This document shows, in pieces, positions 1 through 64,000 of a stretch of 64,000 nucleotides of DNA. Within the stretch, counting starts at the first letter, position 1; each line of letters opens with the position of its first letter. The DNA comes from Tropicibacter oceani. GTDB lineage: Bacteria > Pseudomonadota > Alphaproteobacteria > Rhodobacterales > Rhodobacteraceae. The DNA is taken from the NCBI RefSeq assembly GCF_029958925.1, contig NZ_CP124616.1, positions 2,170,001 to 2,234,000 on the forward strand. The letters run 5' to 3'. The position numbers were made by a program, and so were the translations under genes. Under the pieces are notes generated by a model that worked only from the letters and a program-made list of their open reading frames with translations, searched no databases and was not told the DNA's origin.

Positions 1-16
1 CTGGACTTCGGGATTT

Positions 17-805
17 GTGACCGCTGGCGGCAAGGCGCTGGAATATCAGTGCTTTGGCCCCGCCCCGGACAAGGCGCCGACCATCGTGTTGCTGCACGAG
101 GGGCTGGGCTGCCTGGCGCTGTGGCGGGATTTTCCGCAGGCCTTGGCGCAGGCCACGGGCTGGGGTGTCTTTGCCTATTCGCGGGCGGGTTATGGCCAGT
201 CCGACGCCGCCGATCTGCCGCGCCCGCTGGATTACATGGTGCACGAGGCGACCGATGTCCTGCCCAGGCTGTTGCAGGCCATCGGGTTTCAGCGCGGCGT
301 GCTGATGGGGCATTCGGACGGGGCCACCATCGCCACGGAATACGCCGGCGGGATCGAGGATTTCCGCATTCGCGGCCTGATCCTGATGGCGCCGCATTTC
401 TTTACCGAAAGCATGGGGCTGGCCGAGATTGCCAAGGCCAAACAGGCCTATGAGGCGGGCGATCTGCGCGGCAAGCTGGCCAAGTATCACAAGCATGTCG
501 ACAGCGCCTTTCGCGGCTGGAACGACAGCTGGCTGCACCCTGATTTCAACGGCGCACTGGTGACCGACGCGCTGGATTACCTGCGCATCCCGTCGTTGGT
601 GATCCAGGGGCGGGACGACCAATACGGGACGCTGGCCCAGGTCTCCGAGATCGAAACCCGGTCCTATGCCCCGGTGGATGTGGAAATTCTGGACGATTGC
701 CGCCATGCGCCGCAGGTCGATCAGCCGGACAAGGTGCTGGCCGCCGTGGCCGAATTCACCCAGCGGCTTGCCCGCATCGAAGACGCCGTGGTCGAGGTCG
801 CCTAG
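17..805 (+). CDS. alpha/beta hydrolase of the box benzoate cluster (start uncertain)
   Basis: Serine hydrolase of the alpha/beta fold. The oxyanion-hole motif HEGLG lies near residues 27-31, the nucleophile elbow is GHSDG with Ser100, an acid is at Asp200/201 (GRDDQ), and the catalytic His is His230 (CRHAP). Alpha/beta hydrolases accompany box genes in several proteobacteria, perhaps to hydrolyse dead-end CoA esters or lactones, but the substrate here is unknown. The frame stays open upstream to the window edge, so the GTG start chosen may be internal and the gene may be cut by the window. It is followed three bases later by the DUF309 gene, which suggests one transcript. Confidence 0.8.
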   Translation: MTAGGKALEYQCFGPAPDKAPTIVLLHEGLGCLALWRDFPQALAQATGWGVFAYSRAGYGQSDAADLPRPLDYMVHEATDVLPRLLQAIGFQRGVLMGHSDGATIATEYAGGIEDFRIRGLILMAPHFFTESMGLAEIAKAKQAYEAGDLRGKLAKYHKHVDSAFRGWNDSWLHPDFNGALVTDALDYLRIPSLVIQGRDDQYGTLAQVSEIETRSYAPVDVEILDDCRHAPQVDQPDKVLAAVAEFTQRLARIEDAVVEVA

Positions 806-808
806 GCC

Positions 809-1228
809 ATGCAGGACTGGCGCCCGCCCCACGCTTATGTCCCGGGGCAGACGCCGCGCCACGCCGAGGCGCTGTTTGATCCTTTCAAACAGATCGCCGA
901 CCCGCTCGAGGCCAGCCCGGCCTGGTCGCTGGGGCTGAACCTGTTGCAGGACGGCTATTTCTGGGAGGCGCACGAGCTGCTGGAGCCGGTCTGGATGGCC
1001 GCGCCTGAAAACTCCGGGACCAAGTGTCTGGTGCAGGGGGTGATCCAGCTGGCCAATGCCCGGCTCAAGGTGCGGATGGATCGACCCAGGGCGGCAGCGC
1101 GGCTTTTGCTGCAGGCGCGGGGGCTGCTGGACGAAGCCTTTGTCCGGGGCGGGGCATGCCTGATGGGGCTGACGCGCAAAGATGCGGACCGAATGTATGA
1201 AGAATCACGGCGCGAATGTGTATTATAA
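809..1228 (+). CDS. DUF309 domain protein
   Basis: A 139-residue protein with the DUF309 signature YFWEAHELLEPVW around residues 50-62, followed by a helix with QGVIQLANARLK. The family is small, all-helical and of unknown function. The ATG is three bases after the stop of the hydrolase gene, so the two are almost certainly co-transcribed. The stop codon lies inside the first candidate BoxR operator palindrome, which marks the boundary between this pair and the boxCBA genes. The role in benzoate metabolism is inferred only from position. Confidence 0.8.
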   Translation: MQDWRPPHAYVPGQTPRHAEALFDPFKQIADPLEASPAWSLGLNLLQDGYFWEAHELLEPVWMAAPENSGTKCLVQGVIQLANARLKVRMDRPRAAARLLLQARGLLDEAFVRGGACLMGLTRKDADRMYEESRRECVL

Positions 1229-1345
1229 TGCATATTTTCGCAAGCATCTGAAGTAAAATGGAATATCGCCCAGAATGAGGGCTTGAATGCAGGCATTATA
1301 ATGCTAAAATGGCTGGAAGAAGTGGCGAATATGCATTATGGTGCA
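1219..1345 (+). promoter_or_regulatory. three palindromic candidate BoxR operators before boxC
   Basis: Three copies of a 14-bp palindrome with consensus TGCATTATAATGCA: TGTATTATAATGCA (1219-1232), GGCATTATAATGCT (1292-1305) and TGCATTATGGTGCA (1332-1345). A fourth lies directly before boxR. BzdR/BoxR-type regulators are known to bind TGCA-containing repeats within longer palindromes, so assignment to BoxR is reasonable but inferred. Each copy contains a TATAAT-like core, so a bound repressor could cover a -10 box. An AGGAGA Shine-Dalgarno follows at 1358-1363. Confidence 0.7.
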
Positions 1346-1371
1346 CTAAAGCGGTTCAGGAGAATCAGACC

Positions 1372-3033
1372 ATGACCAAGCGCATCGACTTTCAGGTGGA
1401 CCCATCCGCCTACAAGCATTGGAAGGTGTCCTATGATGGGCCCGTCGCCAATCTCTTCATGGATGTGGACGAAAACGGCGGGCTGTTCGACGGCTACCAG
1501 CTCAAGATGAACTCCTATGATCTGGGTGTCGATATCGAGCTGGCCGACGTGGTGCAGCGGATGCGGTTCGAACACCCCGAGGTCAAGGTCGTGGTGATGC
1601 AATCCGCCAAGGACCGGATTTTCTGCGCCGGGGCCAACATCCGGATGCTGGGCGGTGCTGCACACAGTCACAAGGTGAATTTCTGCAAATTCACCAACGA
1701 GACGCGCAACACCTTTGAGGCCGCCGAGGAGGACTCGGGTCAGAAATACGTGGCCGCGGTCAAGGGCGCTTGCGCCGGGGGCGGGTACGAATTGGCCCTC
1801 GCCTGCAACCACATCTTTCTGACCGACGACAGCACCAGCGCCGTGTCACTGCCCGAAGTGCCGCTTCTGGCGGTGCTGCCCGGCACCGGCGGGCTGACCC
1901 GTGTGACCGACAAGCGCAAGGTGCGGCGCGACCGTGCCGATGTCTTCTGCTCGACCGAAGAGGGCGTGCGCGGCAAGCGCGCGGCGGAATGGAACCTGGT
2001 CGATGAGGTGATCCCGAATTCGAAATTCGACGAGGTGGTGGCGCAGCGCGCCCAAGAGTTTGCCGCGACCTCGCCCAAGGCGGACGTAGCGCAGGGCATC
2101 AAATTGACCCCGCTGACCCGCAGCTTTGCCGAGGATGGAAGCGTGACCTATTCGACGGTCGAGGTGGCCGTGGACCGCGCGGCCCGCAAGGCCACGATCA
2201 CCCTGCATGGCCCCAAGGACGCCGCGCCCGCCGATATGGACGCCTTCACCGCGCAGGGCGATCAGGCCTATATGCTGCGCCTTGCGCGCGAGTTGGACGA
2301 CGCAATCCTGCACCTGCGCCTGAATGAGCCCGAGCTGGGCCTGCTGGTCTTCCAGACCCAGGGCGACCCCGAAGCCTATGCCGCGCACGAGGCTTTGTTG
2401 CTGGAAAACGCCGATCACTGGCTGGCCAACGAAGTGCTGAAATACTGGAAGCGTATTCTCAAGCGGGTCGATGTGACCTCGCGCTCGATGGTGGCCTTGG
2501 TCGAACATGGATCGTGCTTTACCGGCATTCTGGCGGAACTGCTGTTTTCCGTCGACCGCAGCTACATGATGGAAGACGAGTTTGAGGGCGACAACCGCCC
2601 GATCGCGGCGATCACCCTGACCGGGGCGAACTTTGGCCCCATGCCCATGGGCAACGGGCTGACTCGTCTGGAAACCCGTTTTCTTGGTGCGCCGGAAGCG
2701 GTGGAAAAGGCCAGGGAAAGCATGGGCGAGGCGCTGGAGGCCGAAGAGGCGGACGATCTGGGTCTTGTCACCATGATCCTCGATGACATTGATTGGGAGG
2801 ACGAGATCCGCATCTTCATGGAAGAACGGGCCAGCTTCAGCCCCGATGCCATGACGGGGATGGAGGCGAACCTGCGCTTTGCTGGCCCGGAAACGATGGA
2901 AACCCGGATCTTTGGCCGCCTGACCGCCTGGCAGAACTGGATTTTCAACCGCCCGAACGCGGTTGGGGCTGATGGCGCCTTGCAGCGATACGGCACCGGC
3001 GTGCGCGGCGATTACAACATGGAACGAGTCTGA
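1372..3033 (+). CDS. boxC: BoxC, 2,3-epoxybenzoyl-CoA dihydrolase
   Basis: BoxC opens the epoxide ring of 2,3-epoxybenzoyl-CoA and releases formate, giving 3,4-didehydroadipyl-CoA semialdehyde, in the aerobic CoA-dependent benzoate pathway. The 553-residue product matches the usual BoxC length of about 550. It contains two crotonase-type regions: the N-terminal one has KDRIFCAGANIRML and CAGGGYELALACN, and the second begins near residue 330 with VALVEHGSCFTG. The start chosen is the ATG preceded by AGGAGA at 8 bases. A longer frame begins at 1309 but overlaps the operator region. boxB follows after two perfect hairpins. Confidence 0.95.
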   Translation: MTKRIDFQVDPSAYKHWKVSYDGPVANLFMDVDENGGLFDGYQLKMNSYDLGVDIELADVVQRMRFEHPEVKVVVMQSAKDRIFCAGANIRMLGGAAHSHKVNFCKFTNETRNTFEAAEEDSGQKYVAAVKGACAGGGYELALACNHIFLTDDSTSAVSLPEVPLLAVLPGTGGLTRVTDKRKVRRDRADVFCSTEEGVRGKRAAEWNLVDEVIPNSKFDEVVAQRAQEFAATSPKADVAQGIKLTPLTRSFAEDGSVTYSTVEVAVDRAARKATITLHGPKDAAPADMDAFTAQGDQAYMLRLARELDDAILHLRLNEPELGLLVFQTQGDPEAYAAHEALLLENADHWLANEVLKYWKRILKRVDVTSRSMVALVEHGSCFTGILAELLFSVDRSYMMEDEFEGDNRPIAAITLTGANFGPMPMGNGLTRLETRFLGAPEAVEKARESMGEALEAEEADDLGLVTMILDDIDWEDEIRIFMEERASFSPDAMTGMEANLRFAGPETMETRIFGRLTAWQNWIFNRPNAVGADGALQRYGTGVRGDYNMERV

Positions 3034-3036
3034 CAC

Positions 3037-3082
3037 CGGTTTCTTGAAAAGAAACCGTCCCGGAAACTTTTCAAGTTTCCGG
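3037..3082 (+). promoter_or_regulatory. tandem perfect hairpins between boxC and boxB
   Basis: Two adjacent perfect stem-loops: CGGTTTCTT-gaa-AAGAAACCG (3037-3057) and CCGGAAACTT-ttc-AAGTTTCCGG (3060-3082). Neither has a following T run, so simple factor-independent termination is unlikely. Intercistronic hairpins of this kind often stabilise one segment of an operon mRNA against nucleases, or attenuate read-through. The boxB Shine-Dalgarno lies just downstream. Confidence 0.7.
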
Positions 3083-3101
3083 CCAACACGAGGATAACCC
3101 G

Positions 3102-4553
3102 ATGCTAGACCTGATCAACGTCAGCTATGACACCCAGATCCCCAACAACGTGGGCCTGTCCAGCGACCGCAAGGTGCTGAAGGCGCTGGAAAAATGGCAC
3201 CCCGGATACATCAACTGGTGGAACAGGCTGATCCCGCAGAATTTCCAGGACTCCATGGTTTACCTGCGCACCGCCGTCAGCGTCGACCCCAAGGGCTGGG
3301 CCAAGTTCGACTACGTCAAGATGCCGGAATACCGTTGGGGCGTGCTGCTGGCGCCGCAGGTCGAAGACCGCCGCATCCCAATGGGCGAGCACAAGGGTGA
3401 GCTGGCCTGGCAGGAGGTGCCGGGTGAATACCGCAACATGCTCAAGCGCCTGATCGTCATTCAGGGCGACACCGAGCCGGGTTCGGTCGAGCAGCAGCGT
3501 TTCCTTGGCCTGACCGCGCCGTCGCTGTACGACATGCGCAACCTGTTCCAGGTCAACGTCGAAGAGGGCCGTCACCTTTGGGCGATGGTCTATCTGCTGC
3601 AAAAGTACTTTGGCAAGGATGGCCGCGAAGAGGCGGACGAGTTGCTGATCCGGTCCTCGGGCTCTGAGGAGGCGCCGCGTATGCTGGGCGCCTTCAACGA
3701 GGAAACGCCGGACTGGCTGTCCTTCTTCATGTTCACCTATTTCACCGACCGCGACGGCAAGATGCAGCTGGAATCGCTGGCGCAGTCCGGGTTCGATCCG
3801 CTGTCGCGCACCTGCCGCTTCATGCTGACCGAAGAGGCGCACCACATGTTCGTCGGCGAAACCGGCGTGTCGCGCACCATTCAGGCGACCTGCGAGGCGA
3901 TGAACAAGGCCGGGATCACCGACCCCTATGATGTGGGCAAGATCCGCGATCTGGGGGTGATCGACCTGCCGACCATCCAGAAAAAGCTGAACCTGCATTA
4001 CACCCTGTCGCTGGACCTGTTCGGGCAGGAGGTGTCGACCAACGCCGCCAACGCCTTCAACTCGGGCATCAAGGGTCGGTACATGGAAAACCGTCTGGAC
4101 GACGATCACATGCTCAAACACGACACCTACACGGTGTGGGATTTCGAGGATGGCAAGGCCGTGCAGAAAGAGGTGCCGGCGCTGACGGCGATCAACATGC
4201 GCCTGCGCGACGATTATACCCGCGATGCGGCGGGCGGGGTCGGGCGCTGGAACAAGGTGATCGAAAAGGCCGGGATCGACTTTGCGCTGAAGCTGCCGCA
4301 CGAAGCGTTCCACCGCCAGATCGGTGTCTTTTCGGGCAAGAATTTCGACCCCGATGGCAACATGATTTCGGGCGAAGAATACGACGCGCGGATCAACGAC
4401 TGGCTGCCGACCCATGCGGACGGCGATTTCATCCAGTCGCTGATGAAGCCGGTCTATGAGCCGGGGAAATACGCCAGCTGGATCGCCCCGCCCAAGGTGG
4501 GGATCGACAACAAGCCGGGTGATTTCGAATACGTCAAGCTTCACATGGCATGA
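3102..4553 (+). CDS. boxB: BoxB, benzoyl-CoA 2,3-epoxidase
   Basis: Di-iron oxygenase component that inserts one oxygen atom from O2 into benzoyl-CoA to give the 2,3-epoxide, with electrons supplied by BoxA. The 483-residue product has the carboxylate-bridged di-iron signature: a Glu in the GDTEPGS region near residue 125, EEGRH at 154-158 and EEAHH at 244-248. The length matches the family (about 475). The start ATG is preceded by a GAGG Shine-Dalgarno. It is followed by a 124-base gap holding an FNR-type box, then the small 4Fe-4S gene and boxA. Confidence 0.96.
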   Translation: MLDLINVSYDTQIPNNVGLSSDRKVLKALEKWHPGYINWWNRLIPQNFQDSMVYLRTAVSVDPKGWAKFDYVKMPEYRWGVLLAPQVEDRRIPMGEHKGELAWQEVPGEYRNMLKRLIVIQGDTEPGSVEQQRFLGLTAPSLYDMRNLFQVNVEEGRHLWAMVYLLQKYFGKDGREEADELLIRSSGSEEAPRMLGAFNEETPDWLSFFMFTYFTDRDGKMQLESLAQSGFDPLSRTCRFMLTEEAHHMFVGETGVSRTIQATCEAMNKAGITDPYDVGKIRDLGVIDLPTIQKKLNLHYTLSLDLFGQEVSTNAANAFNSGIKGRYMENRLDDDHMLKHDTYTVWDFEDGKAVQKEVPALTAINMRLRDDYTRDAAGGVGRWNKVIEKAGIDFALKLPHEAFHRQIGVFSGKNFDPDGNMISGEEYDARINDWLPTHADGDFIQSLMKPVYEPGKYASWIAPPKVGIDNKPGDFEYVKLHMA

Positions 4554-4602
4554 TGCGCACGGTGAGGCCGGGGAAGATTTTCGACGAAAAACTTGCTCGG
4601 CC

Positions 4603-4616
4603 TTGATCCGGCTCAA
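4603..4616 (+). promoter_or_regulatory. FNR/CRP-type box upstream of the 4Fe-4S ORF and boxA
   Basis: The sequence TTGATCCGGCTCAA matches TTGA-N6-TCAA exactly, the half-site pattern of FNR/FnrL and related Dnr-type regulators. It ends 61 bases before the ATG of the small 4Fe-4S gene, inside the boxB-boxA interval. This suggests an oxygen- or NO-responsive internal promoter, which is an inference. Confidence 0.5.
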
Positions 4617-4677
4617 GGAAAATGCGGCGGGGGGATTTAACCCTTGCCGATGCGAACAGGACCAAGGGAGACAACAG

Positions 4678-4845
4678 ATGCAAAGTGACCGCTTGATCGG
4701 CCATGCGCCGCGCACCGCTGCAATGGGCCAGCAACTGACCACGATCCAGGGGCCCTGCATCGGCTGCAAGGGGTGTCAGGGGCTGTGCCAGGCCCTGATC
4801 GAGGCCATGTCGGTTCCCGACGTCGTGCTTGGGCGCGACGGCTGA
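4678..4845 (+). CDS. 55-residue single 4Fe-4S-motif protein
   Basis: A very small protein with one complete CxxCxxCxxxC motif (CIGCKGCQGLC, residues 27-37), the arrangement that binds one 4Fe-4S cluster in ferredoxins, but without the following Pro or a second motif. The ATG has an AAGGGAG Shine-Dalgarno about 8 bases upstream. It lies between boxB and boxA, both part of an electron-transfer pair. It could therefore be an electron carrier, an Fe-S assembly aid, or a separate redox-regulated gene, as an FNR-type box precedes it. I do not recognise a named family. A longer frame beginning at 4456 overlaps boxB and has no ribosome site. Confidence 0.65.
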   Translation: MQSDRLIGHAPRTAAMGQQLTTIQGPCIGCKGCQGLCQALIEAMSVPDVVLGRDG

Positions 4846-4929
4846 TCCCGACCTTTCCGACATGCCATGTTTTCGCTGGGCCGCTTTGGCGCTTTGCGAC
4901 TGTCTTTCCTCGAACCTGAAAAGCTGGCC

Positions 4930-6114
4930 ATGAACACACCTGTCAAACAGCACCTGATCGACCCGGAAATCTGCATCCGCTGCTATACCTGCGAGATGAC
5001 CTGCCCGATCGGGGCGATCCAGCATGACGACAACAACGTGGTCGTGGACGCCGAGGCCTGCAATTTCTGCATGGATTGCATTCCCGTCTGCCCGACCGGC
5101 AGCATCGACGAATGGCGTGTGGTGGCCACCCCCTACACGCTGGAGGAGCAATTCGCCTTCGAGGAGCTTCCGGCGCAGGAGGATCTGGCCGATGGCGGCG
5201 GTGCCGAAAACCTCGAGGCGCTGGACGAGGCCATGGCGGCCCTGTTGGTCGAGGCGCATTCCGGTGCGGGCGGCAAATCCAGGGCACCGCAATCGGCGGC
5301 CAAGCCCTCGGTCAACCTGTACAACCTGGGCAAGCCGGTGACGGCGAAGGTTCAGGGCAATTACCGTCTGACGGACGATCCGGACCATGACGTGCGCCAC
5401 ATCATCCTGGATTTCGGCGGTCATCCCATGCCGGTTCTGGAAGGCCAGAGCATCGGCATCCTGCCACCCGGTCAGGATGCCGAGGGCAAGCCGCATCTGC
5501 CCCGGCTATACTCGGTGTCGTCGCCGCGTGACGGCGAGCGGCCGGGCTACAACAACGTGTCGCTGACGGTCAAGCGCGAGGCGCAGGGCTTGTGTTCGAA
5601 CTATGTCTGTGATCTGAAACCGGGGGACGAGGTGCGGGTGACCGGCCCCTTTGGATCGACCTTCCTGCTGCCCGACGACCCCGAGGCGCGTTTGCTGATG
5701 GTCTGCACCGGCACCGGATCGGCGCCGATGCGCGCCTTTACGATGCGGCGGCAGCGCACGCTGGGCGGCAAGTCCGGCGGCATGACCCTGTTCTTTGGCG
5801 CCCGCACGCCGGAATCCTTGCCGTATTTCGGGCCGCTCAAGAAGATACCCCAAGGACTGCTGGAGCAGCACCTGGTCTATTCCCGCGGGCCCGGCGTCAA
5901 GGAATACGTGCAGGACCGGATGCGCGCCGAAGAGGACAGGGTGGCCGAGTTGATCGCCGATCCCAAGACCCATATCTACATCTGCGGGTTGCGCGGCATG
6001 GAAGAGGGTGTCGAAAAGGCCCTGACCAATATCGCCGAAAGCATCGGCCAGCAGTGGACTGCGCTGCGGGACGCGATGCGGGACGAGGGGCGCTATCATG
6101 TGGAGACCTACTGA
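4930..6114 (+). CDS. boxA: BoxA, NADPH-dependent reductase of the benzoyl-CoA epoxidase
   Basis: BoxA passes electrons from NADPH through FAD and two 4Fe-4S clusters to BoxB. Residues 15-55 hold two consecutive CxxCxxCxxxCP ferredoxin motifs (C15, C18, C21, C25 and C44, C47, C50, C54). A linker follows, then a ferredoxin-NADP reductase module with RLYSVSSPRD for FAD and MVCTGTGSAPMR for NADP binding. The 394-residue length fits the family. ATG 4930 was preferred because the ferredoxin domain starts right after it. An in-frame ATG at 4867 would add 21 residues without a clear ribosome site. Confidence 0.94.
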   Translation: MNTPVKQHLIDPEICIRCYTCEMTCPIGAIQHDDNNVVVDAEACNFCMDCIPVCPTGSIDEWRVVATPYTLEEQFAFEELPAQEDLADGGGAENLEALDEAMAALLVEAHSGAGGKSRAPQSAAKPSVNLYNLGKPVTAKVQGNYRLTDDPDHDVRHIILDFGGHPMPVLEGQSIGILPPGQDAEGKPHLPRLYSVSSPRDGERPGYNNVSLTVKREAQGLCSNYVCDLKPGDEVRVTGPFGSTFLLPDDPEARLLMVCTGTGSAPMRAFTMRRQRTLGGKSGGMTLFFGARTPESLPYFGPLKKIPQGLLEQHLVYSRGPGVKEYVQDRMRAEEDRVAELIADPKTHIYICGLRGMEEGVEKALTNIAESIGQQWTALRDAMRDEGRYHVETY

Positions 6115-6139
6115 GCGCGCGTCAGTGACCGATGGCGGA

Positions 6140-6180
6140 GCGAGGGGCCAGCCCCTCGCGCTCCCCGGGATATTTGGGGC
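6140..6180 (+). repeat. dispersed GC-hairpin/GATATTT intergenic repeat, copy 1
   Basis: Perfect stem GCGAGGGGC-ca-GCCCCTCGC (6140-6159) followed by CTCCCCGGGATATTTGGGGC. The same architecture recurs inverted near 9.75 kb and 54.57 kb. The pattern is common between genes in Rhodobacteraceae and may act as a terminator or mRNA end-protector. Here it lies inside the box operon, between boxA and the thioesterase. Confidence 0.7.
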
Positions 6181-6204
6181 ACAAAGAAACAGGGGGTGGG
6201 TCTG

Positions 6205-6636
6205 ATGCCGCGGCCCGAGGGCTGTTTTGCCCATGAGATCCGCGTGACCTGGGGCGACTGCGACCCTGCCCGGATCGTCTATACCGGGCGCATCCCCTGG
6301 TTTGCGCTGGATGCGATCAACGCCTGGTGGGAGGCCCATGTCGGGCAGGGCTGGTATCAGTTCGAGATCGACCGCAACCTGGGCACGCCCTTCGTGCACA
6401 TGAGCCTGGATTTCCGCAGCCCGATCACGCCGCGCCACCGCCTGGTCTGTCACACCTGGCCCGAAGCACTGGGCGAGACCTCGATCACCTTTGGGGTGGA
6501 GGGTGAGCAGGATGGTGCCTTGTGTTTCGAGGGGCGCTTTGTCTGCGTGTTCACCGTGGCGGACCGTTTCACGAAGACGCCCCCGCCCCAGGACATCCGC
6601 GAGATTGTCACGCCTCACCTGCCAAGGCTTGCATGA
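6205..6636 (+). CDS. 4-hydroxybenzoyl-CoA thioesterase-type hotdog protein
   Basis: A 143-residue single hotdog domain. The N-terminal motif WGDCDPARIVY corresponds to the DCDPAGIV active-site loop of 4-hydroxybenzoyl-CoA thioesterase, with the third-position Asp as the catalytic residue. Thioesterases of this kind in box clusters are thought to release CoA from benzoyl-CoA or stalled intermediates. ATG 6205 is preferred, with AGGGGG at 8 bases; the in-frame GTG at 6196 overlaps that ribosome site. It lies between boxA and boxR on the same strand. Confidence 0.88.
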   Translation: MPRPEGCFAHEIRVTWGDCDPARIVYTGRIPWFALDAINAWWEAHVGQGWYQFEIDRNLGTPFVHMSLDFRSPITPRHRLVCHTWPEALGETSITFGVEGEQDGALCFEGRFVCVFTVADRFTKTPPPQDIREIVTPHLPRLA

Positions 6637-6702
6637 AAACGCCTGAATGCCGGTATTTTTGCAAGGGATATGATTGCCTTGGCCGTGGTTCCGTTTACAC
6701 TG

Positions 6703-6716
6703 TGCATTATAGTTCA
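6703..6716 (+). promoter_or_regulatory. candidate BoxR operator directly before boxR
   Basis: TGCATTATAGTTCA matches the TGCATTATAATGCA palindrome seen three times before boxC, with two changes. It contains a TATAGT -10-like core and ends six bases before the boxR ATG. If that core is the -10 box, the transcript would begin almost at the start codon, and BoxR would repress its own gene. Confidence 0.6.
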
Positions 6717-6722
6717 TAAGCG

Positions 6723-7649
6723 ATGCGGGCCATGGCGGAGATCACTTCATTCAGCGGCAAGACCGTGGCGGCCGACGGTCAGGGGCTGATCGACACGGCG
6801 GTGGCCGAGTTGATGGCCCGTGTCGGGGACCGCGTGCGCAAGGCGCGCGAGCGCAGGGGCATTCCGCGCCGCGTGCTGTCCGAGATGTCCGGCGTGTCGC
6901 CGCGCTATCTGGCGCAGCTGGAAAGCGGCGAGGGCAATATCTCGATCGGGCTGTTGAAGCGGGTGGCCGTTGCGCTTGATTACCGTATCGAATGGCTTGT
7001 CGGGCAGGACGATCCGTTTTCCTCCGAGGTCACCCAGGTGGCCGAGATGTTCCGCAGCGCCGACCGTACCACCCAGGCCGAGGTGCTGCGCGTTCTGAGC
7101 GCCGAGCCAAGCCGCTGCCAGCGCGCCGGGCGTATCTGCCTTGTGGGGTTGCGCGGGGCGGGAAAGTCCACCCTTGGCCGGTTGGTCGGCGAGGCGCTGG
7201 ATCTGCCCTTTGTCGAGCTGAACCGCGAGATCGAGCTGGCCGGCGGCATGCCCGTCGACGAGATCATGGCGCTGTATGGCCAGGAGGGCTATCGCAAGCT
7301 GGAGGCCGATGCGCTGGACCGGATCGTGTCGACCCATGATCGGATGATCCTGGCGGTGGCGGGCGGCATCGTGGCCGAGCCTGCGACTTACAACAGTCTT
7401 CTGGCGCGGTTCCACACCGTCTGGCTGAAGGCGACGCCGCAGGAACACATGGACCGGGTCCGCGCCCAGGGCGACACCCGCCCGATGCAGGGCAACCCCG
7501 AGGCCATGGCGCAGCTGCGCTCGATCCTGCACAGCCGCGAGGCCCTGTATGAGCGCGCGCATGCGCAGCTGGACACCTCGGGCGCCACGGTCCCCGAGGC
7601 CTTTGACCGTCTCAAAGCCCTGATCGAAAGCCAGGGTTTTCTGAGCTGA
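6723..7649 (+). CDS. boxR: BoxR, XRE-family regulator with shikimate-kinase-like effector domain
   Basis: Transcriptional regulator of the box genes. An N-terminal XRE helix-turn-helix spans about residues 35-95 (RERRGIPRRVLSEMSGVSPR). The C-terminal half, from about residue 138, is a shikimate-kinase-like domain with Walker A GLRGAGKST. In BzdR/BoxR proteins that domain senses benzoyl-CoA rather than phosphorylating shikimate. The length of 308 residues is typical. ATG 6723 and ATG 6732 are both possible; neither has a Shine-Dalgarno because the candidate operator ends only six bases upstream, so a leaderless mRNA is plausible. Confidence 0.93.
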   Translation: MRAMAEITSFSGKTVAADGQGLIDTAVAELMARVGDRVRKARERRGIPRRVLSEMSGVSPRYLAQLESGEGNISIGLLKRVAVALDYRIEWLVGQDDPFSSEVTQVAEMFRSADRTTQAEVLRVLSAEPSRCQRAGRICLVGLRGAGKSTLGRLVGEALDLPFVELNREIELAGGMPVDEIMALYGQEGYRKLEADALDRIVSTHDRMILAVAGGIVAEPATYNSLLARFHTVWLKATPQEHMDRVRAQGDTRPMQGNPEAMAQLRSILHSREALYERAHAQLDTSGATVPEAFDRLKALIESQGFLS

Positions 7650-7671
7650 CCCCCGCAAGAGAGGAATACCC

Positions 7672-9729
7672 ATGAGCGTCACCTTCCGTCGCAGCGGTGC
7701 GGCTGCCATCGTGGAAATGGACAACCCGCCGGTCAATGCCATCGGCCTTGCGATGCGGCAGGGCCTGCAGGCGGTGCTGGACCGGCTGCCGGGGGAAACC
7801 GGGGTGCAACGGGTGATCCTGACCGGGGCAGGGCGCGCCTTTGCCGCCGGGGGTGATGCGCGCGAATTCGACGGGCCGGCCGTGGCGCCGCATCTCAATG
7901 ACATCGTGAACCAGATCGAGGCTTGCGACATCCCCTGGATCGCCGCCATCAACGGCGTGGCCCTGGGCGGGGGCTGCGAACTGGCGCTGGCCTGCCGCTA
8001 TCGGATCGCCCGGCCGGGGGTGCAGATCGGGTTGCCCGAGGTCGGGCTTGGTGTGGTGCCGGGATCGGGCGGCACGCAGCGTCTGCCGCGGCTGATCGGC
8101 ATGGCGGCGGCGCTTGAGATGATCCCGACCGGCAAACCGGTCAGCGCCGAGCGCGCCGAACAGCTGGGCCTGATCGACGGGATTGCCGATGACCCGGTCG
8201 AGGTGGCCCTGCATCTTGACGAAGGCTCGCTTGAACTGGCGGTGCCGGTGCGCGACCTGCCGCGCCCCGAACATCGCCCGGATCAACTGGCCCAGGCGCG
8301 GGCGCTGGCCGCGAGCAAGATGGCCCAGCAGATCGCACCGCAGCGGGCGATCGACCTGATCGAAGGCACCGCAACGCGGCCCATGGTCGAAGGTCTGGCC
8401 GAAGAACGCGACACCTTTCTGACCCTGCGCAAGGGCGATCAGGCCCGCGCCCTGCGCCACATCTTCTTTGCCGAACGCGCGGCCAAGGCCCCGGATTGGA
8501 TCAAGGCCGACCCGCAGCCCTTTGACCACATCGCCGTGGTCGGCGGCGGCACCATGGGCGCGGGCATCGCCTATGCCTTGCTGAACGCCGGGCTGCGCGT
8601 GACCTTGCTGGAAATGGATGCGGGCGGCGTGCAGCGCGCCCGCGACAACGTCGAAAAGATCATCGGGCAAAGTCTGAAACGCGGGCTGATTGACCAGTCC
8701 GGGGCCGAAGACCGCCGCGCCAACTTTGCCTCCAGCGCCGATTACGCGGATGCGGCGAGCTGCGGCCTGGCCATCGAAGCCGCCTTCGAAAGCATCGAGG
8801 TCAAGCGCGAGGTCTTTGCCAAGCTCGAGGCCGCCCTGGCCCCGGAGGCGGTGCTGGCGACCAACACGTCGTACCTCGATCTCGATGAAATCGCGCGCAG
8901 CGTGGCGGAGCCAAGCCGCGTGCTGGGCCTGCATTTCTTTGCCCCCGCCCATATCATGAAGCTGCTGGAAATCGTCAAAGGCGCGCAAAGCTCGGAACGC
9001 GCGCTGGCCACCGGTTTTGCCCTGGGCAAGCGGCTGAGGAAAATCCCGGTGCTGGCGGGGGTCTGCGACGGCTTCATCGGCAACCGTATCCTCGCGCGCT
9101 ATCGCGAGGCCGCCGATACCGTCTTCATGGATGCCTCGACGCCCTGGGACATCGACGAGGCGATGGTGAATTTCGGTTACGCCATGGGCCCTTACGAGGC
9201 GCAGGACCTGTCCGGTCTGGACATTGCTCACGCCAACCGCCGCCGCCAGGACGCCACCCGCGATCCCGCCCGCCGCTATATTCCCATCGCCGACCGCATG
9301 GTCGAACTGGGCAAACTGGGGCGCAAGACCGGGGCAGGCTGGTATCGCTACCCGGGCGGCAACGGCAAGGTCGAAGACCCCATCGTCGCCGATCTCGCCC
9401 TGGAAGAGGCGCATTTCGCCAAGATCACGCGCACCGAATACAGCGAAGCGGAAATCCGCGACCGCCTGTTGCTGGCCATGATCAACGAAGCCGCCGATAT
9501 CCTGCACGAAGGCATCGCCGCCTCGGCCCGCGACATCGACCTGGTGACGGTGTTTGGCTACGGCTTCCCGCGCTGGCGCGGTGGCCTGATGCATTTCGCC
9601 GATACCTGGGGCGTGCCGGAAATCCTGGCCCGCCTGCGCAAGCTGGAACAAGAGGACCCGGTGGTCTGGAAACCCTCCCCGCTACTGATCGACTGCGCCG
9701 AAAAGGGCAGGACACTGGCTCAGGTCTGA
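7672..9729 (+). CDS. enoyl-CoA hydratase / 3-hydroxyacyl-CoA dehydrogenase fusion
   Basis: Bifunctional beta-oxidation enzyme of the FadB/FadJ type, 685 residues. Residues 1-190 are crotonase-like (GAGRAFAAGGDAREF, ALGGGCELALACRYR). From about residue 285 comes an NAD-binding 3-hydroxyacyl-CoA dehydrogenase (VVGGGTMGAGIAYALL, ATNTSYLD, HFFAPAHIMKLLEIV), ending in a C-terminal dehydrogenase repeat. In the box pathway these activities turn 2,3-dehydroadipyl-CoA into 3-oxoadipyl-CoA, the likely job given its position 22 bases after boxR. A general fatty-acid role cannot be excluded. An AGAGAGGAA ribosome site precedes the ATG. Confidence 0.92.
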   Translation: MSVTFRRSGAAAIVEMDNPPVNAIGLAMRQGLQAVLDRLPGETGVQRVILTGAGRAFAAGGDAREFDGPAVAPHLNDIVNQIEACDIPWIAAINGVALGGGCELALACRYRIARPGVQIGLPEVGLGVVPGSGGTQRLPRLIGMAAALEMIPTGKPVSAERAEQLGLIDGIADDPVEVALHLDEGSLELAVPVRDLPRPEHRPDQLAQARALAASKMAQQIAPQRAIDLIEGTATRPMVEGLAEERDTFLTLRKGDQARALRHIFFAERAAKAPDWIKADPQPFDHIAVVGGGTMGAGIAYALLNAGLRVTLLEMDAGGVQRARDNVEKIIGQSLKRGLIDQSGAEDRRANFASSADYADAASCGLAIEAAFESIEVKREVFAKLEAALAPEAVLATNTSYLDLDEIARSVAEPSRVLGLHFFAPAHIMKLLEIVKGAQSSERALATGFALGKRLRKIPVLAGVCDGFIGNRILARYREAADTVFMDASTPWDIDEAMVNFGYAMGPYEAQDLSGLDIAHANRRRQDATRDPARRYIPIADRMVELGKLGRKTGAGWYRYPGGNGKVEDPIVADLALEEAHFAKITRTEYSEAEIRDRLLLAMINEAADILHEGIAASARDIDLVTVFGYGFPRWRGGLMHFADTWGVPEILARLRKLEQEDPVVWKPSPLLIDCAEKGRTLAQV

Positions 9730-9748
9730 TCCCCGGCCGCTTCCAATT

Positions 9749-9796
9749 GCCCAAAATATCCCGGGGGGGCGCCAAAGGCGCGGGGGCAGCGCCCCC
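9749..9796 (-). repeat. dispersed GC-hairpin/GATATTT repeat, copy 2 (between convergent genes)
   Basis: Read on the minus strand this is GGGGGC-gct-GCCCCC, a spacer, then CCCCCCCGGGATATTTTGGGC. It has the same layout as the copies near 6.15 kb and 54.57 kb. It sits in the gap between the convergent dehydrogenase and exonuclease genes, so a bidirectional terminator role is plausible. Confidence 0.65.
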
Positions 9797-9823
9797 ATCC
9801 CCGGCCAGACAGGCCCGCAGCCC

Positions 9824-11230
9824 TCAGTTGAGGTCTTCCAGCAACCGGCCATGTCGGCGGGTTTCCTGCAGGACCGCGCCAAAGGTCCGCAGCCCCTTGG
9901 CCTCCAGCATCGGCAACATGCGCACCAGCACCTCGGCGGTGGCCTGGGCATCCCCCAGCGCCGTGTGCCGCAGCTCGGGCGGGATGGTGACCGACAGCCT
10001 TTCGCACAGGGCGTCCAGCGTATGCGTCTGCGACGCGCCGAACAGCACCGCCGACAACAGCACCGTATCCAGAATGGGGTGATCCCATTCAACCCCCATC
10101 AGGGCCTTGTGTCGGTGCAGAAAGGCCATGTCGAAGGGCGCGTTATGGGCGACGATCACGCTGCCCCGGGCGAACCCGTGGAACTTGCGCCCGGCCTCGG
10201 CGATGCCCGGCTTGCCGCGCACCATGGCGTCGCTGACGTGATGCACCTTGGTCGAGGCAGGCGGGATCGGGCGGCCGGGGTCGACCAGCTGGTCGATCCG
10301 CTCGCCGTTGATGATGCGCCCGTTGACCACGCGCACCGCGCCGATCTGCACGATCTCGTCCTTGTGCGGAAGCAGCCCGGTCGTTTCGGTGTCAAACACC
10401 GTGTAGGTCAGCCGCATCAGCGGCGTGTCCTCGAAACTGGTCAGCGCGGCGCCTTGCAGCAGGTCGAAATCATAGACCAGCGGGCGCGCGGCCTCGGGGG
10501 CGATCTTGACGTGCTCGGCGTCGATCAACAGCATGTAACCGCCGCCGTTCATTGGCTTCATCCGGGCGTCGAAGCTGAGGTTGCCCAACACCCCCTGCGC
10601 GGTAAAGCTGGTTTCCATCCCGGTCTTGTGGATGCGTTTGACCGCCGGGGTCAGGCTGGCCTCGGTAAAGTAGTCCGACAGCGGCGCATTCAGGCGCGGC
10701 ACGTGGATCTGCGACAGCACCTCGGCGGCCTGACCGTCATACAGCACGATCTGCCCGGCGGCATTCACCAGGATCGTCGCCACGGGAATTTCCGTCAAAA
10801 GCGCGGTCAGCTGGGCCTTTTCGGCGGCCAGGCGCTCGGTCTCGGCGGCGATGCGTTGCGCGGTGTTCATGGCGGTGTCCGACAGCGCCTGACCCACGGC
10901 GCTGGCGGCGGGGGCCAGATCGCCAAGATAGCGCGCGGCCTTGGTGTCGACATCGGTGTTCACACCGGCATGAGCCTTGGCGCGAAGTCCTGCGGCCAGC
11001 TTTTCGATCGGTTTGGCGACGTTTTCGTCGAACAGTAGCCAGATGCCGGCGGTCAACCCGATCAGGAAAAAGGCCGACAGGATGGCGGAAAAGACAAAGG
11101 CGCCGGTCGCCCCGGCGGTCTCGATGCGCATGTGGCCCAGCCACAGCGCGGCCATGACCAGCGCGGTGCCACCCAACCCCAGCAGGATGAAGAACAGGAA
11201 GATGCGCAGGCGCAGGCTGAGACGTTCCAT
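9824..11230 (-). CDS. membrane-anchored PAS-DnaQ 3'-5' exonuclease
   Basis: A 468-residue protein built like a sensor. Two transmembrane helices (about 10-32 and 44-66) are followed by a HAMP-like stretch (VAKPIEKLAAGL, 71-82), a coiled segment and a PAS-like region (about 146-245). The output is a DnaQ/epsilon-type exonuclease (275-435) with DTETTG (Asp280, Glu282), HNAPFD (Asp367) and the DEDDh motif HTALGD (His422, Asp427), so it should be catalytically competent. Such proteins are found beside DUF294 and acetate-symporter genes in several proteobacteria, but their substrate and role are unclear. It is the last gene of the minus-strand acetate module. Confidence 0.88.
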   Translation of the reverse strand: MERLSLRLRIFLFFILLGLGGTALVMAALWLGHMRIETAGATGAFVFSAILSAFFLIGLTAGIWLLFDENVAKPIEKLAAGLRAKAHAGVNTDVDTKAARYLGDLAPAASAVGQALSDTAMNTAQRIAAETERLAAEKAQLTALLTEIPVATILVNAAGQIVLYDGQAAEVLSQIHVPRLNAPLSDYFTEASLTPAVKRIHKTGMETSFTAQGVLGNLSFDARMKPMNGGGYMLLIDAEHVKIAPEAARPLVYDFDLLQGAALTSFEDTPLMRLTYTVFDTETTGLLPHKDEIVQIGAVRVVNGRIINGERIDQLVDPGRPIPPASTKVHHVSDAMVRGKPGIAEAGRKFHGFARGSVIVAHNAPFDMAFLHRHKALMGVEWDHPILDTVLLSAVLFGASQTHTLDALCERLSVTIPPELRHTALGDAQATAEVLVRMLPMLEAKGLRTFGAVLQETRRHGRLLEDLN

Positions 11231-11233
11231 GGC

Positions 11234-11734
11234 TCAGACCTTTCCGCAGACCGAAAAGACGATGGGATCATCGGCGCCCACGTCGCGCCAGACCGGAGGC
11301 GATCCATCGCCAAAGGTCGGATCGGCGCGGCGGCCACCGGCGCAGTCGATCATCACCTCGACCGATTTCACCGGGCGCCAGCGGCCAAAGAAATACAGGC
11401 TGGTCAGGAACAAGCGGTCGTCGTTGGCATTGGTCTGGATGTTGACCTTGTCGACCGCGACAAAGCGGTCGGTCATCGGCACCACATAGGTCCAGGGCCG
11501 CCAGAACGCGCGGTTTTCCACCGTCTGCGCCACCACCAGCCCCTCGGGCAGCGACGAGGCGGTGCGGCCATACCAGCTGTATTCGTTCGAGATGGCGGCC
11601 GCCAGCATGGCAAGACCTGCGGCCACGGGCACGATCCAGCGCGGCAGGCGCCCGCCGGTCCCCTTGGACAGCATCAACATGATGCCCGCCCCGGCAAAGC
11701 CCGCCACGAAAACCGCTATCAGTTCCAGAAACAT
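11234..11734 (-). CDS. unknown membrane protein of the acetate module
   Basis: A 166-residue protein with two N-terminal transmembrane helices (about 1-20 and 33-50) and a soluble region of about 110 residues rich in aromatic and Arg residues, with a single pair of Cys (IDCAGG and FSVCGKV). No family is recognised with confidence. The stop is three bases before the exonuclease start, so the two are translationally close and probably act together. Confidence 0.75.
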   Translation of the reverse strand: MFLELIAVFVAGFAGAGIMLMLSKGTGGRLPRWIVPVAAGLAMLAAAISNEYSWYGRTASSLPEGLVVAQTVENRAFWRPWTYVVPMTDRFVAVDKVNIQTNANDDRLFLTSLYFFGRWRPVKSVEVMIDCAGGRRADPTFGDGSPPVWRDVGADDPIVFSVCGKV

Positions 11735-11760
11735 TCTCTCTCCCCCCGTGTGCGCAGGCC

Positions 11761-13590
11761 TTAGCCCAGCATCCCCTTGCCGTGACCCACCGCCGATTGC
11801 AGCGATTTGACCACGACAAAGGCGTCACGCAAATGACTTCGCTCAAAATCCGACAGGCTGGACGGCGCAAGATAGTTGTTCGGCGCATTGCCGGCCTTGA
11901 TCTGCGCGGCCTGATGGTCCAGCCGGGTTTCGGCAATCAGGTCATAGGCGTCCAGAAGATCCTGGCCGCCCGATTTGCTGAGCACACCGGCCGCCTGCGC
12001 CGCGACCAGCCGGGCGCGTGTGTTGACGGCCGTCAGCTGCGCCTGCAGCGCATAGACCCGGCCCAGATCGACCACCGGCACGACGCCATTGGCCTTCATG
12101 TCCAGGGTGTTCTTGTGATCGCCCGACTTGATCGTGGCAAAGCCGCGCAGCAGCCCCAGCGGCGGCGTATGCTTGAGCGAGTTGGAAATCATGTGCGCCA
12201 CGAAGATCGAATTCCTGGCCGCCAGTTTCAGCGTTTCTTCCTGAAGGTCCTGGAACAGGGCGGTGGTGCCGCCGATGGGGCGCAAATCGAACATCACGCT
12301 GGCCAGCATCTGCGCCTCGGGCGACGGTTTTGCCACCCAGCCCTTGAAATAGGTGCGCCAGACGCCGACCGGCTGGCACCAGCGCGGGTTGGTCGCCATC
12401 ATGTCACCGGGGCAATAGACATAGCCGCAGGCGTTCAGCCCGTCGCAGACGAATTTCGCGAGGTCGGCGAAATAGGGCATGTCGGCCTCGGTTACGGCGT
12501 CGTCGATCATCAGGCAGTTGTCCTGGTCCGACACGCCGGTCTGTTCCTGGCGTCCCTGGCTGCCGCAGGCCAGCCAGAGATAGGGCACCGGCGGCGGGCC
12601 GAATTTGGCCTCGGCCAGGGCCAGCAGGCGGCGGGTGGCGGTGTCGGCGATGTCGGTGATCAGGCGGGTGACCACCTCGTGACGGTTGCCGCCGCCGACC
12701 AGCTGCACCAGCAGTTGCGGAATGCGGGCCGTGACCTTGGCCATCTGATGGGCGTCATCGGCATGGGCGATTTCGGAAACCAGCTCGGCCGAGGTCATCG
12801 CCTGAAAGCGGGTCAGGTCGGTCTGGGTGACGATGCCGACCAGCTTTCCGCCGCTGGTGACGGGAATATGGCCGATGCGCCGTTCCATCATCATGTGCAG
12901 CACGTCCGACCCGATCGACGAAGCTTCGAGCGACAGCGGATCGGCGGTCATCACGCGGGAAATCGGGGTGTCATAGGGCAGGGCGCCGCCGACCACCTTG
13001 CCGGACAGGTCGCGGATCGTGGCGATGCCTTTCAGCGCCTGGCCTTCGGTGATGCAGATCGAGGACACGTGCCTGTCCTGCATGGCCTGCGCGGCCTGCT
13101 GCACGGTGGCCTCGGGCGGGCAGGTCAGCGGATTGCGCGCCATCAGGGTTTCCACCGGGCTGGTGGCCAGATCGGGGCGCTTGGGCTTGGCCGCGCGCGA
13201 GCGGTCAAAGAACTTGGCGGCGGCGGCTTCGGTTTCGACCAGCCGCAGGAAATCGGATTTGGGCAGCACCAGCAGCACGGTATCGCGCGTGGTGCGCGCC
13301 GAGGTAACGGCGATCCCGTCACGCGACAGCCCGCGTTCGCCAAAGGAATTGCGCGGCCCCAGAATGGAAATCTGAACCCCGTTCTGGTCACTGACCGCGA
13401 CCTCGCCCGAGTGGATCAGGTACAGCCCCTCAAGGGTCTGGCCCAGTGCATAGACGGTCTGTCCGGCGGCCATGGTTTGCGTGCGAAAGGCCGGCAGCAG
13501 CGCGGCGATCGCGTCCTCTCCCAAGGCGTCATAGGGATGGACCGAGGACAGGAACCGGGTGATGGCGGCGGGATCGAGGGACATTGTCAT
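11761..13590 (-). CDS. cNMP-binding / CBS pair / DUF294 nucleotidyltransferase-like protein
   Basis: A 609-residue cytoplasmic regulator. Residues about 10-125 form a cyclic-nucleotide-binding-type domain. Residues 145-270 are a CBS pair (GIATIRDLSGKVVGG, GKLVGIVTQTDLTR). From about 300 comes the DUF294 putative nucleotidyltransferase (CGSQGRQEQTGVSDQDN, with GS and DxD-like residues), then DUF294_C. The architecture resembles GlnD-like uridylyltransferases, so it may modify a partner protein in response to adenylate or cyclic nucleotides. The neighbouring symporter is the obvious candidate partner, but this is inferred from gene order only. Confidence 0.9.
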   Translation of the reverse strand: MTMSLDPAAITRFLSSVHPYDALGEDAIAALLPAFRTQTMAAGQTVYALGQTLEGLYLIHSGEVAVSDQNGVQISILGPRNSFGERGLSRDGIAVTSARTTRDTVLLVLPKSDFLRLVETEAAAAKFFDRSRAAKPKRPDLATSPVETLMARNPLTCPPEATVQQAAQAMQDRHVSSICITEGQALKGIATIRDLSGKVVGGALPYDTPISRVMTADPLSLEASSIGSDVLHMMMERRIGHIPVTSGGKLVGIVTQTDLTRFQAMTSAELVSEIAHADDAHQMAKVTARIPQLLVQLVGGGNRHEVVTRLITDIADTATRRLLALAEAKFGPPPVPYLWLACGSQGRQEQTGVSDQDNCLMIDDAVTEADMPYFADLAKFVCDGLNACGYVYCPGDMMATNPRWCQPVGVWRTYFKGWVAKPSPEAQMLASVMFDLRPIGGTTALFQDLQEETLKLAARNSIFVAHMISNSLKHTPPLGLLRGFATIKSGDHKNTLDMKANGVVPVVDLGRVYALQAQLTAVNTRARLVAAQAAGVLSKSGGQDLLDAYDLIAETRLDHQAAQIKAGNAPNNYLAPSSLSDFERSHLRDAFVVVKSLQSAVGHGKGMLG

Positions 13591-13596
13591 TCCTTG

Positions 13597-13634
13597 AAAA
13601 AAACAGTCCCGCCCCGGATAGACCGGGACGGGAC
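13597..13634 (-). terminator. factor-independent terminator after the symporter gene
   Basis: On the minus strand, GTCCCGTCCCGG-loop-CCGGGGCGGGAC is followed by TGTTTTTTT, a strong stem plus T run. A second perfect hairpin (CAGGGCTGAA and TTCAGCCCTG, 13647-13671) precedes it. It separates the acs-adk-symporter transcript from the DUF294-exonuclease genes, which then need read-through or their own promoter. Confidence 0.85.
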
Positions 13635-13679
13635 AAAAGCGAAGGGCAGGGCTGAAAGGAATTCAGCCCTGCGCATGGG

Positions 13680-15467
13680 TCAGTGACCGTCCACGGCGGC
13701 ACCGGCGCCGCGCGGAACGCGAACCGATTCCACCAGCTCTTCGATCTCACGCGGGATCGGGGTGGTCATCTTGGACACGGTGAAGGCCACCGCGAAGTTG
13801 ATGGCCGCACCCACGGCACCGAAGGAAGTCGACTTGATCGTGCCAAGCAGCGGATCGGCATCGGTGAACGAGTTGGTGTCCGGAATGAACATCCAGCCCT
13901 TGTGCAGGAAGATGTAGACCAGCGTGACCACCAGACCGGTGATCATGCCTGCCACGGCGCCCTTGCTGTTCACCTTGGTAAAGATGCCCATCATCAGAAC
14001 CGGGAAGATCGACGCCGCCGCAAGGCCAAAGGCCAGCGCCACGGTCTGCGCCGCAAAGCCCGGAGGGTTGAGACCCAGGTAGGTGGCAACAGCGATGGCA
14101 ACCGCCATGGCGATCCGTGCGGACAGCAGTTCGCTCTTTTCGCTCATGTCCGGGGTGAACTGGCCTTTCAGCAGGTCATGCGACACAGCCGAAGAGATCG
14201 CCAGCAGCAGACCGGCAGCGGTGGACAGCGCAGCGGCAAGACCGCCAGCAGCCACAAGGCCGATCACCCAGGAAGGCAGGTTCGCGATTTCCGGGTTCGC
14301 CAGAACCAGGATGTCACGGTTGAAGTTGGTCAGCTCGTTTTCCGAACCCCAGCCAGCCGCTTCCATGGCTGCCTTGGTGTCGGCATTGCCGTCGTTGAAG
14401 TAGGCAATCTTGCCGTCGCCGTTCTTGTCTTCCCAGCCCAGCATCCCGGTTTTCTGCCAGGTTGCCATCCAGTCATACTCGGGATTGGATTCGATGGTTT
14501 CGACAGAGACCGGCTCGCCGGAGGCGCCGTTCGGCCAGAACTGTTCGGTGATGTTCAGGCGGGCCATTGCGCCAACGGCCGGGGCCGTCAGGTACAGCAG
14601 CGCGATGAAGACCAGCGCCCAGCCAGCCGACCAGCGGGCGTCGGACACCTTGGGGACGGTGAAGAACCGCATGATAACGTGCGGCAGACCGGCGGTGCCG
14701 ATCATCAGCGACAGGGTGAACAGCACCATATTGAAGGTGTCGTCATTGTGCGCGGTGTATTCGCCAAAGCCCAGTTCGCGAACGATCTGGTCCAGCTTTG
14801 CCAGCAGCGGCTCGCCGGATGCGGCGTGGTCGCCGAACAGGCCAAGCGCCGGGATCGGGTTGCCGGTCAGCTGCAGCGAAATGAACACGGCCGGGATGGT
14901 ATAGGCCATGATCAGAACGACATACTGGGCAACCTGGGTATAGGTCACGCCCTTCATGCCGCCGAAAACCGCATAGGCAAACACGACCACGGCACCGATC
15001 AGAAGGCCGGTGGTGTTCGACACCTCGAGGAAGCGGCCAAAGGCCACGCCCACACCGGTCATCTGGCCGATCACGTAGGTGACCGAGGCGATGATCAGGC
15101 AGATCACGGCCACAAGGCGCGCGGTCGGGCTGTAGAAACGGTCACCGATGAATTCCGACACGGTGAACTTGCCGAACTTGCGCAGGTAGGGCGCAAGCAG
15201 CAGCGCCAGCAGCACATAGCCACCGGTCCAGCCCATCAGGTAGGTCGAGTTGTCATAGCCGACAAAGGCAATCAGGCCCGCCATCGAGATGAACGAGGCT
15301 GCCGACATCCAGTCAGCCGCTGTCGCCATACCGTTGGTGACCGGGTGCACGCCGCGGCCCGCGGCGTAGAATTCCGATGTGGAACCCGCGCGGGCCCAGA
15401 TCGCGATGCCGATGTAAAGCGCAAAGGAGGCGCCCACAAACAGCAGGTTGATGGTAAACTGATCCAT
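13680..15467 (-). CDS. sodium:solute symporter, VC_2705-type large subunit (acetate/short acid uptake)
   Basis: A 595-residue sodium:solute symporter with about 13 membrane helices. N-terminal segments include ASFALYIGIAIW and the conserved AADWMSAASFISMAG. A soluble insert of about 80 residues (about 310-390, with DKNGDGKIAYFNDGNAD, EF-hand-like) is typical of the VC_2705 subfamily, which pairs with a DUF4212 small subunit. Linkage to acs points to acetate or another short carboxylate, which is inference. It starts five bases after the DUF4212 stop. Confidence 0.93.
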   Translation of the reverse strand: MDQFTINLLFVGASFALYIGIAIWARAGSTSEFYAAGRGVHPVTNGMATAADWMSAASFISMAGLIAFVGYDNSTYLMGWTGGYVLLALLLAPYLRKFGKFTVSEFIGDRFYSPTARLVAVICLIIASVTYVIGQMTGVGVAFGRFLEVSNTTGLLIGAVVVFAYAVFGGMKGVTYTQVAQYVVLIMAYTIPAVFISLQLTGNPIPALGLFGDHAASGEPLLAKLDQIVRELGFGEYTAHNDDTFNMVLFTLSLMIGTAGLPHVIMRFFTVPKVSDARWSAGWALVFIALLYLTAPAVGAMARLNITEQFWPNGASGEPVSVETIESNPEYDWMATWQKTGMLGWEDKNGDGKIAYFNDGNADTKAAMEAAGWGSENELTNFNRDILVLANPEIANLPSWVIGLVAAGGLAAALSTAAGLLLAISSAVSHDLLKGQFTPDMSEKSELLSARIAMAVAIAVATYLGLNPPGFAAQTVALAFGLAAASIFPVLMMGIFTKVNSKGAVAGMITGLVVTLVYIFLHKGWMFIPDTNSFTDADPLLGTIKSTSFGAVGAAINFAVAFTVSKMTTPIPREIEELVESVRVPRGAGAAVDGH

Positions 15468-15472
15468 GTCTC

Positions 15473-15757
15473 TTATTCCTCCTCGACGCCGAATTCTTTA
15501 TCCAGCTTGTTCATGCGCCAGGCGTAGAAGAAGATCAGCGCCAGGAAGACGATGATCGAGCCTTGCTGGGCGAACCAGAAACCCAGGTCGGTGCCGCCGA
15601 CGGCGATCCCCGAAATCATGGGGCGCAGCAGGACGCCAAAGCCGAAAGACACCAGCGCCCAGATGATGAGACTGATGATGATGATGCGCACGTTGGCCGA
15701 CCAGTATTTCTGGTCTGACTCTGCCTGTGCGGCATTCGAAGTTGTTTGATCCGCCAT
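15473..15757 (-). CDS. DUF4212 small subunit of the sodium:solute symporter
   Basis: A 94-residue protein with two transmembrane helices (about 24-46 and 57-80) and the family pattern KYWSANVRIIIISLIIWAL followed by GFWFAQQGSIIVFL. DUF4212 proteins are encoded immediately upstream of VC_2705-type symporters and are regarded as their small subunits. The five-base gap to the large subunit and the shared strand support translational coupling. Confidence 0.92.
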   Translation of the reverse strand: MADQTTSNAAQAESDQKYWSANVRIIIISLIIWALVSFGFGVLLRPMISGIAVGGTDLGFWFAQQGSIIVFLALIFFYAWRMNKLDKEFGVEEE

Positions 15758-15808
15758 GTCGCGGGTCCTCCTCTTCCTCCGTTAACCCCCCACCCGGAGG
15801 GGCGCGAA

Positions 15809-15833
15809 GCCACCGCGCCTGTTACGCGGTGGC
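15809..15833 (-). terminator. hairpin overlapping the adk stop codon
   Basis: Perfect 9-bp stem GCCACCGCG/CGCGGTGGC with a 7-base loop, read on the minus strand. It includes the last adk codons and lacks a T run. It may attenuate transcription between adk and the symporter genes or protect the upstream mRNA. Confidence 0.45.
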
Positions 15834-16508
15834 CGTTTTCACGATCGCGGCCAGTTCGGCGGCGATTGTTTCGATTGCGCCCATGGCATCGACGCGGCTC
15901 AGCGCGTTCTGACGGGCGTAATAGTCGATCAGGGGCGCGGTCTGGGCGTGATAGGCCTCAAGACGGCTGGCCACGGTTTCCGCATTGTCATCGGCGCGGC
16001 GTTTGAACTCGGTGCCGCCGCAGTTGTCGCAGGTGCCTTCGGCCTTGGGCTGCTTGAACGTGTCGTGATAGCCCTCGCCGCATTTGGCGCAGGTATAGCG
16101 GCCCGCGATGCGGGTCACCATGGCGGCATCTTCGACGTCCAGGCTGATCGCGGCGTTGATCCGCGCGCCGCTTTCGGCCAGCAGGGTATCCAGCGCCTGG
16201 GCCTGCACCGTGGTGCGCGGGAACCCGTCAAGGATGACGCCCTTGGCGCAATCGGGTTCGGCCAGCCGGTCGCGCAGGATGTTGATGACGATCTCGTCGC
16301 TGACCAGGTCACCCGCTTCCATCACGGCCTTGGCGGCCTTGCCGGCCTCGGTTCCGGCGGCGACGGCTGCGCGCAGCAGATCGCCGGTGGACAGTTGCAC
16401 CAGCCCGAACTTGTCTTCGAGCATGCGGGCCTGCGTGCCTTTCCCGGCCCCCGGAGGGCCGAGAAGGATAAGCACGGCGGCGGCGGCGGTGGTTTTGCTT
16501 CCGTCCAT
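15822..16508 (-). CDS. adk: adenylate kinase (zinc-type LID)
   Basis: Catalyses ATP + AMP = 2 ADP. The 228-residue product has Walker A GPPGAGKGTQ near residue 18, the AMP-site motif DGFPRT, and a long LID with four Cys (CAKCGEGYH, then CDNCGG) that would bind zinc. Its position four bases after acs is meaningful: acetyl-CoA synthetase releases AMP, which only adenylate kinase can return to the ADP/ATP pool. A housekeeping adk probably exists elsewhere in the genome, often near ribosomal-protein genes, so this may be a second, acetate-dedicated copy. Confidence 0.95.
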   Translation of the reverse strand: MDGSKTTAAAAVLILLGPPGAGKGTQARMLEDKFGLVQLSTGDLLRAAVAAGTEAGKAAKAVMEAGDLVSDEIVINILRDRLAEPDCAKGVILDGFPRTTVQAQALDTLLAESGARINAAISLDVEDAAMVTRIAGRYTCAKCGEGYHDTFKQPKAEGTCDNCGGTEFKRRADDNAETVASRLEAYHAQTAPLIDYYARQNALSRVDAMGAIETIAAELAAIVKTATA

Positions 16509-16512
16509 GGTC

Positions 16513-18477
16513 TTACGCCTTGTTCATGCGGTTTTCGATGAGGTCGTCTACGACGCTGGGGTCAGCCAGGGTGCTGGTGTCGCCCAGGGCGCCGTAGTCG
16601 TTTTCGGCGATCTTGCGCAGGATGCGGCGCATGATCTTGCCCGAGCGGGTTTTCGGCAGGCCGGGGGCCCACTGGATCAGGTCCGGCGAGGCGATCGGGC
16701 CGATTTCCGTGCGCACCCAGGTCCGCAGCTCCTTGCGCAGATCGTCCGAAGGCTCGACCCCGTTCATCAAGGTGACATAGCAGTAAATGCCCTGGCCCTT
16801 GATCTCGTGCGGGTAGCCGACGACCGCCGCTTCGGCGACCTTTTCATGCGCCACCAGGGCCGATTCGACCTCGGCGGTGCCCATGCGGTGGCCCGACACG
16901 TTGATCACGTCATCGACGCGGCCCGTGATCCAGTAATCGCCGTCCGCATCGCGGCGGCAACCATCGCCCGAGAAGTAATAGCCTTTGTAATCAGAGAAGT
17001 AGGTCTTTTCGAACCGCTCGTGATCACCCCAGACCGTGCGCATCTGGCCCGGCCAGCTGTCCTTGATGCACAGCACGCCCTCGGTCGGGCTGGCGTGGAT
17101 TTCCTCGCCCGATTGCGGGTCCAGAACCACCGGCTGAACGCCAAAGAACGGCTTCATCGCCGCGCCCGGCTTGGTCGCATGGGCGCCCGGCAGCGGGGTC
17201 AGCAGGTGGCCGCCGGTTTCGGTCTGCCACCAGGTGTCGACGATCGGGCAGCGGCCGCCGCCGACCACGTCGTTGTACCAGTTCCAGGCCTCGGGGTTGA
17301 TCGGCTCGCCGACGGTGCCAAGGATGCGCAGGCTGCTCAGGTCGCACTTGGTAACGAAATCGCTGCCCTGGCCCATCAGCGCGCGAATCGCGGTGGGGGC
17401 GGTGTAGAACTGGTTCACCTTGTGCTTTTCGCAGACCTGCCAGAACCGGCTGGCGTCGGGATAGGTCGGCACGCCTTCGAACATCACGGTCGTGGCGCCA
17501 TTGGCCAAGGGCCCGTAAACAATATAGGAATGCCCGGTGACCCAGCCCACGTCGGCGGTGCACCAATAGATGTCGCCCTCTTTGTAATCAAAGACGACCT
17601 CGTGGGTCAGGCTGGCGTAAAGCAAATATCCACCAGTTGTGTGTACCACGCCCTTGGGCTGGCCGGTGCTGCCCGAGGTGTACAGGATGAACAGCGGGTC
17701 CTCGGCGTCCATTTCGACGGGGCGGCAATAGTCGTCGGCCTCCAGCGCCATTTCGTTGTAGTCGAAATCGCGCCCCTGGGTCCATGTGGTCTGGCCGCCG
17801 GTGCGCTTGACCACCAGGCATTTGACGCTGTCCTTGCAGTGCAGCAGGGCCTTGTCGGCATTGGTCTTGAGCGGGGTGTTGCGGCCGCCGCGCGGGGCTT
17901 CGTCGGCGGTGATCACCACCTTGGCGTCGCAGCCGTTGACCCGGGCGGCCAGGGCGTCGGGCGAAAAGCCGGCGAAGACGATGGAATGGATGGCGCCGAT
18001 GCGCGCGCAGGCCAGCATGGCATAGGCGGCCTCGGGGATCATCGGCAGGTAGATGATGACCCGGTCGCCTTTGCGAACGCCCAGGCTTTCCAGCACGTTG
18101 GCCATGCGGCAGGTGTTCTTGTGCAGCTCTTTGTAGCTGATGTGTTTGGCGGGGGTGTCGGGGCTGTCGGGTTCCCAGATGATCGCGGTCTGGTCGCCGC
18201 GGGTTTCCAGGTGGCGGTCGATACAGTTGGCGGCGACGTTCAGTTTGCCGTCCTTGAACCATTCGATGGTGACATTGCCCAGGGTGAAATCGACGTTCTT
18301 GATCTGGGTCGGCTTGTGCATCCAGTCCAGCCGCTGCGCCTGTTCGGCCCAGAACCCTTCGGAGTCCGCAACCGACTGCGCATACATCGCGTCATACTGC
18401 GCCGCATCGACATTCGCAGACGCGGAAATCGACGCGCTGGGGGGGTAGGTGGTGGCGCTGGGTGTTTGATCGGTCAT
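16513..18477 (-). CDS. acs: acetyl-CoA synthetase
   Basis: AMP-forming acetate:CoA ligase of 654 residues, the standard length. Visible motifs are the phosphate-binding loop [19 protein letters not shown], the adenylation hinge region with [11 protein letters not shown], and the C-terminal [12 protein letters not shown] carrying the Lys that is acetylated in characterised Acs enzymes. It is the first gene of a minus-strand run with adk (4-base gap) and the symporter pair, forming an acetate uptake-and-activation unit. Confidence 0.97.
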
Positions 18478-18911
18478 GGCGGTCCTCCCTAGGATACATG
18501 AATGTCACGCGCCGCAGGTGACGCGACGTCGCAAGATTGAGGCGAATATAACAGAGAGTGAAAACAAAGGAATAAGCTACCAAAATGTAAGACAGAATTT
18601 GTAAATCCGTTTTCCGCCGCCCCCCAAATTGGTAAACTAATTTTCTTTCGTCTCGGTAAGTGACTGTTAACTCATGTTTCTGAGGCGCTAACATAAAAGC
18701 CGGGTTTCAGGCTCCGCGCCGGATCTGCGCCCGGATGCCGACGTACATGACTGTGCGACAAATCGTGTCAGTGCACAAATGTATACCGCTAACGGTGCCC
18801 TGGGCTGCCCCCGGCGCGAATCCATAATGACTTGCACTGAGGGAGGGATGCTCTAACTTCGCCCGCAAGGCGGCGTGGACCGCCACAGACCACCAAATGG
18901 GAGGAAACACC
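18478..18911. other. divergent intergenic region between acs and the TRAP genes
   Basis: A 434-base region without a convincing gene; it must hold both divergent promoters. Two imperfect palindromes stand out: AAATTGGTAAACTAATTT (18626-18643), which resembles GntR/FadR-type operators, and GACA-aatcg-TGTC (18757-18769) nearer the TRAP genes. Regulators cannot be assigned. Confidence 0.4.
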
Positions 18912-19925
18912 TTGAACATCACCGGAAAACTGCTGTGCACCGCCGTGGCATTCACCTTTGCCACCGAAGCCGCCGCAACCGAATGGAACGTGTCCGTCTG
19001 GGGCAAGCGCCGCGCCTTTACCGAGCACATCCACAAGATCGCCGACCTGGTGTCGGAAAAGACCGGCGGCGAATTCACCATGAACATCAGCTATGGTGGC
19101 CTGTCCAAGAACACCGAGAACCTTGACGGCATCAGCATCGGCGCCTTCGAGATGGCGCAGTTCTGCGCCGGCTACCACGCCGACAAGAACCGCGCGATCA
19201 CCGTGCTGGAACTGCCCTTCCTGGGCGTTGCCAACCTGGACGAAGAGGTGGCGGTCAGCCACGCGGTCTATGCCCATCCCGCCGTGGCCGAGGAAATGGC
19301 CCAGTGGAACGCGCGCATGTTGATGACCTCACCGATGCCGCAATACAACCTTGTCGGCACCGGAGAGCCGCGCGACGAGCTGGCCGAGTTCGACGGCATG
19401 CGGGTGCGTGCGACGGGCGGTCTGGGCAAGGCCTTTACCGCTGTGGGCGGGGTTCCGACCTCGGTCACCTCGTCCGAGGCCTATCAGGCGATGGAAAGCG
19501 GCGTTGTCGACACCGTGGCCTTTGCCCAGCATGCGCATCTGTCCTTTGGCACGATCAACCAGGCCGCCTGGTGGACCGCGAACCTGAACCCCGGCACCGT
19601 GAACTGCCCGGTTGTGGTGAACATCGACGCCTATGACGCGCTCAGCGATGCCGAGCGCGAGGCGCTGGACAGCTCGGTCGACGAGGCAATCGCCTATTAC
19701 CTCGAGAACTACGGCGCGCTGCTCAAGCAGTGGGACGACGTTCTGGAAGAAAAGGGCGTGACCAAGGTCATGATCTCGGACGAGGAACTGGCCAAGTTCA
19801 AGGACGTGGGCGGCAAGCCGATCCACGATGCCTGGATCGCCGAGATGAGCGCCCAGGGCCTGCCCGCGCAAGAGCTGTACGACCTGGTCTTCTCGACCCT
19901 CGAAGCCAAGCGCGCCTCGAACTGA
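18912..19925 (+). CDS. TRAP transporter substrate-binding protein (DctP family)
   Basis: Periplasmic solute-binding protein of 337 residues with an N-terminal signal peptide (KLLCTAVAFTFATEAAA). The family Arg-containing region is seen at FDGMRVRATGGLGKAFTAVG, followed by MESGVVDTVAF. The TTG start was chosen because GGGAGG lies 7 bases before it; the upstream ATG at 18897 overlaps that ribosome site. It leads a three-gene DctPQM operon. The ligand is unknown; TRAP systems usually carry organic acids. Confidence 0.9.
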   Translation: MNITGKLLCTAVAFTFATEAAATEWNVSVWGKRRAFTEHIHKIADLVSEKTGGEFTMNISYGGLSKNTENLDGISIGAFEMAQFCAGYHADKNRAITVLELPFLGVANLDEEVAVSHAVYAHPAVAEEMAQWNARMLMTSPMPQYNLVGTGEPRDELAEFDGMRVRATGGLGKAFTAVGGVPTSVTSSEAYQAMESGVVDTVAFAQHAHLSFGTINQAAWWTANLNPGTVNCPVVVNIDAYDALSDAEREALDSSVDEAIAYYLENYGALLKQWDDVLEEKGVTKVMISDEELAKFKDVGGKPIHDAWIAEMSAQGLPAQELYDLVFSTLEAKRASN

Positions 19926-20017
19926 GGCGGGCCACCCAGGAAAATGTACCGCGTCCCGGGCATCCCCCGGGGCGTGGCTGCAGTGCATTCGGGCAGATCA
20001 TTTGAGAGGCAAGCGAT

Positions 20018-20650
20018 ATGGCGGGCAGCGCAACGGTGCTGAGCGACGACACTCTGCTCAGCCGTCTGGACAGGCGGCTTTTGCGGGTCGAGCATACCAT
20101 GGCTTTCGTGTCGGGAATCGGCGCCTTTGCCCTGATGGTGCTGGCGGTGGTGTCGGTCACGGGGCGGAATTTCTTCAACGAACCGCTGCGCGGCTATGTC
20201 GACTGGATCGAAACGGCGATGCCGCTGATCGCGATCTTTGGCATATCCTATGTGCAGCGCCAGGGCGGCCATATCCGCATGGACATCCTTGTCGGCCGAC
20301 TGAAGGGGCGGCCGCTGTGGCTGGCGGAATTCCTGACGACGCTGGCGGTGCTGATCCTGATGCTGCTGCTGGTCTGGGGCACATGGGCGCATTTCGACCG
20401 CAGCTTTGACTTTTCCAAACCGAACTGGAGCCGCGACAGCAGCATCGACATCGGCCTGCCGATCTGGCCGGCCAAGCTGGTCGTGCCGGTGGCCTTTTCG
20501 GTGATCAGCCTGCGGCTGATGCTGCAGCTGTGGGGCTATGCGCGCGGCTTTCTGAGCGGGGCAGAGCGGCCCGTTGCGGTGCCGCTGGTGCAGACCGTGG
20601 CCGAACAGGCCGCCGCCGAGGCGGAACATATTCAGGGGCATGACGACTGA
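20018..20650 (+). CDS. TRAP transporter small permease (DctQ family)
   Basis: A 210-residue membrane protein with four transmembrane helices and the DctQ-typical VTGRNFFNEPLRGYVDWIETAMP region after the first helix. Helix one lies near residues 30-50. It pairs with the large permease, whose ATG overlaps this stop by one base, indicating translational coupling. The small subunit helps form the membrane complex receiving the solute from the binding protein. Confidence 0.9.
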   Translation: MAGSATVLSDDTLLSRLDRRLLRVEHTMAFVSGIGAFALMVLAVVSVTGRNFFNEPLRGYVDWIETAMPLIAIFGISYVQRQGGHIRMDILVGRLKGRPLWLAEFLTTLAVLILMLLLVWGTWAHFDRSFDFSKPNWSRDSSIDIGLPIWPAKLVVPVAFSVISLRLMLQLWGYARGFLSGAERPVAVPLVQTVAEQAAAEAEHIQGHDD

Positions 20651-22050
20651 TGGACAGTATCGAAATCGGCCTTTGGGTCACTGGCGGGATGTTCATCCTT
20701 GTCGTGCTGGGGATGCGCGTCGCCTTTGCCGCCGCGCTTGCGGGGCTGATCGGGCTGATCTGGCTGCGCTGGGATCAGTTCGGCTATGACCCCGCGCGCT
20801 TTGGCAAGGCGCTGGAAATCAGCGTCAAGATCGCCGGGCAGGTGCCGCATGGCAAGGTCGCCAGCCAGGCGCTGAGCCTGATCCCCACCTTCATCCTGAT
20901 CGGATACCTGGCCTATTACGCCGGCCTGACCCGCGCCCTGTTCGAGGCCGCCAAGCGCTGGATCGCCTGGGTGCCGGGCGGGCTGGCGGTGTCCACCGTC
21001 TTTGCCACCGCCGGCTTTGCCGCCGTTTCGGGCGCCTCGGTCGCCACGGCGGCGGTCTTTGCCCGCATCGCCATCCCCGAAATGCTGAAGATCGGCTATG
21101 ACAAACGCTTTGCCGCCGGGGTCGTGGCCGCGGGCGGCACACTGGCCAGCCTGATCCCGCCCTCGGCGATTCTGGTCATCTATGCCATCATCGTCGAACA
21201 GGACGTAGGCAAGCTGTTGCTGGCGGGCTTTATTCCCGGGGTCTTTTCGGCCTTTATCTATGGCATCCTAATCATCGGGCTTGCCCTGACGATCAAGGGC
21301 TTTGGCCCGCCGGTGCGCGGGTTCACCTGGAAACAGCGCTTTGCCAGCCTGCCACCGGCGCTGCCCATCGTGGCGGTGGTCGTGATCATCATCTTCTTTG
21401 TCTACAACCCCTTTGGCGGCGACGCCTGGGGCACCCCGACCGAGGGCGGGGCCATCGGTGCCTTTATCGTCTTTCTCATGGCGCTGTATCGCGGCATGCG
21501 CCTGCCAGAGCTGAAGGATGCGCTGATCGAAACCGCCAAGCTGTCGATCATGATCTTCTCGATCATCTGGGGCGTGCTGATCTATGTGCGGTTCCTCGGC
21601 TTTGCCGACCTGCCGACCGCCTTTTCCGACTGGATCACGGCGTTGCAGTATCCGCCGCTGCTGATCCTGGTCTGCATCCTTCTGGGCTATGCGGTCCTGG
21701 GGATGTTCATGGATGCCATCGGGATGCTGCTGCTGACCTTGCCGGTGGTCTATCCGGCAGTCATGGCGCTGAACGGAGGCGAGATGGTCAGCGCCGCCGA
21801 CAGCACCTTTGGCATGAGCGGGCCGATGTGCGCGGTCTGGTTCGGCATCCTTGTGGTCAAGATGGCCGAGTTCTGCCTGATCACGCCGCCCATCGGGCTG
21901 AACTGCTTTGTCGTCGCGGGCGTGCGCCCGGAACTGTCGGTGCAGGACGTGTTCCGCGGCGTGATGCCGTTCTTTGTGGCCGACGCGGTGACCATTGCCC
22001 TGCTGGTGGCCTTTCCGGCAATCGTGCTGTGGTTGCCGTCGCTGGCCTGA
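20650..22050 (+). CDS. TRAP transporter large permease (DctM family)
   Basis: A 466-residue permease with about 12-13 membrane helices, the sodium-coupled transport channel of the TRAP system. Family features include ATAGFAAVSGASVATAA, AAGGTLASLIPPSAILVIYA and the C-terminal LITPPIGLNCFVVAGV. The start overlaps the DctQ stop. The gene converges on the polysaccharide polymerase, with only 52 bases between them, containing a GC-rich region that could fold. Confidence 0.93.
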   Translation: MDSIEIGLWVTGGMFILVVLGMRVAFAAALAGLIGLIWLRWDQFGYDPARFGKALEISVKIAGQVPHGKVASQALSLIPTFILIGYLAYYAGLTRALFEAAKRWIAWVPGGLAVSTVFATAGFAAVSGASVATAAVFARIAIPEMLKIGYDKRFAAGVVAAGGTLASLIPPSAILVIYAIIVEQDVGKLLLAGFIPGVFSAFIYGILIIGLALTIKGFGPPVRGFTWKQRFASLPPALPIVAVVVIIIFFVYNPFGGDAWGTPTEGGAIGAFIVFLMALYRGMRLPELKDALIETAKLSIMIFSIIWGVLIYVRFLGFADLPTAFSDWITALQYPPLLILVCILLGYAVLGMFMDAIGMLLLTLPVVYPAVMALNGGEMVSAADSTFGMSGPMCAVWFGILVVKMAEFCLITPPIGLNCFVVAGVRPELSVQDVFRGVMPFFVADAVTIALLVAFPAIVLWLPSLA

Positions 22051-22102
22051 ACCGGCGCGCCCTTGCGGCCCAGGCAGGCCCGGGGACGGGGCGGCGCCCC
22101 GG

Positions 22103-23407
22103 TCAGGGCGCCGGGCTGGCCGGGGCACAGGGGAACGCAGGCGGGCCGCCGGGCAGGGCGGTTTCGCGCGCGTGGATGCCCAGCATCAGCAGTGAGGGCC
22201 ACAACAAGTAGGCCTCGATCTCGATGTTTTCGCCAAAGGACAGCAGCACCAGGACCATGCACAGCCCCAGCGGCAGCCGCCCGCGTGGCCCCCTTGCGGC
22301 ATCGACCAACGCCTGCAGCGTCTGAAGCGCCAGTGGCACGGCAAAGGCGACAAAACCCACCGCGCCCTTGACGAACAGCAACCCGTACCAGGTGTGATGG
22401 CTGCCGATAGGCATGTATTCCACCAGGTGCGGCCCCGGTTGCACGGTGCCATGGCCGAACCAGGGGGCTTCGGCCTTCCACCGTTCCCAGGCGATGCGTT
22501 GCAGGGTCTCGCGCACCCGCGTGCTGTCGGCGCGGGCCGATTTGAAGGCGGCGACACCGCTGCCAAGGGCATTGGCCAGCCATGTGCCGGTGATCGCCAG
22601 CGATGCGGTCAGGGCGGCCAGCCCGGCCCAGGCCCAGCTTTGCAAGACCAGCGGCATCAGGCGCGGCCCGATGCTGCAGGCGACCAGCCCGACCAGCCCC
22701 ATGCGCGACTTGGACGCCAGGATCATCAGCACCCCGGCCGCCAGCCCCGCCGCGCGCCAGCGCCGGTCAGGTTCCTCCAGCGCGAACAGCACCTGGGTGA
22801 CGCCGATCAGCGCGGCAAAGGGCGACCAGGGCGCATAGAACTGCCAGCGCGGCGTCCACGAGGCCGGATCGAAGGTGAACAGATAGACCGAGAAATACTC
22901 GGGCCCCGGTCCACCCACCGCCCTAAGCGGCGAGGTCCACAGCCGTTCGGGCAACCCAAGGTAGGGCGCGACCAGCAGCACCGGGGCAAGGCACAGCGTC
23001 CAAAGTCCCAACCGGCATTGCGCCCGCACCAGCAGCGCGCGGCTTATTGGCAGCACCGCCCCGGCCAGCGGGAACAGCGCCAGCAAGGCCCAGCCCTTGG
23101 CCCAGCCGATCGAGGATTTGATCGTCTGTTTCAACCCCAGCCCCATGTTCAGGTGCCCCGCCCAAAGCGCAACCAGCATGACCAGCATTCCCAGCGCCCA
23201 GACCACGACGCCCGCCGGCACCGGACCGGTGGCCCGCAGGTCCGACCGGATTGCCGGCCCCAGGTACAGCGCCAGCACCGCGAGCCCCGCCATCAACCAG
23301 GCCAGCACCGGGCCGACCACGTAAAGCGCGCCCAGGGCATACAGCGGCCAGGTCCACAGGATTGCCTTCCAGACCATGGCCTCGGCCGGGTTTCGCGCCG
23401 GGCTCAC
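22103..23407 (-). CDS. O-antigen ligase/polymerase-type (Wzy-like) exopolysaccharide membrane protein
   Basis: A 434-residue polytopic protein with about 10-11 transmembrane helices, a large periplasmic loop, and the Wzy_C-type pattern SKSRMGLVGL followed by HGTVQPGPHLVEYMPIGSHH, typical of O-antigen ligase/polymerase family proteins. It would polymerise lipid-linked repeat units on the periplasmic side. The GTG start overlaps the stop of the chain-length gene by four bases (GTGA), so the two are coupled; ATG 23377 is an alternative start. Confidence 0.8.
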   Translation of the reverse strand: MSPARNPAEAMVWKAILWTWPLYALGALYVVGPVLAWLMAGLAVLALYLGPAIRSDLRATGPVPAGVVVWALGMLVMLVALWAGHLNMGLGLKQTIKSSIGWAKGWALLALFPLAGAVLPISRALLVRAQCRLGLWTLCLAPVLLVAPYLGLPERLWTSPLRAVGGPGPEYFSVYLFTFDPASWTPRWQFYAPWSPFAALIGVTQVLFALEEPDRRWRAAGLAAGVLMILASKSRMGLVGLVACSIGPRLMPLVLQSWAWAGLAALTASLAITGTWLANALGSGVAAFKSARADSTRVRETLQRIAWERWKAEAPWFGHGTVQPGPHLVEYMPIGSHHTWYGLLFVKGAVGFVAFAVPLALQTLQALVDAARGPRGRLPLGLCMVLVLLSFGENIEIEAYLLWPSLLMLGIHARETALPGGPPAFPCAPASPAP

Positions 23408-24846
23408 GGGGCGCGCCTTTTGTCCAGGATCAGCTTTTCGATCAACATCCGGCGGATCCATCCCAGCGCCATGGCAATGATCATCAGCAGACTGGCCGCC
23501 ACCCCCGCGGCAATCGCCATCTTGCGGTTCGGAGACGAAGCGCGGTCCGGCAGGCTGGGGTCTTCGAGAACCTGCACCAGCGGGTAAGAGGCATAGATGT
23601 CGGTCTTGCTGGATTGCGACCGGGCGATGGCCGAAGCAAAGACCGCCTCGGCGACGTTGAAGTCGCGTTGCAGGTCTTCCAGCCGGGCGGCCATGGGGGC
23701 CAGCGTTTCAAGATGGCTGCGCTGTGCCTTGAGGGTGCGGCGCAGGTCGGACAGCTCGGCCGCCAGCCCGGCGCGGCGCGCCTCGTCGCGGACCAGCTCG
23801 GACAGCAGCGCGGCGCGCCCGGCGTCGGAAATCCGTTCCAGCGATGGCGGCAGCGCCCGTCCGGCCAGATCATGGGCCTGCGCGCGGGCCTGCTGACGGG
23901 CGCTTTGCAGAACGGCCTCGGCGCGCGCCACTTCGGGATGGCGCTGGCCAAAGCGGGCGCGGGCGACGGCCAGATCGGCCTTGGCCTCGGCCATGGCGTC
24001 GATCAGCGCGACATAGGCCGTGTCGTTGTTCAGGCGCAGGATCAGGGCGGCATCGGTGGCGCTGGTGGCCAACCGCCGTTCCAGCCCCTGCACGGCGGCG
24101 GCAAGGCGTTCGTATTCGGCCTGGGCGGTGTCGATGCGGGCCTGCAGGGTGTCCAGTTCGTCGATCTGGCGGTTGTACTGACCGACCGAATGCAGGCCGG
24201 TGACGGCGCGCAGGTTGGTGATCTGGTCGCGCGTCGCAGCGACAGAGTCGCGGTATTCGGTGATCGCGTCCAGCCCGCCAGCGTGGCGGCTGTCCATCTC
24301 GTCGCTGCGCAGCCGGTCGATTTCGGCAAAGAAGGCCTCCAGCAGGGCGCGGCTGCGCGCCTGTGCGGCGCTGGCGTCGGGGCCGGTCATCCGGACATGG
24401 ATAAAGGCGGTCTGATCGACCAGCGTGACCTGCGGTCGGCCGAACTGCCGCGGGTGCAGGTCCAGCCGCGCCGCCGCATCGCGCAGCACGCGGTCGGCGG
24501 CCAGCAGTCGTTTGTAGGTTTCCGTGGGGCTGACCGAGTTGCTGGCAAAGGCCGAACTGGCATGGCTGGACGCCTGACCGATTTCCGCAAGATTGACCGA
24601 GGCCGCCGCCCCCGAGCCGGGCAGGATCAGCGACATCTGGCTGGTATAGCTGAGCGGGGCCGAGGTCAGGTAGCCGGTGATCGGCGCCCAGATCCCGCCC
24701 AGCCCCAGCGCGCCGATCGCCAGGTAACGCGGCAGGCGGCACCGGTCGGTCAGGCCGCCCCCGGTCAGCGCGCGTTTGATCATCGCGCACCAGCGCGGCG
24801 GCTTTTGCGGCATGGCGCCGGTCAGGGGAAATTCCGTGTGGGTCAT
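23404..24846 (-). CDS. Wzz/GumC-like chain-length determinant, no kinase domain
   Basis: A 480-residue polysaccharide co-polymerase. A transmembrane helix near residues 40-60 precedes the Wzz domain (TSQMSLILPGSG). A long periplasmic coiled-coil part (about 140-400) follows, then a second helix near 445-465 (MAIAAGVAASLLMIIAMALGW). There is no Walker A, so it lacks the BY-kinase of Wzc. It should set chain length together with the polymerase encoded next to it. A candidate operator palindrome lies 92 bases upstream of the ATG. Confidence 0.85.
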   Translation of the reverse strand: MTHTEFPLTGAMPQKPPRWCAMIKRALTGGGLTDRCRLPRYLAIGALGLGGIWAPITGYLTSAPLSYTSQMSLILPGSGAAASVNLAEIGQASSHASSAFASNSVSPTETYKRLLAADRVLRDAAARLDLHPRQFGRPQVTLVDQTAFIHVRMTGPDASAAQARSRALLEAFFAEIDRLRSDEMDSRHAGGLDAITEYRDSVAATRDQITNLRAVTGLHSVGQYNRQIDELDTLQARIDTAQAEYERLAAAVQGLERRLATSATDAALILRLNNDTAYVALIDAMAEAKADLAVARARFGQRHPEVARAEAVLQSARQQARAQAHDLAGRALPPSLERISDAGRAALLSELVRDEARRAGLAAELSDLRRTLKAQRSHLETLAPMAARLEDLQRDFNVAEAVFASAIARSQSSKTDIYASYPLVQVLEDPSLPDRASSPNRKMAIAAGVAASLLMIIAMALGWIRRMLIEKLILDKRRAP

Positions 24847-24937
24847 CGGCAGGCTCCTTTGGCGGAACCTTACCGCGCCCTGGCCGGGCGGCGCTGCAAC
24901 GCGCCCGGCTTTGTCTGCGGGGCTTTCGCGTGCCGTC

Positions 24938-24953
24938 CTACCCGTTCGGACAG
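24938..24953 (-). promoter_or_regulatory. EPS palindrome site A, upstream of the chain-length gene
   Basis: CTACCCGTTCGGACAG, an imperfect copy of CTAYCCG-N2-CGGRTAG. It lies 92 bases before the chain-length gene's ATG and 20 bases past the response-regulator stop. Three further copies occur at other promoters in this locus. Confidence 0.6.
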
Positions 24954-24972
24954 GGCGGCCGCACCGGCCGCG

Positions 24973-25587
24973 TCAGAACAGGTCGGCGTCGCGGGCGATG
25001 ATCGCCGCCTGCGTGCGGTTGTTGACCTCGAGCTTGCGGAACAGCGTCTTGAGGTGCAGCTTGATCGTCGGTTCGGTCAGGTCAAGGTCGCGGGCGATCT
25101 GCTTGTTCGACTTGCCGTCGGCCAGCCCCTGAAGCACCTGCATTTCGCGCGCCGTCAGCTTGCGCGCGATCGGGTGGGTATCGTCCTGCGCCGGAGCGGT
25201 CATGAAATCAATCGGGGCATATTGTTCGCCCATGGCCATGAACCGCACCGCGTTGACCAGCGATTTGGCCGGAAGCGTCTTTGGCACGAAGCCCGCCGCC
25301 CCAAGGCTGAGCGCCTGTTCGGCGATCTCGCGCGTGGCCTGGCCGGAAATCAGCGCAACCCGCTGGCCGCCGTTCATGGCGATGGCCTCGGACAGGCTGT
25401 CCAGACCGTTCATGCCCGGCATCTTGTAGTCCAGCAGGATCAGGTTATAGGCCTCGTCCTCGCGGATGCGGGTGCAGGCTTCTTCGAACGAGGCGGCGCT
25501 GCCGACCTCGAACCCGTCTTCGGCCTCCAGGTAGGCGATCAGCATGTCGCGCAGCAGGTCGTGGTCATCGGCAATCAATACTCGCAT
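24973..25587 (-). CDS. LuxR/FixJ-type response regulator of the EPS locus
   Basis: A 204-residue response regulator. The receiver domain has DDHD at residues 7-10, phospho-acceptor Asp53 (LLDYKMPG) and Lys103. The LuxR helix-turn-helix spans about 143-200 (KLTAREMQVLQGLADGKSNK, then IKLHLKTLFRKL). ATG 25587 was chosen because CAGGAG precedes it and the receiver begins at once; ATG 25614 is an alternative. An EPS palindrome lies 95 bases upstream, consistent with autoregulation. The hybrid kinase with an Hpt domain encoded nearby is the natural phosphodonor, which is inferred. Confidence 0.92.
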   Translation of the reverse strand: MRVLIADDHDLLRDMLIAYLEAEDGFEVGSAASFEEACTRIREDEAYNLILLDYKMPGMNGLDSLSEAIAMNGGQRVALISGQATREIAEQALSLGAAGFVPKTLPAKSLVNAVRFMAMGEQYAPIDFMTAPAQDDTHPIARKLTAREMQVLQGLADGKSNKQIARDLDLTEPTIKLHLKTLFRKLEVNNRTQAAIIARDADLF

Positions 25588-25681
25588 TCGAAACGGAACT
25601 CCTGGGTTGGACATGCGCGCGGCTGCGTCCGAAGCTAGGACAAAACGGGGGCAGGCCCAAGGGGGAAACCGGCTAGCCATT

Positions 25682-25697
25682 CTACCCCGACGGGTAT
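25682..25697 (-). promoter_or_regulatory. EPS palindrome site B, between the response regulator and the glycosyltransferase fusion
   Basis: CTACCCCGACGGGTAT, a copy of the CTAYCCG-N2-CGGRTAG motif. It lies 95 bases before the response-regulator ATG and 165 before the divergent fusion gene, so it could serve both promoters. Confidence 0.6.
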
Positions 25698-25861
25698 GGC
25701 GCCGCGCCGCCGGGCCGTGCTGCCAGCCGGACAGGACCGGCGGCGCGAAAACGGAGCGCATTCAGGGACGAACGCGGCGCGTGGGCATCCCGCCGCGCGC
25801 TGGCTTTGCGCCGTGCGGCAAAGGCATCTGAAGGGCGACAGTTTTACAACGGAGCCCTGCC

Positions 25862-27265
25862 ATGACCGCCTTGACCCAATCCCAGTTCCAATCCCGTTTC
25901 CAGCCCGCGCCGCCCCCGACCCGGGCGCTGCCAACGCTTCCCCGGCGCGCCGTTCTTGGCTTGCCGCTGGTGGATTGCGGCCGCGCGCAGGTGATTTCCG
26001 CCCTGCTCAGCGGTCAGATCCGCAGCGTGTGTTTCGTCAATGCGCATTGCGTGAACGTGGCCGCCCGCGACCGGGCCTATGCCGCCGCGCTGGCGCGGGC
26101 CGATGCGCTGCTGCCTGACGGCATCGGGATCGAGCTGGCCGCGCGGATGGCCGGCGGCGGCCCCCTGGCCGAGAACCTCAACGGCACCGATCTGACCCCG
26201 GCGCTGCTGCGCCGCGCCGCAGAGCAGGGCAAATCGGTGTTTTTGCTGGGCGGGCGGCCCGGCACCGCCGAGCGCGCCGCCGCACGCCTGGCGCGCGACA
26301 TTGCCGGTTTGCGGATCGCCGGCACCCGCGACGGCTATGACGGTGTGCGGGACAGCGCGCGGGCGCTGGCGGCGATCAATGCTTCGGGCGCTGACATCCT
26401 TTTGGTGGCGATGGGCGTGCCGATGCAAGAGCTGTGGATCGACCGCCATCTGGACAGGCTGACCCCCGGGCTGGTGCTGGGGGTCGGCGCGCTGTTCGAT
26501 TTCCTGGCCGGAAACGTGCAGCGCGCGCCGGCGCCGGTGCGCCGGGTGCGGATGGAATGGGCCTGGCGGCTGTTGCAGGAACCCCGGCGGCTGGCCGGGC
26601 GCTATCTGCTGGGCAACGCCAGCTTTCTGGCGCGCGCGCTTGGCCGGTCTTTGCAGGCGGCGGGGCGCGAGGCGGTGATCAAGCGCACTTTGGACATTGC
26701 CGTCAGCGCGCTGCTGCTGATGCTTTTGGCGCCGCTGTTGCTGGGGGTGGCCGCGATCATCCGGCTGGAAAGCCCGGGTCCGGTGATCTTTCGGCAGACG
26801 CGGGTCGGGCGCGGCGGGCGGCCCTTTACCATCTACAAGTTCCGCAGCATGTACATGGACGCCGAGGCCCGTCAGGCCCGGATGCGCGGCCTGTCCGACC
26901 GCGAAGGTATTTGCTTCAAGGCCCGCAACGATCCAAGGGTGACTCGCATCGGGCGGATCCTGCGCCGCTTTTCGATAGACGAGCTGCCGCAGGTCCTGAA
27001 CGTGCTGTTTGGCCATATGTCCATGGTCGGCCCGCGCCCGGCCTTGCCCGGCGAAGTGGCCGCCTATCCCGACCATGCCTTTGAACGGCTGCGGGTCCGG
27101 CCGGGGATCACCGGGCTTTGGCAGGTTTCGGGGCGGGCCGACATCGGCTTTGAGCGGATGATCGACATGGACCTGGCCTATGTACGCTCGCGGCCCTTGC
27201 TTCTGGACCTGCTGCTGATGCTGATGACCGCACGCACGGTGATTTCGGGGCGGGGGGCGTATTGA
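25862..27265 (+). CDS. WecG/TagA-type glycosyltransferase fused to a polyprenyl glycosylphosphotransferase
   Basis: A 467-residue natural fusion. Residues about 30-235 are a WecG/TagA/CpsF glycosyltransferase (CFVNAHCVNVAA, LLPDGIGIELA, NLNGTDL, VGALFDFLAGNVQRAP). Residues about 268-467 are a bacterial sugar transferase of the WcaJ/ExoY type (IKRTLDIAVSALLL membrane segment, RPFTIYKFRSM, FSIDELPQVLNVL, SMVGPRPALPGE, RPGITGLWQVSGR). The second half would put the first sugar phosphate on undecaprenyl phosphate and the first half would add the next sugar. One polypeptide could thus start the repeat unit. The order of action is inferred. Confidence 0.9.
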   Translation: MTALTQSQFQSRFQPAPPPTRALPTLPRRAVLGLPLVDCGRAQVISALLSGQIRSVCFVNAHCVNVAARDRAYAAALARADALLPDGIGIELAARMAGGGPLAENLNGTDLTPALLRRAAEQGKSVFLLGGRPGTAERAAARLARDIAGLRIAGTRDGYDGVRDSARALAAINASGADILLVAMGVPMQELWIDRHLDRLTPGLVLGVGALFDFLAGNVQRAPAPVRRVRMEWAWRLLQEPRRLAGRYLLGNASFLARALGRSLQAAGREAVIKRTLDIAVSALLLMLLAPLLLGVAAIIRLESPGPVIFRQTRVGRGGRPFTIYKFRSMYMDAEARQARMRGLSDREGICFKARNDPRVTRIGRILRRFSIDELPQVLNVLFGHMSMVGPRPALPGEVAAYPDHAFERLRVRPGITGLWQVSGRADIGFERMIDMDLAYVRSRPLLLDLLLMLMTARTVISGRGAY

Positions 27266-27281
27266 GTGGCGCAAAGGGCAC

Positions 27282-27297
27282 CTATCCGAACGGATAG
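27282..27297 (+). promoter_or_regulatory. EPS palindrome site C, upstream of the periplasmic-protein/kinase pair
   Basis: CTATCCGAACGGATAG, extending to CCTATCCG-aa-CGGATAGG (27281-27298), the most symmetrical copy. It ends 80 bases before the ATG of the periplasmic protein gene. Confidence 0.65.
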
Positions 27298-27376
27298 GCG
27301 TCCGATCCCGAATTCCCCATGCTTTTGAACGGGCAGGCTGGCAGAACCGGGGTTCATGCGTAGGAGGACCCCAGCC

Positions 27377-27889
27377 ATGTTCAGGACGGCCCGAGTTTTG
27401 TGGATGACATTTGTTGCGTGCATGGCGGCCCTGCCCGCCGCGGCCGACGGCCTGGCGGCGCCGACCGGCCCCGTGCTGCTGACCGTGACCGGCGAGATCG
27501 GCGTGACCAACGCCGAAGGCGTCGCCGCGCTGGACGCCGAAATGCTGCGCGCCATCGGCGAAAGCGAGATCGTGACCGACACGATCTGGACCGCCGGCAC
27601 CGTCACCTTTACCGGGGTGCGCCTGTCGGCCCTGCTAAGGCACCTTGAGGCCAGCGGCACACTCATCGGCGCCACCGCGATCAACGACTACCGGGTCGAT
27701 ATCCCGGTCAGCGACGCGACCGAGGATGGCCCGATCATCGCCTATGCGATGGACGGTGCGCCGATGTCGCGCCGCGACAAGGGCCCGCTTTGGGTGATCT
27801 ACCCCTATGCCGCGTCCAGTGACTATCGGACCGAGGTGATCTATTCGCGCAGCATCTGGCAGCTTGACAGGATGACCATCGAAAAATGA
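27377..27889 (+). CDS. periplasmic molybdopterin-oxidoreductase-like domain protein (putative sensor partner)
   Basis: A 170-residue exported protein with a signal peptide (MTFVACMAALPAAADG). The domain resembles the fold of sulfite-oxidase-type molybdopterin proteins (VTFTGVRLSALLRHLEA, DYRVDIPVSDA, DKGPLWVIYPYA). It lacks the Cys expected for molybdenum ligation, so it is probably a binding rather than catalytic module. ATG 27377 follows AGGAGG at 9 bases; an upstream ATG at 27356 has no such site. The stop overlaps the hybrid kinase start (ATGA), a strong hint that it works with the kinase as an extracytoplasmic sensor. Confidence 0.75.
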   Translation: MFRTARVLWMTFVACMAALPAAADGLAAPTGPVLLTVTGEIGVTNAEGVAALDAEMLRAIGESEIVTDTIWTAGTVTFTGVRLSALLRHLEASGTLIGATAINDYRVDIPVSDATEDGPIIAYAMDGAPMSRRDKGPLWVIYPYAASSDYRTEVIYSRSIWQLDRMTIEK

Positions 27890-30408
27890 ACCGCGCGCAG
27901 GTGCAGATGCCCCCCCCCGAAACAAGCGGGGGCAGGCGGGGCAAGGTCATCGCCGTCCTTGCCAGCCTGGCCTGCATCGCGGCGATTGCCGCGCTGATCC
28001 TGCAGATCGTCCAGGAATTCCGCTATAACAAGGCCGCCAGTTCGGACAATGTCCACTGGTCCCTGTCCCAGGCCGAGGTCGAATTCCTGGAATTGCAGCG
28101 CGCGCTTGACCGCGCGGCGCTGACCCCGCAGGACCCGGCCGCGCAGGCCCTTGTGGTCGAGGAATTCGACATCTTCTACAGCCGGATCGCGACCTTTTCG
28201 ACTGGGTCGCTGTACCAGCCGCTGCGCGCGGTCCCCGAATTCGGCGGCCCGTTGGCGGTGATCCGCGACCGGCTGAAAACGATGGTGCCGGTGATCGACG
28301 GCCCGCCTGCCGCTCTGGCCGAGGCGCTGCCATCGCTGGCGGGCGAGGCGGCGGAAATCCGGCCCATCCTGCGCGCGGCCACGACCGGCGGGCTGCAATA
28401 CTTCGCCCAGGTTTCGGACCTCAGCCGCAGCTCGGTGGCCAGCACGCTGATGTGGCTGGCGATCGTGACCCTGGGCCTTTTGCTGGCACTGCTGTTCCTG
28501 CTGGGCCACACCCGGCGCATCGGCACCCAGACCGAACGGCGCGGGCAGGAACTGGCCAGCGCCTATTCGCGCCTGCACACCATCCTTGAAACCTCGCTTG
28601 ATGCGGTCATCGTCTCGGATCTCGAGGGGCGCATCCTCAGCTTCAACCCGGCGGCCGAACGGATCTTTGGGCATTGCTTCGAAGAGGTCTATCACCGCAA
28701 CATCGCCGACATCATCATTCCGCCGAAATACCGCGAGGCGCATCGCGCCGGGATGGACCGGTTCCGCCGCAATGGCGAGATGAAAGTCGTCGGCCAGGGC
28801 CGCGTCCGGCTCGAGGCGCAGCGCAATACCGGAGAGGTCTTTCCGGTGGAAATGGCGCTGGAACGCGCGCGGACGGGGGACGAGGACATCATCGTCAGCT
28901 TTTTGCGCGACATCTCGCACCGGGTCGCCAGCGAGAACGAGCTGGTCGAGGCCCGCGACAAGGCGCTTGAGGGCGAAAAGGCCAAGGCCGAATTCCTCGC
29001 CATGATGACCCATGAAATCCGCACGCCGCTGAACGGGCTGCTGGGCAACCTGTCGCTGCTGGCACGCACTTCGCTGACCGCCGAGCAAAGCCGCTATCTG
29101 CGCAACATGGACATATCGGGCGCGGTGCTGATGCGGCATGTGGATTCGGTGCTGGATGTGGCCCGTTTCGAGGCCGGGCGGACCGAGGGGAACCAGGAAA
29201 TCGTCCATGTCGGCAAGCTGGTGCAGGACATCGCGGATTCGCAGACCGGCGCCGCCGAGGCCCGCAACACCCTGCTGCAATGGGGCTGGAGCGGCGATCC
29301 GGTGCACTGGGCGCTGCTGGACGCCACCCGGCTGTCGCAGGTGCTGCTGAACATCGTCGGCAATGCGATCAAGTTCACCCGCAACGGCCGCATCATCATC
29401 GAGGCCGAGCAGGTCGATGACGACGGCCCGCACCTGGAGTTTCGGGTGATCGACACCGGACCGGGGATCGCCGAGGCCGATCTTGACCGGGTGTTCCAGG
29501 ATTTCCAGACGGTCGGGGACACCGGCGGCGAACGCGAGGCGGGAACCGGGCTGGGCCTTGGCATCGCGCGCCGCTTTGTCGAGGCGATGGGCGGGCGCAT
29601 CGGGGTCGAAAGCACCCTGGGCGAAGGCAGCGTCTTTTGGGTGCGGGTGCCGCTGGTGCCGGCAAAGGCCCCCGCCGCGGCCAATCGCGCGGCGCCGCGT
29701 CCGCGTCCCGACATGCCGCCCTGCGACGTGCTGCTGGTCGAGGACAACGAGATAAACCTGACCCTTGCACAGGACATGCTGCAACTTTTGGGGCACCGGG
29801 TTACCGTGGCCCGCAACGGCCAGCAGGCGGTCGAGGCCGCCGCCGCGCGCGCCTTTGACCTGATCTTGATGGACATCCGCATGCCAGTGCTGGACGGGCT
29901 GGGGGCCACCCGGGCCATCCGCGAAGGCGACGGACCGTGCCGCGACGTGCCGGTGGTGGCGCTTTCGGCCAATGTGCTGCCCTCGGCGCGTTCGCGCTTC
30001 ATGCACGAAGGCATGTCCGGTTTCCTTGCCAAGCCGCTGATCCTTGAGGATCTGCAACAGGCCATCGCGACCTTTGTCAAAGCGCCCATGCCGGGGATCG
30101 CGGGCGACGCGCCGCAGCCGCGCAAGGCGATGACGCCGGACCAGCTGTGCGCCGGATACCAAAGCGAGCTGGACGCGCTGTTTGCGCGGCTCGGCGCCCT
30201 GCCGGACGATGCCGCGGGCCTGAAGGCCCTGGCCGACGAGGCGCACCGCGTCGCCGGCAGCGCCGGGGTCTTTGGCCAGCCCTTGTTGCACGGCGCGTTG
30301 ATCGCCCTCGAAGAGGCGGCCGAAAACGGTGATCCGGCAACCCTGCGCCAGGCGGTCAAAGCCGCGCACGAGGCGCGCGCGCGCTCTGGGCAGCCCAGCC
30401 TGGGCTGA
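27886..30408 (+). CDS. hybrid histidine kinase with PAS, receiver and Hpt domains
   Basis: An 840-residue phosphorelay protein. A transmembrane helix (21-43), a periplasmic helical domain (about 45-185) and a second helix (188-207) are followed by PAS (about 230-345) and HisKA with His376 (MMTHEIRTPLNG). Next are the HATPase (N box NIVGNAIKFT, DTGPGIAE, GTGLGLGI), a receiver with Asp663 (LMDIRMPVLDG) and Lys716, and Hpt with His787 (AHRVAGSAG). All phosphotransfer residues are present, so phosphate could pass His-Asp-His to the LuxR-type regulator encoded nearby, which is inferred. It is translationally coupled to the periplasmic protein upstream. Confidence 0.93.
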   Translation: MNRAQVQMPPPETSGGRRGKVIAVLASLACIAAIAALILQIVQEFRYNKAASSDNVHWSLSQAEVEFLELQRALDRAALTPQDPAAQALVVEEFDIFYSRIATFSTGSLYQPLRAVPEFGGPLAVIRDRLKTMVPVIDGPPAALAEALPSLAGEAAEIRPILRAATTGGLQYFAQVSDLSRSSVASTLMWLAIVTLGLLLALLFLLGHTRRIGTQTERRGQELASAYSRLHTILETSLDAVIVSDLEGRILSFNPAAERIFGHCFEEVYHRNIADIIIPPKYREAHRAGMDRFRRNGEMKVVGQGRVRLEAQRNTGEVFPVEMALERARTGDEDIIVSFLRDISHRVASENELVEARDKALEGEKAKAEFLAMMTHEIRTPLNGLLGNLSLLARTSLTAEQSRYLRNMDISGAVLMRHVDSVLDVARFEAGRTEGNQEIVHVGKLVQDIADSQTGAAEARNTLLQWGWSGDPVHWALLDATRLSQVLLNIVGNAIKFTRNGRIIIEAEQVDDDGPHLEFRVIDTGPGIAEADLDRVFQDFQTVGDTGGEREAGTGLGLGIARRFVEAMGGRIGVESTLGEGSVFWVRVPLVPAKAPAAANRAAPRPRPDMPPCDVLLVEDNEINLTLAQDMLQLLGHRVTVARNGQQAVEAAAARAFDLILMDIRMPVLDGLGATRAIREGDGPCRDVPVVALSANVLPSARSRFMHEGMSGFLAKPLILEDLQQAIATFVKAPMPGIAGDAPQPRKAMTPDQLCAGYQSELDALFARLGALPDDAAGLKALADEAHRVAGSAGVFGQPLLHGALIALEEAAENGDPATLRQAVKAAHEARARSGQPSLG

Positions 30409-30413
30409 TCGGC

Positions 30414-31634
30414 TCAGGGCAGGGCCATGCCCAGCCCGGCGACCGCGCCGATCACCCGCACACCTTCGGCCAGGTTGGTCACGCTGCTGTCATAGCAGGC
30501 GATGGCATCGCCGGGCAGCAGGTAGGGGTCGTAATCGTCGCGGTCGGGGCGGCGGATCTGGTCTTCGATATTGCGTTCGATCACGGTGGACACGCCGGTC
30601 TGCGGGTTGCGGGACATCAAAACGGCCGAGCGGTGCGCGCTGGTCGCCCGCGCGCCGCCGACGCAGTTGGTGTCGACCACCGCCTGCATGAACCGGGTGC
30701 CATAGGGCACCTGGCGCACGTCGCGGCCCACCGCCGAAGGCGCGTTGCCGGTGGCTGGCTGCGTCAGGTTCGACAGGAACAGCGAAATCCCCGGCGGGCT
30801 GATCGGGCTGGGGCGCATCAGGTCATCCTGAAAGCAATGGCGCGTCGGAACGATGATCTCGTCCCCGCTGAGCACCATGACGTCCATCGCGTCGCGGCCT
30901 TCGAAAACCCCGCGCAGGTCAAGGACATGGCGCTCTCCTGCGCGGTGCAGTTGCACGGCCGACAGGTCCGCGTCCGGGCGCACGCCGCCTGCGGCGCGGA
31001 TGGCCGCCGACAGGTTGCGCCCCTCGGTCGAGGCGCCAAGGGCCTGTTGCCTCATCTGGTCACGATCGGGGCCGCCCTGGCCGATCTCGACCGCGTGCGG
31101 TTCAAAGACCGCGCCCGAAACACCCAGCGACGCGCTGGCGAAATCGTCGATGCGGACCGAGATCCGCGGCGCGCTGTCGTACAGCCCTTCGCGCACCACC
31201 AGCCGCGCCAGATCGTCCTGCACGTCTTCGGGTTTGCGGCCCTGGGCGGGGACGGGGGGCAGAAAGGGCAGTTTCAGCATCCCGTCGCGCGAGACCACGT
31301 AATCACCGTTGAAGGTGTCATCGTCGCCGATCCGCAGGTCGACCAGATCGCCGCGCGACAGCCGCTCACCGGCCAACGCGTGCAGCCCGGGGGCCGCGCC
31401 CTTGGCCGCGCCTCCGGCCTGGTCGGCCAGCATCGGGGTGCAGCGTTCCATGTTCATGCGGGCCGAATGCAGCAAGGGGTCCGGCTGGATCCGCGCGGGC
31501 GGATCGCGGTACTGCGCCTGATAGCCGCCACCGCTTTCGACGGGGTCGATGTTCTGCGGTGACGGCGCCGCGCCGCAGCCTGCAACCAGCGTCAGGCCAA
31601 GGCAGCTTTCCAACAGGGTAATTCGCAATCGCAT
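30414..31634 (-). CDS. Wza-like outer-membrane polysaccharide export lipoprotein
   Basis: A 406-residue polysaccharide export protein. The N-terminus is a lipoprotein signal with lipobox VAGC (Cys20). A Poly_export domain follows from about residue 70 (LSRGDLVDLRIGDDDTFNGD and VSRDGMLKLPFLPPV). SLBB-like repeats come next, including one with AAIRAAGGVRPDADLSAVQL and DAMDVMVLSGDEIIVP. It would form the outer-membrane exit for the polymer. A candidate operator palindrome lies 83 bases upstream. It converges on the hybrid kinase gene, with five bases between their stops. Confidence 0.9.
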   Translation of the reverse strand: MRLRITLLESCLGLTLVAGCGAAPSPQNIDPVESGGGYQAQYRDPPARIQPDPLLHSARMNMERCTPMLADQAGGAAKGAAPGLHALAGERLSRGDLVDLRIGDDDTFNGDYVVSRDGMLKLPFLPPVPAQGRKPEDVQDDLARLVVREGLYDSAPRISVRIDDFASASLGVSGAVFEPHAVEIGQGGPDRDQMRQQALGASTEGRNLSAAIRAAGGVRPDADLSAVQLHRAGERHVLDLRGVFEGRDAMDVMVLSGDEIIVPTRHCFQDDLMRPSPISPPGISLFLSNLTQPATGNAPSAVGRDVRQVPYGTRFMQAVVDTNCVGGARATSAHRSAVLMSRNPQTGVSTVIERNIEDQIRRPDRDDYDPYLLPGDAIACYDSSVTNLAEGVRVIGAVAGLGMALP

Positions 31635-31716
31635 TCCGCGACCTCCATGAAAACAAACACATGGGGGTCATAGCCCGTGCCCTGGCGCGGCCCAAGGACG
31701 GGTCGGGATGGCGGTT

Positions 31717-31732
31717 CTACCCGTGTGGGTAG
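31717..31732. promoter_or_regulatory. EPS palindrome site D, between wza-like and flippase genes
   Basis: CTACCCGTGTGGGTAG, a copy of the locus palindrome placed 83 bases before the export lipoprotein ATG and 104 before the flippase ATG, so it may control both divergent transcripts. Confidence 0.65.
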
Positions 31733-31835
31733 GCGGCGGCGTGATCGCGGCGCGGTGCGCTCCGCCTGCGTGCGGGACAGTCTGCGGGGGCTGCGATTAT
31801 TGCTGGCCCCGAACTGAACGGGACAGACTGCAGTC

Positions 31836-33062
31836 ATGCGAAACAGATCCGAATTTCTTGGCCAGCTGCTGGCCTATGGCGCCTCCGAGGTGGCCACCCG
31901 CCTGTCGCGGCTGGGGGTCGTTGTGGCCGTCGCGCGCAGCATGGACGCGGCCGAGATCGGCCTCGCTGCGGCCGCCCTGGCCACCGGCGACCTGCTGAAG
32001 GCGCTGACCGAAAACGGCGTCGGGCAGCGCATCATCGCCGCCCCGGCGGACCAGCTGGCGGCGGTCTGCAACCGGGCGCACCGGATCAACTGGCTGTGGT
32101 GCGCCGGGCTTTGCATCGTGCAATCGCTGCTGGCCCTGCTGCTGTGGGTCGCCACCGGCAACACCGCGCTGGCGCTGCTGATCCTGGTGCTGGCGGGGGA
32201 GTACCTGTTCATGCCGGCGGGCCTGGTCCAATGCGGCCTGGCGCTGCGCGCCGGACGGCTGAAGCGCACCGCCAGCATCGCGGGCGGGCAGGCGGTTCTG
32301 GCGAACCTTCTGTCGCTGGTGCTGGCGCTGGTCTGGCCCTCGGCGCTGGCGCTGGTGTTGCCGCGCCTGCTGACGGCGCCGTTCTGGCTGATCTCGATGC
32401 GGGCGCTGCATCCCTGGCAGCGCGCGCCGCAGGCGGGCCTTGCGCCGCTGGCCGGTTTTGTGGCCTTTGGCTGGCCGGTCCTGGCGACCGAGATCGTCAA
32501 GGCGGCGCGCATGCAGGCGGACAAGCTGCTGGTCGCAGTGCTGATGGGCGCCGAGATGCTGGGCCTGTATTTCATGGCCTTCAACGCCGGCCTCAGCCTT
32601 GCCACCTCGTTTTCGACGGCCTTCGCGGCGGTGCTGTTCCCGCATCTTTGCGCCAGCACGCAGCGCGGCAGCGCCCTGCGGCAGGGGGTGTTCGTATCCT
32701 TGCTGCTGATCGCCCCGGTGGTGGGCCTGCAATCGGTGCTGGCGCCCTGGTACGTGCCGCTGCTGCTGGGCCCCGACTGGCAAGAGCTGGCGCGCCCGAT
32801 CTCGATCCTGTGCCTTGTGGCGATCCCGACCATGCTGTGGACCGCCAGCGCCGGTTGGATGCGCGCGGAAAACCGCACGATCCTGGAGTTGCGCGGCACC
32901 ACGATCCTGACCGCCGCCCTGCTTTTGAACACCTTCCTGGCCTTGCCCTACGGCCTGACCGTCTTTGCCTGGGGATACCTGGCGACGGCCTGCGTGGTGA
33001 TGACCGCGCTGTCGGGGCCCGTGCTGAACGCAACCTTCTTTCCAAGCCGACTGAAAGCCTGA
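31836..33062 (+). CDS. Wzx-like lipopolysaccharide/oligosaccharide flippase
   Basis: A 408-residue membrane protein of the MOP/polysaccharide-synthase group with about 12 helices. Typical features are the N-terminal LAYGASEVATRLSRLGVVVAVAR, the Asp/Glu-containing GDLLKALTENG and the mid-protein segment KAARMQADKLLVAVLMGAEMLG. It would move undecaprenyl-linked repeat units across the inner membrane for the Wzy-like polymerase. It opens a four-gene plus-strand run with three glycosyltransferases; the next gene starts four bases later. Confidence 0.85.
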   Translation: MRNRSEFLGQLLAYGASEVATRLSRLGVVVAVARSMDAAEIGLAAAALATGDLLKALTENGVGQRIIAAPADQLAAVCNRAHRINWLWCAGLCIVQSLLALLLWVATGNTALALLILVLAGEYLFMPAGLVQCGLALRAGRLKRTASIAGGQAVLANLLSLVLALVWPSALALVLPRLLTAPFWLISMRALHPWQRAPQAGLAPLAGFVAFGWPVLATEIVKAARMQADKLLVAVLMGAEMLGLYFMAFNAGLSLATSFSTAFAAVLFPHLCASTQRGSALRQGVFVSLLLIAPVVGLQSVLAPWYVPLLLGPDWQELARPISILCLVAIPTMLWTASAGWMRAENRTILELRGTTILTAALLLNTFLALPYGLTVFAWGYLATACVVMTALSGPVLNATFFPSRLKA

Positions 33063-33065
33063 TCC

Positions 33066-33989
33066 ATGCCTTTGATTTCCGTGGTGATTCCCGCCCACAA
33101 CGCATCCGCGACCCTGAACCAGACCCTGGCGGCCCTGCGCGCGCAGACCTGGGACAAGTGGGAGGCCTTTGTCATCGATGACGGGTCGACCGACGGCACG
33201 CGTGACATGGCCACGGCCTGGGCCGCGCTGGATCCACGCATCCGCGTGCACGCCAACCCCGGCAAGGGCCCCAGCGCGGCGCGCAACTTTGCCGCGCTTG
33301 ATCTGGCGCGCGGCGACGTGCTGGCCTTTTGCGACGCCGATGACATCTGGCTGCCCGGCAAGCTTCTGGACGTGGCCGAGGCGATCCTTGGCGCGGGCGC
33401 CGATGCCGCCTATGGCCGGATCGGGTTCTTCAGCCATGATCCCGCCTGCGTGCAAAGCCGTTCGAGCGTGCCGCAGGGGCGGGTCACGCTGCCGATGCTG
33501 CTGGGCGAAAACCCGGTCGGCACCATGTCGAACCTGTCGCTGTTGCGCGAGGTCTATGTCGGGCTGGGCGGGCTGCGCGACGACATGGTCCACAACGAAG
33601 ACCTGGAGTTCCTGATCCGGCTGGTCGGCATGCAGCACGCGCTGATCGGGCTGGACCGCGATCATGTCCTGTATCGGCTCAGCCCCGCGGGGCTGTCGGC
33701 GAACCTGGGTGCGATGCGGGCGGCGCGCGATGTGGCGCTGGCCACCGCCGATCTGTTCGGCTACGCGCCCACCGCCGCCCACGAAGCGATTCACCTGCGT
33801 TACCTGGCACGCCGCGCCCTGCGGCTCGATGCCCCTACGCGCGAACTCTGGTCGCTGGTCGGCCAAGGTCTGCGCAGCGATCCGGCGGCCTTCCTGCTGC
33901 CCCTGCGGCGCGGCGGCCTGATCGCCTTGGCCGCTGCCCTGCGCCCGGTGCTGCCAAAGCGCCTGCGCCACACTTTGTTCCGTCGATGA
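33066..33989 (+). CDS. family 2 glycosyltransferase
   Basis: A 307-residue GT-A-fold transferase. Residues 1-100 hold the family 2 motifs VVIPAHNASATLNQTLAALR, DDGSTDGTRD and the metal-binding FCDADDIW. A C-terminal helical part of about 90 residues follows (HLRYLARRALRLD), a feature it shares with the next gene product. It has no membrane helices and probably adds a sugar to the lipid-linked repeat on the cytoplasmic face. Donor and acceptor are unknown. Confidence 0.9.
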   Translation: MPLISVVIPAHNASATLNQTLAALRAQTWDKWEAFVIDDGSTDGTRDMATAWAALDPRIRVHANPGKGPSAARNFAALDLARGDVLAFCDADDIWLPGKLLDVAEAILGAGADAAYGRIGFFSHDPACVQSRSSVPQGRVTLPMLLGENPVGTMSNLSLLREVYVGLGGLRDDMVHNEDLEFLIRLVGMQHALIGLDRDHVLYRLSPAGLSANLGAMRAARDVALATADLFGYAPTAAHEAIHLRYLARRALRLDAPTRELWSLVGQGLRSDPAAFLLPLRRGGLIALAAALRPVLPKRLRHTLFRR

Positions 33990-34004
33990 AAAGGAAAACC
34001 TGCC

Positions 34005-34997
34005 ATGCCCTATGCCACGATTGTCGTGCCCGCCTTCAACGCCGCCCTGACGCTGGCCGATACGCTTGCCTCGTTGCAGGCCCAGACCTTTCGGGATCTC
34101 GAGATCGTCGTCGTCGACGACGGCTCGACCGATGAGACCGCGCAGATCGCGGCGGATCACGCCAGGGCCGACCGCCGCCTGCGGCTGGTTCAGCAGAACA
34201 ACCGGGGCCTTGCGGGGGCGCGCAACAGCGGCATCGCCCATGCCAGCGGCGCGGTGATCGGGTTCTGCGATGCCGATGACCGCTGGCTGCCGCAAAAGAT
34301 GGCGGTGCATGTGGATCACCTGGAGGCCATGGCGGATGTCGGCCTGAGCTACTCCGGCTCGGCGCTGATCGACACGGCGGGCAACCGGCTGTGGCACGCG
34401 CAGCGGCCGCGCCTGTTCGATGTGTCCAGCGCGCATGTGTTCAAACGCAACCCGGTGGGCAACGGGTCCTCGGCGGTGCTGCGGCGCGCGGCGCTGGAGG
34501 ACATCGCCTGGCGGCCGCGGTTCGATTGCCGGCGCAACTGGGTCTTTGACGAAACCTTTCGCCAGTCCGAGGACATTGAATGCTGGCTGCGCCTGTGCCT
34601 GGCGACCGACTGGTCGGTGCAGGGCGTGCCGGGCCTGCTGACCGAATACCGGGTCAGCGCGGGCGGGCTGTCGGCCCGGACCGAGGCGCAGCTTGCATCG
34701 TGGGAACGCATGGTGGCCAAGCTGCGCCCGCTCAACCCCGGCTTTTTCGACCGCCACGAACCCGCGGCCCGGGCCTATCAGCTGCGCTATCTGGCGCGGC
34801 GCGCCTGCAGCAGCGGTGACGGTGACAAGGCGCGTGACTATGCGGCGCGGGCCTTTGCCACGTCGCGCCGCCCCCTGATCGAAGAGCCGATGCGCAGCCT
34901 GACCACCTGGGCCGCGGCGCAGGCGCTCAGCCGCCTTGGCGAAACACCGCGCCGGTTCGCGCGGGCGGCGCTGTCCACCTCCAAAGTCAAATCCTGA
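34005..34997 (+). CDS. family 2 glycosyltransferase, second copy
   Basis: A 330-residue GT-A transferase with TIVVPAFNAALTLADTLASL, VDDGSTDETAQ and FCDADDRW. Its C-terminal part has YQLRYLARRACSS, matching YLARRA in the preceding protein. The two genes therefore look like an old duplication, with 15 bases between them. A Shine-Dalgarno AAAGGAAAA precedes the ATG. The specificity is unknown. Confidence 0.9.
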   Translation: MPYATIVVPAFNAALTLADTLASLQAQTFRDLEIVVVDDGSTDETAQIAADHARADRRLRLVQQNNRGLAGARNSGIAHASGAVIGFCDADDRWLPQKMAVHVDHLEAMADVGLSYSGSALIDTAGNRLWHAQRPRLFDVSSAHVFKRNPVGNGSSAVLRRAALEDIAWRPRFDCRRNWVFDETFRQSEDIECWLRLCLATDWSVQGVPGLLTEYRVSAGGLSARTEAQLASWERMVAKLRPLNPGFFDRHEPAARAYQLRYLARRACSSGDGDKARDYAARAFATSRRPLIEEPMRSLTTWAAAQALSRLGETPRRFARAALSTSKVKS

Positions 34998-35005
34998 AGG
35001 AAGCA

Positions 35006-36055
35006 ATGACCATGACAATGTCCCATCGACCCACCGTGCTGCATCTTGTCGACGACACGACCCCCGGCGGCGTGACCCGCGTTCTGGACCATATTCGCCG
35101 CTGCCCGCAGATGGCCCGCGATGCCCGGCACGAGATACGCCCGGTATCGCGCCGCGCGCCCCTGCCATCGTGCCAGGCCGATCTTGTGGTGTCGCACCTG
35201 GCGATCAGCTGGCGCAGCCTGCCGCGGTTGATCTCGTTTCGGGCGCGCCATGCGGCCACGCCCATCGTGCATGTCGAACACAGCTATACCGAGCGGTTCA
35301 CGGCGCTGAACGTCGCGGCGCGGGGCCGGTTCTTTACGCTGCTCAGGACGGCCTATGCGCTGTTCGACCGGGTTGTGGCGGTCAGCGCGCCGCAGGGGGC
35401 CTGGCTGTCGCGACGCAGGCTGGTGCAGTCGCAACGGCTGGTGGTCATCCCGCCGGTCGTGGACCTTGCGCCGTTTCGGCAGATCCCGGCCGCGACAGGG
35501 CCTGTGCGGCGCTTTGGTGCGATCGGGCGGCTGCACCCGCAAAAGGGGTTCGATCTGCTGATCCAGGCCTTTTGCAGCCTGCCGGAACAGGACATCGCGC
35601 TGGACATCTGCGGCAGCGGTCCGGACCTGGAAGCCCTGCGCGCCCTGGCGGGCGATGATCGCCGGATCGTTTTCAAGCCTCATGTCGCGGCGCCCCAGCA
35701 CGCCTTTGAGGCGGTCGACATGGTCCTGATCCCCTCGCGCTGGGAGGCCTTTGGCCTGGTGGCGCTGGAGGCGCGCGCCGCAGGGCGCCCTGTGCTGACT
35801 TCGGGGGTCGACGGGCTGGTGGACAGCGCGGGACCGGGGGCGCGGCATGTGACCGGGCAGGGGGCCGAGGCCTGGGCCGAGGCTTTGTCTGCCGTGCTGG
35901 ACGGCCCGCCTGCGCCGCTGTGCCAGACCCGCGCCCAACAGGCCGAGGCCGATTTCGCCGATCGTTGGAAAACGCTGTTGATCGCGCCGCTGGTGGCGGG
36001 CGAAGCGGCGGCGCGGCCCGCAGGGCTGCCCGCCCTGGTCGGCGACGCGGCCTGA
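35006..36055 (+). CDS. family 4 (group 1) glycosyltransferase
   Basis: A 349-residue GT-B-fold retaining transferase. The N-terminal domain begins VLHLVDDTTPGGVTRVLDHI. The donor-binding C-terminal domain has GRLHPQKGFDLLIQAF and the EX7E motif in PSRWEAFGLVALEARAAG. AAGGAAG precedes the ATG by a few bases; a second in-frame ATG occurs at 35012. It is the last gene of the flippase-glycosyltransferase run and probably builds the same repeat unit. Confidence 0.9.
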   Translation: MTMTMSHRPTVLHLVDDTTPGGVTRVLDHIRRCPQMARDARHEIRPVSRRAPLPSCQADLVVSHLAISWRSLPRLISFRARHAATPIVHVEHSYTERFTALNVAARGRFFTLLRTAYALFDRVVAVSAPQGAWLSRRRLVQSQRLVVIPPVVDLAPFRQIPAATGPVRRFGAIGRLHPQKGFDLLIQAFCSLPEQDIALDICGSGPDLEALRALAGDDRRIVFKPHVAAPQHAFEAVDMVLIPSRWEAFGLVALEARAAGRPVLTSGVDGLVDSAGPGARHVTGQGAEAWAEALSAVLDGPPAPLCQTRAQQAEADFADRWKTLLIAPLVAGEAAARPAGLPALVGDAA

Positions 36056-36117
36056 CACAAAGGCCCGTGGGCGGCAGGCAGCGCTTTGGTGTTGCCTGCG
36101 GGCGGCGGGACCGGGGC

Positions 36118-36699
36118 TTACAGCCCCTGTTGCCACTCCAGGACCGCATCGAGCGGCCAAAGCAGCATCAGCACGTTCAGCGCCAGCCCGTCGCGGATCA
36201 GCGCGGCGGTCAGCAGCTCGAAACCGATCACCAGGGTGACGCTTAGCCAGACGGGCAGGATGCGCGCCAGGTAAAAGCCCGCCGCCATCGCCAGCAGGTC
36301 GGCCAGCGAATTGACGACGCTGTCGCCGTTGTAATCCGACGATACCGTCACGGTTCGATACCGCTCGATGATGATTGCCGAGTTTTCCAGCAGCTCCCAG
36401 GCCGCTTCGATCAGCAGGGCGATGGCAAAGCGGGCGTCCAGCGGCAGGCGGCGCGCCAGCAGCCATAGCCCGGCATAAAAGGCAAACCCATGGATCAGGT
36501 GACTGGGGGCATACCAGTCAAACAGGTGCTGGCTGCTTTGTTCGGCGCCAACATCCGCGCCGGCCCACAGATTGATGTATCCGCAGGGGCAGATCAGCCC
36601 GCGCCCCATAAGCAAAAGCACCCCCGCCATCAGCGCGGCGGCGGCAAGAAACAGCAGGGCAGGGCGCAACATCCGTGTCATCACGGCCATTTCGATCAC
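36118..36699 (-). CDS. DUF2585 (UPF0314) membrane protein
   Basis: A 193-residue inner-membrane protein with about five transmembrane helices. It carries the family signature GYINLWAGADVGAEQSSQHL followed by FDWYAPSHLIHGFAFY, then EAAWELLENSAIIIERYR and YNGDSVVNSLADL. The family is widespread in alphaproteobacteria and its function is unknown. It lies convergent to the glycosyltransferase run and divergent from the cytochrome gene. Several in-frame ATG codons at the N-terminus leave the exact start open. Confidence 0.85.
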   Translation of the reverse strand: MIEMAVMTRMLRPALLFLAAAALMAGVLLLMGRGLICPCGYINLWAGADVGAEQSSQHLFDWYAPSHLIHGFAFYAGLWLLARRLPLDARFAIALLIEAAWELLENSAIIIERYRTVTVSSDYNGDSVVNSLADLLAMAAGFYLARILPVWLSVTLVIGFELLTAALIRDGLALNVLMLLWPLDAVLEWQQGL

Positions 36700-36765
36700 A
36701 GCCTTGCGCGCGCGTCCAGCCCGCGCAAGGACCCGCAGCAGGATCGGACAGATTTTTCCCCTGAC

Positions 36766-36779
36766 TTAATCAGGGTCAA
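36766..36779 (+). promoter_or_regulatory. FNR/CRP-like box before the hexahaem cytochrome gene
   Basis: TTAATCAGGGTCAA matches TTGA-N6-TCAA with one change and overlaps a perfect palindrome CCCTGA-cttaa-TCAGGG (36759-36775). It ends 58 bases before the cytochrome start, almost the same spacing as the box before the 4Fe-4S gene near 4.6 kb. Low-oxygen or NO control is inferred. Confidence 0.4.
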
Positions 36780-36837
36780 GGTGCGCCCGGAACGGCTGCG
36801 ATAATTTGGGGCGTGGTTTTCCGACAAAGAGGGTGCC

Positions 36838-37515
36838 TTGGCGCGCGTTTTGACAGTTCTGGCGGTGGCTTTGATCGCCCTGGCCCTTGGGGCCTGGGGG
36901 GCGGGGGCTTGGCCTGCGCGGATGCTTTGCCAGGCGGGGGATTGCACGTCGCCGGGCGCCGGGGATGGCTGTCTTGTGCAGGACGAAGGCGGGTGCCTGT
37001 GGCCTGCCGCCTCGGACGGAGTGCGCCAGAAGCGCGACCGCGACAAGGGCCATGCCGGCGACGAAGGGGTGATCATGCGCGATGGCCAGCCCGCGCCCAG
37101 GCATGAATGCACTGCCTGCCATGACGAACCCGACCTGCTGCCCGAGGCGCATCTGCCCACGGCAGGCATGTCGATGGACGGATGCCGGATATGCCACGGC
37201 ACCGATCAGGCGGCTTCGCTTGATGATCGGCTGTTTCAAAGTCACAGCCATTTCTTTGCGGACATCGGCTGTGCCACCTGCCACCAGGACCCGGCCGCGC
37301 CCGAAACGCCCGACACGGCCCTGTGCACATCCTGTCATGGATCGCTTGAGGATCTGGGCGCGCTGACCCGGCATCTTGAGGATACGGTCGGCGCCAACCC
37401 CCATTCAACGCCGCATGGGGCGCCCTTTGCCAATTGCGCGCTTTGCCATCATCAGCACGAACCGGCGGTCAATTTCTGCGCCAAGTGCCATGATTTCGAT
37501 TTCACGATGCCCTGA
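36838..37515 (+). CDS. hexahaem c-type cytochrome, membrane-anchored or secreted
   Basis: A 225-residue protein with an N-terminal hydrophobic segment (residues 3-25) and six CXXCH haem-attachment motifs with the Cys at 91, 116, 145, 163, 200 and 214. Several extra His residues (for example AH at 104-105, SHSH at 135-138 and HH at 204-205) could serve as distal ligands. Four more Cys (31, 36, 45, 53) sit between the anchor and the first haem and may form disulfides or another centre. The start used is TTG behind an AGAGGG site. The next gene encodes an outer-membrane barrel with two haem motifs, so the two may form an electron path across the periplasm. No exact family is recognised. Confidence 0.85.
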   Translation: MARVLTVLAVALIALALGAWGAGAWPARMLCQAGDCTSPGAGDGCLVQDEGGCLWPAASDGVRQKRDRDKGHAGDEGVIMRDGQPAPRHECTACHDEPDLLPEAHLPTAGMSMDGCRICHGTDQAASLDDRLFQSHSHFFADIGCATCHQDPAAPETPDTALCTSCHGSLEDLGALTRHLEDTVGANPHSTPHGAPFANCALCHHQHEPAVNFCAKCHDFDFTMP

Positions 37516-37570
37516 GTGCGGCGCAAGGTGCCTGGACCAGAACCGCTTTGGACAACAAGGAAGGAACGCC

Positions 37571-39076
37571 ATGTTTCGCAAATTCATCATTCTGGTCGGC
37601 ACGGTAGCGGCGCTTGGCACGGCGGGGGCAGCCCTGGCCACGCCCCAGTTGGGGGATGATTGCAAGGCCTGCCATGCGAACAACCGCTTTCTTCCGCCCG
37701 CGCATCCGAACATCGACGCGATGAGCTCGGCCACCTGCAAGACATGCCATGTCGCCACCATGAGCCAGGACCAAAGCCGCGACACCCAGCAAACGCAGGA
37801 GCGCGAGCAGGACCGCGAACAGGTTCAGGATCAGGACCGCGACCAGCAGCGCGATCAGGACCGCCGCCAGATACGTCTGGGCGGCGACCCGGGGGCCAAC
37901 CCCCTGGGCACGCATTCCGCCGCGCGCGTCGCCAACCCGGGCCAGGAAATCGAACGCTACCTGGAGCAGGAGCGGGAAGGGGCGCACAGCGCCGAAACCG
38001 GCAGTGGCGGCGACGCCGGGCAAAGCGAGGATCACGACTTCAGCCATGAGTTCAACCATGGCGACACGCGTCTGGCGGAAAAGGCGGACAAATGGACCTA
38101 TCGGCTGGTCTTTGGCGCCTTGCACTCTTCGGACATCGACCAGCATCAATCGGCCTCGGGCATGGGCGGCGGAGGCGGCCATGACGGCGGCGGCCACGAG
38201 GGCGGCGGTCACGAAGGCGGCGGCCATGAGGACGATGGCGATTGGGGCGATGGCGGCGACGGGGACGGCAATGGCAACGGCTCCGGCAAGGGTGCAGGCG
38301 GCGGTGGCGGCACGGTTACGGATGGCGGGTTTTTCCGCCTTGGGGCACGGGCGCAATACACCCAGGCGCTGGGCGACACCCAGACGCTGGCCTACAGCTT
38401 TGCGCTGAACCGCGACCAGTTCTGGGGCATTGAGCAAACCCGCCATGTCTGGCGCGCCGGTCTGGACTGGAAAGGCCGGCTGGACGACGGCAGCTGGAAA
38501 ATCGCGCCCTATCTGCAACGCTCGACCTATGACATCGAACAGGCCCCGGACAAGGCGTTCTGGGCTCTTGGCCTGAACGCCAACCGCACGCTGATCACCT
38601 CGCCGACGGGCTCGCTCAGCTTTACCTTTCGCTACAAGCAGCGGCGCTATGACGGAGAACCGCAGCCGCGCGCCGGGGATTTCCGCATCGGCGCGGTCTA
38701 CCAGGACCGCCTGGGCGAAGAGGGCCGCTATCGGCTTGGCCTGGGGCTGAGCGATCGCAACAATCCCCAAAAGGACGAAAACCGCTATTTCGGCCAGGTC
38801 CTGACGGCGGCCATCGGCGGCGATCCGGGCAATGGCGCGCTGGGATGGCTGGACATGGAGCTGGGGCACCGGCGTTACAAGGCACCGGATGCGGCGCTGG
38901 GATACACAAGGGACGACCGGTTTTTCGGGGTCGGGGCGTCCTATTCGGACCCGCGCATGACGCTGTTCTCGGCGGTTCCGCAATTCGCCTGTCACCTGCG
39001 ATGGACCCAGTCGAACATGGCGGCCTACGACGGCCGATCCAGCCGCTGTTCGGTCCTGTTCGAGGTGCGGTTCTGA
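37571..39076 (+). CDS. outer-membrane beta-barrel protein with N-terminal dihaem domain
   Basis: A 501-residue chimera. A signal peptide (1-23) is followed by two CXXCH motifs (C31-H35, C56-H60), a Gln/Asp/Arg-rich linker (about 65-102), an acidic/His part and a Gly/His repeat (GGGHEGGGHEGGGHE, about 206-220). From about residue 252 to the end come alternating beta strands ending in VLFEVRF, a typical barrel C-terminus. The barrel resembles the DUF560/Slam type (ELGHRRYKAPD, SNMAAYDGRSSR). ATG 37571 with AAGGAA is the start. The dihaem head is similar to the first two haems of the upstream cytochrome. The combination is unusual; electron transfer to the cell surface is inferred. Confidence 0.82.
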   Translation: MFRKFIILVGTVAALGTAGAALATPQLGDDCKACHANNRFLPPAHPNIDAMSSATCKTCHVATMSQDQSRDTQQTQEREQDREQVQDQDRDQQRDQDRRQIRLGGDPGANPLGTHSAARVANPGQEIERYLEQEREGAHSAETGSGGDAGQSEDHDFSHEFNHGDTRLAEKADKWTYRLVFGALHSSDIDQHQSASGMGGGGGHDGGGHEGGGHEGGGHEDDGDWGDGGDGDGNGNGSGKGAGGGGGTVTDGGFFRLGARAQYTQALGDTQTLAYSFALNRDQFWGIEQTRHVWRAGLDWKGRLDDGSWKIAPYLQRSTYDIEQAPDKAFWALGLNANRTLITSPTGSLSFTFRYKQRRYDGEPQPRAGDFRIGAVYQDRLGEEGRYRLGLGLSDRNNPQKDENRYFGQVLTAAIGGDPGNGALGWLDMELGHRRYKAPDAALGYTRDDRFFGVGASYSDPRMTLFSAVPQFACHLRWTQSNMAAYDGRSSRCSVLFEVRF

Positions 39077-39232
39077 CGATGGCCCGGGCGCTGTGTCGGC
39101 GCGATCGTGGCTGACGCCCCGGGGGCAAGACTGTTCATGCGCCGCGCGGTCCGTGGGTTGGCAAGGGAGGAACCGATGTTCGCCAGAACCTGACCAAGGG
39201 CACCGTAGGTCAGGCATGAAGGACCTGCACCA

Positions 39233-39384
39233 TGCAACATCGTGTTGCACTCACCTTGGAAACGGGGGCAAACAGCTCGGCTAACAAGGGGAGCCGCACC
39301 GTTGGCCCAAGCCGCATCGTCAAAAGCACACCGGGCCGCAGACCTCCGCCGGGCTGTGCACTTGTCCATTGCACCGATGATGGA
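39233..39384 (+). repeat. left 152-bp repeat of the dusA island (attL side)
   Basis: Imperfect direct repeat of 47425-47576, equal in length without net gaps. Conserved blocks are the leader palindrome TGCAACA-tcg-TGTTGCA, ACGGGGGCAAAC, a 22-base identical block at 39333-39354 and the terminal GCACCGATGATGGA (39371-39384). These correspond to the dusA leader and first codons. The final block is the likely recombination core. Confidence 0.8.
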
Positions 39385-39403
39385 TGGTTCCCACAGGTCC
39401 TGA
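39302..39403 (+). pseudogene. truncated 5' fragment of dusA displaced by island insertion
   Basis: A short frame starting with TTG, aligned exactly with the ATG of intact dusA 8,192 bases downstream. It encodes AADLRRAVHLSIAPMMD, nearly the same as AADLRRAARLSVAPMMD in the intact protein, then diverges at the recombination core and stops after GSHRS. It is best read as the original chromosomal dusA start, cut off from the rest of the gene when the island integrated. Confidence 0.75.
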
Positions 39404-39494
39404 GGGGCCTTGATTTATTGGTCAAAACGCCTGCGGGCGAAATCTGTTGCACCGATTGTTGCACTTTTTTTACGTCACTGCCTGATTGGCGCTT

Positions 39495-40544
39495 GGCTCT
39501 GTTGCACAAATCGGCTGAACGCCGAGTTTCCCCTTTCCCCGGGCGGACTTATCCTACGACTTCCGTGACGGGCATGCCGAGCGCGGTGTAGCCGTTCAGG
39601 ACGGCAATGCGGACCTGGAGTTCCGCGACCTGGCGGTCGAAGTCCCGCGCCATGAGCCGCTGGCCCAGCAACTTCATACAATGCATTTTTGTCTCGACGC
39701 GGCTTCGGCGGTGGTATCCGCTCCATCGTCGCCAGAGTGCGCGGCCCAGGTATTTCGCCGCGCGCAAGGCCTCGTTTCGCGCCACGGCTCCGGCGGTGAT
39801 CGTCTTCCAGGGCTTCGCGTTTTTGCGGGGCGGGATGACGGCATGGGCGCCGCGATCTGCAATCGCATCGTGGCATTTGCGCGTGTCGTAGGCGCCATCA
39901 GCCGTGACGCTACCGATTTCCTGGTCCTGCGGGATTTGGTCGAGAAGGTCGGGTAGGATCGGCGCATCACCGATGTGGCTCCCGGTGATTTCGACGGCCC
40001 GAACCTCCAGCGTTTCCTCATCAATCCCCAAGTGGATCTTGCGCCAGACGCGGCGTTTAGGGCCGCCATGCTTGCGGGCGTGCCACTCGCCTTCGCCCTC
40101 GACCTTGATCCCGGTGCTGTCTATCAACAGGTGCAACGGCCCCTTGGAGCCGCGGTATGGGATGTTGACGGCCAAGGTCTTCTGGCGGCGAGATAGCGTG
40201 CTGAAGTCGGGCACCGTCCAGTTCAGACCGACCAGCTGCAGCAGGCTCTCGACGAACCCGGTCGTCTGCCGGAGCGCCATGCCGAACAGCACTTTCATCG
40301 AGAGGCACGTCTGTATGGCGGCGTCGCTATAGCTCTGCTGGCGGCCACGCCTGCCTGTCGGCACGGCATCCCAGATCATCTCAGGGTCGAACCAGATCGT
40401 CAGCGAGCCCCGGCGCTTGAGCGCTTCATTGTAGGCTGGCCAGTTTCTGGTCTTGTAGGTCGGGGGTATGGGTCTGCTCATGCATCCCAGCTACCACGCT
40501 GGATTCACGAGATGAATCCCTCACGCGATTTGTGCAACAGAGCC
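39495..40544 (-). mobile_element. IS5-family insertion sequence
   Basis: A 1,050-bp element with near-perfect terminal inverted repeats GGCTCTGTTGCACAAATC (39495-39512) and its complement (40527-40544). It encodes one intact transposase on the minus strand. No matching target duplication is visible at the two flanks (GCTT left, ATCG right), which suggests loss by an adjacent deletion. The downstream haloperoxidase reading frame begins exactly at its right end. Confidence 0.9.
39549..40481 (-). CDS. IS5-family transposase
   Basis: An intact 310-residue DDE transposase. An N-terminal DUF772-type region (NWPAYNEALKRRGSLTIWFD, SYSDAAIQTCLSMKVLFG) is followed by the catalytic core with LIDSTGIKV (first Asp), VTADGAYDTRKCHDAI (second Asp) and YHRRSRVETKMHCMK, which fits the Y-2-R-3-E-6-K signature of the IS5/IS4 group. 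It fills most of the 1,050-bp element, so the element may still be active. Confidence 0.93.
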   Translation of the reverse strand: MSRPIPPTYKTRNWPAYNEALKRRGSLTIWFDPEMIWDAVPTGRRGRQQSYSDAAIQTCLSMKVLFGMALRQTTGFVESLLQLVGLNWTVPDFSTLSRRQKTLAVNIPYRGSKGPLHLLIDSTGIKVEGEGEWHARKHGGPKRRVWRKIHLGIDEETLEVRAVEITGSHIGDAPILPDLLDQIPQDQEIGSVTADGAYDTRKCHDAIADRGAHAVIPPRKNAKPWKTITAGAVARNEALRAAKYLGRALWRRWSGYHRRSRVETKMHCMKLLGQRLMARDFDRQVAELQVRIAVLNGYTALGMPVTEVVG

Positions 40545-41060
40545 ATCGGTGACGACAAAAACCTCTATGACAATCGCTATCCGGCCGGGCTGTTCGGCGC
40601 CGAGCGCCCTCTGACGCTCATGCATGAACAGTATCTGGGGCTGGACAAAGAGGGAAGGAAGGCCGTGCCGTTTGCCACGGCGGTCGTGCCGGACCCGGAC
40701 AGCGAATACACAAAGCTGAAGCCGATCAGCGAGACGCTGACAATCCAGCACGAACTGGACAAGCTGGCGGCCAATATCTCCATCGGGCGCAACTTTGCCG
40801 GGGTGCATTTCTACACCGACTACTATGAATCGCTGCGCATGGGTGAGCGGCTGGCGGTGTCCATCCTGCAAGAGCAGATGCTGACCTATCGCGAGCCGGT
40901 GTCGATGCGGTTCACCTCGTTCGACGGCGATCGGATCATGATCGTCGGGACGGGCGGAACTCGCAATCAGGACGATGCGGCTGTGCTGGTCTGGGATGCG
41001 GACGGCAATGGCGGCACGCGGGCCGACCTCGACGCGTGGTGGTCGCGCCACAACGGCTGA
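40545..41060 (+). pseudogene. vanadium-dependent haloperoxidase/PAP2-like gene, 5' part lost to the IS
   Basis: About 170 codons of a C-terminal haloperoxidase-like domain. It retains YDNRYPAGLFGAERPLTLMH and the metal-site motif NISIGRNFAGVHFYTDYYE, whose Arg and His are the vanadate-binding residues, plus QEQMLTYREPVSMRFTSFDG. The N-terminal part, including the Lys/Arg-Pro and Ser-Gly-His motifs, is missing. The frame joins the IS end, and an ATG inside the IS could drive an inactive fragment. It precedes the other island genes in the same direction. Confidence 0.75.
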
Positions 41061-41135
41061 CCCGAAGCGGGGCGCGCGGGGCATTCTCCCGCGCTCGCGC
41101 GCCTCTTCGACATTCATTCCCACGGAGGACGAAAC

Positions 41136-41585
41136 ATGGAAAAGTTGAAGGAATACAGCGCCATGGGTGCGTTGGTAATCGTTATCGCCTTTCTCGGGTT
41201 CGCCTATTACCTGGTCGGTCAGGCGTCGGCGGATGCCGAGACCTGGAACCGGCTGTTTTCGCTTTTTTCCAGTCTGGAAGCCCTGGGCTTTGCGGCGGCG
41301 GGGCTGCTGCTTGGCCGATCTGTGGGTTTGCCCGGCGCGCGGGCCATTGACGCACTGCAACGCGAGAACGCGCAATTGAGCGCCGAGTCGACCACCATGC
41401 GGCACGTGACGGAAGAACTCGAAAGCGATCTTCAGGCGGCCCGGGACATCCTGAGCGACGAATCCGAACTGGCTTCGAAGCGTATCGATGCTGTCGATGC
41501 GGTGACACGCGCGCTGATGCGCACGTCGACCGCCCGCGCAACCGCCATAACCGAAATGACGCAATTGAAAGGAGCAGGCGCATGA
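41136..41585 (+). CDS. small membrane protein with coiled coil, peroxidase operon
   Basis: A 149-residue protein with two N-terminal transmembrane helices (about 10-30 and 40-60) and a C-terminal coiled coil from about residue 70 (IDALQRENAQLSAESTTMRH). No family is recognised. GGAGGA precedes the ATG. Its stop overlaps the next start (ATGA), so it is translated together with the 466-residue protein; it could anchor that protein to the membrane, which is speculation. Confidence 0.75.
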   Translation: MEKLKEYSAMGALVIVIAFLGFAYYLVGQASADAETWNRLFSLFSSLEALGFAAAGLLLGRSVGLPGARAIDALQRENAQLSAESTTMRHVTEELESDLQAARDILSDESELASKRIDAVDAVTRALMRTSTARATAITEMTQLKGAGA

Positions 41586-42982
41586 CCTGGACATTCAACT
41601 CGCCGGGATACGTCACGGATTTCACCGATCCCGGAAAATGGCACGAAGAAATGGCACAAACGGCGGGCGGAATCGTCTTTCAGCTGGCTGCCGAAGTGCT
41701 GGGACGCAATCCTCAGACCCAAGCCGAACTGGAGGCGCTGCGCCCGCAGCTGGGTTATGTAGATCCGACCGAAGAGGCGGTACCCGAAGGGGCCGAGACG
41801 GTTGCCACGGCACAATGGTTTGGCTTTCCGCAATCGGTTGAACGACGCGATTGGTCGGATATCACTCAGGCGCAGCTTGTCGACGATCCGCAGGGATTTT
41901 ACCGCGCGGTCGAGGACCTGGGGCAGGAGGATATCGGAAACGCCCGCATCTATGACCGTCTGGGACATCTCTACGAGCTTCCTGTCCGGCACCGGCAGGA
42001 TGAATATCTCGAATGGCGGGTCTCCGAGGGACAACGCGAGATCACTTTCGTCAGCGAAGGTTACGATTATTTCAGCGCGCTTTTTGACGCCGACGAAGAC
42101 GCCGTCGTGACCCTGTACCGGGAATTTCTGAAGACCGATGCGATCACTGCCGACGATCTGCGCGCGCCGCAGGGGCTGTTTTTCCGCTCAACCCGCGGGG
42201 AGCATACGATTGCCCGCCCAGGCGGGTTCAACCCGCGCAACCGCTTCAACATCTTCGGCGGCATTTGCCACCTGAGCCACCGGGCCAATTCGCTTGGGGC
42301 GGAGGTCAACCTTGCCGGTGTATCGGCCCTGGCACGCGTGGCCTCGGACGGTGAGCTGGTCGCTGCGGACAATGCCGAGCGCATCATCTGTTGCAGCAGT
42401 GGAGGCGATCCGAACCGCAACAGCGACCCCGGGATCGCGCGCGACGCCTACACGCAGGTGCTGGATGGCTATCGCTATACGCTGGCCGATCCGGTCGGGC
42501 TTTATATTGCGGATGTCGCCTTTACGCAGCTCCGGCTGCCGGACGAAACCCAGCCGGTGCCGCGCGCGTGGTGGCATGAAGAGCGCGGTGCAGGCCGGCT
42601 GAACACGGACGACTCGCGCATTCTACGCGTTACGCTGCGCATCCCCGACGGTGAAACCTATCAAGGGCGGCCCATGACCCTGAGTGACCTGACCATCGGG
42701 GGCAGCCCCGTGCGCTTTCCGGGTCAACTGGCCGAACTTGTAAAGGTGCATCTCTACGTGACACGCTGGGCGCGCGACGGCGGCGGGGTTGGTCCCAGGG
42801 TCCGATGCATCGGAACCTGTTGCGCCGGACAGGGATCGGCCTTTCTGTTGCCAACGTCCAGCGGGTGCGGGCAGGGGCTGACCGATCAGTTCCCCGGCCT
42901 GATCGGACCGGCGGAGCCTGGCAATATGATGAGCGTTGCGCCCATGGGTGGCGCGCCTGGCGCCCGGGATGCACGCCGGTGA
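41582..42982 (+). CDS. unknown 466-residue protein of the peroxidase operon
   Basis: A soluble protein with no signal peptide and no family I can name. It has a mixed composition with two Cys-rich spots: ERIICCSSGGDPNRN near residue 275 and VRCIGTCCAG near residue 410, followed by SSGCGQG. Other distinctive stretches are FNIFGGICHLSHRANSLGAE and ITFVSEGYDYFSALFDADED. Both ends overlap neighbouring genes by four bases (ATGA and GTGA), so it is a fixed part of the unit ending in a DyP peroxidase. The Cys-rich C-terminal 60 residues might alternatively reflect a frameshift, which I cannot resolve. Confidence 0.7.
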   Translation: MTWTFNSPGYVTDFTDPGKWHEEMAQTAGGIVFQLAAEVLGRNPQTQAELEALRPQLGYVDPTEEAVPEGAETVATAQWFGFPQSVERRDWSDITQAQLVDDPQGFYRAVEDLGQEDIGNARIYDRLGHLYELPVRHRQDEYLEWRVSEGQREITFVSEGYDYFSALFDADEDAVVTLYREFLKTDAITADDLRAPQGLFFRSTRGEHTIARPGGFNPRNRFNIFGGICHLSHRANSLGAEVNLAGVSALARVASDGELVAADNAERIICCSSGGDPNRNSDPGIARDAYTQVLDGYRYTLADPVGLYIADVAFTQLRLPDETQPVPRAWWHEERGAGRLNTDDSRILRVTLRIPDGETYQGRPMTLSDLTIGGSPVRFPGQLAELVKVHLYVTRWARDGGGVGPRVRCIGTCCAGQGSAFLLPTSSGCGQGLTDQFPGLIGPAEPGNMMSVAPMGGAPGARDARR

Positions 42983-44376
42983 CCCCGGTCGATCTGGAGG
43001 CGGTCCAGGGGAACGTGCTGGCGGGTTTCAACACAGCCCATCAGGTGTTTCTCGGGCTGCGCCTTGACGAAGGTGCCGATCTTGCACCGGTCCGCGAGAT
43101 GATGGCGCTGCTCGCGGGGCAGGTAACATCGCACGCTGAGGTCTGGCGCGACCGCAAAGTCATGAAGGATCCTGTTGAGTGCATCGGACGCAGCTGGCTC
43201 TGCGTTGGCTTGGGGCAGGCGTTGCTGAAACGCCTGCGCCCGGATGTCACCTTCTTCAGTAAATCCTTCCGGAACGGTTACGCGGCGCGCCGGTTCTTGC
43301 TGCAGGATCTTTCGCAGCCAGACAGCTGGCGGTTCGGGGGCGCGGCCGCGACGCGGCTCGACATGCTCTTTATCGTTGCCGGCAACGACCGGGGCAGCAC
43401 CCAAGAGGCCGCCGCCCGCCATCTGGCGAGGGCTCAAGAAGCCGGGTTTGCCAGGTTGTGGCAAGAGGAAGGGGCCCGCATTCCCGGCGACAAGGAGCAT
43501 TTCGGCTTTCGCGACGGGATAGCACAGCCGCGCCCAGCACTCGGCCATGGCGACGACCCTGAAGATGCCCAGGCGCCGGGGCAATTCATATTAGGTTATG
43601 AGAACGCGTTGGGAGAGGCGCCACCGGCCCTGGCCAGTGGCACGCGGCTGTTTTCCGATGCGGGAAGCTTCATGCAGTTGCGCCGTCTGATCCAGAAGCC
43701 GGATGCGTTCCACGGGTTCTGCCAGGATACGGCGGCGCAGTTGGCGCCGGACTGGCCGGGGCTGACCGCAGAACAGGTCGCCGCGATCATCGTCGGGCGC
43801 TGGCCGGACGGGACGCTGGTGGACACGAACAACGACGGTCTGATGGCCGCGTTGGACGGCCTTGACGCCTTTGACTTTTCAGTTGCCGCGCAAGCCGGTG
43901 GTTGTCCAACAGGTGCGCATATCCGCAAGACGAACCCTCGCCGGGGTCCGTCCGACCAGGCGGTTCCGGCCCATCAGCGATTCCTGCGGCGCGGTATCCC
44001 GTTCGACAACGGCCCCGATGACCGTGGGCTGCTGTTCGTGGCGTTCCAGTCCGATCCCGAGATGCAGGTCGATTTTGTAACCGCCAACTGGATGAACAGT
44101 GAAAGCTGCCCGGGGCGGGGCCATGACCTTCTTGTAGGTACGACGCCTGGCCCCCGCAGTATCGACGTTAGCCGCAACGGTACCTCGATCCGGATCGAAG
44201 GCGGCGACAACGAATGGATTATTCCCGACGGCGGCGCTTACCTGTTCGCGCCCAGTATTCCCGCCATTGCGGCGCTCGACTCTGCGCCTGGAGCCGTGAA
44301 AGGGTTCATGTCGTCGATGGCCGGCCGTGTCCGCAGCGGCTTGTTCGACTTGACGCGAAGCGCTCGCCGGCGCTGA
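42979..44376 (+). CDS. DyP-type haem peroxidase
   Basis: A 465-residue dye-decolourising peroxidase. It has the catalytic GFRDG motif (with the distal Asp and nearby Arg) near residue 175, the proximal haem His in CPTGAHIRKTNPR near residue 315, and the C-terminal GLLFVAFQSDPEMQVDFV. The GTG start overlaps the previous stop by four bases (GTGA) and is followed directly by DLEAVQGNVL, a typical DyP N-terminus. There is no signal peptide, so it is cytoplasmic unless exported with a partner. It uses peroxide to oxidise bulky substrates; the physiological one is unknown. Confidence 0.92.
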   Translation: MTPVDLEAVQGNVLAGFNTAHQVFLGLRLDEGADLAPVREMMALLAGQVTSHAEVWRDRKVMKDPVECIGRSWLCVGLGQALLKRLRPDVTFFSKSFRNGYAARRFLLQDLSQPDSWRFGGAAATRLDMLFIVAGNDRGSTQEAAARHLARAQEAGFARLWQEEGARIPGDKEHFGFRDGIAQPRPALGHGDDPEDAQAPGQFILGYENALGEAPPALASGTRLFSDAGSFMQLRRLIQKPDAFHGFCQDTAAQLAPDWPGLTAEQVAAIIVGRWPDGTLVDTNNDGLMAALDGLDAFDFSVAAQAGGCPTGAHIRKTNPRRGPSDQAVPAHQRFLRRGIPFDNGPDDRGLLFVAFQSDPEMQVDFVTANWMNSESCPGRGHDLLVGTTPGPRSIDVSRNGTSIRIEGGDNEWIIPDGGAYLFAPSIPAIAALDSAPGAVKGFMSSMAGRVRSGLFDLTRSARRR

Positions 44377-44522
44377 TCCCGCGTATCCACTGCCGCGAGG
44401 TCCCGAGCAATCCGGTAAGCGAAGGTGTTGTGAAGCGTTTCGATGCGTGTGTCTGACGTTAGAGCAAATGGGACAGTTCAGGTTGATTTGATTGGGGAGA
44501 ATTTAGGGCTCATCGTAAACAC

Positions 44523-45418
44523 TGAGGTGCCCCTAGTCTCCCAGACACCTGCCTTGTTCAGCTTCTGCTGTCTGATCTCATAGTCAACGGGCGACAGCAT
44601 GCTGTTGTTCGTGTGCTTGCGTTTCGGGTTGTAGAACCTCTCGATGTATTCGAACACGTCCTGCCTTGCGGCCTCGCGTGTGGGGTACGTACGGCGCCTG
44701 ATCCGTTCCCGCTTCAGGAGCTGAAAAGAAGCTCTCGGCGACCGCATTGTCATGGCAGGTCCCACGTCGGCTCATGCTTGCATCCAAACCGTGCTGGATG
44801 CGAAATGTTTGCCACTCACGGCTGGTGAACTGCGATCCTTGATCCGAATGGATCATGACCTTTTGCTTTGGCTTGCGACGCCAGGCGGCCGCCAGCAGCG
44901 CCTGCAACGCCAAATCCGTCGTCATCCGCGACTGGGCCGACCACCGAACGACACGCCTTGAGAACAGATCGATGACGACGGAAAGGTAAAGCCAGCCTTC
45001 ATGGGTTGTGATGCAAGTGATATCTGTCACCCAAACTGTGTCGGGCGCGTCGACTTCGACCTGGCGATCCAGCGTATTCTCCATAACGATCGCCGGCGAG
45101 CCGCCATATCGACCAGGACGACGCCTGTATCCAATCTGCGCGGCAATACCAGCCAGGCCGGCCAAACGCGCGACACGGTTCTTCTAGCAGGCCTCACCTT
45201 GATCACACAGATCGTCGTGCAGCTTGCGATAGCCATAGACCTTGCCGCTGTCCGTCCAGGCCTGACGGATCAATTCGGTCTGCCGCGCATCTTCCTGCGC
45301 GCTGGCTTAACGGTTCCTTAAGCCACGCATGGAAGCCGCTGACGTGGACCATCAACACGTGGCACATCGTCCGAACTGAAAACTCTGACCGATGAGCCCG
45401 GATGAAGCCATACTTCAA
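44523..45418 (-). pseudogene. IS3-family transposase orfB, broken
   Basis: OrfB (integrase core) starts with TTG overlapping the orfA stop (MKYGFIRAHRSEF). It is interrupted by a frameshift near 45300, an in-frame TAG at 45186-45188, and a second frameshift near 44735. Between these lie recognisable core motifs: VWVTDITCITTHEGWLYLS (Asp), HSDQGSQFTSREW (Asp) and NAVAESFF (Glu), with the C-terminus (YIERFYNPKRKHTNNSMLSP) in another frame. No functional transposase can be made without extensive recoding. Confidence 0.85.
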
Positions 45419-45696
45419 CGGGACTCTCGCGCGAAGTATGTTGCGGCCTTTTTCAGGATAGCCCGCTCTTGGGTGACGCGGGCCAGTTCCTTCTTCACCC
45501 GTCTGAGCTCGGCAGCCAAATCCGCCTCCGCCTCCCGGACCTTGGCCGGCTCCGCAAATTGCGCCTTCCAGGTGTAGAGCGAATTGCTGCTGACCCCGAG
45601 CCGTTTGGCCACCTCGCTGACCGCATAGCCGCGATCAACAACCTGCGCGACGGCGCCCCTTTTGAACTCGTCTGCAAACCGATTTTGCGATGACAT
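45415..45696 (-). CDS. IS3-family transposase orfA
   Basis: An intact 93-residue helix-turn-helix protein (FADEFKRGAVAQVVDRGYAV, VAKRLGVSSNSLYTWKAQF) with a C-terminal leucine-zipper-like helix (AELRRVKKELARVTQERAIL). In active IS3 elements it is joined to OrfB by programmed -1 frameshifting. Because orfB is broken here, this is probably a remnant. Confidence 0.85.
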   Translation of the reverse strand: MSSQNRFADEFKRGAVAQVVDRGYAVSEVAKRLGVSSNSLYTWKAQFAEPAKVREAEADLAAELRRVKKELARVTQERAILKKAATYFARESR

Positions 45697-45762
45697 TCGC
45701 GCTTATCCTTGGCTACCAAAATTACCAAGCAAAGCGTCTACAAATCTACGGGCACCTCACAG

Positions 45763-45912
45763 TTAGGTGCTTTCGTCGAGCAACGAGTCCACAATAATCG
45801 ATGCAGTCTCGACAGAATACGTACGCGTGATCGTCTCCTCTCGGCTGCGGATGATAGTGAAGCTGACCTTGCCGACGCTTCCTTTGGGGTGAAGCAAGCG
45901 GACATTATCCAT
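45763..45912 (-). CDS. possible 49-residue small protein between IS3 remnant and integrase
   Basis: A short frame beginning MDNVRLLHPKGSVGKVSFTI and ending SIIVDSLLDEST, its stop just outside the IS3 inverted repeat. The composition looks protein-like, but there is no good ribosome site and no known family. It may be the remnant of a gene cut by IS3. The rest of the 45760-46075 gap shows nothing I can identify. Confidence 0.3.
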   Translation of the reverse strand: MDNVRLLHPKGSVGKVSFTIIRSREETITRTYSVETASIIVDSLLDEST

Positions 45913-46075
45913 GGCCTATAGGTAGGCGGCGGCTGGCGAATTTCGACGGTCGGAGGGTTTTGAGTGTTCCATTGCAAGAAACTGGTTCCCTGCGATTCAC
46001 TACGGAAATTCTTGCCAAAAACACGATGGTAGTGAGGGGCGCCGGGAGGAGTTTTCAGAGCGCCCAGCACCTGTG

Positions 46076-47230
46076 TCAGAGGGGGGCAAACAAAATATCC
46101 CACCATTTCCAGCCGGCGAATTTGTCGCTGACTTGGTTTACGTGAATGTAGCGCGACAGGCTGCCGTCGGGGGCGTGGCCGGTATATTTCAGGATGATGT
46201 CGCGGCTACCGCCGTCGAGGCCCGTTTCGAAGAAGCGTGAGATTGCTTCATGCCTGAGGTCATGAAAACGAAGATCCTTAATGCCAAGTAGCTTGCATGC
46301 GTCGGTGAAACGACGGCTGACGGTATCAGGGTTGTAAGCAAAGACTCGCTCGTTATTCCTTGGCATTGACTTGATAAGTTTCATGCCTTCATCCGTGATC
46401 CACACGACTACGTCGTTGCCAGCTGTCTGCCGTGGGTGCTTCATGTTTCGGATTGTTAAGCGCGCCATATTCTCATCCACATCGCTCCAAGGAATAGAGC
46501 ACAGCGCCTCCTGGCGATGACCCAGAGTAATGGCGGCGCCAATGACTTTATGCATCGGTACGCGTCGACGGTCGGCCAGAAAGCTGTCATAAAAATGGCT
46601 CATCAGCCGGTCCAACTCTTCCAGTGTCGGTCTCCGGTCGCGCTTAGCCGAGCGGCCAATCAAGTTTTGGTGTTTCAACGTCCGCATGGCTGTTTCGAAG
46701 GCTGAAATCGGCAAATCCAGCTTGCAGATGGGTCCACCATACAGGAACACTGTGCGTAATGTTGCCAAGTAGCTGTTTACCGTCTGTGGCTTGCGGGGCT
46801 TCAGCTCATAGTGTTCGGGGCAATCGGCGTCGGGATCTGCGGGTGGGGCCTGGACTCCGTTCAGAAGGTCCCGAGCCAGGCAAAAGAAAGCGTGGTCGTC
46901 GGTTTCCTCTACAGCCATGCCGCCGACGTCGAGCCTTTGGAGATAAGCGAGGGTCGCAGTCTTTGTCTTGCCAAAACCTTCAGGAGATGCGTCGCAATAG
47001 GCTTGGATGACATCCGACCATGTCTTGCGCTGTCGCGCTGCGACTGCGCGCTCGACAGCGCCTTTCGCCTTTGGGTCGCGCTCGGTCTTTTTCAGCCAAC
47101 GTTTTGCAGCCTGTTCGTTCTGAAACGTTTCGGTCTTGGTGAGAATGACCTTGCCAGCCTTCTTCTTGCGAATGACGGCCGTGTAGCTGTGTGAGCCGTC
47201 TTTCTTCTTGCGCTGCATGATGGTACCCAT
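46076..47230 (-). CDS. tyrosine recombinase, dusA-site integrase
   Basis: A 384-residue site-specific recombinase. The N-terminal arm/core-binding part (MQRKKKDGSHSYTAVIRKKK) is followed by the SAM-like region and the catalytic domain with Arg in LGHRQEALCSIPW, HDLRHEAISRF (H-x-x-R), TGH in LKYTGHAPDGS, and the Tyr nucleophile in LSRYIH. All catalytic residues are present. ATG 47230 was chosen because the domain begins there; a longer frame runs into the attR repeat. Its position beside dusA and the flanking repeats identify it as the enzyme that moved this island. Confidence 0.92.
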   Translation of the reverse strand: MGTIMQRKKKDGSHSYTAVIRKKKAGKVILTKTETFQNEQAAKRWLKKTERDPKAKGAVERAVAARQRKTWSDVIQAYCDASPEGFGKTKTATLAYLQRLDVGGMAVEETDDHAFFCLARDLLNGVQAPPADPDADCPEHYELKPRKPQTVNSYLATLRTVFLYGGPICKLDLPISAFETAMRTLKHQNLIGRSAKRDRRPTLEELDRLMSHFYDSFLADRRRVPMHKVIGAAITLGHRQEALCSIPWSDVDENMARLTIRNMKHPRQTAGNDVVVWITDEGMKLIKSMPRNNERVFAYNPDTVSRRFTDACKLLGIKDLRFHDLRHEAISRFFETGLDGGSRDIILKYTGHAPDGSLSRYIHVNQVSDKFAGWKWWDILFAPL

Positions 47231-47424
47231 CGGTTCGCCTTTTCGAGAATTCGTTGTCGATGTTGAGGAGATCGATCCGGGTCCGGGCCCACGGACGGAC
47301 AATTGATCAGGGTTTAATATCTCGGGCTCGGACGAGTGTTCGGAGACCAGGCCGAGACCACTCGGAGGGCCCCTCGGGGTGCCCTGCCAAGAGGCGAAAA
47401 ACCGGTGCAACAATTCCGGGTCGG

Positions 47425-47576
47425 TGCAACATCTTGTTGCACTCACCCCAAAAACGGGGGCAAACGGCCCCAAAACCGAGGAAAACCGAGCCGATGTCCG
47501 ATCGCGCTGAGCCAGTAAAACAAGGGGCCGCAGACCTCCGCCGGGCGGCCCGCCTGTCCGTCGCACCGATGATGGA
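47425..47576 (+). repeat. right 152-bp repeat of the dusA island (attR side)
   Basis: Direct repeat of 39233-39384. It contains the leader palindrome GTGCAACA-tct-TGTTGCAC (47424-47442), ACGGGGGCAAAC, a 22-base identical block (47525-47546) and GCACCGATGATGGA (47563-47576) in the codons for dusA APMMD. This copy provides the functional dusA start. Confidence 0.8.
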
Positions 47577-48522
47577 CTGGACCGATCGCCATTGCCGGTA
47601 TCTTCATCGGCTGATCAGTCAGCGCGCGCTGCTGTATACCGAGATGGTGACCGCCCCCGCACTGGTGCGCGGCGGGGCGCTGCATCTGCTGGACCACAAC
47701 CCCGAAGAACACCCCGTCGCGCTGCAGCTGGGCGGCTCTGACCCGGCCGAGCTGGCCATGGCGGCGCGGCTGGGCCAGCAGGCGGGCTATGACGAAATCA
47801 ACCTCAATTGCGGCTGTCCCAGCGACCGTGTGCAATCGGGCACCTTTGGCGCTGTCCTGATGAAACATCCCGGACTGGTGGCTGACTGCGTGGCGGCCAT
47901 GCGGGCCGTCGTCGATGTCGAGGTGACGGTCAAATGCCGGATCGGCGTCGATGACCAGGACCCCGAAGAGGTGCTGCCCGAATTCCTGGCGCGCATCGTC
48001 GCGGCGGGCTGCGAACGGGTGACCATCCATGCCCGCAAGGCCTGGCTTCAGGGGCTGTCGCCCAAGGAAAACAGGGATATCCCGCCGCTGGACTATTACC
48101 TAGTCCAGCGCATGAAGCAGCTGTTTCCCAACCTGCACATCTCGATCAACGGCGGCGTCGACAGCCTTGACCAGGCGCTGGCGCTGCTGGACAGCGGGCT
48201 GGACGGGGTGATGATCGGGCGCGCCGCCTATCACCAACCCTGGGACATCCTCGGCGCCGCCGATCACCGTGTCTTTGGCGCCGCGCCGGTGGCGACGACC
48301 CCGCAGGCCGTGGCGCTGCAAATGCTGCCCTACATCGAGCGGCACTTGACCTCGGGCGGCAAACTGCATCAGGTGACACGCCATATGCTGGGCCTTTTCG
48401 CAGGACGCCCCGGTGCGCGGAACTGGCGGCGGGTCCTGTCCGAAGGGGCAAGCCGGCCAGGCGCCGGGCCGGAGCTGGTCCATGAGGCGCTGCACCAGAT
48501 CGAGCAAGGACAAACCGCATGA
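47494..48522 (+). CDS. dusA: tRNA-dihydrouridine(20/20a) synthase DusA
   Basis: Flavin enzyme that reduces uridines 20 and 20a in the tRNA D-loop using NADPH. The 342-residue product has the DusA N-terminus RLSVAPMMDWTDRHCRYLHR, the catalytic Cys in LNCGCPSDRVQSG and FMN-phosphate-binding segments (INGGVDSL, DGVMIGRAAYHQPW). The first codons come from the island rather than the ancestral chromosome, whose own 5' fragment lies 8.2 kb upstream. The stop overlaps the next gene (ATGA). Confidence 0.95.
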   Translation: MSDRAEPVKQGAADLRRAARLSVAPMMDWTDRHCRYLHRLISQRALLYTEMVTAPALVRGGALHLLDHNPEEHPVALQLGGSDPAELAMAARLGQQAGYDEINLNCGCPSDRVQSGTFGAVLMKHPGLVADCVAAMRAVVDVEVTVKCRIGVDDQDPEEVLPEFLARIVAAGCERVTIHARKAWLQGLSPKENRDIPPLDYYLVQRMKQLFPNLHISINGGVDSLDQALALLDSGLDGVMIGRAAYHQPWDILGAADHRVFGAAPVATTPQAVALQMLPYIERHLTSGGKLHQVTRHMLGLFAGRPGARNWRRVLSEGASRPGAGPELVHEALHQIEQGQTA

Positions 48523-49340
48523 CCCAGGACCTTTCCACGCTTTTGCCGCTGCTGTTGCTGCTTTTGGCCTCGTCGGCCTTTGCCGGAGTGCTGGCGGGGC
48601 TGTTCGGCGTCGGCGGCGGCATCGTGCTGGTGCCGGTCTTTTACTTTGTCTTTGCCGGGCTGGGCTTTGACGGCCCGCAACTGATGCAGGTTTGCCTTGC
48701 GACCTCGCTGGCGTCGATCATCGTGACCTCGATCCGGTCGGTGCATTCGCACAACAAGAAGGGCGCGGTGGACTGGGAGGTGCTGAAGACATGGGCCCCC
48801 GGCATCGTGATCGGCGCGGTGATCGGGATGTTGACGGCGGCGGGGCTTCGGTCCGCCGTGCTGGCGGTGATCTTTGGCGTGCTGGCGGGGCTGGTCGGGC
48901 TGTACATGGCCTTTGGCAAGGCGCATTGGCGGCTGGCGCAGCAGATGCCCACAGGCCTGAGCCGCGCGATCCTGTCGCCGCTTGTGGGGTTCCTGTCGGT
49001 GCTGATGGGCATTGGCGGCGGCAGCTTTGGCGTGCCGCTGATGACGCTTTACAACATGCCCATCCACCGGGCGGTGGCGACGGCGGCGGGCTTTGGCCTG
49101 CTGATCGCGGTGCCTTCGGTTATCGGCTTTTTGATGCTGGGCGTGACGGGCGCGCCGCCCTATACCGTCGGGGCGGTGAACATCCCGGCCTTTTTGATCG
49201 CGGTATCGATGACGCTGATCACCACGCCCTGGGGTGCGAAGATGGCCCATGCGCTGCCCGCGCTGACCCTGCGCCGGACCTTTGCGGTCTTTATCCTGAT
49301 CGTTGCCGCCAACATGCTGCGCAAGGCGCTTTGGGGCTGA
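48519..49340 (+). CDS. TauE/SafE-family membrane exporter
   Basis: A 273-residue protein with about eight transmembrane helices and the two-fold repeated family signature: GLFGVGGGIVLVPVFYFVF near residues 27-45 and MGIGGGSFGVPLMTLYNMP near 165-183. The family exports sulfite, sulfoacetate or other organosulfur anions; the substrate here is unknown. The ATG overlaps the dusA stop by four bases, so it is translated from the dusA message. Confidence 0.9.
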   Translation: MTQDLSTLLPLLLLLLASSAFAGVLAGLFGVGGGIVLVPVFYFVFAGLGFDGPQLMQVCLATSLASIIVTSIRSVHSHNKKGAVDWEVLKTWAPGIVIGAVIGMLTAAGLRSAVLAVIFGVLAGLVGLYMAFGKAHWRLAQQMPTGLSRAILSPLVGFLSVLMGIGGGSFGVPLMTLYNMPIHRAVATAAGFGLLIAVPSVIGFLMLGVTGAPPYTVGAVNIPAFLIAVSMTLITTPWGAKMAHALPALTLRRTFAVFILIVAANMLRKALWG

Positions 49341-49424
49341 GCCATCCGCGCGGCGACAGCTTTGCGCAACCACTGATTGCCGCGCGGGGGCCGCCGTGGA
49401 AACAATGCCCGTCCTTGGCCGTCA

Positions 49425-49452
49425 TTGTCGCGATCCATGCCTCTAATATAAT
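49425..49452 (+). promoter_or_regulatory. candidate sigma-70 promoter of the RTX gene
   Basis: TTGTCG, a 16-base spacer and a perfect TATAAT lie in an unusually A/T-rich stretch about 50 bases before the RTX start. The rest of the 49341-49499 gap shows no gene. Confidence 0.45.
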
Positions 49453-49499
49453 AAAAACATTGGCAAAAATGTGTTCTTCATGAATTATTAACCCGGTTC

Positions 49500-50723
49500 A
49501 TGTGGGGAAACGTCATGCTGTTACTTTTGTCTTTGCTTCCTGTTCTTTTGCTTGCCGGTCTGGTTGGGGTCGATTGGGGCGGCAGCGATGACGACGACGA
49601 CCGGGACGTGGCCGAACCCGATCCCACCGAAGGCACGGAAGGCGACGACCAGATCGAACTGGGCGACGGCGACAACGTCTTTCGCGGCCTGGGCGGCAAC
49701 GATCTGGTTTATTCCCGTGGTGGCGATGACGACCTGCTCGGCGGCGACGGCGACGATACGCTGAACGGCGGCGCCGGGGCGGATGTGCTGAACGGACAGG
49801 CGGGGACGGACCTGCTGAAGGGCGGGGAGGGTGACGACACGCTTGGCGGTGGCACCGGCAATGACAACCTGCGCGGCGAAGGTGGCGATGACAGCCTTTT
49901 GGGCATGGATGGCAACGACAAGCTGTTCGGCGGCGAAGGGCTGAACTATCTCGACGGCGGCAGCGGCGCGGACACCATCCGGGGCGGCAGCGCATCCGAT
50001 ACCGTGCAGGGCGGCATCGGCAACGACCTGATCGACGCCATGGACGGCGACGACCTGGTCTTTGGCGGTGATGGCAACGACACGATCTATGATGAAAGGG
50101 GCCAGGACAGCCTGAGCGGCGGGGACGGTGACGATCTGATGGTGATGAACACCTACGGATCAGGCGATCCTGAAAACGACGATGTCCTGAACGGCGACGC
50201 GGGCAACGATTCGATCTATGCCGGGAATTCCGATGATCTGCTGGACGGCGGCAGCGGTGACGACCTGCTGGTCGGCAAGAATGGCGATGACACGATCCGG
50301 GGCGACAGCGGCAACGACAGCCTTCTGGGCGGCAGCGGCGACGATGTCCTGATCGGCGGCACCGGCAACGACTCGATCGACGCAGGCAGCGGGGCGGCGA
50401 ACCTGGCCTGGGGAGGGACGGGGGCCGATGTCTTCGAGGTTGATCTGTCGCAGCGCGGGATCGGCGTGCAGGGAGAACCGGCCTTCGGGGTCCAGATCCA
50501 GGATTTCATCACCACCGGGTCCGAAGCGGACGTTCTGGAAATCACGCTTGGCAGTGGCGATGTGGCGGCAGATATCTCGGTCCAACCGCTGGGCACGTCA
50601 GGCGATGTGGTTGTCTTGCTGGATGCTGACGGCGTGACGTCGACGGTGGCCGTCATCGTTGGCGGGGTCGCCAACGGGTTTTCGTCGGACAACATCGTGC
50701 TGGTCACAACCGGCGCGGCCTGA
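49500..50723 (+). CDS. RTX calcium-binding repeat protein
   Basis: A 407-residue protein. A short hydrophobic N-terminus (LLLLSLLPVLLLAGLVG) and an acidic stretch (GSDDDDDRDVAEPD) lead into about 15 nonapeptide repeats of the GGxGxDxxx type from residue 60 to 310 (GGDGDDTLNGGAGADVL is one example), the calcium beta-roll fold. The C-terminal 90 residues (VFEVDLSQRGIGVQ, DVLEITLGSGDVAAD) resemble the tail domain of type I secreted RTX proteins. ATG 49515, after GGGGA, is an alternative start. No enzymatic domain is visible; surface or biofilm roles are inferred. Confidence 0.85.
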   Translation: MWGNVMLLLLSLLPVLLLAGLVGVDWGGSDDDDDRDVAEPDPTEGTEGDDQIELGDGDNVFRGLGGNDLVYSRGGDDDLLGGDGDDTLNGGAGADVLNGQAGTDLLKGGEGDDTLGGGTGNDNLRGEGGDDSLLGMDGNDKLFGGEGLNYLDGGSGADTIRGGSASDTVQGGIGNDLIDAMDGDDLVFGGDGNDTIYDERGQDSLSGGDGDDLMVMNTYGSGDPENDDVLNGDAGNDSIYAGNSDDLLDGGSGDDLLVGKNGDDTIRGDSGNDSLLGGSGDDVLIGGTGNDSIDAGSGAANLAWGGTGADVFEVDLSQRGIGVQGEPAFGVQIQDFITTGSEADVLEITLGSGDVAADISVQPLGTSGDVVVLLDADGVTSTVAVIVGGVANGFSSDNIVLVTTGAA

Positions 50724-50743
50724 CACCTGACCGCGAAACAGGC

Positions 50744-50772
50744 AAGGGCCGTCCCCCGGGGGGCGGCCCTTT
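50744..50772 (+). terminator. terminator after the RTX gene
   Basis: Stem AAGGGCCG/CGGCCCTT with a C/G-rich inner loop that can extend the pairing, ending in TTT. It sits 20 bases past the RTX stop and faces the convergent DUF1289 gene. Confidence 0.6.
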
Positions 50773-50805
50773 GGCATGCGGCAGCACCGCGCCGGGCGCG
50801 GGCGT

Positions 50806-51042
50806 TCAGCCCTGCCGCTTGAGCCGCGCGGCGCGCCCACCGCGGCGCTGCGCCAATTGCGGCGCGCGGGCGGGCAGATCGGCCATGACGGCGCGGCGGT
50901 CTTCGGGGGTCATGCGCGACCACTGGGTGATCTCGTCGATCGAACGGAAACAGCCGGTGCACAGACGCGCCTCGGGGTGGATGACGCAGACCTTGGTGCA
51001 GGGGCTTTCCACCTCGTCACGTTTCCAGATGTCGTCGCTCAT
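50806..51042 (-). CDS. DUF1289 protein
   Basis: A 78-residue protein with the DUF1289 pattern of four Cys: ESPCTKVCVIHPEARLCTGC, followed by FRSIDEITQWSRMTPEDRRA. The cysteines suggest a metal or Fe-S site, but the function of the family is unknown. The C-terminus is basic (RGGRAARLKRQG). It follows ruvX by four bases on the same strand. Confidence 0.92.
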   Translation of the reverse strand: MSDDIWKRDEVESPCTKVCVIHPEARLCTGCFRSIDEITQWSRMTPEDRRAVMADLPARAPQLAQRRGGRAARLKRQG

Positions 51043-51046
51043 GTCT

Positions 51047-51517
51047 TCAGCTTCCCAGATGGCGCAAACGGTCCAGCGCCCCTTGCAGGATATAGGCGGC
51101 GGCGACGTTGTCGATCAGCTCGGCGCGACGCTTTCGGGACGTATCCGCCTCGAGCAGGGCGCGTTCGGCGGCGACGGTGGACAGGCGTTCATCCCAATAG
51201 GTGATCTGCCCGTCCCAAAGCCGGTCGAAATTGCGGGCAAAGGCGCGGGTCGACTGGCAACGCGGCCCTTCCGAGCCGTCCATGTTGCGCGGCAGTCCCA
51301 GCACGATGCCGCGGATCTGGCGATGCTTGAGGATCTCCAGCAGGCGTTCCGCATCCAGCGTGAATTTCTGGCGCTTGATGGTTTCCAGCGGCGTCGCCAC
51401 GCTGCGCAGTCCGTCCGACACCGCAACGCCGATCGTCTTGGTGCCAAGGTCCAGCCCGGCAATGGCCGTCATCGGCGGGATGTCCCGCGCGAAATCGGCG
51501 ATATCGTCGTGGATCAT
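51047..51517 (-). CDS. ruvX: RuvX/YqgF pre-16S rRNA nuclease
   Basis: A 156-residue RNase H-like protein, the putative Holliday-junction resolvase/16S rRNA 5'-end maturation nuclease. The catalytic Asp lies in GLDLGTKTIGVAVSD, followed by GIVLGLPRNMDGSEG, DERLSTVAAERALLEA and the C-terminal acidic site (ELIDNVAAAYILQ). The ATG overlaps the ccmI stop by four bases (ATGA). A longer frame upstream is only the ccmI shadow. Confidence 0.93.
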   Translation of the reverse strand: MIHDDIADFARDIPPMTAIAGLDLGTKTIGVAVSDGLRSVATPLETIKRQKFTLDAERLLEILKHRQIRGIVLGLPRNMDGSEGPRCQSTRAFARNFDRLWDGQITYWDERLSTVAAERALLEADTSRKRRAELIDNVAAAYILQGALDRLRHLGS

Positions 51518-52737
51518 TCCGCCACCCCGGCGCGCTGCGCGGCGGCGCGCAGCGCCTGCAGGGCCTCGGGCTGATCGGCAAAGACGGCCTGCGCCTCGGT
51601 CCAGATGGCGCGGGCCTGGTCGGTGTCGCCCAGGATGCCCAGCGACGAAATCAGCCGCGCCCAGTCCTGCGGCGGGCCGCCTTCGCTGGCCAGGCGGTCG
51701 GACAGCTGGCTGACCATGCCGCGGATCATGTCCTGGCGTTCCTCGTCGGTCATGTCGGCGGCGGCGGCCATGTCGGCCTGGCTGGGGCCGCGCGGCGCGG
51801 CGATTTCGGGCAGCTGGTAATCCGACACCCCGGCGCGAAACGCCATGTCCTCGATCTGGGCGCGCATCGGCGCGACCCAGGCCGCATCCGGCGGGCTTTC
51901 CCGCAGCAGGTTGTCCCACATCCGGAACCCGACATCCGGGCGGCCGGTCTGGGCCATCATCAAGCCGCCATAATAGCGCGCCACGCCGTTCTGCGGATCG
52001 CGGGCCAGCGCGTCTTCGATGGCTTGCTGCGCCTCGGGCGAAACATAGCCGCCCGCCGCGATCACCATCATGTCGGCCAGGTCGGCATAGTCCTGCGCGG
52101 TGGCCTCGGCCCCCTTGAGCGCGGCGATACGCGCCAGCGCCTGCTGCGCCTCGACATAGTTGCCAAGCGCCGCTTCCGAGCGCGCCAGCAGGATCTGGCC
52201 TTGCAGGTCGTCGGGCCGTTCCTCGACCGCGGCGCGCAGCCGCTTGACCAGCTCAAGGTACTCGCCCGGGGCCTCGGCGGTGGGGGCGGGGGGCATGCCG
52301 GCCTCGGCCTCGGCCTGGCTGGGGCGGTTTTCACGGGCTTCCTTGGCGGCCTCGATCCGGCCTTTCAGCGGCAGGTCGGGATATCCGGGCGCGCCCAGCT
52401 GGGTATAGACGCCAAAGCCGCCCACCAGCACAAAAGCGGTGACCGCCAGCGCCGGGCCCAGCCCGCCGCCGCCCTTGACCGCGACGGTCTGCGCCTTTTG
52501 CGCCTTGGCATCGGCGGACAGGATGCGGCGCGACACCTCGGTGCGCAGGCGCTCGGCCTCTTCTGCGGGGATCACGCCGCGCGCGGCCTCGCGCTCGATC
52601 TCCTTGAGCTGGTCGCGATAGACCTGCAGGTCAAAGACCTCGGTCGGCACGGCTTCGGCGCGGCCTTTCACGATGGCGCGCGCCAAAAGCGCCGCCACGG
52701 CAAGCGCCATCCCTGTGGTTACGATCCAGAACATCAT
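51514..52737 (-). CDS. ccmI: CcmI, cytochrome c biogenesis apocytochrome chaperone
   Basis: A 407-residue protein with an N-terminal transmembrane helix (3-20), the CcmI-typical cytoplasmic loop (EVFDLQVYRDQLKEIEREAA, IPAEEAERLRTEVSRRIL), a second helix near 92-110 and a periplasmic TPR part that presents apocytochrome c to the haem ligase CcmFH. ATG 52737 has AAGGAAAG at a good distance. It is first in the ccmI-ruvX-DUF1289 run and divergent from soxB. The window's multihaem proteins would depend on this system. Confidence 0.9.
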   Translation of the reverse strand: MMFWIVTTGMALAVAALLARAIVKGRAEAVPTEVFDLQVYRDQLKEIEREAARGVIPAEEAERLRTEVSRRILSADAKAQKAQTVAVKGGGGLGPALAVTAFVLVGGFGVYTQLGAPGYPDLPLKGRIEAAKEARENRPSQAEAEAGMPPAPTAEAPGEYLELVKRLRAAVEERPDDLQGQILLARSEAALGNYVEAQQALARIAALKGAEATAQDYADLADMMVIAAGGYVSPEAQQAIEDALARDPQNGVARYYGGLMMAQTGRPDVGFRMWDNLLRESPPDAAWVAPMRAQIEDMAFRAGVSDYQLPEIAAPRGPSQADMAAAADMTDEERQDMIRGMVSQLSDRLASEGGPPQDWARLISSLGILGDTDQARAIWTEAQAVFADQPEALQALRAAAQRAGVAE

Positions 52738-52926
52738 GGCCGGCTTTCCTTTGTTCGATCCCTTGCATCTATGGCAGGACGCCGCCGGAAAAAAGGGCAA
52801 ATGGCCGCAGAACCCCGGCGATGGGCGTCCATGTCGCAACTGCATGGCATTGTGACGGTTGCAGTCGCCGTCCGGCGGGCTATCACCTTTAATCAATCCT
52901 CAAAGGCCACATCCGGATTCGACGTC

Positions 52927-54180
52927 ATGACCCCCAGAAAACGCTATTCCGTCTTCGCCATCGCCCGAGAGGCCGCGCGCTATCACACCGGCTGGCAGCG
53001 CGCTTGGCGCAAGCCCGAACCAAAGCGGCGCTATGACGTGGTGATCGTCGGGGCAGGGGGCCACGGGCTGGCCACCGCCTATTACCTTGGCAAGAACTTT
53101 GGCATCACCAATGTGGCGGTGATCGAAAAGGGATGGCTGGGCGGCGGCAACACCGGGCGCAACACCACGATCATCCGCTCGAACTACCTTCAGGACCCGT
53201 CCGCCGCGATCTACGAAAAAGCGCGCAGCCTGTACGAAACCATGAGCCAGGACCTGAACTACAACGTCATGTTCAGCCCGCGCGGCGTGATCATGCTGGC
53301 CCAGACCGAACACGAGGTCCGCGGCTATCGGCGCACCGCCCATGCCAACGCCCTGCAAGGGGTCAAGACCGAATTCATCAGCCCCGCAAGGGTCAAGGAA
53401 ATCGTGCCGATCATCAACCTGGCCGGTCCGCGCTACCCGGTTCTGGGCGGGCTGTGGCAGGCCCGCGGCGGCACCGCGCGCCATGACGCCGTGGCCTGGG
53501 GCTATGCCCGCGCCTGCAGCGACATGGGCATGGACATCATCCAGCAATGCGAAGTCACCGCCATCCGCCAGGACGGCGGCAAGCTGCGCGGCGTGACCAC
53601 CACCAAGGGCGACATCGACTGTGACAAGCTGGGCATCGTCGTCGCCGGCCACTCGGGCGTTCTGGCACAAATGGCCGGCTTTCGCCTGCCGATCGAAAGC
53701 GCCCCCTTGCAGGCGCTGGTCTCCGAGCCGATCAAACCGGTCATGGACTGCGTCGTCATGGCCAATACCGTGCACGGCTACATGAGCCAGTCCGACAAGG
53801 GCGAGATGGTCATCGGCGGCGGCACCGACGGCTACAACGCCTATACCCAGCGCGGCAGCTTTCAGCACATCGAACACACCGTCGCGGCGCTGATCGAAAC
53901 CTTCCCCATGGTTTCGCGCCTGAAAATGCTGCGCCAATGGGGCGGCATCGTCGACATGACGGGGGATCGCTCGCCGATCCTGTCGAAAACCCCGGTCGAT
54001 GGCATCTTCATCAACTGCGGCTGGGGCACCGGCGGCTTCAAGGCGATCCCGGGATCGGGCTGGGGCATGGCCGAACTGATGGCACGCGGGCATTCGCCCC
54101 TGACCGAGGAATTCTCGATGTACCGCTTCCGCGAAGGCAAATTCATCGACGAAAGCGTGGCGGCGGGGGTGGCACATTGA
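52927..54180 (+). CDS. soxB: sarcosine oxidase subunit beta
   Basis: FAD/FMN-binding catalytic subunit of the heterotetrameric sarcosine oxidase, which demethylates sarcosine to glycine with formation of 5,10-methylene-tetrahydrofolate and peroxide. The 417-residue product has the dinucleotide motif VVIVGAGGHGLATAYYL near residue 40, RNTTIIRSNYLQDPSA, and the ARHDAVAWG region that carries the covalent FMN-binding His in characterised enzymes. C-terminal GWGTGGFKAIPGSG matches the family. First gene of soxBDAG. Confidence 0.95.
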   Translation: MTPRKRYSVFAIAREAARYHTGWQRAWRKPEPKRRYDVVIVGAGGHGLATAYYLGKNFGITNVAVIEKGWLGGGNTGRNTTIIRSNYLQDPSAAIYEKARSLYETMSQDLNYNVMFSPRGVIMLAQTEHEVRGYRRTAHANALQGVKTEFISPARVKEIVPIINLAGPRYPVLGGLWQARGGTARHDAVAWGYARACSDMGMDIIQQCEVTAIRQDGGKLRGVTTTKGDIDCDKLGIVVAGHSGVLAQMAGFRLPIESAPLQALVSEPIKPVMDCVVMANTVHGYMSQSDKGEMVIGGGTDGYNAYTQRGSFQHIEHTVAALIETFPMVSRLKMLRQWGGIVDMTGDRSPILSKTPVDGIFINCGWGTGGFKAIPGSGWGMAELMARGHSPLTEEFSMYRFREGKFIDESVAAGVAH

Positions 54181-54222
54181 TCCTGCCGAAACCACACCGC
54201 CCGACCGATAGGAGCCGCTGAC

Positions 54223-54552
54223 ATGCTGACCTTCAAATGCCCCTGCTGCGGCGTACAAGCCGACGAAACCGAACTGACCCCGGGCGGAGAGGCGCATCTC
54301 AAACGCTTTGGTCCCGGCGCCTCGGATGCCGATTTCGAAGGCTACCTGTTCATGCGCGAAAACCCCAAGGGGGTGCACTTCGAACGCTGGCGCCATGCCT
54401 TTGGCTGCGGCAAGTGGTTCCTGGCCGCGCGCAACACCAACACCATGGAAGTCTACGGCACCTATCCTGCCCAGACCACCGAACCGCCGCAATCCATCAA
54501 GGACGTCCTCACCGCCCGCCACCCCGGCTGGCAGTGGCGCGATTTCTCCTGA
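54223..54552 (+). CDS. soxD: sarcosine oxidase subunit delta
   Basis: A 109-residue zinc-binding subunit. Zinc ligands are visible as KCPCCG (Cys6, Cys9) and RHAFGCGKWF (His58, Cys62). The family signature YLFMRENPKGVHFERWRHA is present. It stabilises the alpha-beta core of the heterotetramer. AGGAG precedes the ATG. It lies between soxB and soxA, separated from soxA by an 82-base gap that holds a GC-hairpin repeat. Confidence 0.95.
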   Translation: MLTFKCPCCGVQADETELTPGGEAHLKRFGPGASDADFEGYLFMRENPKGVHFERWRHAFGCGKWFLAARNTNTMEVYGTYPAQTTEPPQSIKDVLTARHPGWQWRDFS

Positions 54553-54563
54553 TGTTTCCATTT

Positions 54564-54605
54564 GCCCGAAATATCCTCGGGGGTCCGGGGGCAGACAGCC
54601 CCCGG
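54564..54605 (-). repeat. dispersed GC-hairpin/GATATTT repeat, copy 3
   Basis: On the minus strand, CCGGGGGC-tgtct-GCCCCCGG followed by GACCCCCGAGGATATTTCGGGC, matching the copies near 6.15 and 9.75 kb. It lies inside the sox operon, between soxD and soxA, in inverted orientation relative to transcription. Confidence 0.65.
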
Positions 54606-54634
54606 GTGCCTGCCAAAAGCGAAGGCTCCAGATC

Positions 54635-57600
54635 ATGAGCACCCGTCTCGCCAAATCCGGCCGGCTCATCGACCGCTCCAAGCAGGTCGAATTCACCTTC
54701 AACGGCAAGCGCCTCAAGGGGCACGCGGGCGATACGCTCGCCTCTGCGCTTTTGGCCAATGACCAGATGCTGGTGGGCCGCAGCTTCAAATACCACCGCC
54801 CGCGCGGCGTGGTCGCCAGCGGTGCCGAAGAACCCAACGCCCTGGTCAACCTGGGCCATGGCAATACCCATGAACCCAACCAGCGCGCCACCACGACCGA
54901 GCTGTTCGACGGCCTTCAGGCCACCAGCCAGAACCACTGGCCCAGCCTGGAATATGACGTCGGCGCGCTGAACCAGCTGGTCGCGCGTTTCCTGCCGGCG
55001 GGCTTTTACTACAAGATGTTCATGTATCCGCGCTCCTTCTGGAAGCACGTCTATGAACCCTTCATCCGGCAATCTGCAGGTCTGGGCAAAGCGCCGGATG
55101 CGGAAACCCGCGATCCGGATCATTACGAACATTTCTACGCCCACATTGACGTTCTGGTGATCGGCGGCGGTGTGGCTGGCCTTCAGGCGGCCAAGGCGGC
55201 CGGGGACAGCGGCGCCAAGGTCATGTTGATCGAACAGACGGCGCACTGGGGCGGCCGCACGCCCGTTGACGGCGGCGAGATCGACGGCAAACCCGCCGAA
55301 GAATGGATCGACGAAACCGTGCAGGCGCTGAACGCCATGCCCAACGTCACCCTGCGCACGCGCTGCATGGGGGCGGGGGTCTATGACCACGGCTATGTTC
55401 TGGGCTACGAGCGGCTGACCGATCACGACCCCAAGGCGACAGGCCCGCGCCATCGCCTCTGGCGTATCCGCACCAAGCAGATCGTCACGGCGACCGGCGC
55501 AATCGAGCGCCCCATCTCCTTTGCCGGTAACGACATTCCCGGCGTCATGCTGGCCAGCGCCGTGCGTGACTATGTGGTGAACTGGGGTGTCTCGATCGGC
55601 GACCGCACCGTGGTTGTCACCAACAACGACGACGCCTATCGCACCGCCCTTGCCATCGTGGCAACCGGCCTGTCCGTCCCCGCGATCATCGACGTGCGCG
55701 TGCATCCCACCGATCCCGCGCTGGTGGCGCAGGCCAAGGCGGCGGGCATCACCGTGCACATGGGGCAGGCCATCGCCAAGGTCAAAGGCGGCAAGCGCGT
55801 GACCGGCGTGGTCATCAGCTCGCAAGCCGGCGAAGGCGCCATGGTCGAAGAAATCTCCTGCGAATGCGTCGCCATGTCCGGCGGCTGGTCGCCGGTGGTG
55901 CACCTGTGGTCGCATTGCGGCGGCAAGCTGAGCTGGGACGCGGAAAATGCCTTTTTCCGCCCCGACGCCAGCCGCGCGCCCACCAGCCATGACGGCAAGG
56001 GGTTTGTCATCGCCGCAGGCACGGCGAACGGCTACCTGTCCCTGAATGACGCCCTGCAAGACGCCGACAAGGCGGGCCGCGAGGCCGCCCGTGCCGCAGG
56101 CCATCGCCCCGGCGAGGCAGGTGCCCCCAACGCCAAGGCCCCGGCGGAATCGCCCATGGCCCCGGTCTGGCTGATGCCGCAGGGCGCAGGCCCGGAACTG
56201 CGCATGAAGGCCTGGCTGGACTATCAGAACGACGTCAAGGTCTCCGACGTCATGCTGGCCGCGCAAGAGGGCTATGAATCAGTCGAACATACCAAGCGAT
56301 ACACCACGCTGGGCATGGCAACCGATCAGGGCAAGCTGAGCAATATCAACGGTCTGGCGACGCTGTCCAAGGCATTGGGCGAAGATATCCCGCAGGTCGG
56401 CACCACCACCTTCCGCCCGCCCTATACACCCATTTCCATGGGCGCGATCGCAGGTGAAGCGCGCGGCGAGATTTTCCAGCCGCTGCGCAAGACCCCGATG
56501 CACGCCTGGCACGAGGCGCATGGCGCGGAATGGGAACCCGTCGGCCATTGGCGCCGCCCCTATTGCTTCCCCAAGGCGGGCGAAAGCAAGCATGACGCGG
56601 TGATGCGCGAAGTGAACGCCACCCGCGCCAGCCTTGGGCTGCTCGATGCCTCGACCCTTGGCAAGATCATCGTCAAGGGGCCGGACGCGGGCAAGTTCCT
56701 GGACATGCTTTACACCAACATGATGAGCACCCTTCAGCCGGGCAAGTGCCGCTATGGCCTGATGTGCAGCGAGAACGGGTTCCTGTCCGATGACGGCGTC
56801 GTGGCGCGCATCGACGAAGACACTTTCCTTTGCCACACCACCACCGGCGGCGCGGATCGCATCCATGCTCATATGGAGGACTGGCTGCAGTGCGAATGGT
56901 GGGATTGGAAGGTTTATACCGCCAATGTCACCGAACAATACGCGCAGATCGCCGTGGTCGGCCCCAATGCCCGCAACCTGCTGAACGCTTTGGGCGGCAT
57001 GGACGTCAGCAAGGACGCGCTGCCCTTCATGGGCTGGGCTGATGGCGAATTGGGCGGCTTTCCGGTGCGGGTTTACCGGATCTCTTTCTCGGGCGAGTTG
57101 AGCTATGAAATCGCCGTGCCCGCCAGCCATGGACAGGCCTTCTGGGATCTGTGCATGTCCGTCGGCGCGCAGTGGAACATCACGCCCTATGGCACGGAAT
57201 GTCTGCACATCATGCGGGCCGAAAAGGGCTTTATCATGATCGGGGACGAAACCGACGGCACCGTGATCCCGCAGGATCTGGGGCTGGACTGGGCCATCTC
57301 GAAGAAGAAAGAGGACTACCTGGGCAAACGCGCGCAGCAGCGCAGCCATATGGCGGACCCGAACCGTTGGAAACTGGTGGGTCTTGAAACGCTGGACGGC
57401 AGCACGCTGCCCGATGGGGCCTATGCGGTGGCCGAAGGCAAGAACGCCAACGGCCAGCGCAACACCCAAGGGCGCGTGACGTCGACCTACCATTCGCCGA
57501 CCCTGAACAAGGGCATCGCCATGGGGCTGGTGCTGCACGGGCCTGACCGCATGGGAGAGGTGATCGAATTTGCCAAGGACGACGGCGTGACGATGATCCC

Positions 57601-57658
57601 GGCCAAGATCGTCAGCCCGGTATTCTATGATCCGGAAGGGGAAAAGCAGAATGTCTGA
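54635..57658 (+). CDS. soxA: sarcosine oxidase subunit alpha
   Basis: The large subunit, 1,007 residues. The N-terminal region (about 20-110) is a Fer2_4-type domain (FTFNGKRLKGHAGDTLASAL). A pyridine-nucleotide/NAD-binding part follows (VLVIGGGVAGLQAAKAAG, near 172). The C-terminal 380 residues are an aminomethyltransferase (GcvT-like) domain binding tetrahydrofolate (LGLLDASTLGKIIVKGPDAG, VVGPNARNLL, FSGELSYEIAVP). The start is ATG 54635; a longer upstream frame overlaps soxD. The 3' end overlaps soxG by eight bases. Confidence 0.95.
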   Translation: MSTRLAKSGRLIDRSKQVEFTFNGKRLKGHAGDTLASALLANDQMLVGRSFKYHRPRGVVASGAEEPNALVNLGHGNTHEPNQRATTTELFDGLQATSQNHWPSLEYDVGALNQLVARFLPAGFYYKMFMYPRSFWKHVYEPFIRQSAGLGKAPDAETRDPDHYEHFYAHIDVLVIGGGVAGLQAAKAAGDSGAKVMLIEQTAHWGGRTPVDGGEIDGKPAEEWIDETVQALNAMPNVTLRTRCMGAGVYDHGYVLGYERLTDHDPKATGPRHRLWRIRTKQIVTATGAIERPISFAGNDIPGVMLASAVRDYVVNWGVSIGDRTVVVTNNDDAYRTALAIVATGLSVPAIIDVRVHPTDPALVAQAKAAGITVHMGQAIAKVKGGKRVTGVVISSQAGEGAMVEEISCECVAMSGGWSPVVHLWSHCGGKLSWDAENAFFRPDASRAPTSHDGKGFVIAAGTANGYLSLNDALQDADKAGREAARAAGHRPGEAGAPNAKAPAESPMAPVWLMPQGAGPELRMKAWLDYQNDVKVSDVMLAAQEGYESVEHTKRYTTLGMATDQGKLSNINGLATLSKALGEDIPQVGTTTFRPPYTPISMGAIAGEARGEIFQPLRKTPMHAWHEAHGAEWEPVGHWRRPYCFPKAGESKHDAVMREVNATRASLGLLDASTLGKIIVKGPDAGKFLDMLYTNMMSTLQPGKCRYGLMCSENGFLSDDGVVARIDEDTFLCHTTTGGADRIHAHMEDWLQCEWWDWKVYTANVTEQYAQIAVVGPNARNLLNALGGMDVSKDALPFMGWADGELGGFPVRVYRISFSGELSYEIAVPASHGQAFWDLCMSVGAQWNITPYGTECLHIMRAEKGFIMIGDETDGTVIPQDLGLDWAISKKKEDYLGKRAQQRSHMADPNRWKLVGLETLDGSTLPDGAYAVAEGKNANGQRNTQGRVTSTYHSPTLNKGIAMGLVLHGPDRMGEVIEFAKDDGVTMIPAKIVSPVFYDPEGEKQNV

Positions 57659-58235
57659 AGCGATGAACATGCCCCCGGCCGTCAGCCCGCTGATGAACGC
57701 GTCCTATGACGGGTTGGTGCAGGTCACCGAACTGGGCCCGCTGGGGATGATCACCCTGCGCGGCGATCTGTCCAACGCGGCGCTGGTCAAGGCCGCCACC
57801 GCTGTCGCCGGGGTCAAGATGCCCGGGCTGCGCGGCGCCAGTTGCAACGGGGACCACGGCATCTTGTGGATGTCCCCGGACGAAGTGCTGGTGCTGTGCC
57901 CCCACGCCGAGGTCGCCACCGCCGTCGCCACGCTGGGCGCGGCGCTGCAGGGCCAGCATGCGCTGGTGGCGGATGTGTCGGACGCGCGGGCGGTTTTCGC
58001 GCTGAAAGGCGCGATGACCCGCGAGGTGCTGGCCAAGCTGACGCCCGCCGACATGTCGCCCGAAGGCCTGCCCGTGGGCGAGCTGAGGCGCACGCGCCTG
58101 GCGCAGGTGGCCGCCGCCCTGTGGCTGCGCGACAAGGACGAGGCGCAGGTCATCTGTTTCCGGTCGGTTGCGGACTATGCCTTTGGCGTGCTGAAAAGCG
58201 CCGCGCATCCGGCCAGCGGCGTCGGATTTTTCTGA
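57651..58235 (+). CDS. soxG: sarcosine oxidase subunit gamma
   Basis: A 194-residue subunit related to the N-terminal part of GcvT-like domains (LVQVTELGPLGMITLRGDLS, GDHGILWMSPDEVLVLCP, CFRSVADYAFGVLKSAAH). It contacts the alpha subunit in the heterotetramer and is needed for assembly. The ATG lies eight bases inside soxA, preceded by GGGGAAAAG. It is the last gene of the operon. Confidence 0.92.
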   Translation: MSEAMNMPPAVSPLMNASYDGLVQVTELGPLGMITLRGDLSNAALVKAATAVAGVKMPGLRGASCNGDHGILWMSPDEVLVLCPHAEVATAVATLGAALQGQHALVADVSDARAVFALKGAMTREVLAKLTPADMSPEGLPVGELRRTRLAQVAAALWLRDKDEAQVICFRSVADYAFGVLKSAAHPASGVGFF

Positions 58236-58376
58236 CGCCGCAGCCGGGGGCAAAGCGGCGCGCGGGGCAGGGCCCTGGCGCCGCACGTCGAATTTGACGC
58301 GGGTTGGCGTCGTTTTGGGGTTGCCCCCGTGAACCGGTCCGGTAGCCTGCCGGGACAACACCCAAGAGGCTACCCC

Positions 58377-58796
58377 ATGATCCGATCCGTATCCCTGTCC
58401 CTGATGATTGCATCGCTGTGCCTGCCGGCCGCCGCCATGGCCAAAGGCACCGGTTATGAATGCGCGATCAAGGCTCCCGGCAACAATGGCTGGTTGCCCG
58501 AGGTGCTGTTCATCGGCCATGATACGACGTCGCATGCCGTCGTGGTGTCGGACCCGATCATCCTGTACTACAACGACCGCCAGCCGATCCAGGGCCGGGT
58601 CAAGACCGACAACGCCAAGCGCACGACCTTTGCCTGGAAGCTGGACGCCAAGTCCAATTCCAACCAGCGCGTGACCATCACCTATACCGCAACCTACCTG
58701 AAGGGCAGCGGCGAGGTGACGATGCAGGCGATGCCGCTGGGCTATGCGAACATCTTTCACGGCAAGGGCCGCTGCGAGGTCAAGACGCTGAAATAG
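58377..58796 (+). CDS. small secreted protein of unknown function
   Basis: A 139-residue protein with a clear signal peptide (MIRSVSLSLMIASLCLPAAA, cleavage after AMA) and a mature domain rich in beta-forming residues (VLFIGHDTTSHAVVVSDPII, RVTITYTATYLKGSGEVTMQ). Only two Cys remain in the mature part (YEC and GRCEV), which probably form a disulfide. No named family is recognised. AAGAGG precedes the ATG. It stands between soxG and sodB with gaps of about 140-155 bases on each side and looks monocistronic. Confidence 0.75.
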   Translation: MIRSVSLSLMIASLCLPAAAMAKGTGYECAIKAPGNNGWLPEVLFIGHDTTSHAVVVSDPIILYYNDRQPIQGRVKTDNAKRTTFAWKLDAKSNSNQRVTITYTATYLKGSGEVTMQAMPLGYANIFHGKGRCEVKTLK

Positions 58797-58951
58797 GCGC
58801 CGGGCGCGGTGGGCCCGCAGGCTCTGTGCTGCCTGCATGGGCATCGGCGCGCCGGTAATTTCGGCCTGTTTTCTCGGCTTTGCCTTGACGCGCCACCGGT
58901 TCAGGGACAGGTATAGCCCTAGGAAAACGCAGCAACACGGAGGGGTGTCCC

Positions 58952-59551
58952 ATGGCATTCGAACTTCCCGATCTTCCCTATGCGCATGACGCACTGGCCA
59001 GCAAAGGCATGAGCCAGGAAACGCTGGAATATCACCACGACATTCACCACAAGGCCTATGTCGACAACGGCAACAAGCTGATCGCCGGCACCGAATGGGA
59101 CGGCAAGTCGCTTGAGGATATTATCAAGGGCACCTACCAGGCGGGCGCCGTGGCGCAGTCGGGCATTTTCAACAACGCCTCGCAGCACTGGAACCACATG
59201 CAGTTCTGGGAAATGATGGGCCCGGGCACTGGCGACATGCCGTCCGAGCTTGAGGCCGCGCTGAAGGAAAGCTTTGGCACCGTCGACAAGTTCAAGGAAG
59301 AGTTCAGCGCCGCGGGCGCCGGCCAGTTCGGGTCGGGCTGGTGCTGGCTGGTCAAGGACGCCGATGGCGGCCTGAAGATCACCAAGACCGAAAACGGCGT
59401 GAACCCGCTGTGCTTTGGCCAGACCGCGCTGCTGGGCTGCGATGTGTGGGAACATTCCTACTATATCGATTTCCGCAACAAGCGCCCGGCCTATCTGGCG
59501 AACTTCCTCGACAACCTGGTGAACTGGGAAAACGTCGCGGGCCGCCTCTAA
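58952..59551 (+). CDS. sodB: iron superoxide dismutase
   Basis: A 199-residue cytoplasmic Fe-type SOD that converts superoxide to peroxide and O2. Metal ligands are recognisable in LEYHHDIHHKAYVDN (first His), SQHWNHMQFW (second His), and DVWEHSYYIDF (Asp and His). The Gln in NNASQHWNH occupies the position typical of iron rather than manganese enzymes. GGAGGG precedes the ATG. A strong terminator follows within 50 bases. Confidence 0.95.
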   Translation: MAFELPDLPYAHDALASKGMSQETLEYHHDIHHKAYVDNGNKLIAGTEWDGKSLEDIIKGTYQAGAVAQSGIFNNASQHWNHMQFWEMMGPGTGDMPSELEAALKESFGTVDKFKEEFSAAGAGQFGSGWCWLVKDADGGLKITKTENGVNPLCFGQTALLGCDVWEHSYYIDFRNKRPAYLANFLDNLVNWENVAGRL

Positions 59552-59591
59552 GCGCCGCAACGCTGAATGTAATTTTCGGCGACAGCTTTGT

Positions 59592-61502
59592 TCAAGGCCG
59601 GGGTGCAGCGATGCGCCCCGGTTTTGTTTTTGGCAACCAGGCAAGGTGATCGCCTTGCAGGGGTTTGCGGTTGCGGCGATGGCGCAGCACCAGCCGCGTC
59701 GCATGGCCTTCGCGCAGCATCGGCCGGGCCGGGATCAGGCTTGCGAACAGCGCCAGGTATTCGTCGGCGCGCCCCTGCGGCAGCGCCGCCAGGCTGGCAT
59801 CACCGGGAAAGAAGCTTTCGCTGTGGCAGCCTTCGGCCTCGACGATTTCGTGGCGGGCAAAGACCAGGTGCACATAGCGCACCCCGACATCGGGCGTCAG
59901 CTGCCGGACCCCGGGCAGGACGCACAGCTTGCGCGCGGGCACCAGCGCCTCGTCCTCGCCCAGCATGCGCCGCACGATGGGGCCGCAGATCAGGATCCGG
60001 TGTTGAGGCGACACCGTCAGATCGCGCGCCGGTACCCCCAGCGCCAGCGCCCCGGCCTTGATCCGGATCGGGCACAGATGCGGGTCCTTGCGCAGATCAT
60101 CGGGGGACAGGTGGCGCACCGCCCGCCGTTTCAGCCGCTGAAACCCGTTGTCGCGGGTCCAGACCAGATCGCCGCGCCGCAGGGTTTCGATGCGCACCGG
60201 GCCGCGTTTGGTGCGCACCAGCGTCCCGGTGGTGAAGCAGGCCACCATCACGTTGCTGCCGCTGATCTGGCCGGGGGCAAAGTTCAGCACCCGCACCGTG
60301 CCGGCCCCGGCGGCGGCGGGCAGCGATCCCCGGCTTAGGTCGATCACCGTATCCGCACCCGACGCGACAGCGGCATCCATCGCCTCTTGCAGGTTGTCGA
60401 AATACAGCGACAGGTCGAGGTCATCCATGGTTTCATCGAAATCGGTGATCACGTCCTCTTCGCTGCCGGTGGCGTCGATCCTGAAAAAATCCGCCTCCAG
60501 CCCGCCGGTCAGCGTGTCGCTGCCCGCGCCGCCGATCAGGGTGTCGCGGCCATCGCCGCCCTCCAGCAGGTCATTGCCCCCGGCGCCGGACAACAGGTCG
60601 TCACCGCCCGCGCCCAGCAGGGTGTCAGCATTGACGCCGCCATAAATGTCCTCGTGAAAGAATTGCCCCTGCACGGTGGTCGCGGTCGATCCGGCCGTCT
60701 GCCCGGACAGCAGCACATTGCGGGCGAAATCATCGGCGGTGCGGGCATCGGCGCCGGTCAACCCCTGGATCGAGGCGGCAAGGTCGGCGTAGTGGGGCGA
60801 AAACGCGGTGACATCGGCGAAGTATTCGTCCGGGATCGGATCGGGATAATCAATGCTGCCGGCGCGCGTCACCGTGCCGATGGCATAGGTTTCCGTCGTG
60901 CCGTCGCCATCCGCGTCATATTCCAGATAGGTGCCGCCGCCCGACATGCCGGTCAGAACCTGCGCACCGTCAATCGAGAAATAGCCCCCCGCATCCCCCG
61001 CCACGTCCTGCGCCGTGTAGCCGTCGATGGCGCCCGAGGTTTCGTGCAGCGTGCCCTCCTGGCCATCAAGCGAGGTCGCGCTGCCCGGGTAGCCGGTGAT
61101 ATGGACCGTGCCGGTCAGATCCACCGGGTCGTTGGCGATCAGCATGGGCACCGCCGCGCCATCATAGAATTCGCCGCTGGACAGCCGGTCGCCCACATGC
61201 AGCGCCATGTCATAGCCGGCCTTGATGGCGTCGGGGCTGCCGTCGCCGTTCAGATCGTCGCGATAGGAATCCCACTGCGCGCTGTCGGCAGGCAGGGTAT
61301 AGTCGTATTCGGTGGTGCGGTGTTCTTCGCTTTCGCCGGTCAGGGATCGTTGCGGCACCGCCTTGGAACTGCCGCCCGGCGACGGGTAGTGGTTGGCGCT
61401 GAAATAGATGCCGCCGCCAATATGCAGCCCCGAGAATTTCACGTCGACTGACGCCAGGTGGCGCAGCTCGGTCGTGTCCGGATCGACGATGGTCACTGTC
61501 AT
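59592..61502 (-). CDS. secreted trypsin-like protease domain fused to RTX repeats and a Hint domain
   Basis: A 636-residue multidomain protein without a signal peptide, suited to type I secretion. Residues 1-250 look trypsin-like: a candidate triad is His38 (SANHYP), Asp98 (GYDMALH) and Ser187 (TGMSGGG). Two dockerin-like calcium loops (DLNGDGSPD, DADGDGTTE) lie in this part. Residues about 288-340 are RTX repeats (GGDGRDTLIGGAGSDTLTGG). Residues about 420-570 are a Hint domain (ACFTTGTLVRTKRGPVRIET, VSPQHRILICG). The Hint domain might self-cleave to release the protease; no experimental basis is claimed. Confidence 0.82.
   Translation of the reverse strand: MTVTIVDPDTTELRHLASVDVKFSGLHIGGGIYFSANHYPSPGGSSKAVPQRSLTGESEEHRTTEYDYTLPADSAQWDSYRDDLNGDGSPDAIKAGYDMALHVGDRLSSGEFYDGAAVPMLIANDPVDLTGTVHITGYPGSATSLDGQEGTLHETSGAIDGYTAQDVAGDAGGYFSIDGAQVLTGMSGGGTYLEYDADGDGTTETYAIGTVTRAGSIDYPDPIPDEYFADVTAFSPHYADLAASIQGLTGADARTADDFARNVLLSGQTAGSTATTVQGQFFHEDIYGGVNADTLLGAGGDDLLSGAGGNDLLEGGDGRDTLIGGAGSDTLTGGLEADFFRIDATGSEEDVITDFDETMDDLDLSLYFDNLQEAMDAAVASGADTVIDLSRGSLPAAAGAGTVRVLNFAPGQISGSNVMVACFTTGTLVRTKRGPVRIETLRRGDLVWTRDNGFQRLKRRAVRHLSPDDLRKDPHLCPIRIKAGALALGVPARDLTVSPQHRILICGPIVRRMLGEDEALVPARKLCVLPGVRQLTPDVGVRYVHLVFARHEIVEAEGCHSESFFPGDASLAALPQGRADEYLALFASLIPARPMLREGHATRLVLRHRRNRKPLQGDHLAWLPKTKPGRIAAPRP
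59598..59631 (+). terminator. terminator after sodB
   Basis: CCGGGG-t-GCA-gcga-TGC-g-CCCCGG followed by TTTTGTTTTT, a strong factor-independent terminator. It overlaps the 3' coding end of the convergent protease-Hint gene. Confidence 0.85.
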
Positions 61503-61721
61503 CTCGAAACAAGGCTCCGTTTGGCAGAAGGTGGCGGAACGCCGTGGCCCGTGACGGGCCTGCCGCCTGTCCCTTGGCTAGGAACACAATGGGGCATCCT
61601 TGGGGCGAATTGACCGCAAACCGGGAACCACCCCGGGGTTTTTGCACTTATCCTTAACAAGGGATAAAGCGCCGCGCGCCTCGGCGCGCGACTGTCCCCA
61701 AGACACAAAGGGAGATTTGAC

Positions 61722-62177
61722 ATGGCCATCTTGACAAAAGGCACCTGGGTTCTGATCGCGGACGGCGAAAAGGCTCTTTTCCTGCGCAACGACGTCGACG
61801 CCCAGGACCCCGACCTTAACGTCATGCGCATCGAGGAACAGGATAATCCGGCGGACCGCGATCAATCCACCGACCGCGCCGGGCGCAAGGCTGGTGGCGG
61901 GCCATCGCCGAAATCGGCCATGTCCGAAACCGACTGGCACCAGCTGGCCAAGGACCGTTTTGCCGATGAGCTGGCCGAGATCCTCTTTGGCCTGGCCCAT
62001 CGCGGCGCCTTTGACCGCATCGTTCTGGTCGCGCCCCCTGCAACCTTGGGCGAATTGCGCGGCAAGCTGCACAAGGAGGTCAGCGCCCGCGTCGTGGCCG
62101 AGGTCGACAAGACACTGACCAACCACCCGATCGACAAGATCGAGAAACTGCTCAAGGCCGAACTGGAAAGCGCCTGA
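61722..62177 (+). CDS. host-attachment (AtsE-like, PF10116-type) protein
   Basis: A 151-residue protein related to proteins described as required for host-cell attachment. The N-terminal part (TWVLIADGEKALFLRN) and the C-terminal FDRIVLVAPPATLGELRGKL and HPIDKIEKLLKAEL fit the family, which has an eRF1-like fold and unclear biochemical function. GGGAGA precedes the ATG. In the 219-base upstream gap an inverted repeat TTATCC-N8-GGATAA and a CGCGCC palindrome occur, without an obvious promoter. Confidence 0.85.
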   Translation: MAILTKGTWVLIADGEKALFLRNDVDAQDPDLNVMRIEEQDNPADRDQSTDRAGRKAGGGPSPKSAMSETDWHQLAKDRFADELAEILFGLAHRGAFDRIVLVAPPATLGELRGKLHKEVSARVVAEVDKTLTNHPIDKIEKLLKAELESA

Positions 62178-62255
62178 CGCCGTGCCCCTTGCCCCCTTGT
62201 CCTTGTCGGCCCGCTTGCGTAGCGTCGCGCGGGCAGTCAGGGGCAGGGGCAGGGC

Positions 62256-63170
62256 ATGAGCGACAGCAAGACCGGCATTCTGGCCATGATCGGCGCCTGC
62301 GTGATCTGGGGCCTGTCGCCTTTGTATTACAAACTTCTGACCCATGTGCCGCCGCTTGAACTGCTGGCGCATCGCACGCTGTGGTCGCTGGCGATCTTTG
62401 CCGGGCTTCTGGCGGTTCAGGGGCGGCTGGGCGCACTGCGCGCCGCGCTGGGCAGTCCGCGCGCCGTGGCGATCCTGGGCGTTGCGGCGCTGATGATTTC
62501 CGCCAACTGGTTCCTGTTCATCTTTTCGGTCCAGATCGGCCGGGTGACGGAAACCTCTCTTGGGTACTACATGTTCCCCCTGGTTGCGGTGGTGCTGGGC
62601 GTCGTCGTCATGAAGGAACGGCTGGGCCCCTGGAAATGGGCCTCGGTTGCGCTGGCGGCGCTGGGCGTGGCGCAGCTGACCTGGGGGCTGGGGGCCGCGC
62701 CGTGGATTTCCCTGACGCTGGCCTCGACCTTTGGCCTGTACGGGATCATCAAGAAACGCCTGAACACCGGTCCTGTGGTGTCGGTCACCGCCGAGGTGGC
62801 GCTGCTGTCGCCAATCGGGATCGTCTGGCTGGCCTGGCTGCACAGCCACGGCCAAGGCGTGTTCGGGCAGGACCTGCAAACCTCGGGTCTGCTGGCCTTT
62901 TCCGGACTGCTGACCGCGCTGCCGTTGGTCCTGTTTTCAAAGGCCGCGCAAAAGGTGTCTCTGTCCACGGTGGGCCTGCTGCAATACATCAATCCGACGC
63001 TGCAATTCCTTTGCGCCGTGGCGATCTTTGGCGAAACCTTTACCGGATACCACATGATCGCCTTTGCGATGATCTGGCTGGCGCTGGCGATCTATTCCGG
63101 GGTCAGCATCGCTCAGGACAGGGCGCGGCGCAAAAGGCCGGCGACTTCTTCGGCCGTGGCGCCGCACTGA
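62256..63170 (+). CDS. rarD: RarD-type EamA transporter
   Basis: A 304-residue drug/metabolite transporter with about ten helices. The RarD signature is visible in WGLSPLYYKLLTHVPPLELL, AHRTLWSLAIFAGLL, ISANWFLFIFSVQIGRVTETSLGYY and LQYINPTLQFLCAVAIFGE. The substrate is unknown; RarD was named for chloramphenicol sensitivity. The 3' end overlaps the convergent LOG-family gene by 58 bases. Confidence 0.92.
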   Translation: MSDSKTGILAMIGACVIWGLSPLYYKLLTHVPPLELLAHRTLWSLAIFAGLLAVQGRLGALRAALGSPRAVAILGVAALMISANWFLFIFSVQIGRVTETSLGYYMFPLVAVVLGVVVMKERLGPWKWASVALAALGVAQLTWGLGAAPWISLTLASTFGLYGIIKKRLNTGPVVSVTAEVALLSPIGIVWLAWLHSHGQGVFGQDLQTSGLLAFSGLLTALPLVLFSKAAQKVSLSTVGLLQYINPTLQFLCAVAIFGETFTGYHMIAFAMIWLALAIYSGVSIAQDRARRKRPATSSAVAPH

Positions 63171-63664
63171 ACGAAATCCAGCAGGCTGTCCTCGGCAAAG
63201 CCATGGTCCACCGTGTGCTGAAGCAGCGCGCGCAGCGGCCCCCAATAGCCCTGCGCATCCAGCAGCACGATCGGCTTGTCATGCAGGCCCAGCTGCCGCC
63301 ATGTCAGCACCTCAAAGAATTCATCCAGCGATCCCGGCCCGCCCGGCATCACCACCACCGCATCGGCGTTCATCAACATGACCTTCTTGCGTTCATGCAT
63401 GGTTTCGGTGACGACAAAGGTGGTCAGATCGGTCTTGCCAACCTCGGCGCGCAGCAGGTGCACGGGGATGACGCCAAAGGTCGCGCCGCCGGCCTGCTGG
63501 GTGGCGCGCGCGATGGTGCCCATCAGCCCGACATCGCCGGCCCCGTAGACCAGCCGCCACCCCTCGGCGGCGATGATCTGGCCAAGCGCGGCGGCCTCGC
63601 CTGCATAGGCAGTCTGGGTGCCAAGGCGCGACCCGCAATAGACGCAGATGGATTTTTGGGACAT
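63113..63664 (-). CDS. TIGR00730/LOG-family nucleotide 5'-monophosphate nucleosidase
   Basis: A 183-residue Rossmann-like protein with the family motifs GSRLG near the N-terminus, YGAGDVGLMGTIARA and PGGPGSLDEFFEVLTW (PGGxGTxxE). LOG proteins cleave cytokinin riboside monophosphates or AMP to base and ribose phosphate; bacterial members often act on AMP or other purine nucleotides. ATG 63664 begins the domain (SICVYCGSRLG). The last 58 bases overlap rarD tail to tail. Confidence 0.9.
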   Translation of the reverse strand: MSQKSICVYCGSRLGTQTAYAGEAAALGQIIAAEGWRLVYGAGDVGLMGTIARATQQAGGATFGVIPVHLLRAEVGKTDLTTFVVTETMHERKKVMLMNADAVVVMPGGPGSLDEFFEVLTWRQLGLHDKPIVLLDAQGYWGPLRALLQHTVDHGFAEDSLLDFVQCGATAEEVAGLLRRALS

Positions 63665-63780
63665 GGGGCGGCTCCGGGCTTGGGCGAAATGGGCTTTTGA
63701 CCGTTGATAGGCCGCTTGATATACACGCTCAACCGCGCGTATGCGCGCGGCAGGGGATGAACGCAGGTCATGGAACGTCA

Positions 63781-64000
63781 ATGAGCAAACTGGCACAGAA
63801 CGCCGCGATTGGCGGAATGGCGACAGCGGCCGTGGCGCTGGGCCTTGTGGTCACCGGCGTGATCGACCTGGGCAAAGCCCTGGGCCGCGACCCCGCGCCG
63901 GAACCTGCGGCCCTTATGGCACCCGATGGGGACAGCCCCGTACAGCCCGCCGCACCCGCGGCCCGGGGCGCCTCGCTGACCGCCGCGGCGCCGCCGCCCG
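63781..64000 (+). CDS. partial membrane-anchored protein, cut by the window end
   Basis: A frame starting MSKLAQNAAIGGMATAAVAL with a transmembrane helix (about 8-30) and then a Pro/Ala-rich low-complexity stretch (APAARGASLTAAAPPP) that continues past the edge. Anchors followed by such linkers often precede LysM or other envelope domains in this family, but the domain is not in the window. It is divergent from the LOG-family gene, 116 bases apart. Confidence 0.6.
   Translation, partial: MSKLAQNAAIGGMATAAVALGLVVTGVIDLGKALGRDPAPEPAALMAPDGDSPVQPAAPAARGASLTAAAPPP

Follow-up and report, generated by a model that had tools for sequence, protein, structure and literature searches.

What might an outer-membrane barrel do with haem groups of its own, and which electron-transfer proteins would it serve? 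The question is raised by two adjacent genes in a 64,000-nucleotide stretch of the Tropicibacter oceani genome (NZ_CP124616.1, positions 2,170,001 to 2,234,000; hereafter the window, within which all coordinates are given unless stated otherwise), the first encoding a hexahaem cytochrome (gene A) and the second a barrel preceded by a dihaem head (gene B). An earlier note, made from the sequence, had proposed either a compact conduit across the outer membrane or a Slam-like exporter adapted to a redox task, and knew of no described system with this arrangement. Here we set out what the two proteins contain, how far they are conserved and which of several readings the evidence favours.

Haem motifs in the cytochrome and in the barrel's head

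Gene A (36838–37515, forward strand) encodes a c-type cytochrome of 225 amino acids with a TTG start and an N-terminal hydrophobic export signal, and contains six CXXCH motifs, at residues 91, 116, 145, 163, 200 and 214. Its tetrahaem part (residues 138–219; 37249–37494, forward strand) belongs to Cytochrom_c3_2 (Pfam match of A to PF14537, E = 1.2e-14), the module present in flavocytochrome c, and A also matches the haem domain of the Shewanella flavocytochrome c fumarate reductase. Outside the CXXCH motifs, exactly six histidines are invariant in eight hexahaem homologues, a number sufficient for six bis-His haems. Inspection by eye found no lipobox in A or its homologues, and a role for A as a surface lipoprotein was rejected on that ground.

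Gene B (37571–39076, forward strand; 501 amino acids) starts 55 bases 3' of A, exactly the spacing first reported, and the intergenic gap (37516–37570, forward strand) holds an AAGGA ribosome-binding-like stretch ahead of the ATG; a promoter and terminator scan returned signals not above chance. After a signal peptide (residues 1–23; 37571–37639, forward strand), assigned from sequence and alignment with its cleavage site judged by eye, comes the dihaem head (37640–37762, forward strand), in which CKACH (37661–37675) and CKTCH (37736–37750), at residues 31 and 56, stand on either side of His45 (37703–37705). The counts of six and two motifs given in the earlier note thus hold, and they were reached in none of 20,000 composition shuffles of either protein; a stronger argument than these statistics is that both motifs of B are kept in its four orthologues, and shuffles and conservation together rule out a chance origin. 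Among open stretches of more than 60 codons within the window, no protein besides A and B has two or more CXXCH motifs.

The head of B has a homologue in A itself, whose first dihaem module (residues 85–124; 37090–37209, forward strand) aligns with B residues 25–64 (hhalign probability 92, E = 7.9e-7), and a profile of B independently matches the first dihaem of A (E = 1.7e-4) and that of a second hexahaem cytochrome, encoded on another contig of the same genome (C2). A related side observation concerns the cytochrome of an orthologous locus in genome G263 (L048 9146–10153, minus strand), which is octahaem, with one dihaem module more at the N-terminus, of the barrel-head kind.

For its two haems the head of B provides a single invariant histidine, His45, as candidate ligand outside the motifs. 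The sole other invariant histidine of the protein is His192 (38144–38146), just past the first barrel strand, where SlipAM relatives have other residues. Because only one conserved histidine of the head is available for two haems, one of them may have a free ligand site, or may be capped by His192 of the barrel or by a partner protein. An open head haem that binds a gas or other ligand, together with a His-rich loop that binds metal, would make B a haem or redox sensor or a metal scavenger with no respiratory role. The missing conserved distal ligand and a Gly/His/acidic loop predicted to lie outside the cell are compatible with this idea, but electron-transfer cytochromes are constant partners of the barrel and the conserved unit contains no regulator, and we consider it very improbable.

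A SlipAM-family barrel without its TPR domain

Between head and barrel lies a linker (37763–38092, forward strand) that is rich in Gln, Asp and Arg across 37763–37876, as had been noticed before, with 13 Q, 8 D and 8 R among the 38 residues from 65 to 102. It is predicted, at low confidence, to be partly helical; AlphaFold2 models, made free of haem for the window protein and for the shorter G263 orthologue, give head and linker low confidence both times, with a pLDDT of about 50–60 for the head, and did not place the head relative to the barrel. For the same two proteins 14 strands are predicted, most at a pLDDT of about 90 or more: strand 1 spans residues 175–186 (38093–38128, forward strand), and strands 2–14 run from residue 252 to the final Phe (38324–39073, forward strand). 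The Gly/His stretch described in the earlier note is present, although not between linker and barrel as stated there; it sits in the Gly/His/Asp-rich loop joining strands 1 and 2 (38129–38323, forward strand), which is predicted, on the usual topology, to lie outside the cell. Since the number of strands is even and the C-terminus is in the periplasm, the head would be periplasmic and the Gly/His loop extracellular. Four of the five orthologues, B included, have a His-rich sequence here; the fifth does not.

By sequence, B had no meaningful match among solved structures, and Foldseek gave OmpG (TM up to 0.69 by target), CymA and FadL as the best matches of its barrel. All three are closed barrels of 14 strands, and because they are the best fold matches we infer that the predicted barrel of B is closed as well. 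Strand number also bears on the proposed conduit. Like MtrAB, MtoAB and PioAB, the pair A and B joins an outer-membrane barrel to a multihaem cytochrome, here one that adjoins a barrel carrying haems itself, and haems of A or B might be pictured along the inside of the barrel, leading electrons to the cell surface. In MtrAB-type complexes, however, the barrel has 26 strands and encloses a separate decahaem protein (PMC8406198), whereas the present barrel has 14 and its cytochrome is a hexahaem. Because the two haem sites of B lie N-terminal to the barrel and no part is present that could carry haems across the membrane, an insulated wire of the MtrAB style, and with it the compact conduit of the earlier note, is unlikely; the unit also lacks a surface cytochrome. 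Strand number and haem count rule out such a wire as the main reading, and we hold it to be the least probable of those weighed here.

The barrel belongs to PF04575 (SlipAM, DUF560), which matches residues 295–501 above the curated cut-off (E = 4.7e-9) and is likewise above cut-off in all five orthologues. A C-terminal outer-membrane barrel ending in Phe and fused to haem motifs in one protein, as had been suspected, is thereby borne out. Homology to SlipAM extends along the full length of the barrel, with an SSN-type strand 1 motif and a pair of cysteines at the last strand, Cys474 and Cys493, that most SlipAM relatives have in common. The orthologues come from Pelagimonas varians (59% identity, measured against the window protein), Actibacterium lipolyticum (58%) and two further genomes of the same family, G263 (41%) and G279 (38%); in the set of five, B included, both CXXCH motifs, His45, His192, Cys474 and Cys493 are invariant. 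Neither outcome that the earlier note had named as a refutation was therefore observed, as a 14-strand barrel is predicted and the CXXCH motifs are conserved. None of 37 other SlipAM-family proteins found by profile (26 and 11) contains CXXCH, and the haem head is thus a trait of a small clade and not of the barrel family. In the family, 8 of 395 sampled genomes encode the hexahaem cytochrome, and the four genomes with a haem-headed barrel are all among those 8. Searches of 385 class-level and 388 phylum-level genomes found no haem-headed barrel beyond the family, the matches being CXXCH-less barrels or short fragments, and a second species of the genus has neither the hexahaem nor a haem-headed barrel.

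Membership of this family places B beside the type XI secretion system (T11SS) proteins Slam and NilB, to whose PF04575 barrel its own is homologous. T11SS proteins have an N-terminal periplasmic TPR domain (PMC8406197). A domain scan gave TPR matches ahead of the barrel in the one CXXCH-less SlipAM relative scanned but none in B or its orthologues, in which the dihaem head takes that place; with this feature missing, we do not file B as a T11SS protein. The simplest history would be that a SlipAM barrel exchanged its TPR domain for a dihaem module related to that of the cytochrome. The description of B as Slam-like accordingly holds at the level of the barrel family. As for export itself, the barrel might still be a T11SS/Slam translocon whose haem head, now in the TPR position, picks out the cytochrome or a flavoprotein and sends it to the cell surface, as the full-length homology, the strand 1 motif and the cysteine pair would allow. 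This we regard as improbable: besides the absent TPR domain and the absent lipobox in A and its homologues, a 14-strand pore would be hard to cross for a folded multihaem protein, and no gene for a TbpBBD-type cargo adjoins B, whose immediate neighbours encode the hexahaem, a DUF2585 protein and a transposase, joined in orthologous loci by a flavoprotein. The neighbours of B are redox genes, unlike those of SlipAM/T11SS proteins. One paper on T11SS cargo, which includes a cluster from Rhodobacteraceae, says nothing of cytochromes (PMC12282271).

Genomic setting and the flavoprotein

In all four orthologous loci the gene order is the same: a Tat flavoprotein of the flavocytochrome c or fumarate reductase type, a hexa- or octahaem cytochrome and the dihaem barrel. 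With the window included, the barrel adjoins a multihaem cytochrome in five of five loci and a flavoprotein in four, the window pair being flanked by the DUF2585 gene and the transposase with no flavoprotein there. Two transposase genes (39549–40481 and 44584–45165) flank the segment 40512–44376, which holds three open reading frames without a Pfam match (40512–41060, 41136–41585 and 41582–42982) and a gene for a Dyp-type peroxidase (42805–44376) whose frame overlaps the third. Ahead of their full-length flavoprotein gene, P. varians and A. lipolyticum each have the shortened N-terminus of a second one (L008 5004–5777 and L009 7386–7688), likely a gene remnant.

Contig C2, which is 116 kb long and may be a plasmid, encodes the genome's own flavoprotein at L018 8946–11198, with its own hexahaem and no adjoining barrel. 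This flavoprotein shares 84% identity with the A. lipolyticum one and is likely the missing partner of the window pair. At the limits used, PLSDB contained no plasmid relatives of B or of the A. lipolyticum flavoprotein. The C2 and A. lipolyticum flavoproteins, the only ones typed directly, match TIGR01813 (flavo_cyto_c) at E of about 1e-127 to 1e-130; the remaining ones share 55–83% identity with the C2 copy and have a twin-Arg start in common. The C2 flavoprotein aligns with the Shewanella fumarate reductase and with urocanate reductase, and it retains HHTMGG, ADR and GASRLG, aligned with active-site segments of fumarate reductase. Because it reads LGPWTSP where fumarate reductase has AHPTYSP, its substrate may be one other than fumarate. 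A NapC-type quinol dehydrogenase, encoded in the nap cluster of the genome, could feed such cytochromes. The chromosome holds two further flavoprotein genes paired with tetrahaem cytochromes (L020 4946–6897, and C1:2241718–2243511, just past the window end), which indicates several such periplasmic systems in this genome.

In combining a Tat-type flavoprotein with a multihaem cytochrome that has Cytochrom_c3_2, the orthologous loci resemble the methacrylate redox system Mrd/Mcc and the split or fused flavocytochromes c (FccA, UrdA). They differ from Mrd/Mcc in a cytochrome with two more haems and in the outer-membrane dihaem barrel; the Mrd/Mcc paper names no outer-membrane part (PMC4427408). 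The partnership of B with a flavocytochrome system is supported, and because orthologous loci pair the barrel with flavoprotein and cytochrome, the barrel is, judged from sequence, an addition to a periplasmic system whose kind is known (Mrd/Mcc, FccA-like).

What the barrel adds could be a way in for the enzyme's substrate, with electrons supplied from the inner membrane only. On this alternative B is a specific porin that admits an unsaturated acid of the acrylate, cinnamate or urocanate kind, and its dihaem head is a dock that holds the hexahaem-flavoprotein complex beneath the pore. Flavoproteins of this type are periplasmic reductases of acids of that kind (PMC4427408), the best fold matches of the barrel are small-solute channels and the flavoprotein linkage is constant in the orthologous loci. 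A dock, however, has no need of two invariant haem sites, the flavoprotein is not beside the window copy, and several flavoprotein-hexahaem pairs, those of G079, G237 and G142 among them, have no such barrel adjoining. We judge this alternative somewhat unlikely, if the most serious rival to the reading developed below.

A candidate outer-membrane redox port

Our preferred reading, which we put forward tentatively, is that B is the outer-membrane redox port of a periplasmic flavocytochrome system. The head would hang by its flexible linker at the periplasmic mouth of the pore and dock with the hexahaem; whatever got into the pore, be it a metal held by the outer His/Gly/acidic loop or a small redox-active solute, would donate electrons to the head haems or accept them; and the hexahaem would connect the head of B with the flavoprotein and, for example via NapC, with the quinol pool. 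The homologous dihaem module in head and hexahaem would favour similar potential and docking. Electron flow in either direction and an outside partner of B are both parts of this proposal. Conservation of the CXXCH motifs and of His45, adjacency to cytochrome and flavoprotein, co-occurrence with the hexahaem, the presence of a NapC-type protein, the 14-strand barrel predicted twice and the porin and channel matches argue for a port; we count against it the low-confidence models of the head, the orthologue whose loop is not His-rich and the flavoprotein that does not adjoin the window pair.

For a haem at a barrel mouth there is a precedent in Cyc2 of iron oxidisers, a fused cytochrome-porin whose barrel is predicted to have 16 strands and which carries a single haem and the motif AXPXFAR[Q/K][T/Y] before the haem site (PMC8406198); Cyc572 is probably another (PMC10654088). 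The arrangement is therefore less novel than first supposed, as in these proteins and in B alike a single chain carries a c-type haem motif on the N-terminal side of an outer-membrane barrel, with the haem periplasmic. B differs from Cyc2 in having two CXXCH motifs, in five of five orthologues, against one, 14 predicted strands against 16, and ATPQLGDDCKACH at the position of AXPXFAR[Q/K][T/Y], FAR being absent from every orthologue; its long linker, its barrel family and its flavocytochrome partner differ as well. With three defining features missing B is not a Cyc2, although by analogy it may work like one. The literature searched, which left most subscription papers outside, held no description of a flavoprotein-cytochrome-barrel cluster or of a cytochrome among T11SS proteins.

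The pair A and B is thus real and conserved, its parts ordinary and their combination unusual, and it is a variant of the fused cytochrome-porin plan. Possibly, though at somewhat less than even odds, B is an independently evolved member of that plan, in which a secretion-type barrel swapped its TPR domain for a haem module that its partner cytochrome also has, and so allowed electrons to pass between a periplasmic flavocytochrome and compounds or metals entering from outside. Because a periplasmic flavin enzyme accompanies the pair in relatives, the arrangement suggests a small means, of which we found no description, of coupling such an electron-transfer enzyme to the outer membrane. The reading also bears on the suggestion in the T11SS literature that function has changed in some members of the Rhodobacteraceae (PMC12282271). 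If it is true, fused cytochrome-porins have more than one origin, in this case a barrel family so far known for protein export, and marine Rhodobacteraceae, including Pelagimonas varians and Actibacterium lipolyticum, of which cultured strains exist, would gain a testable outer-membrane redox component.
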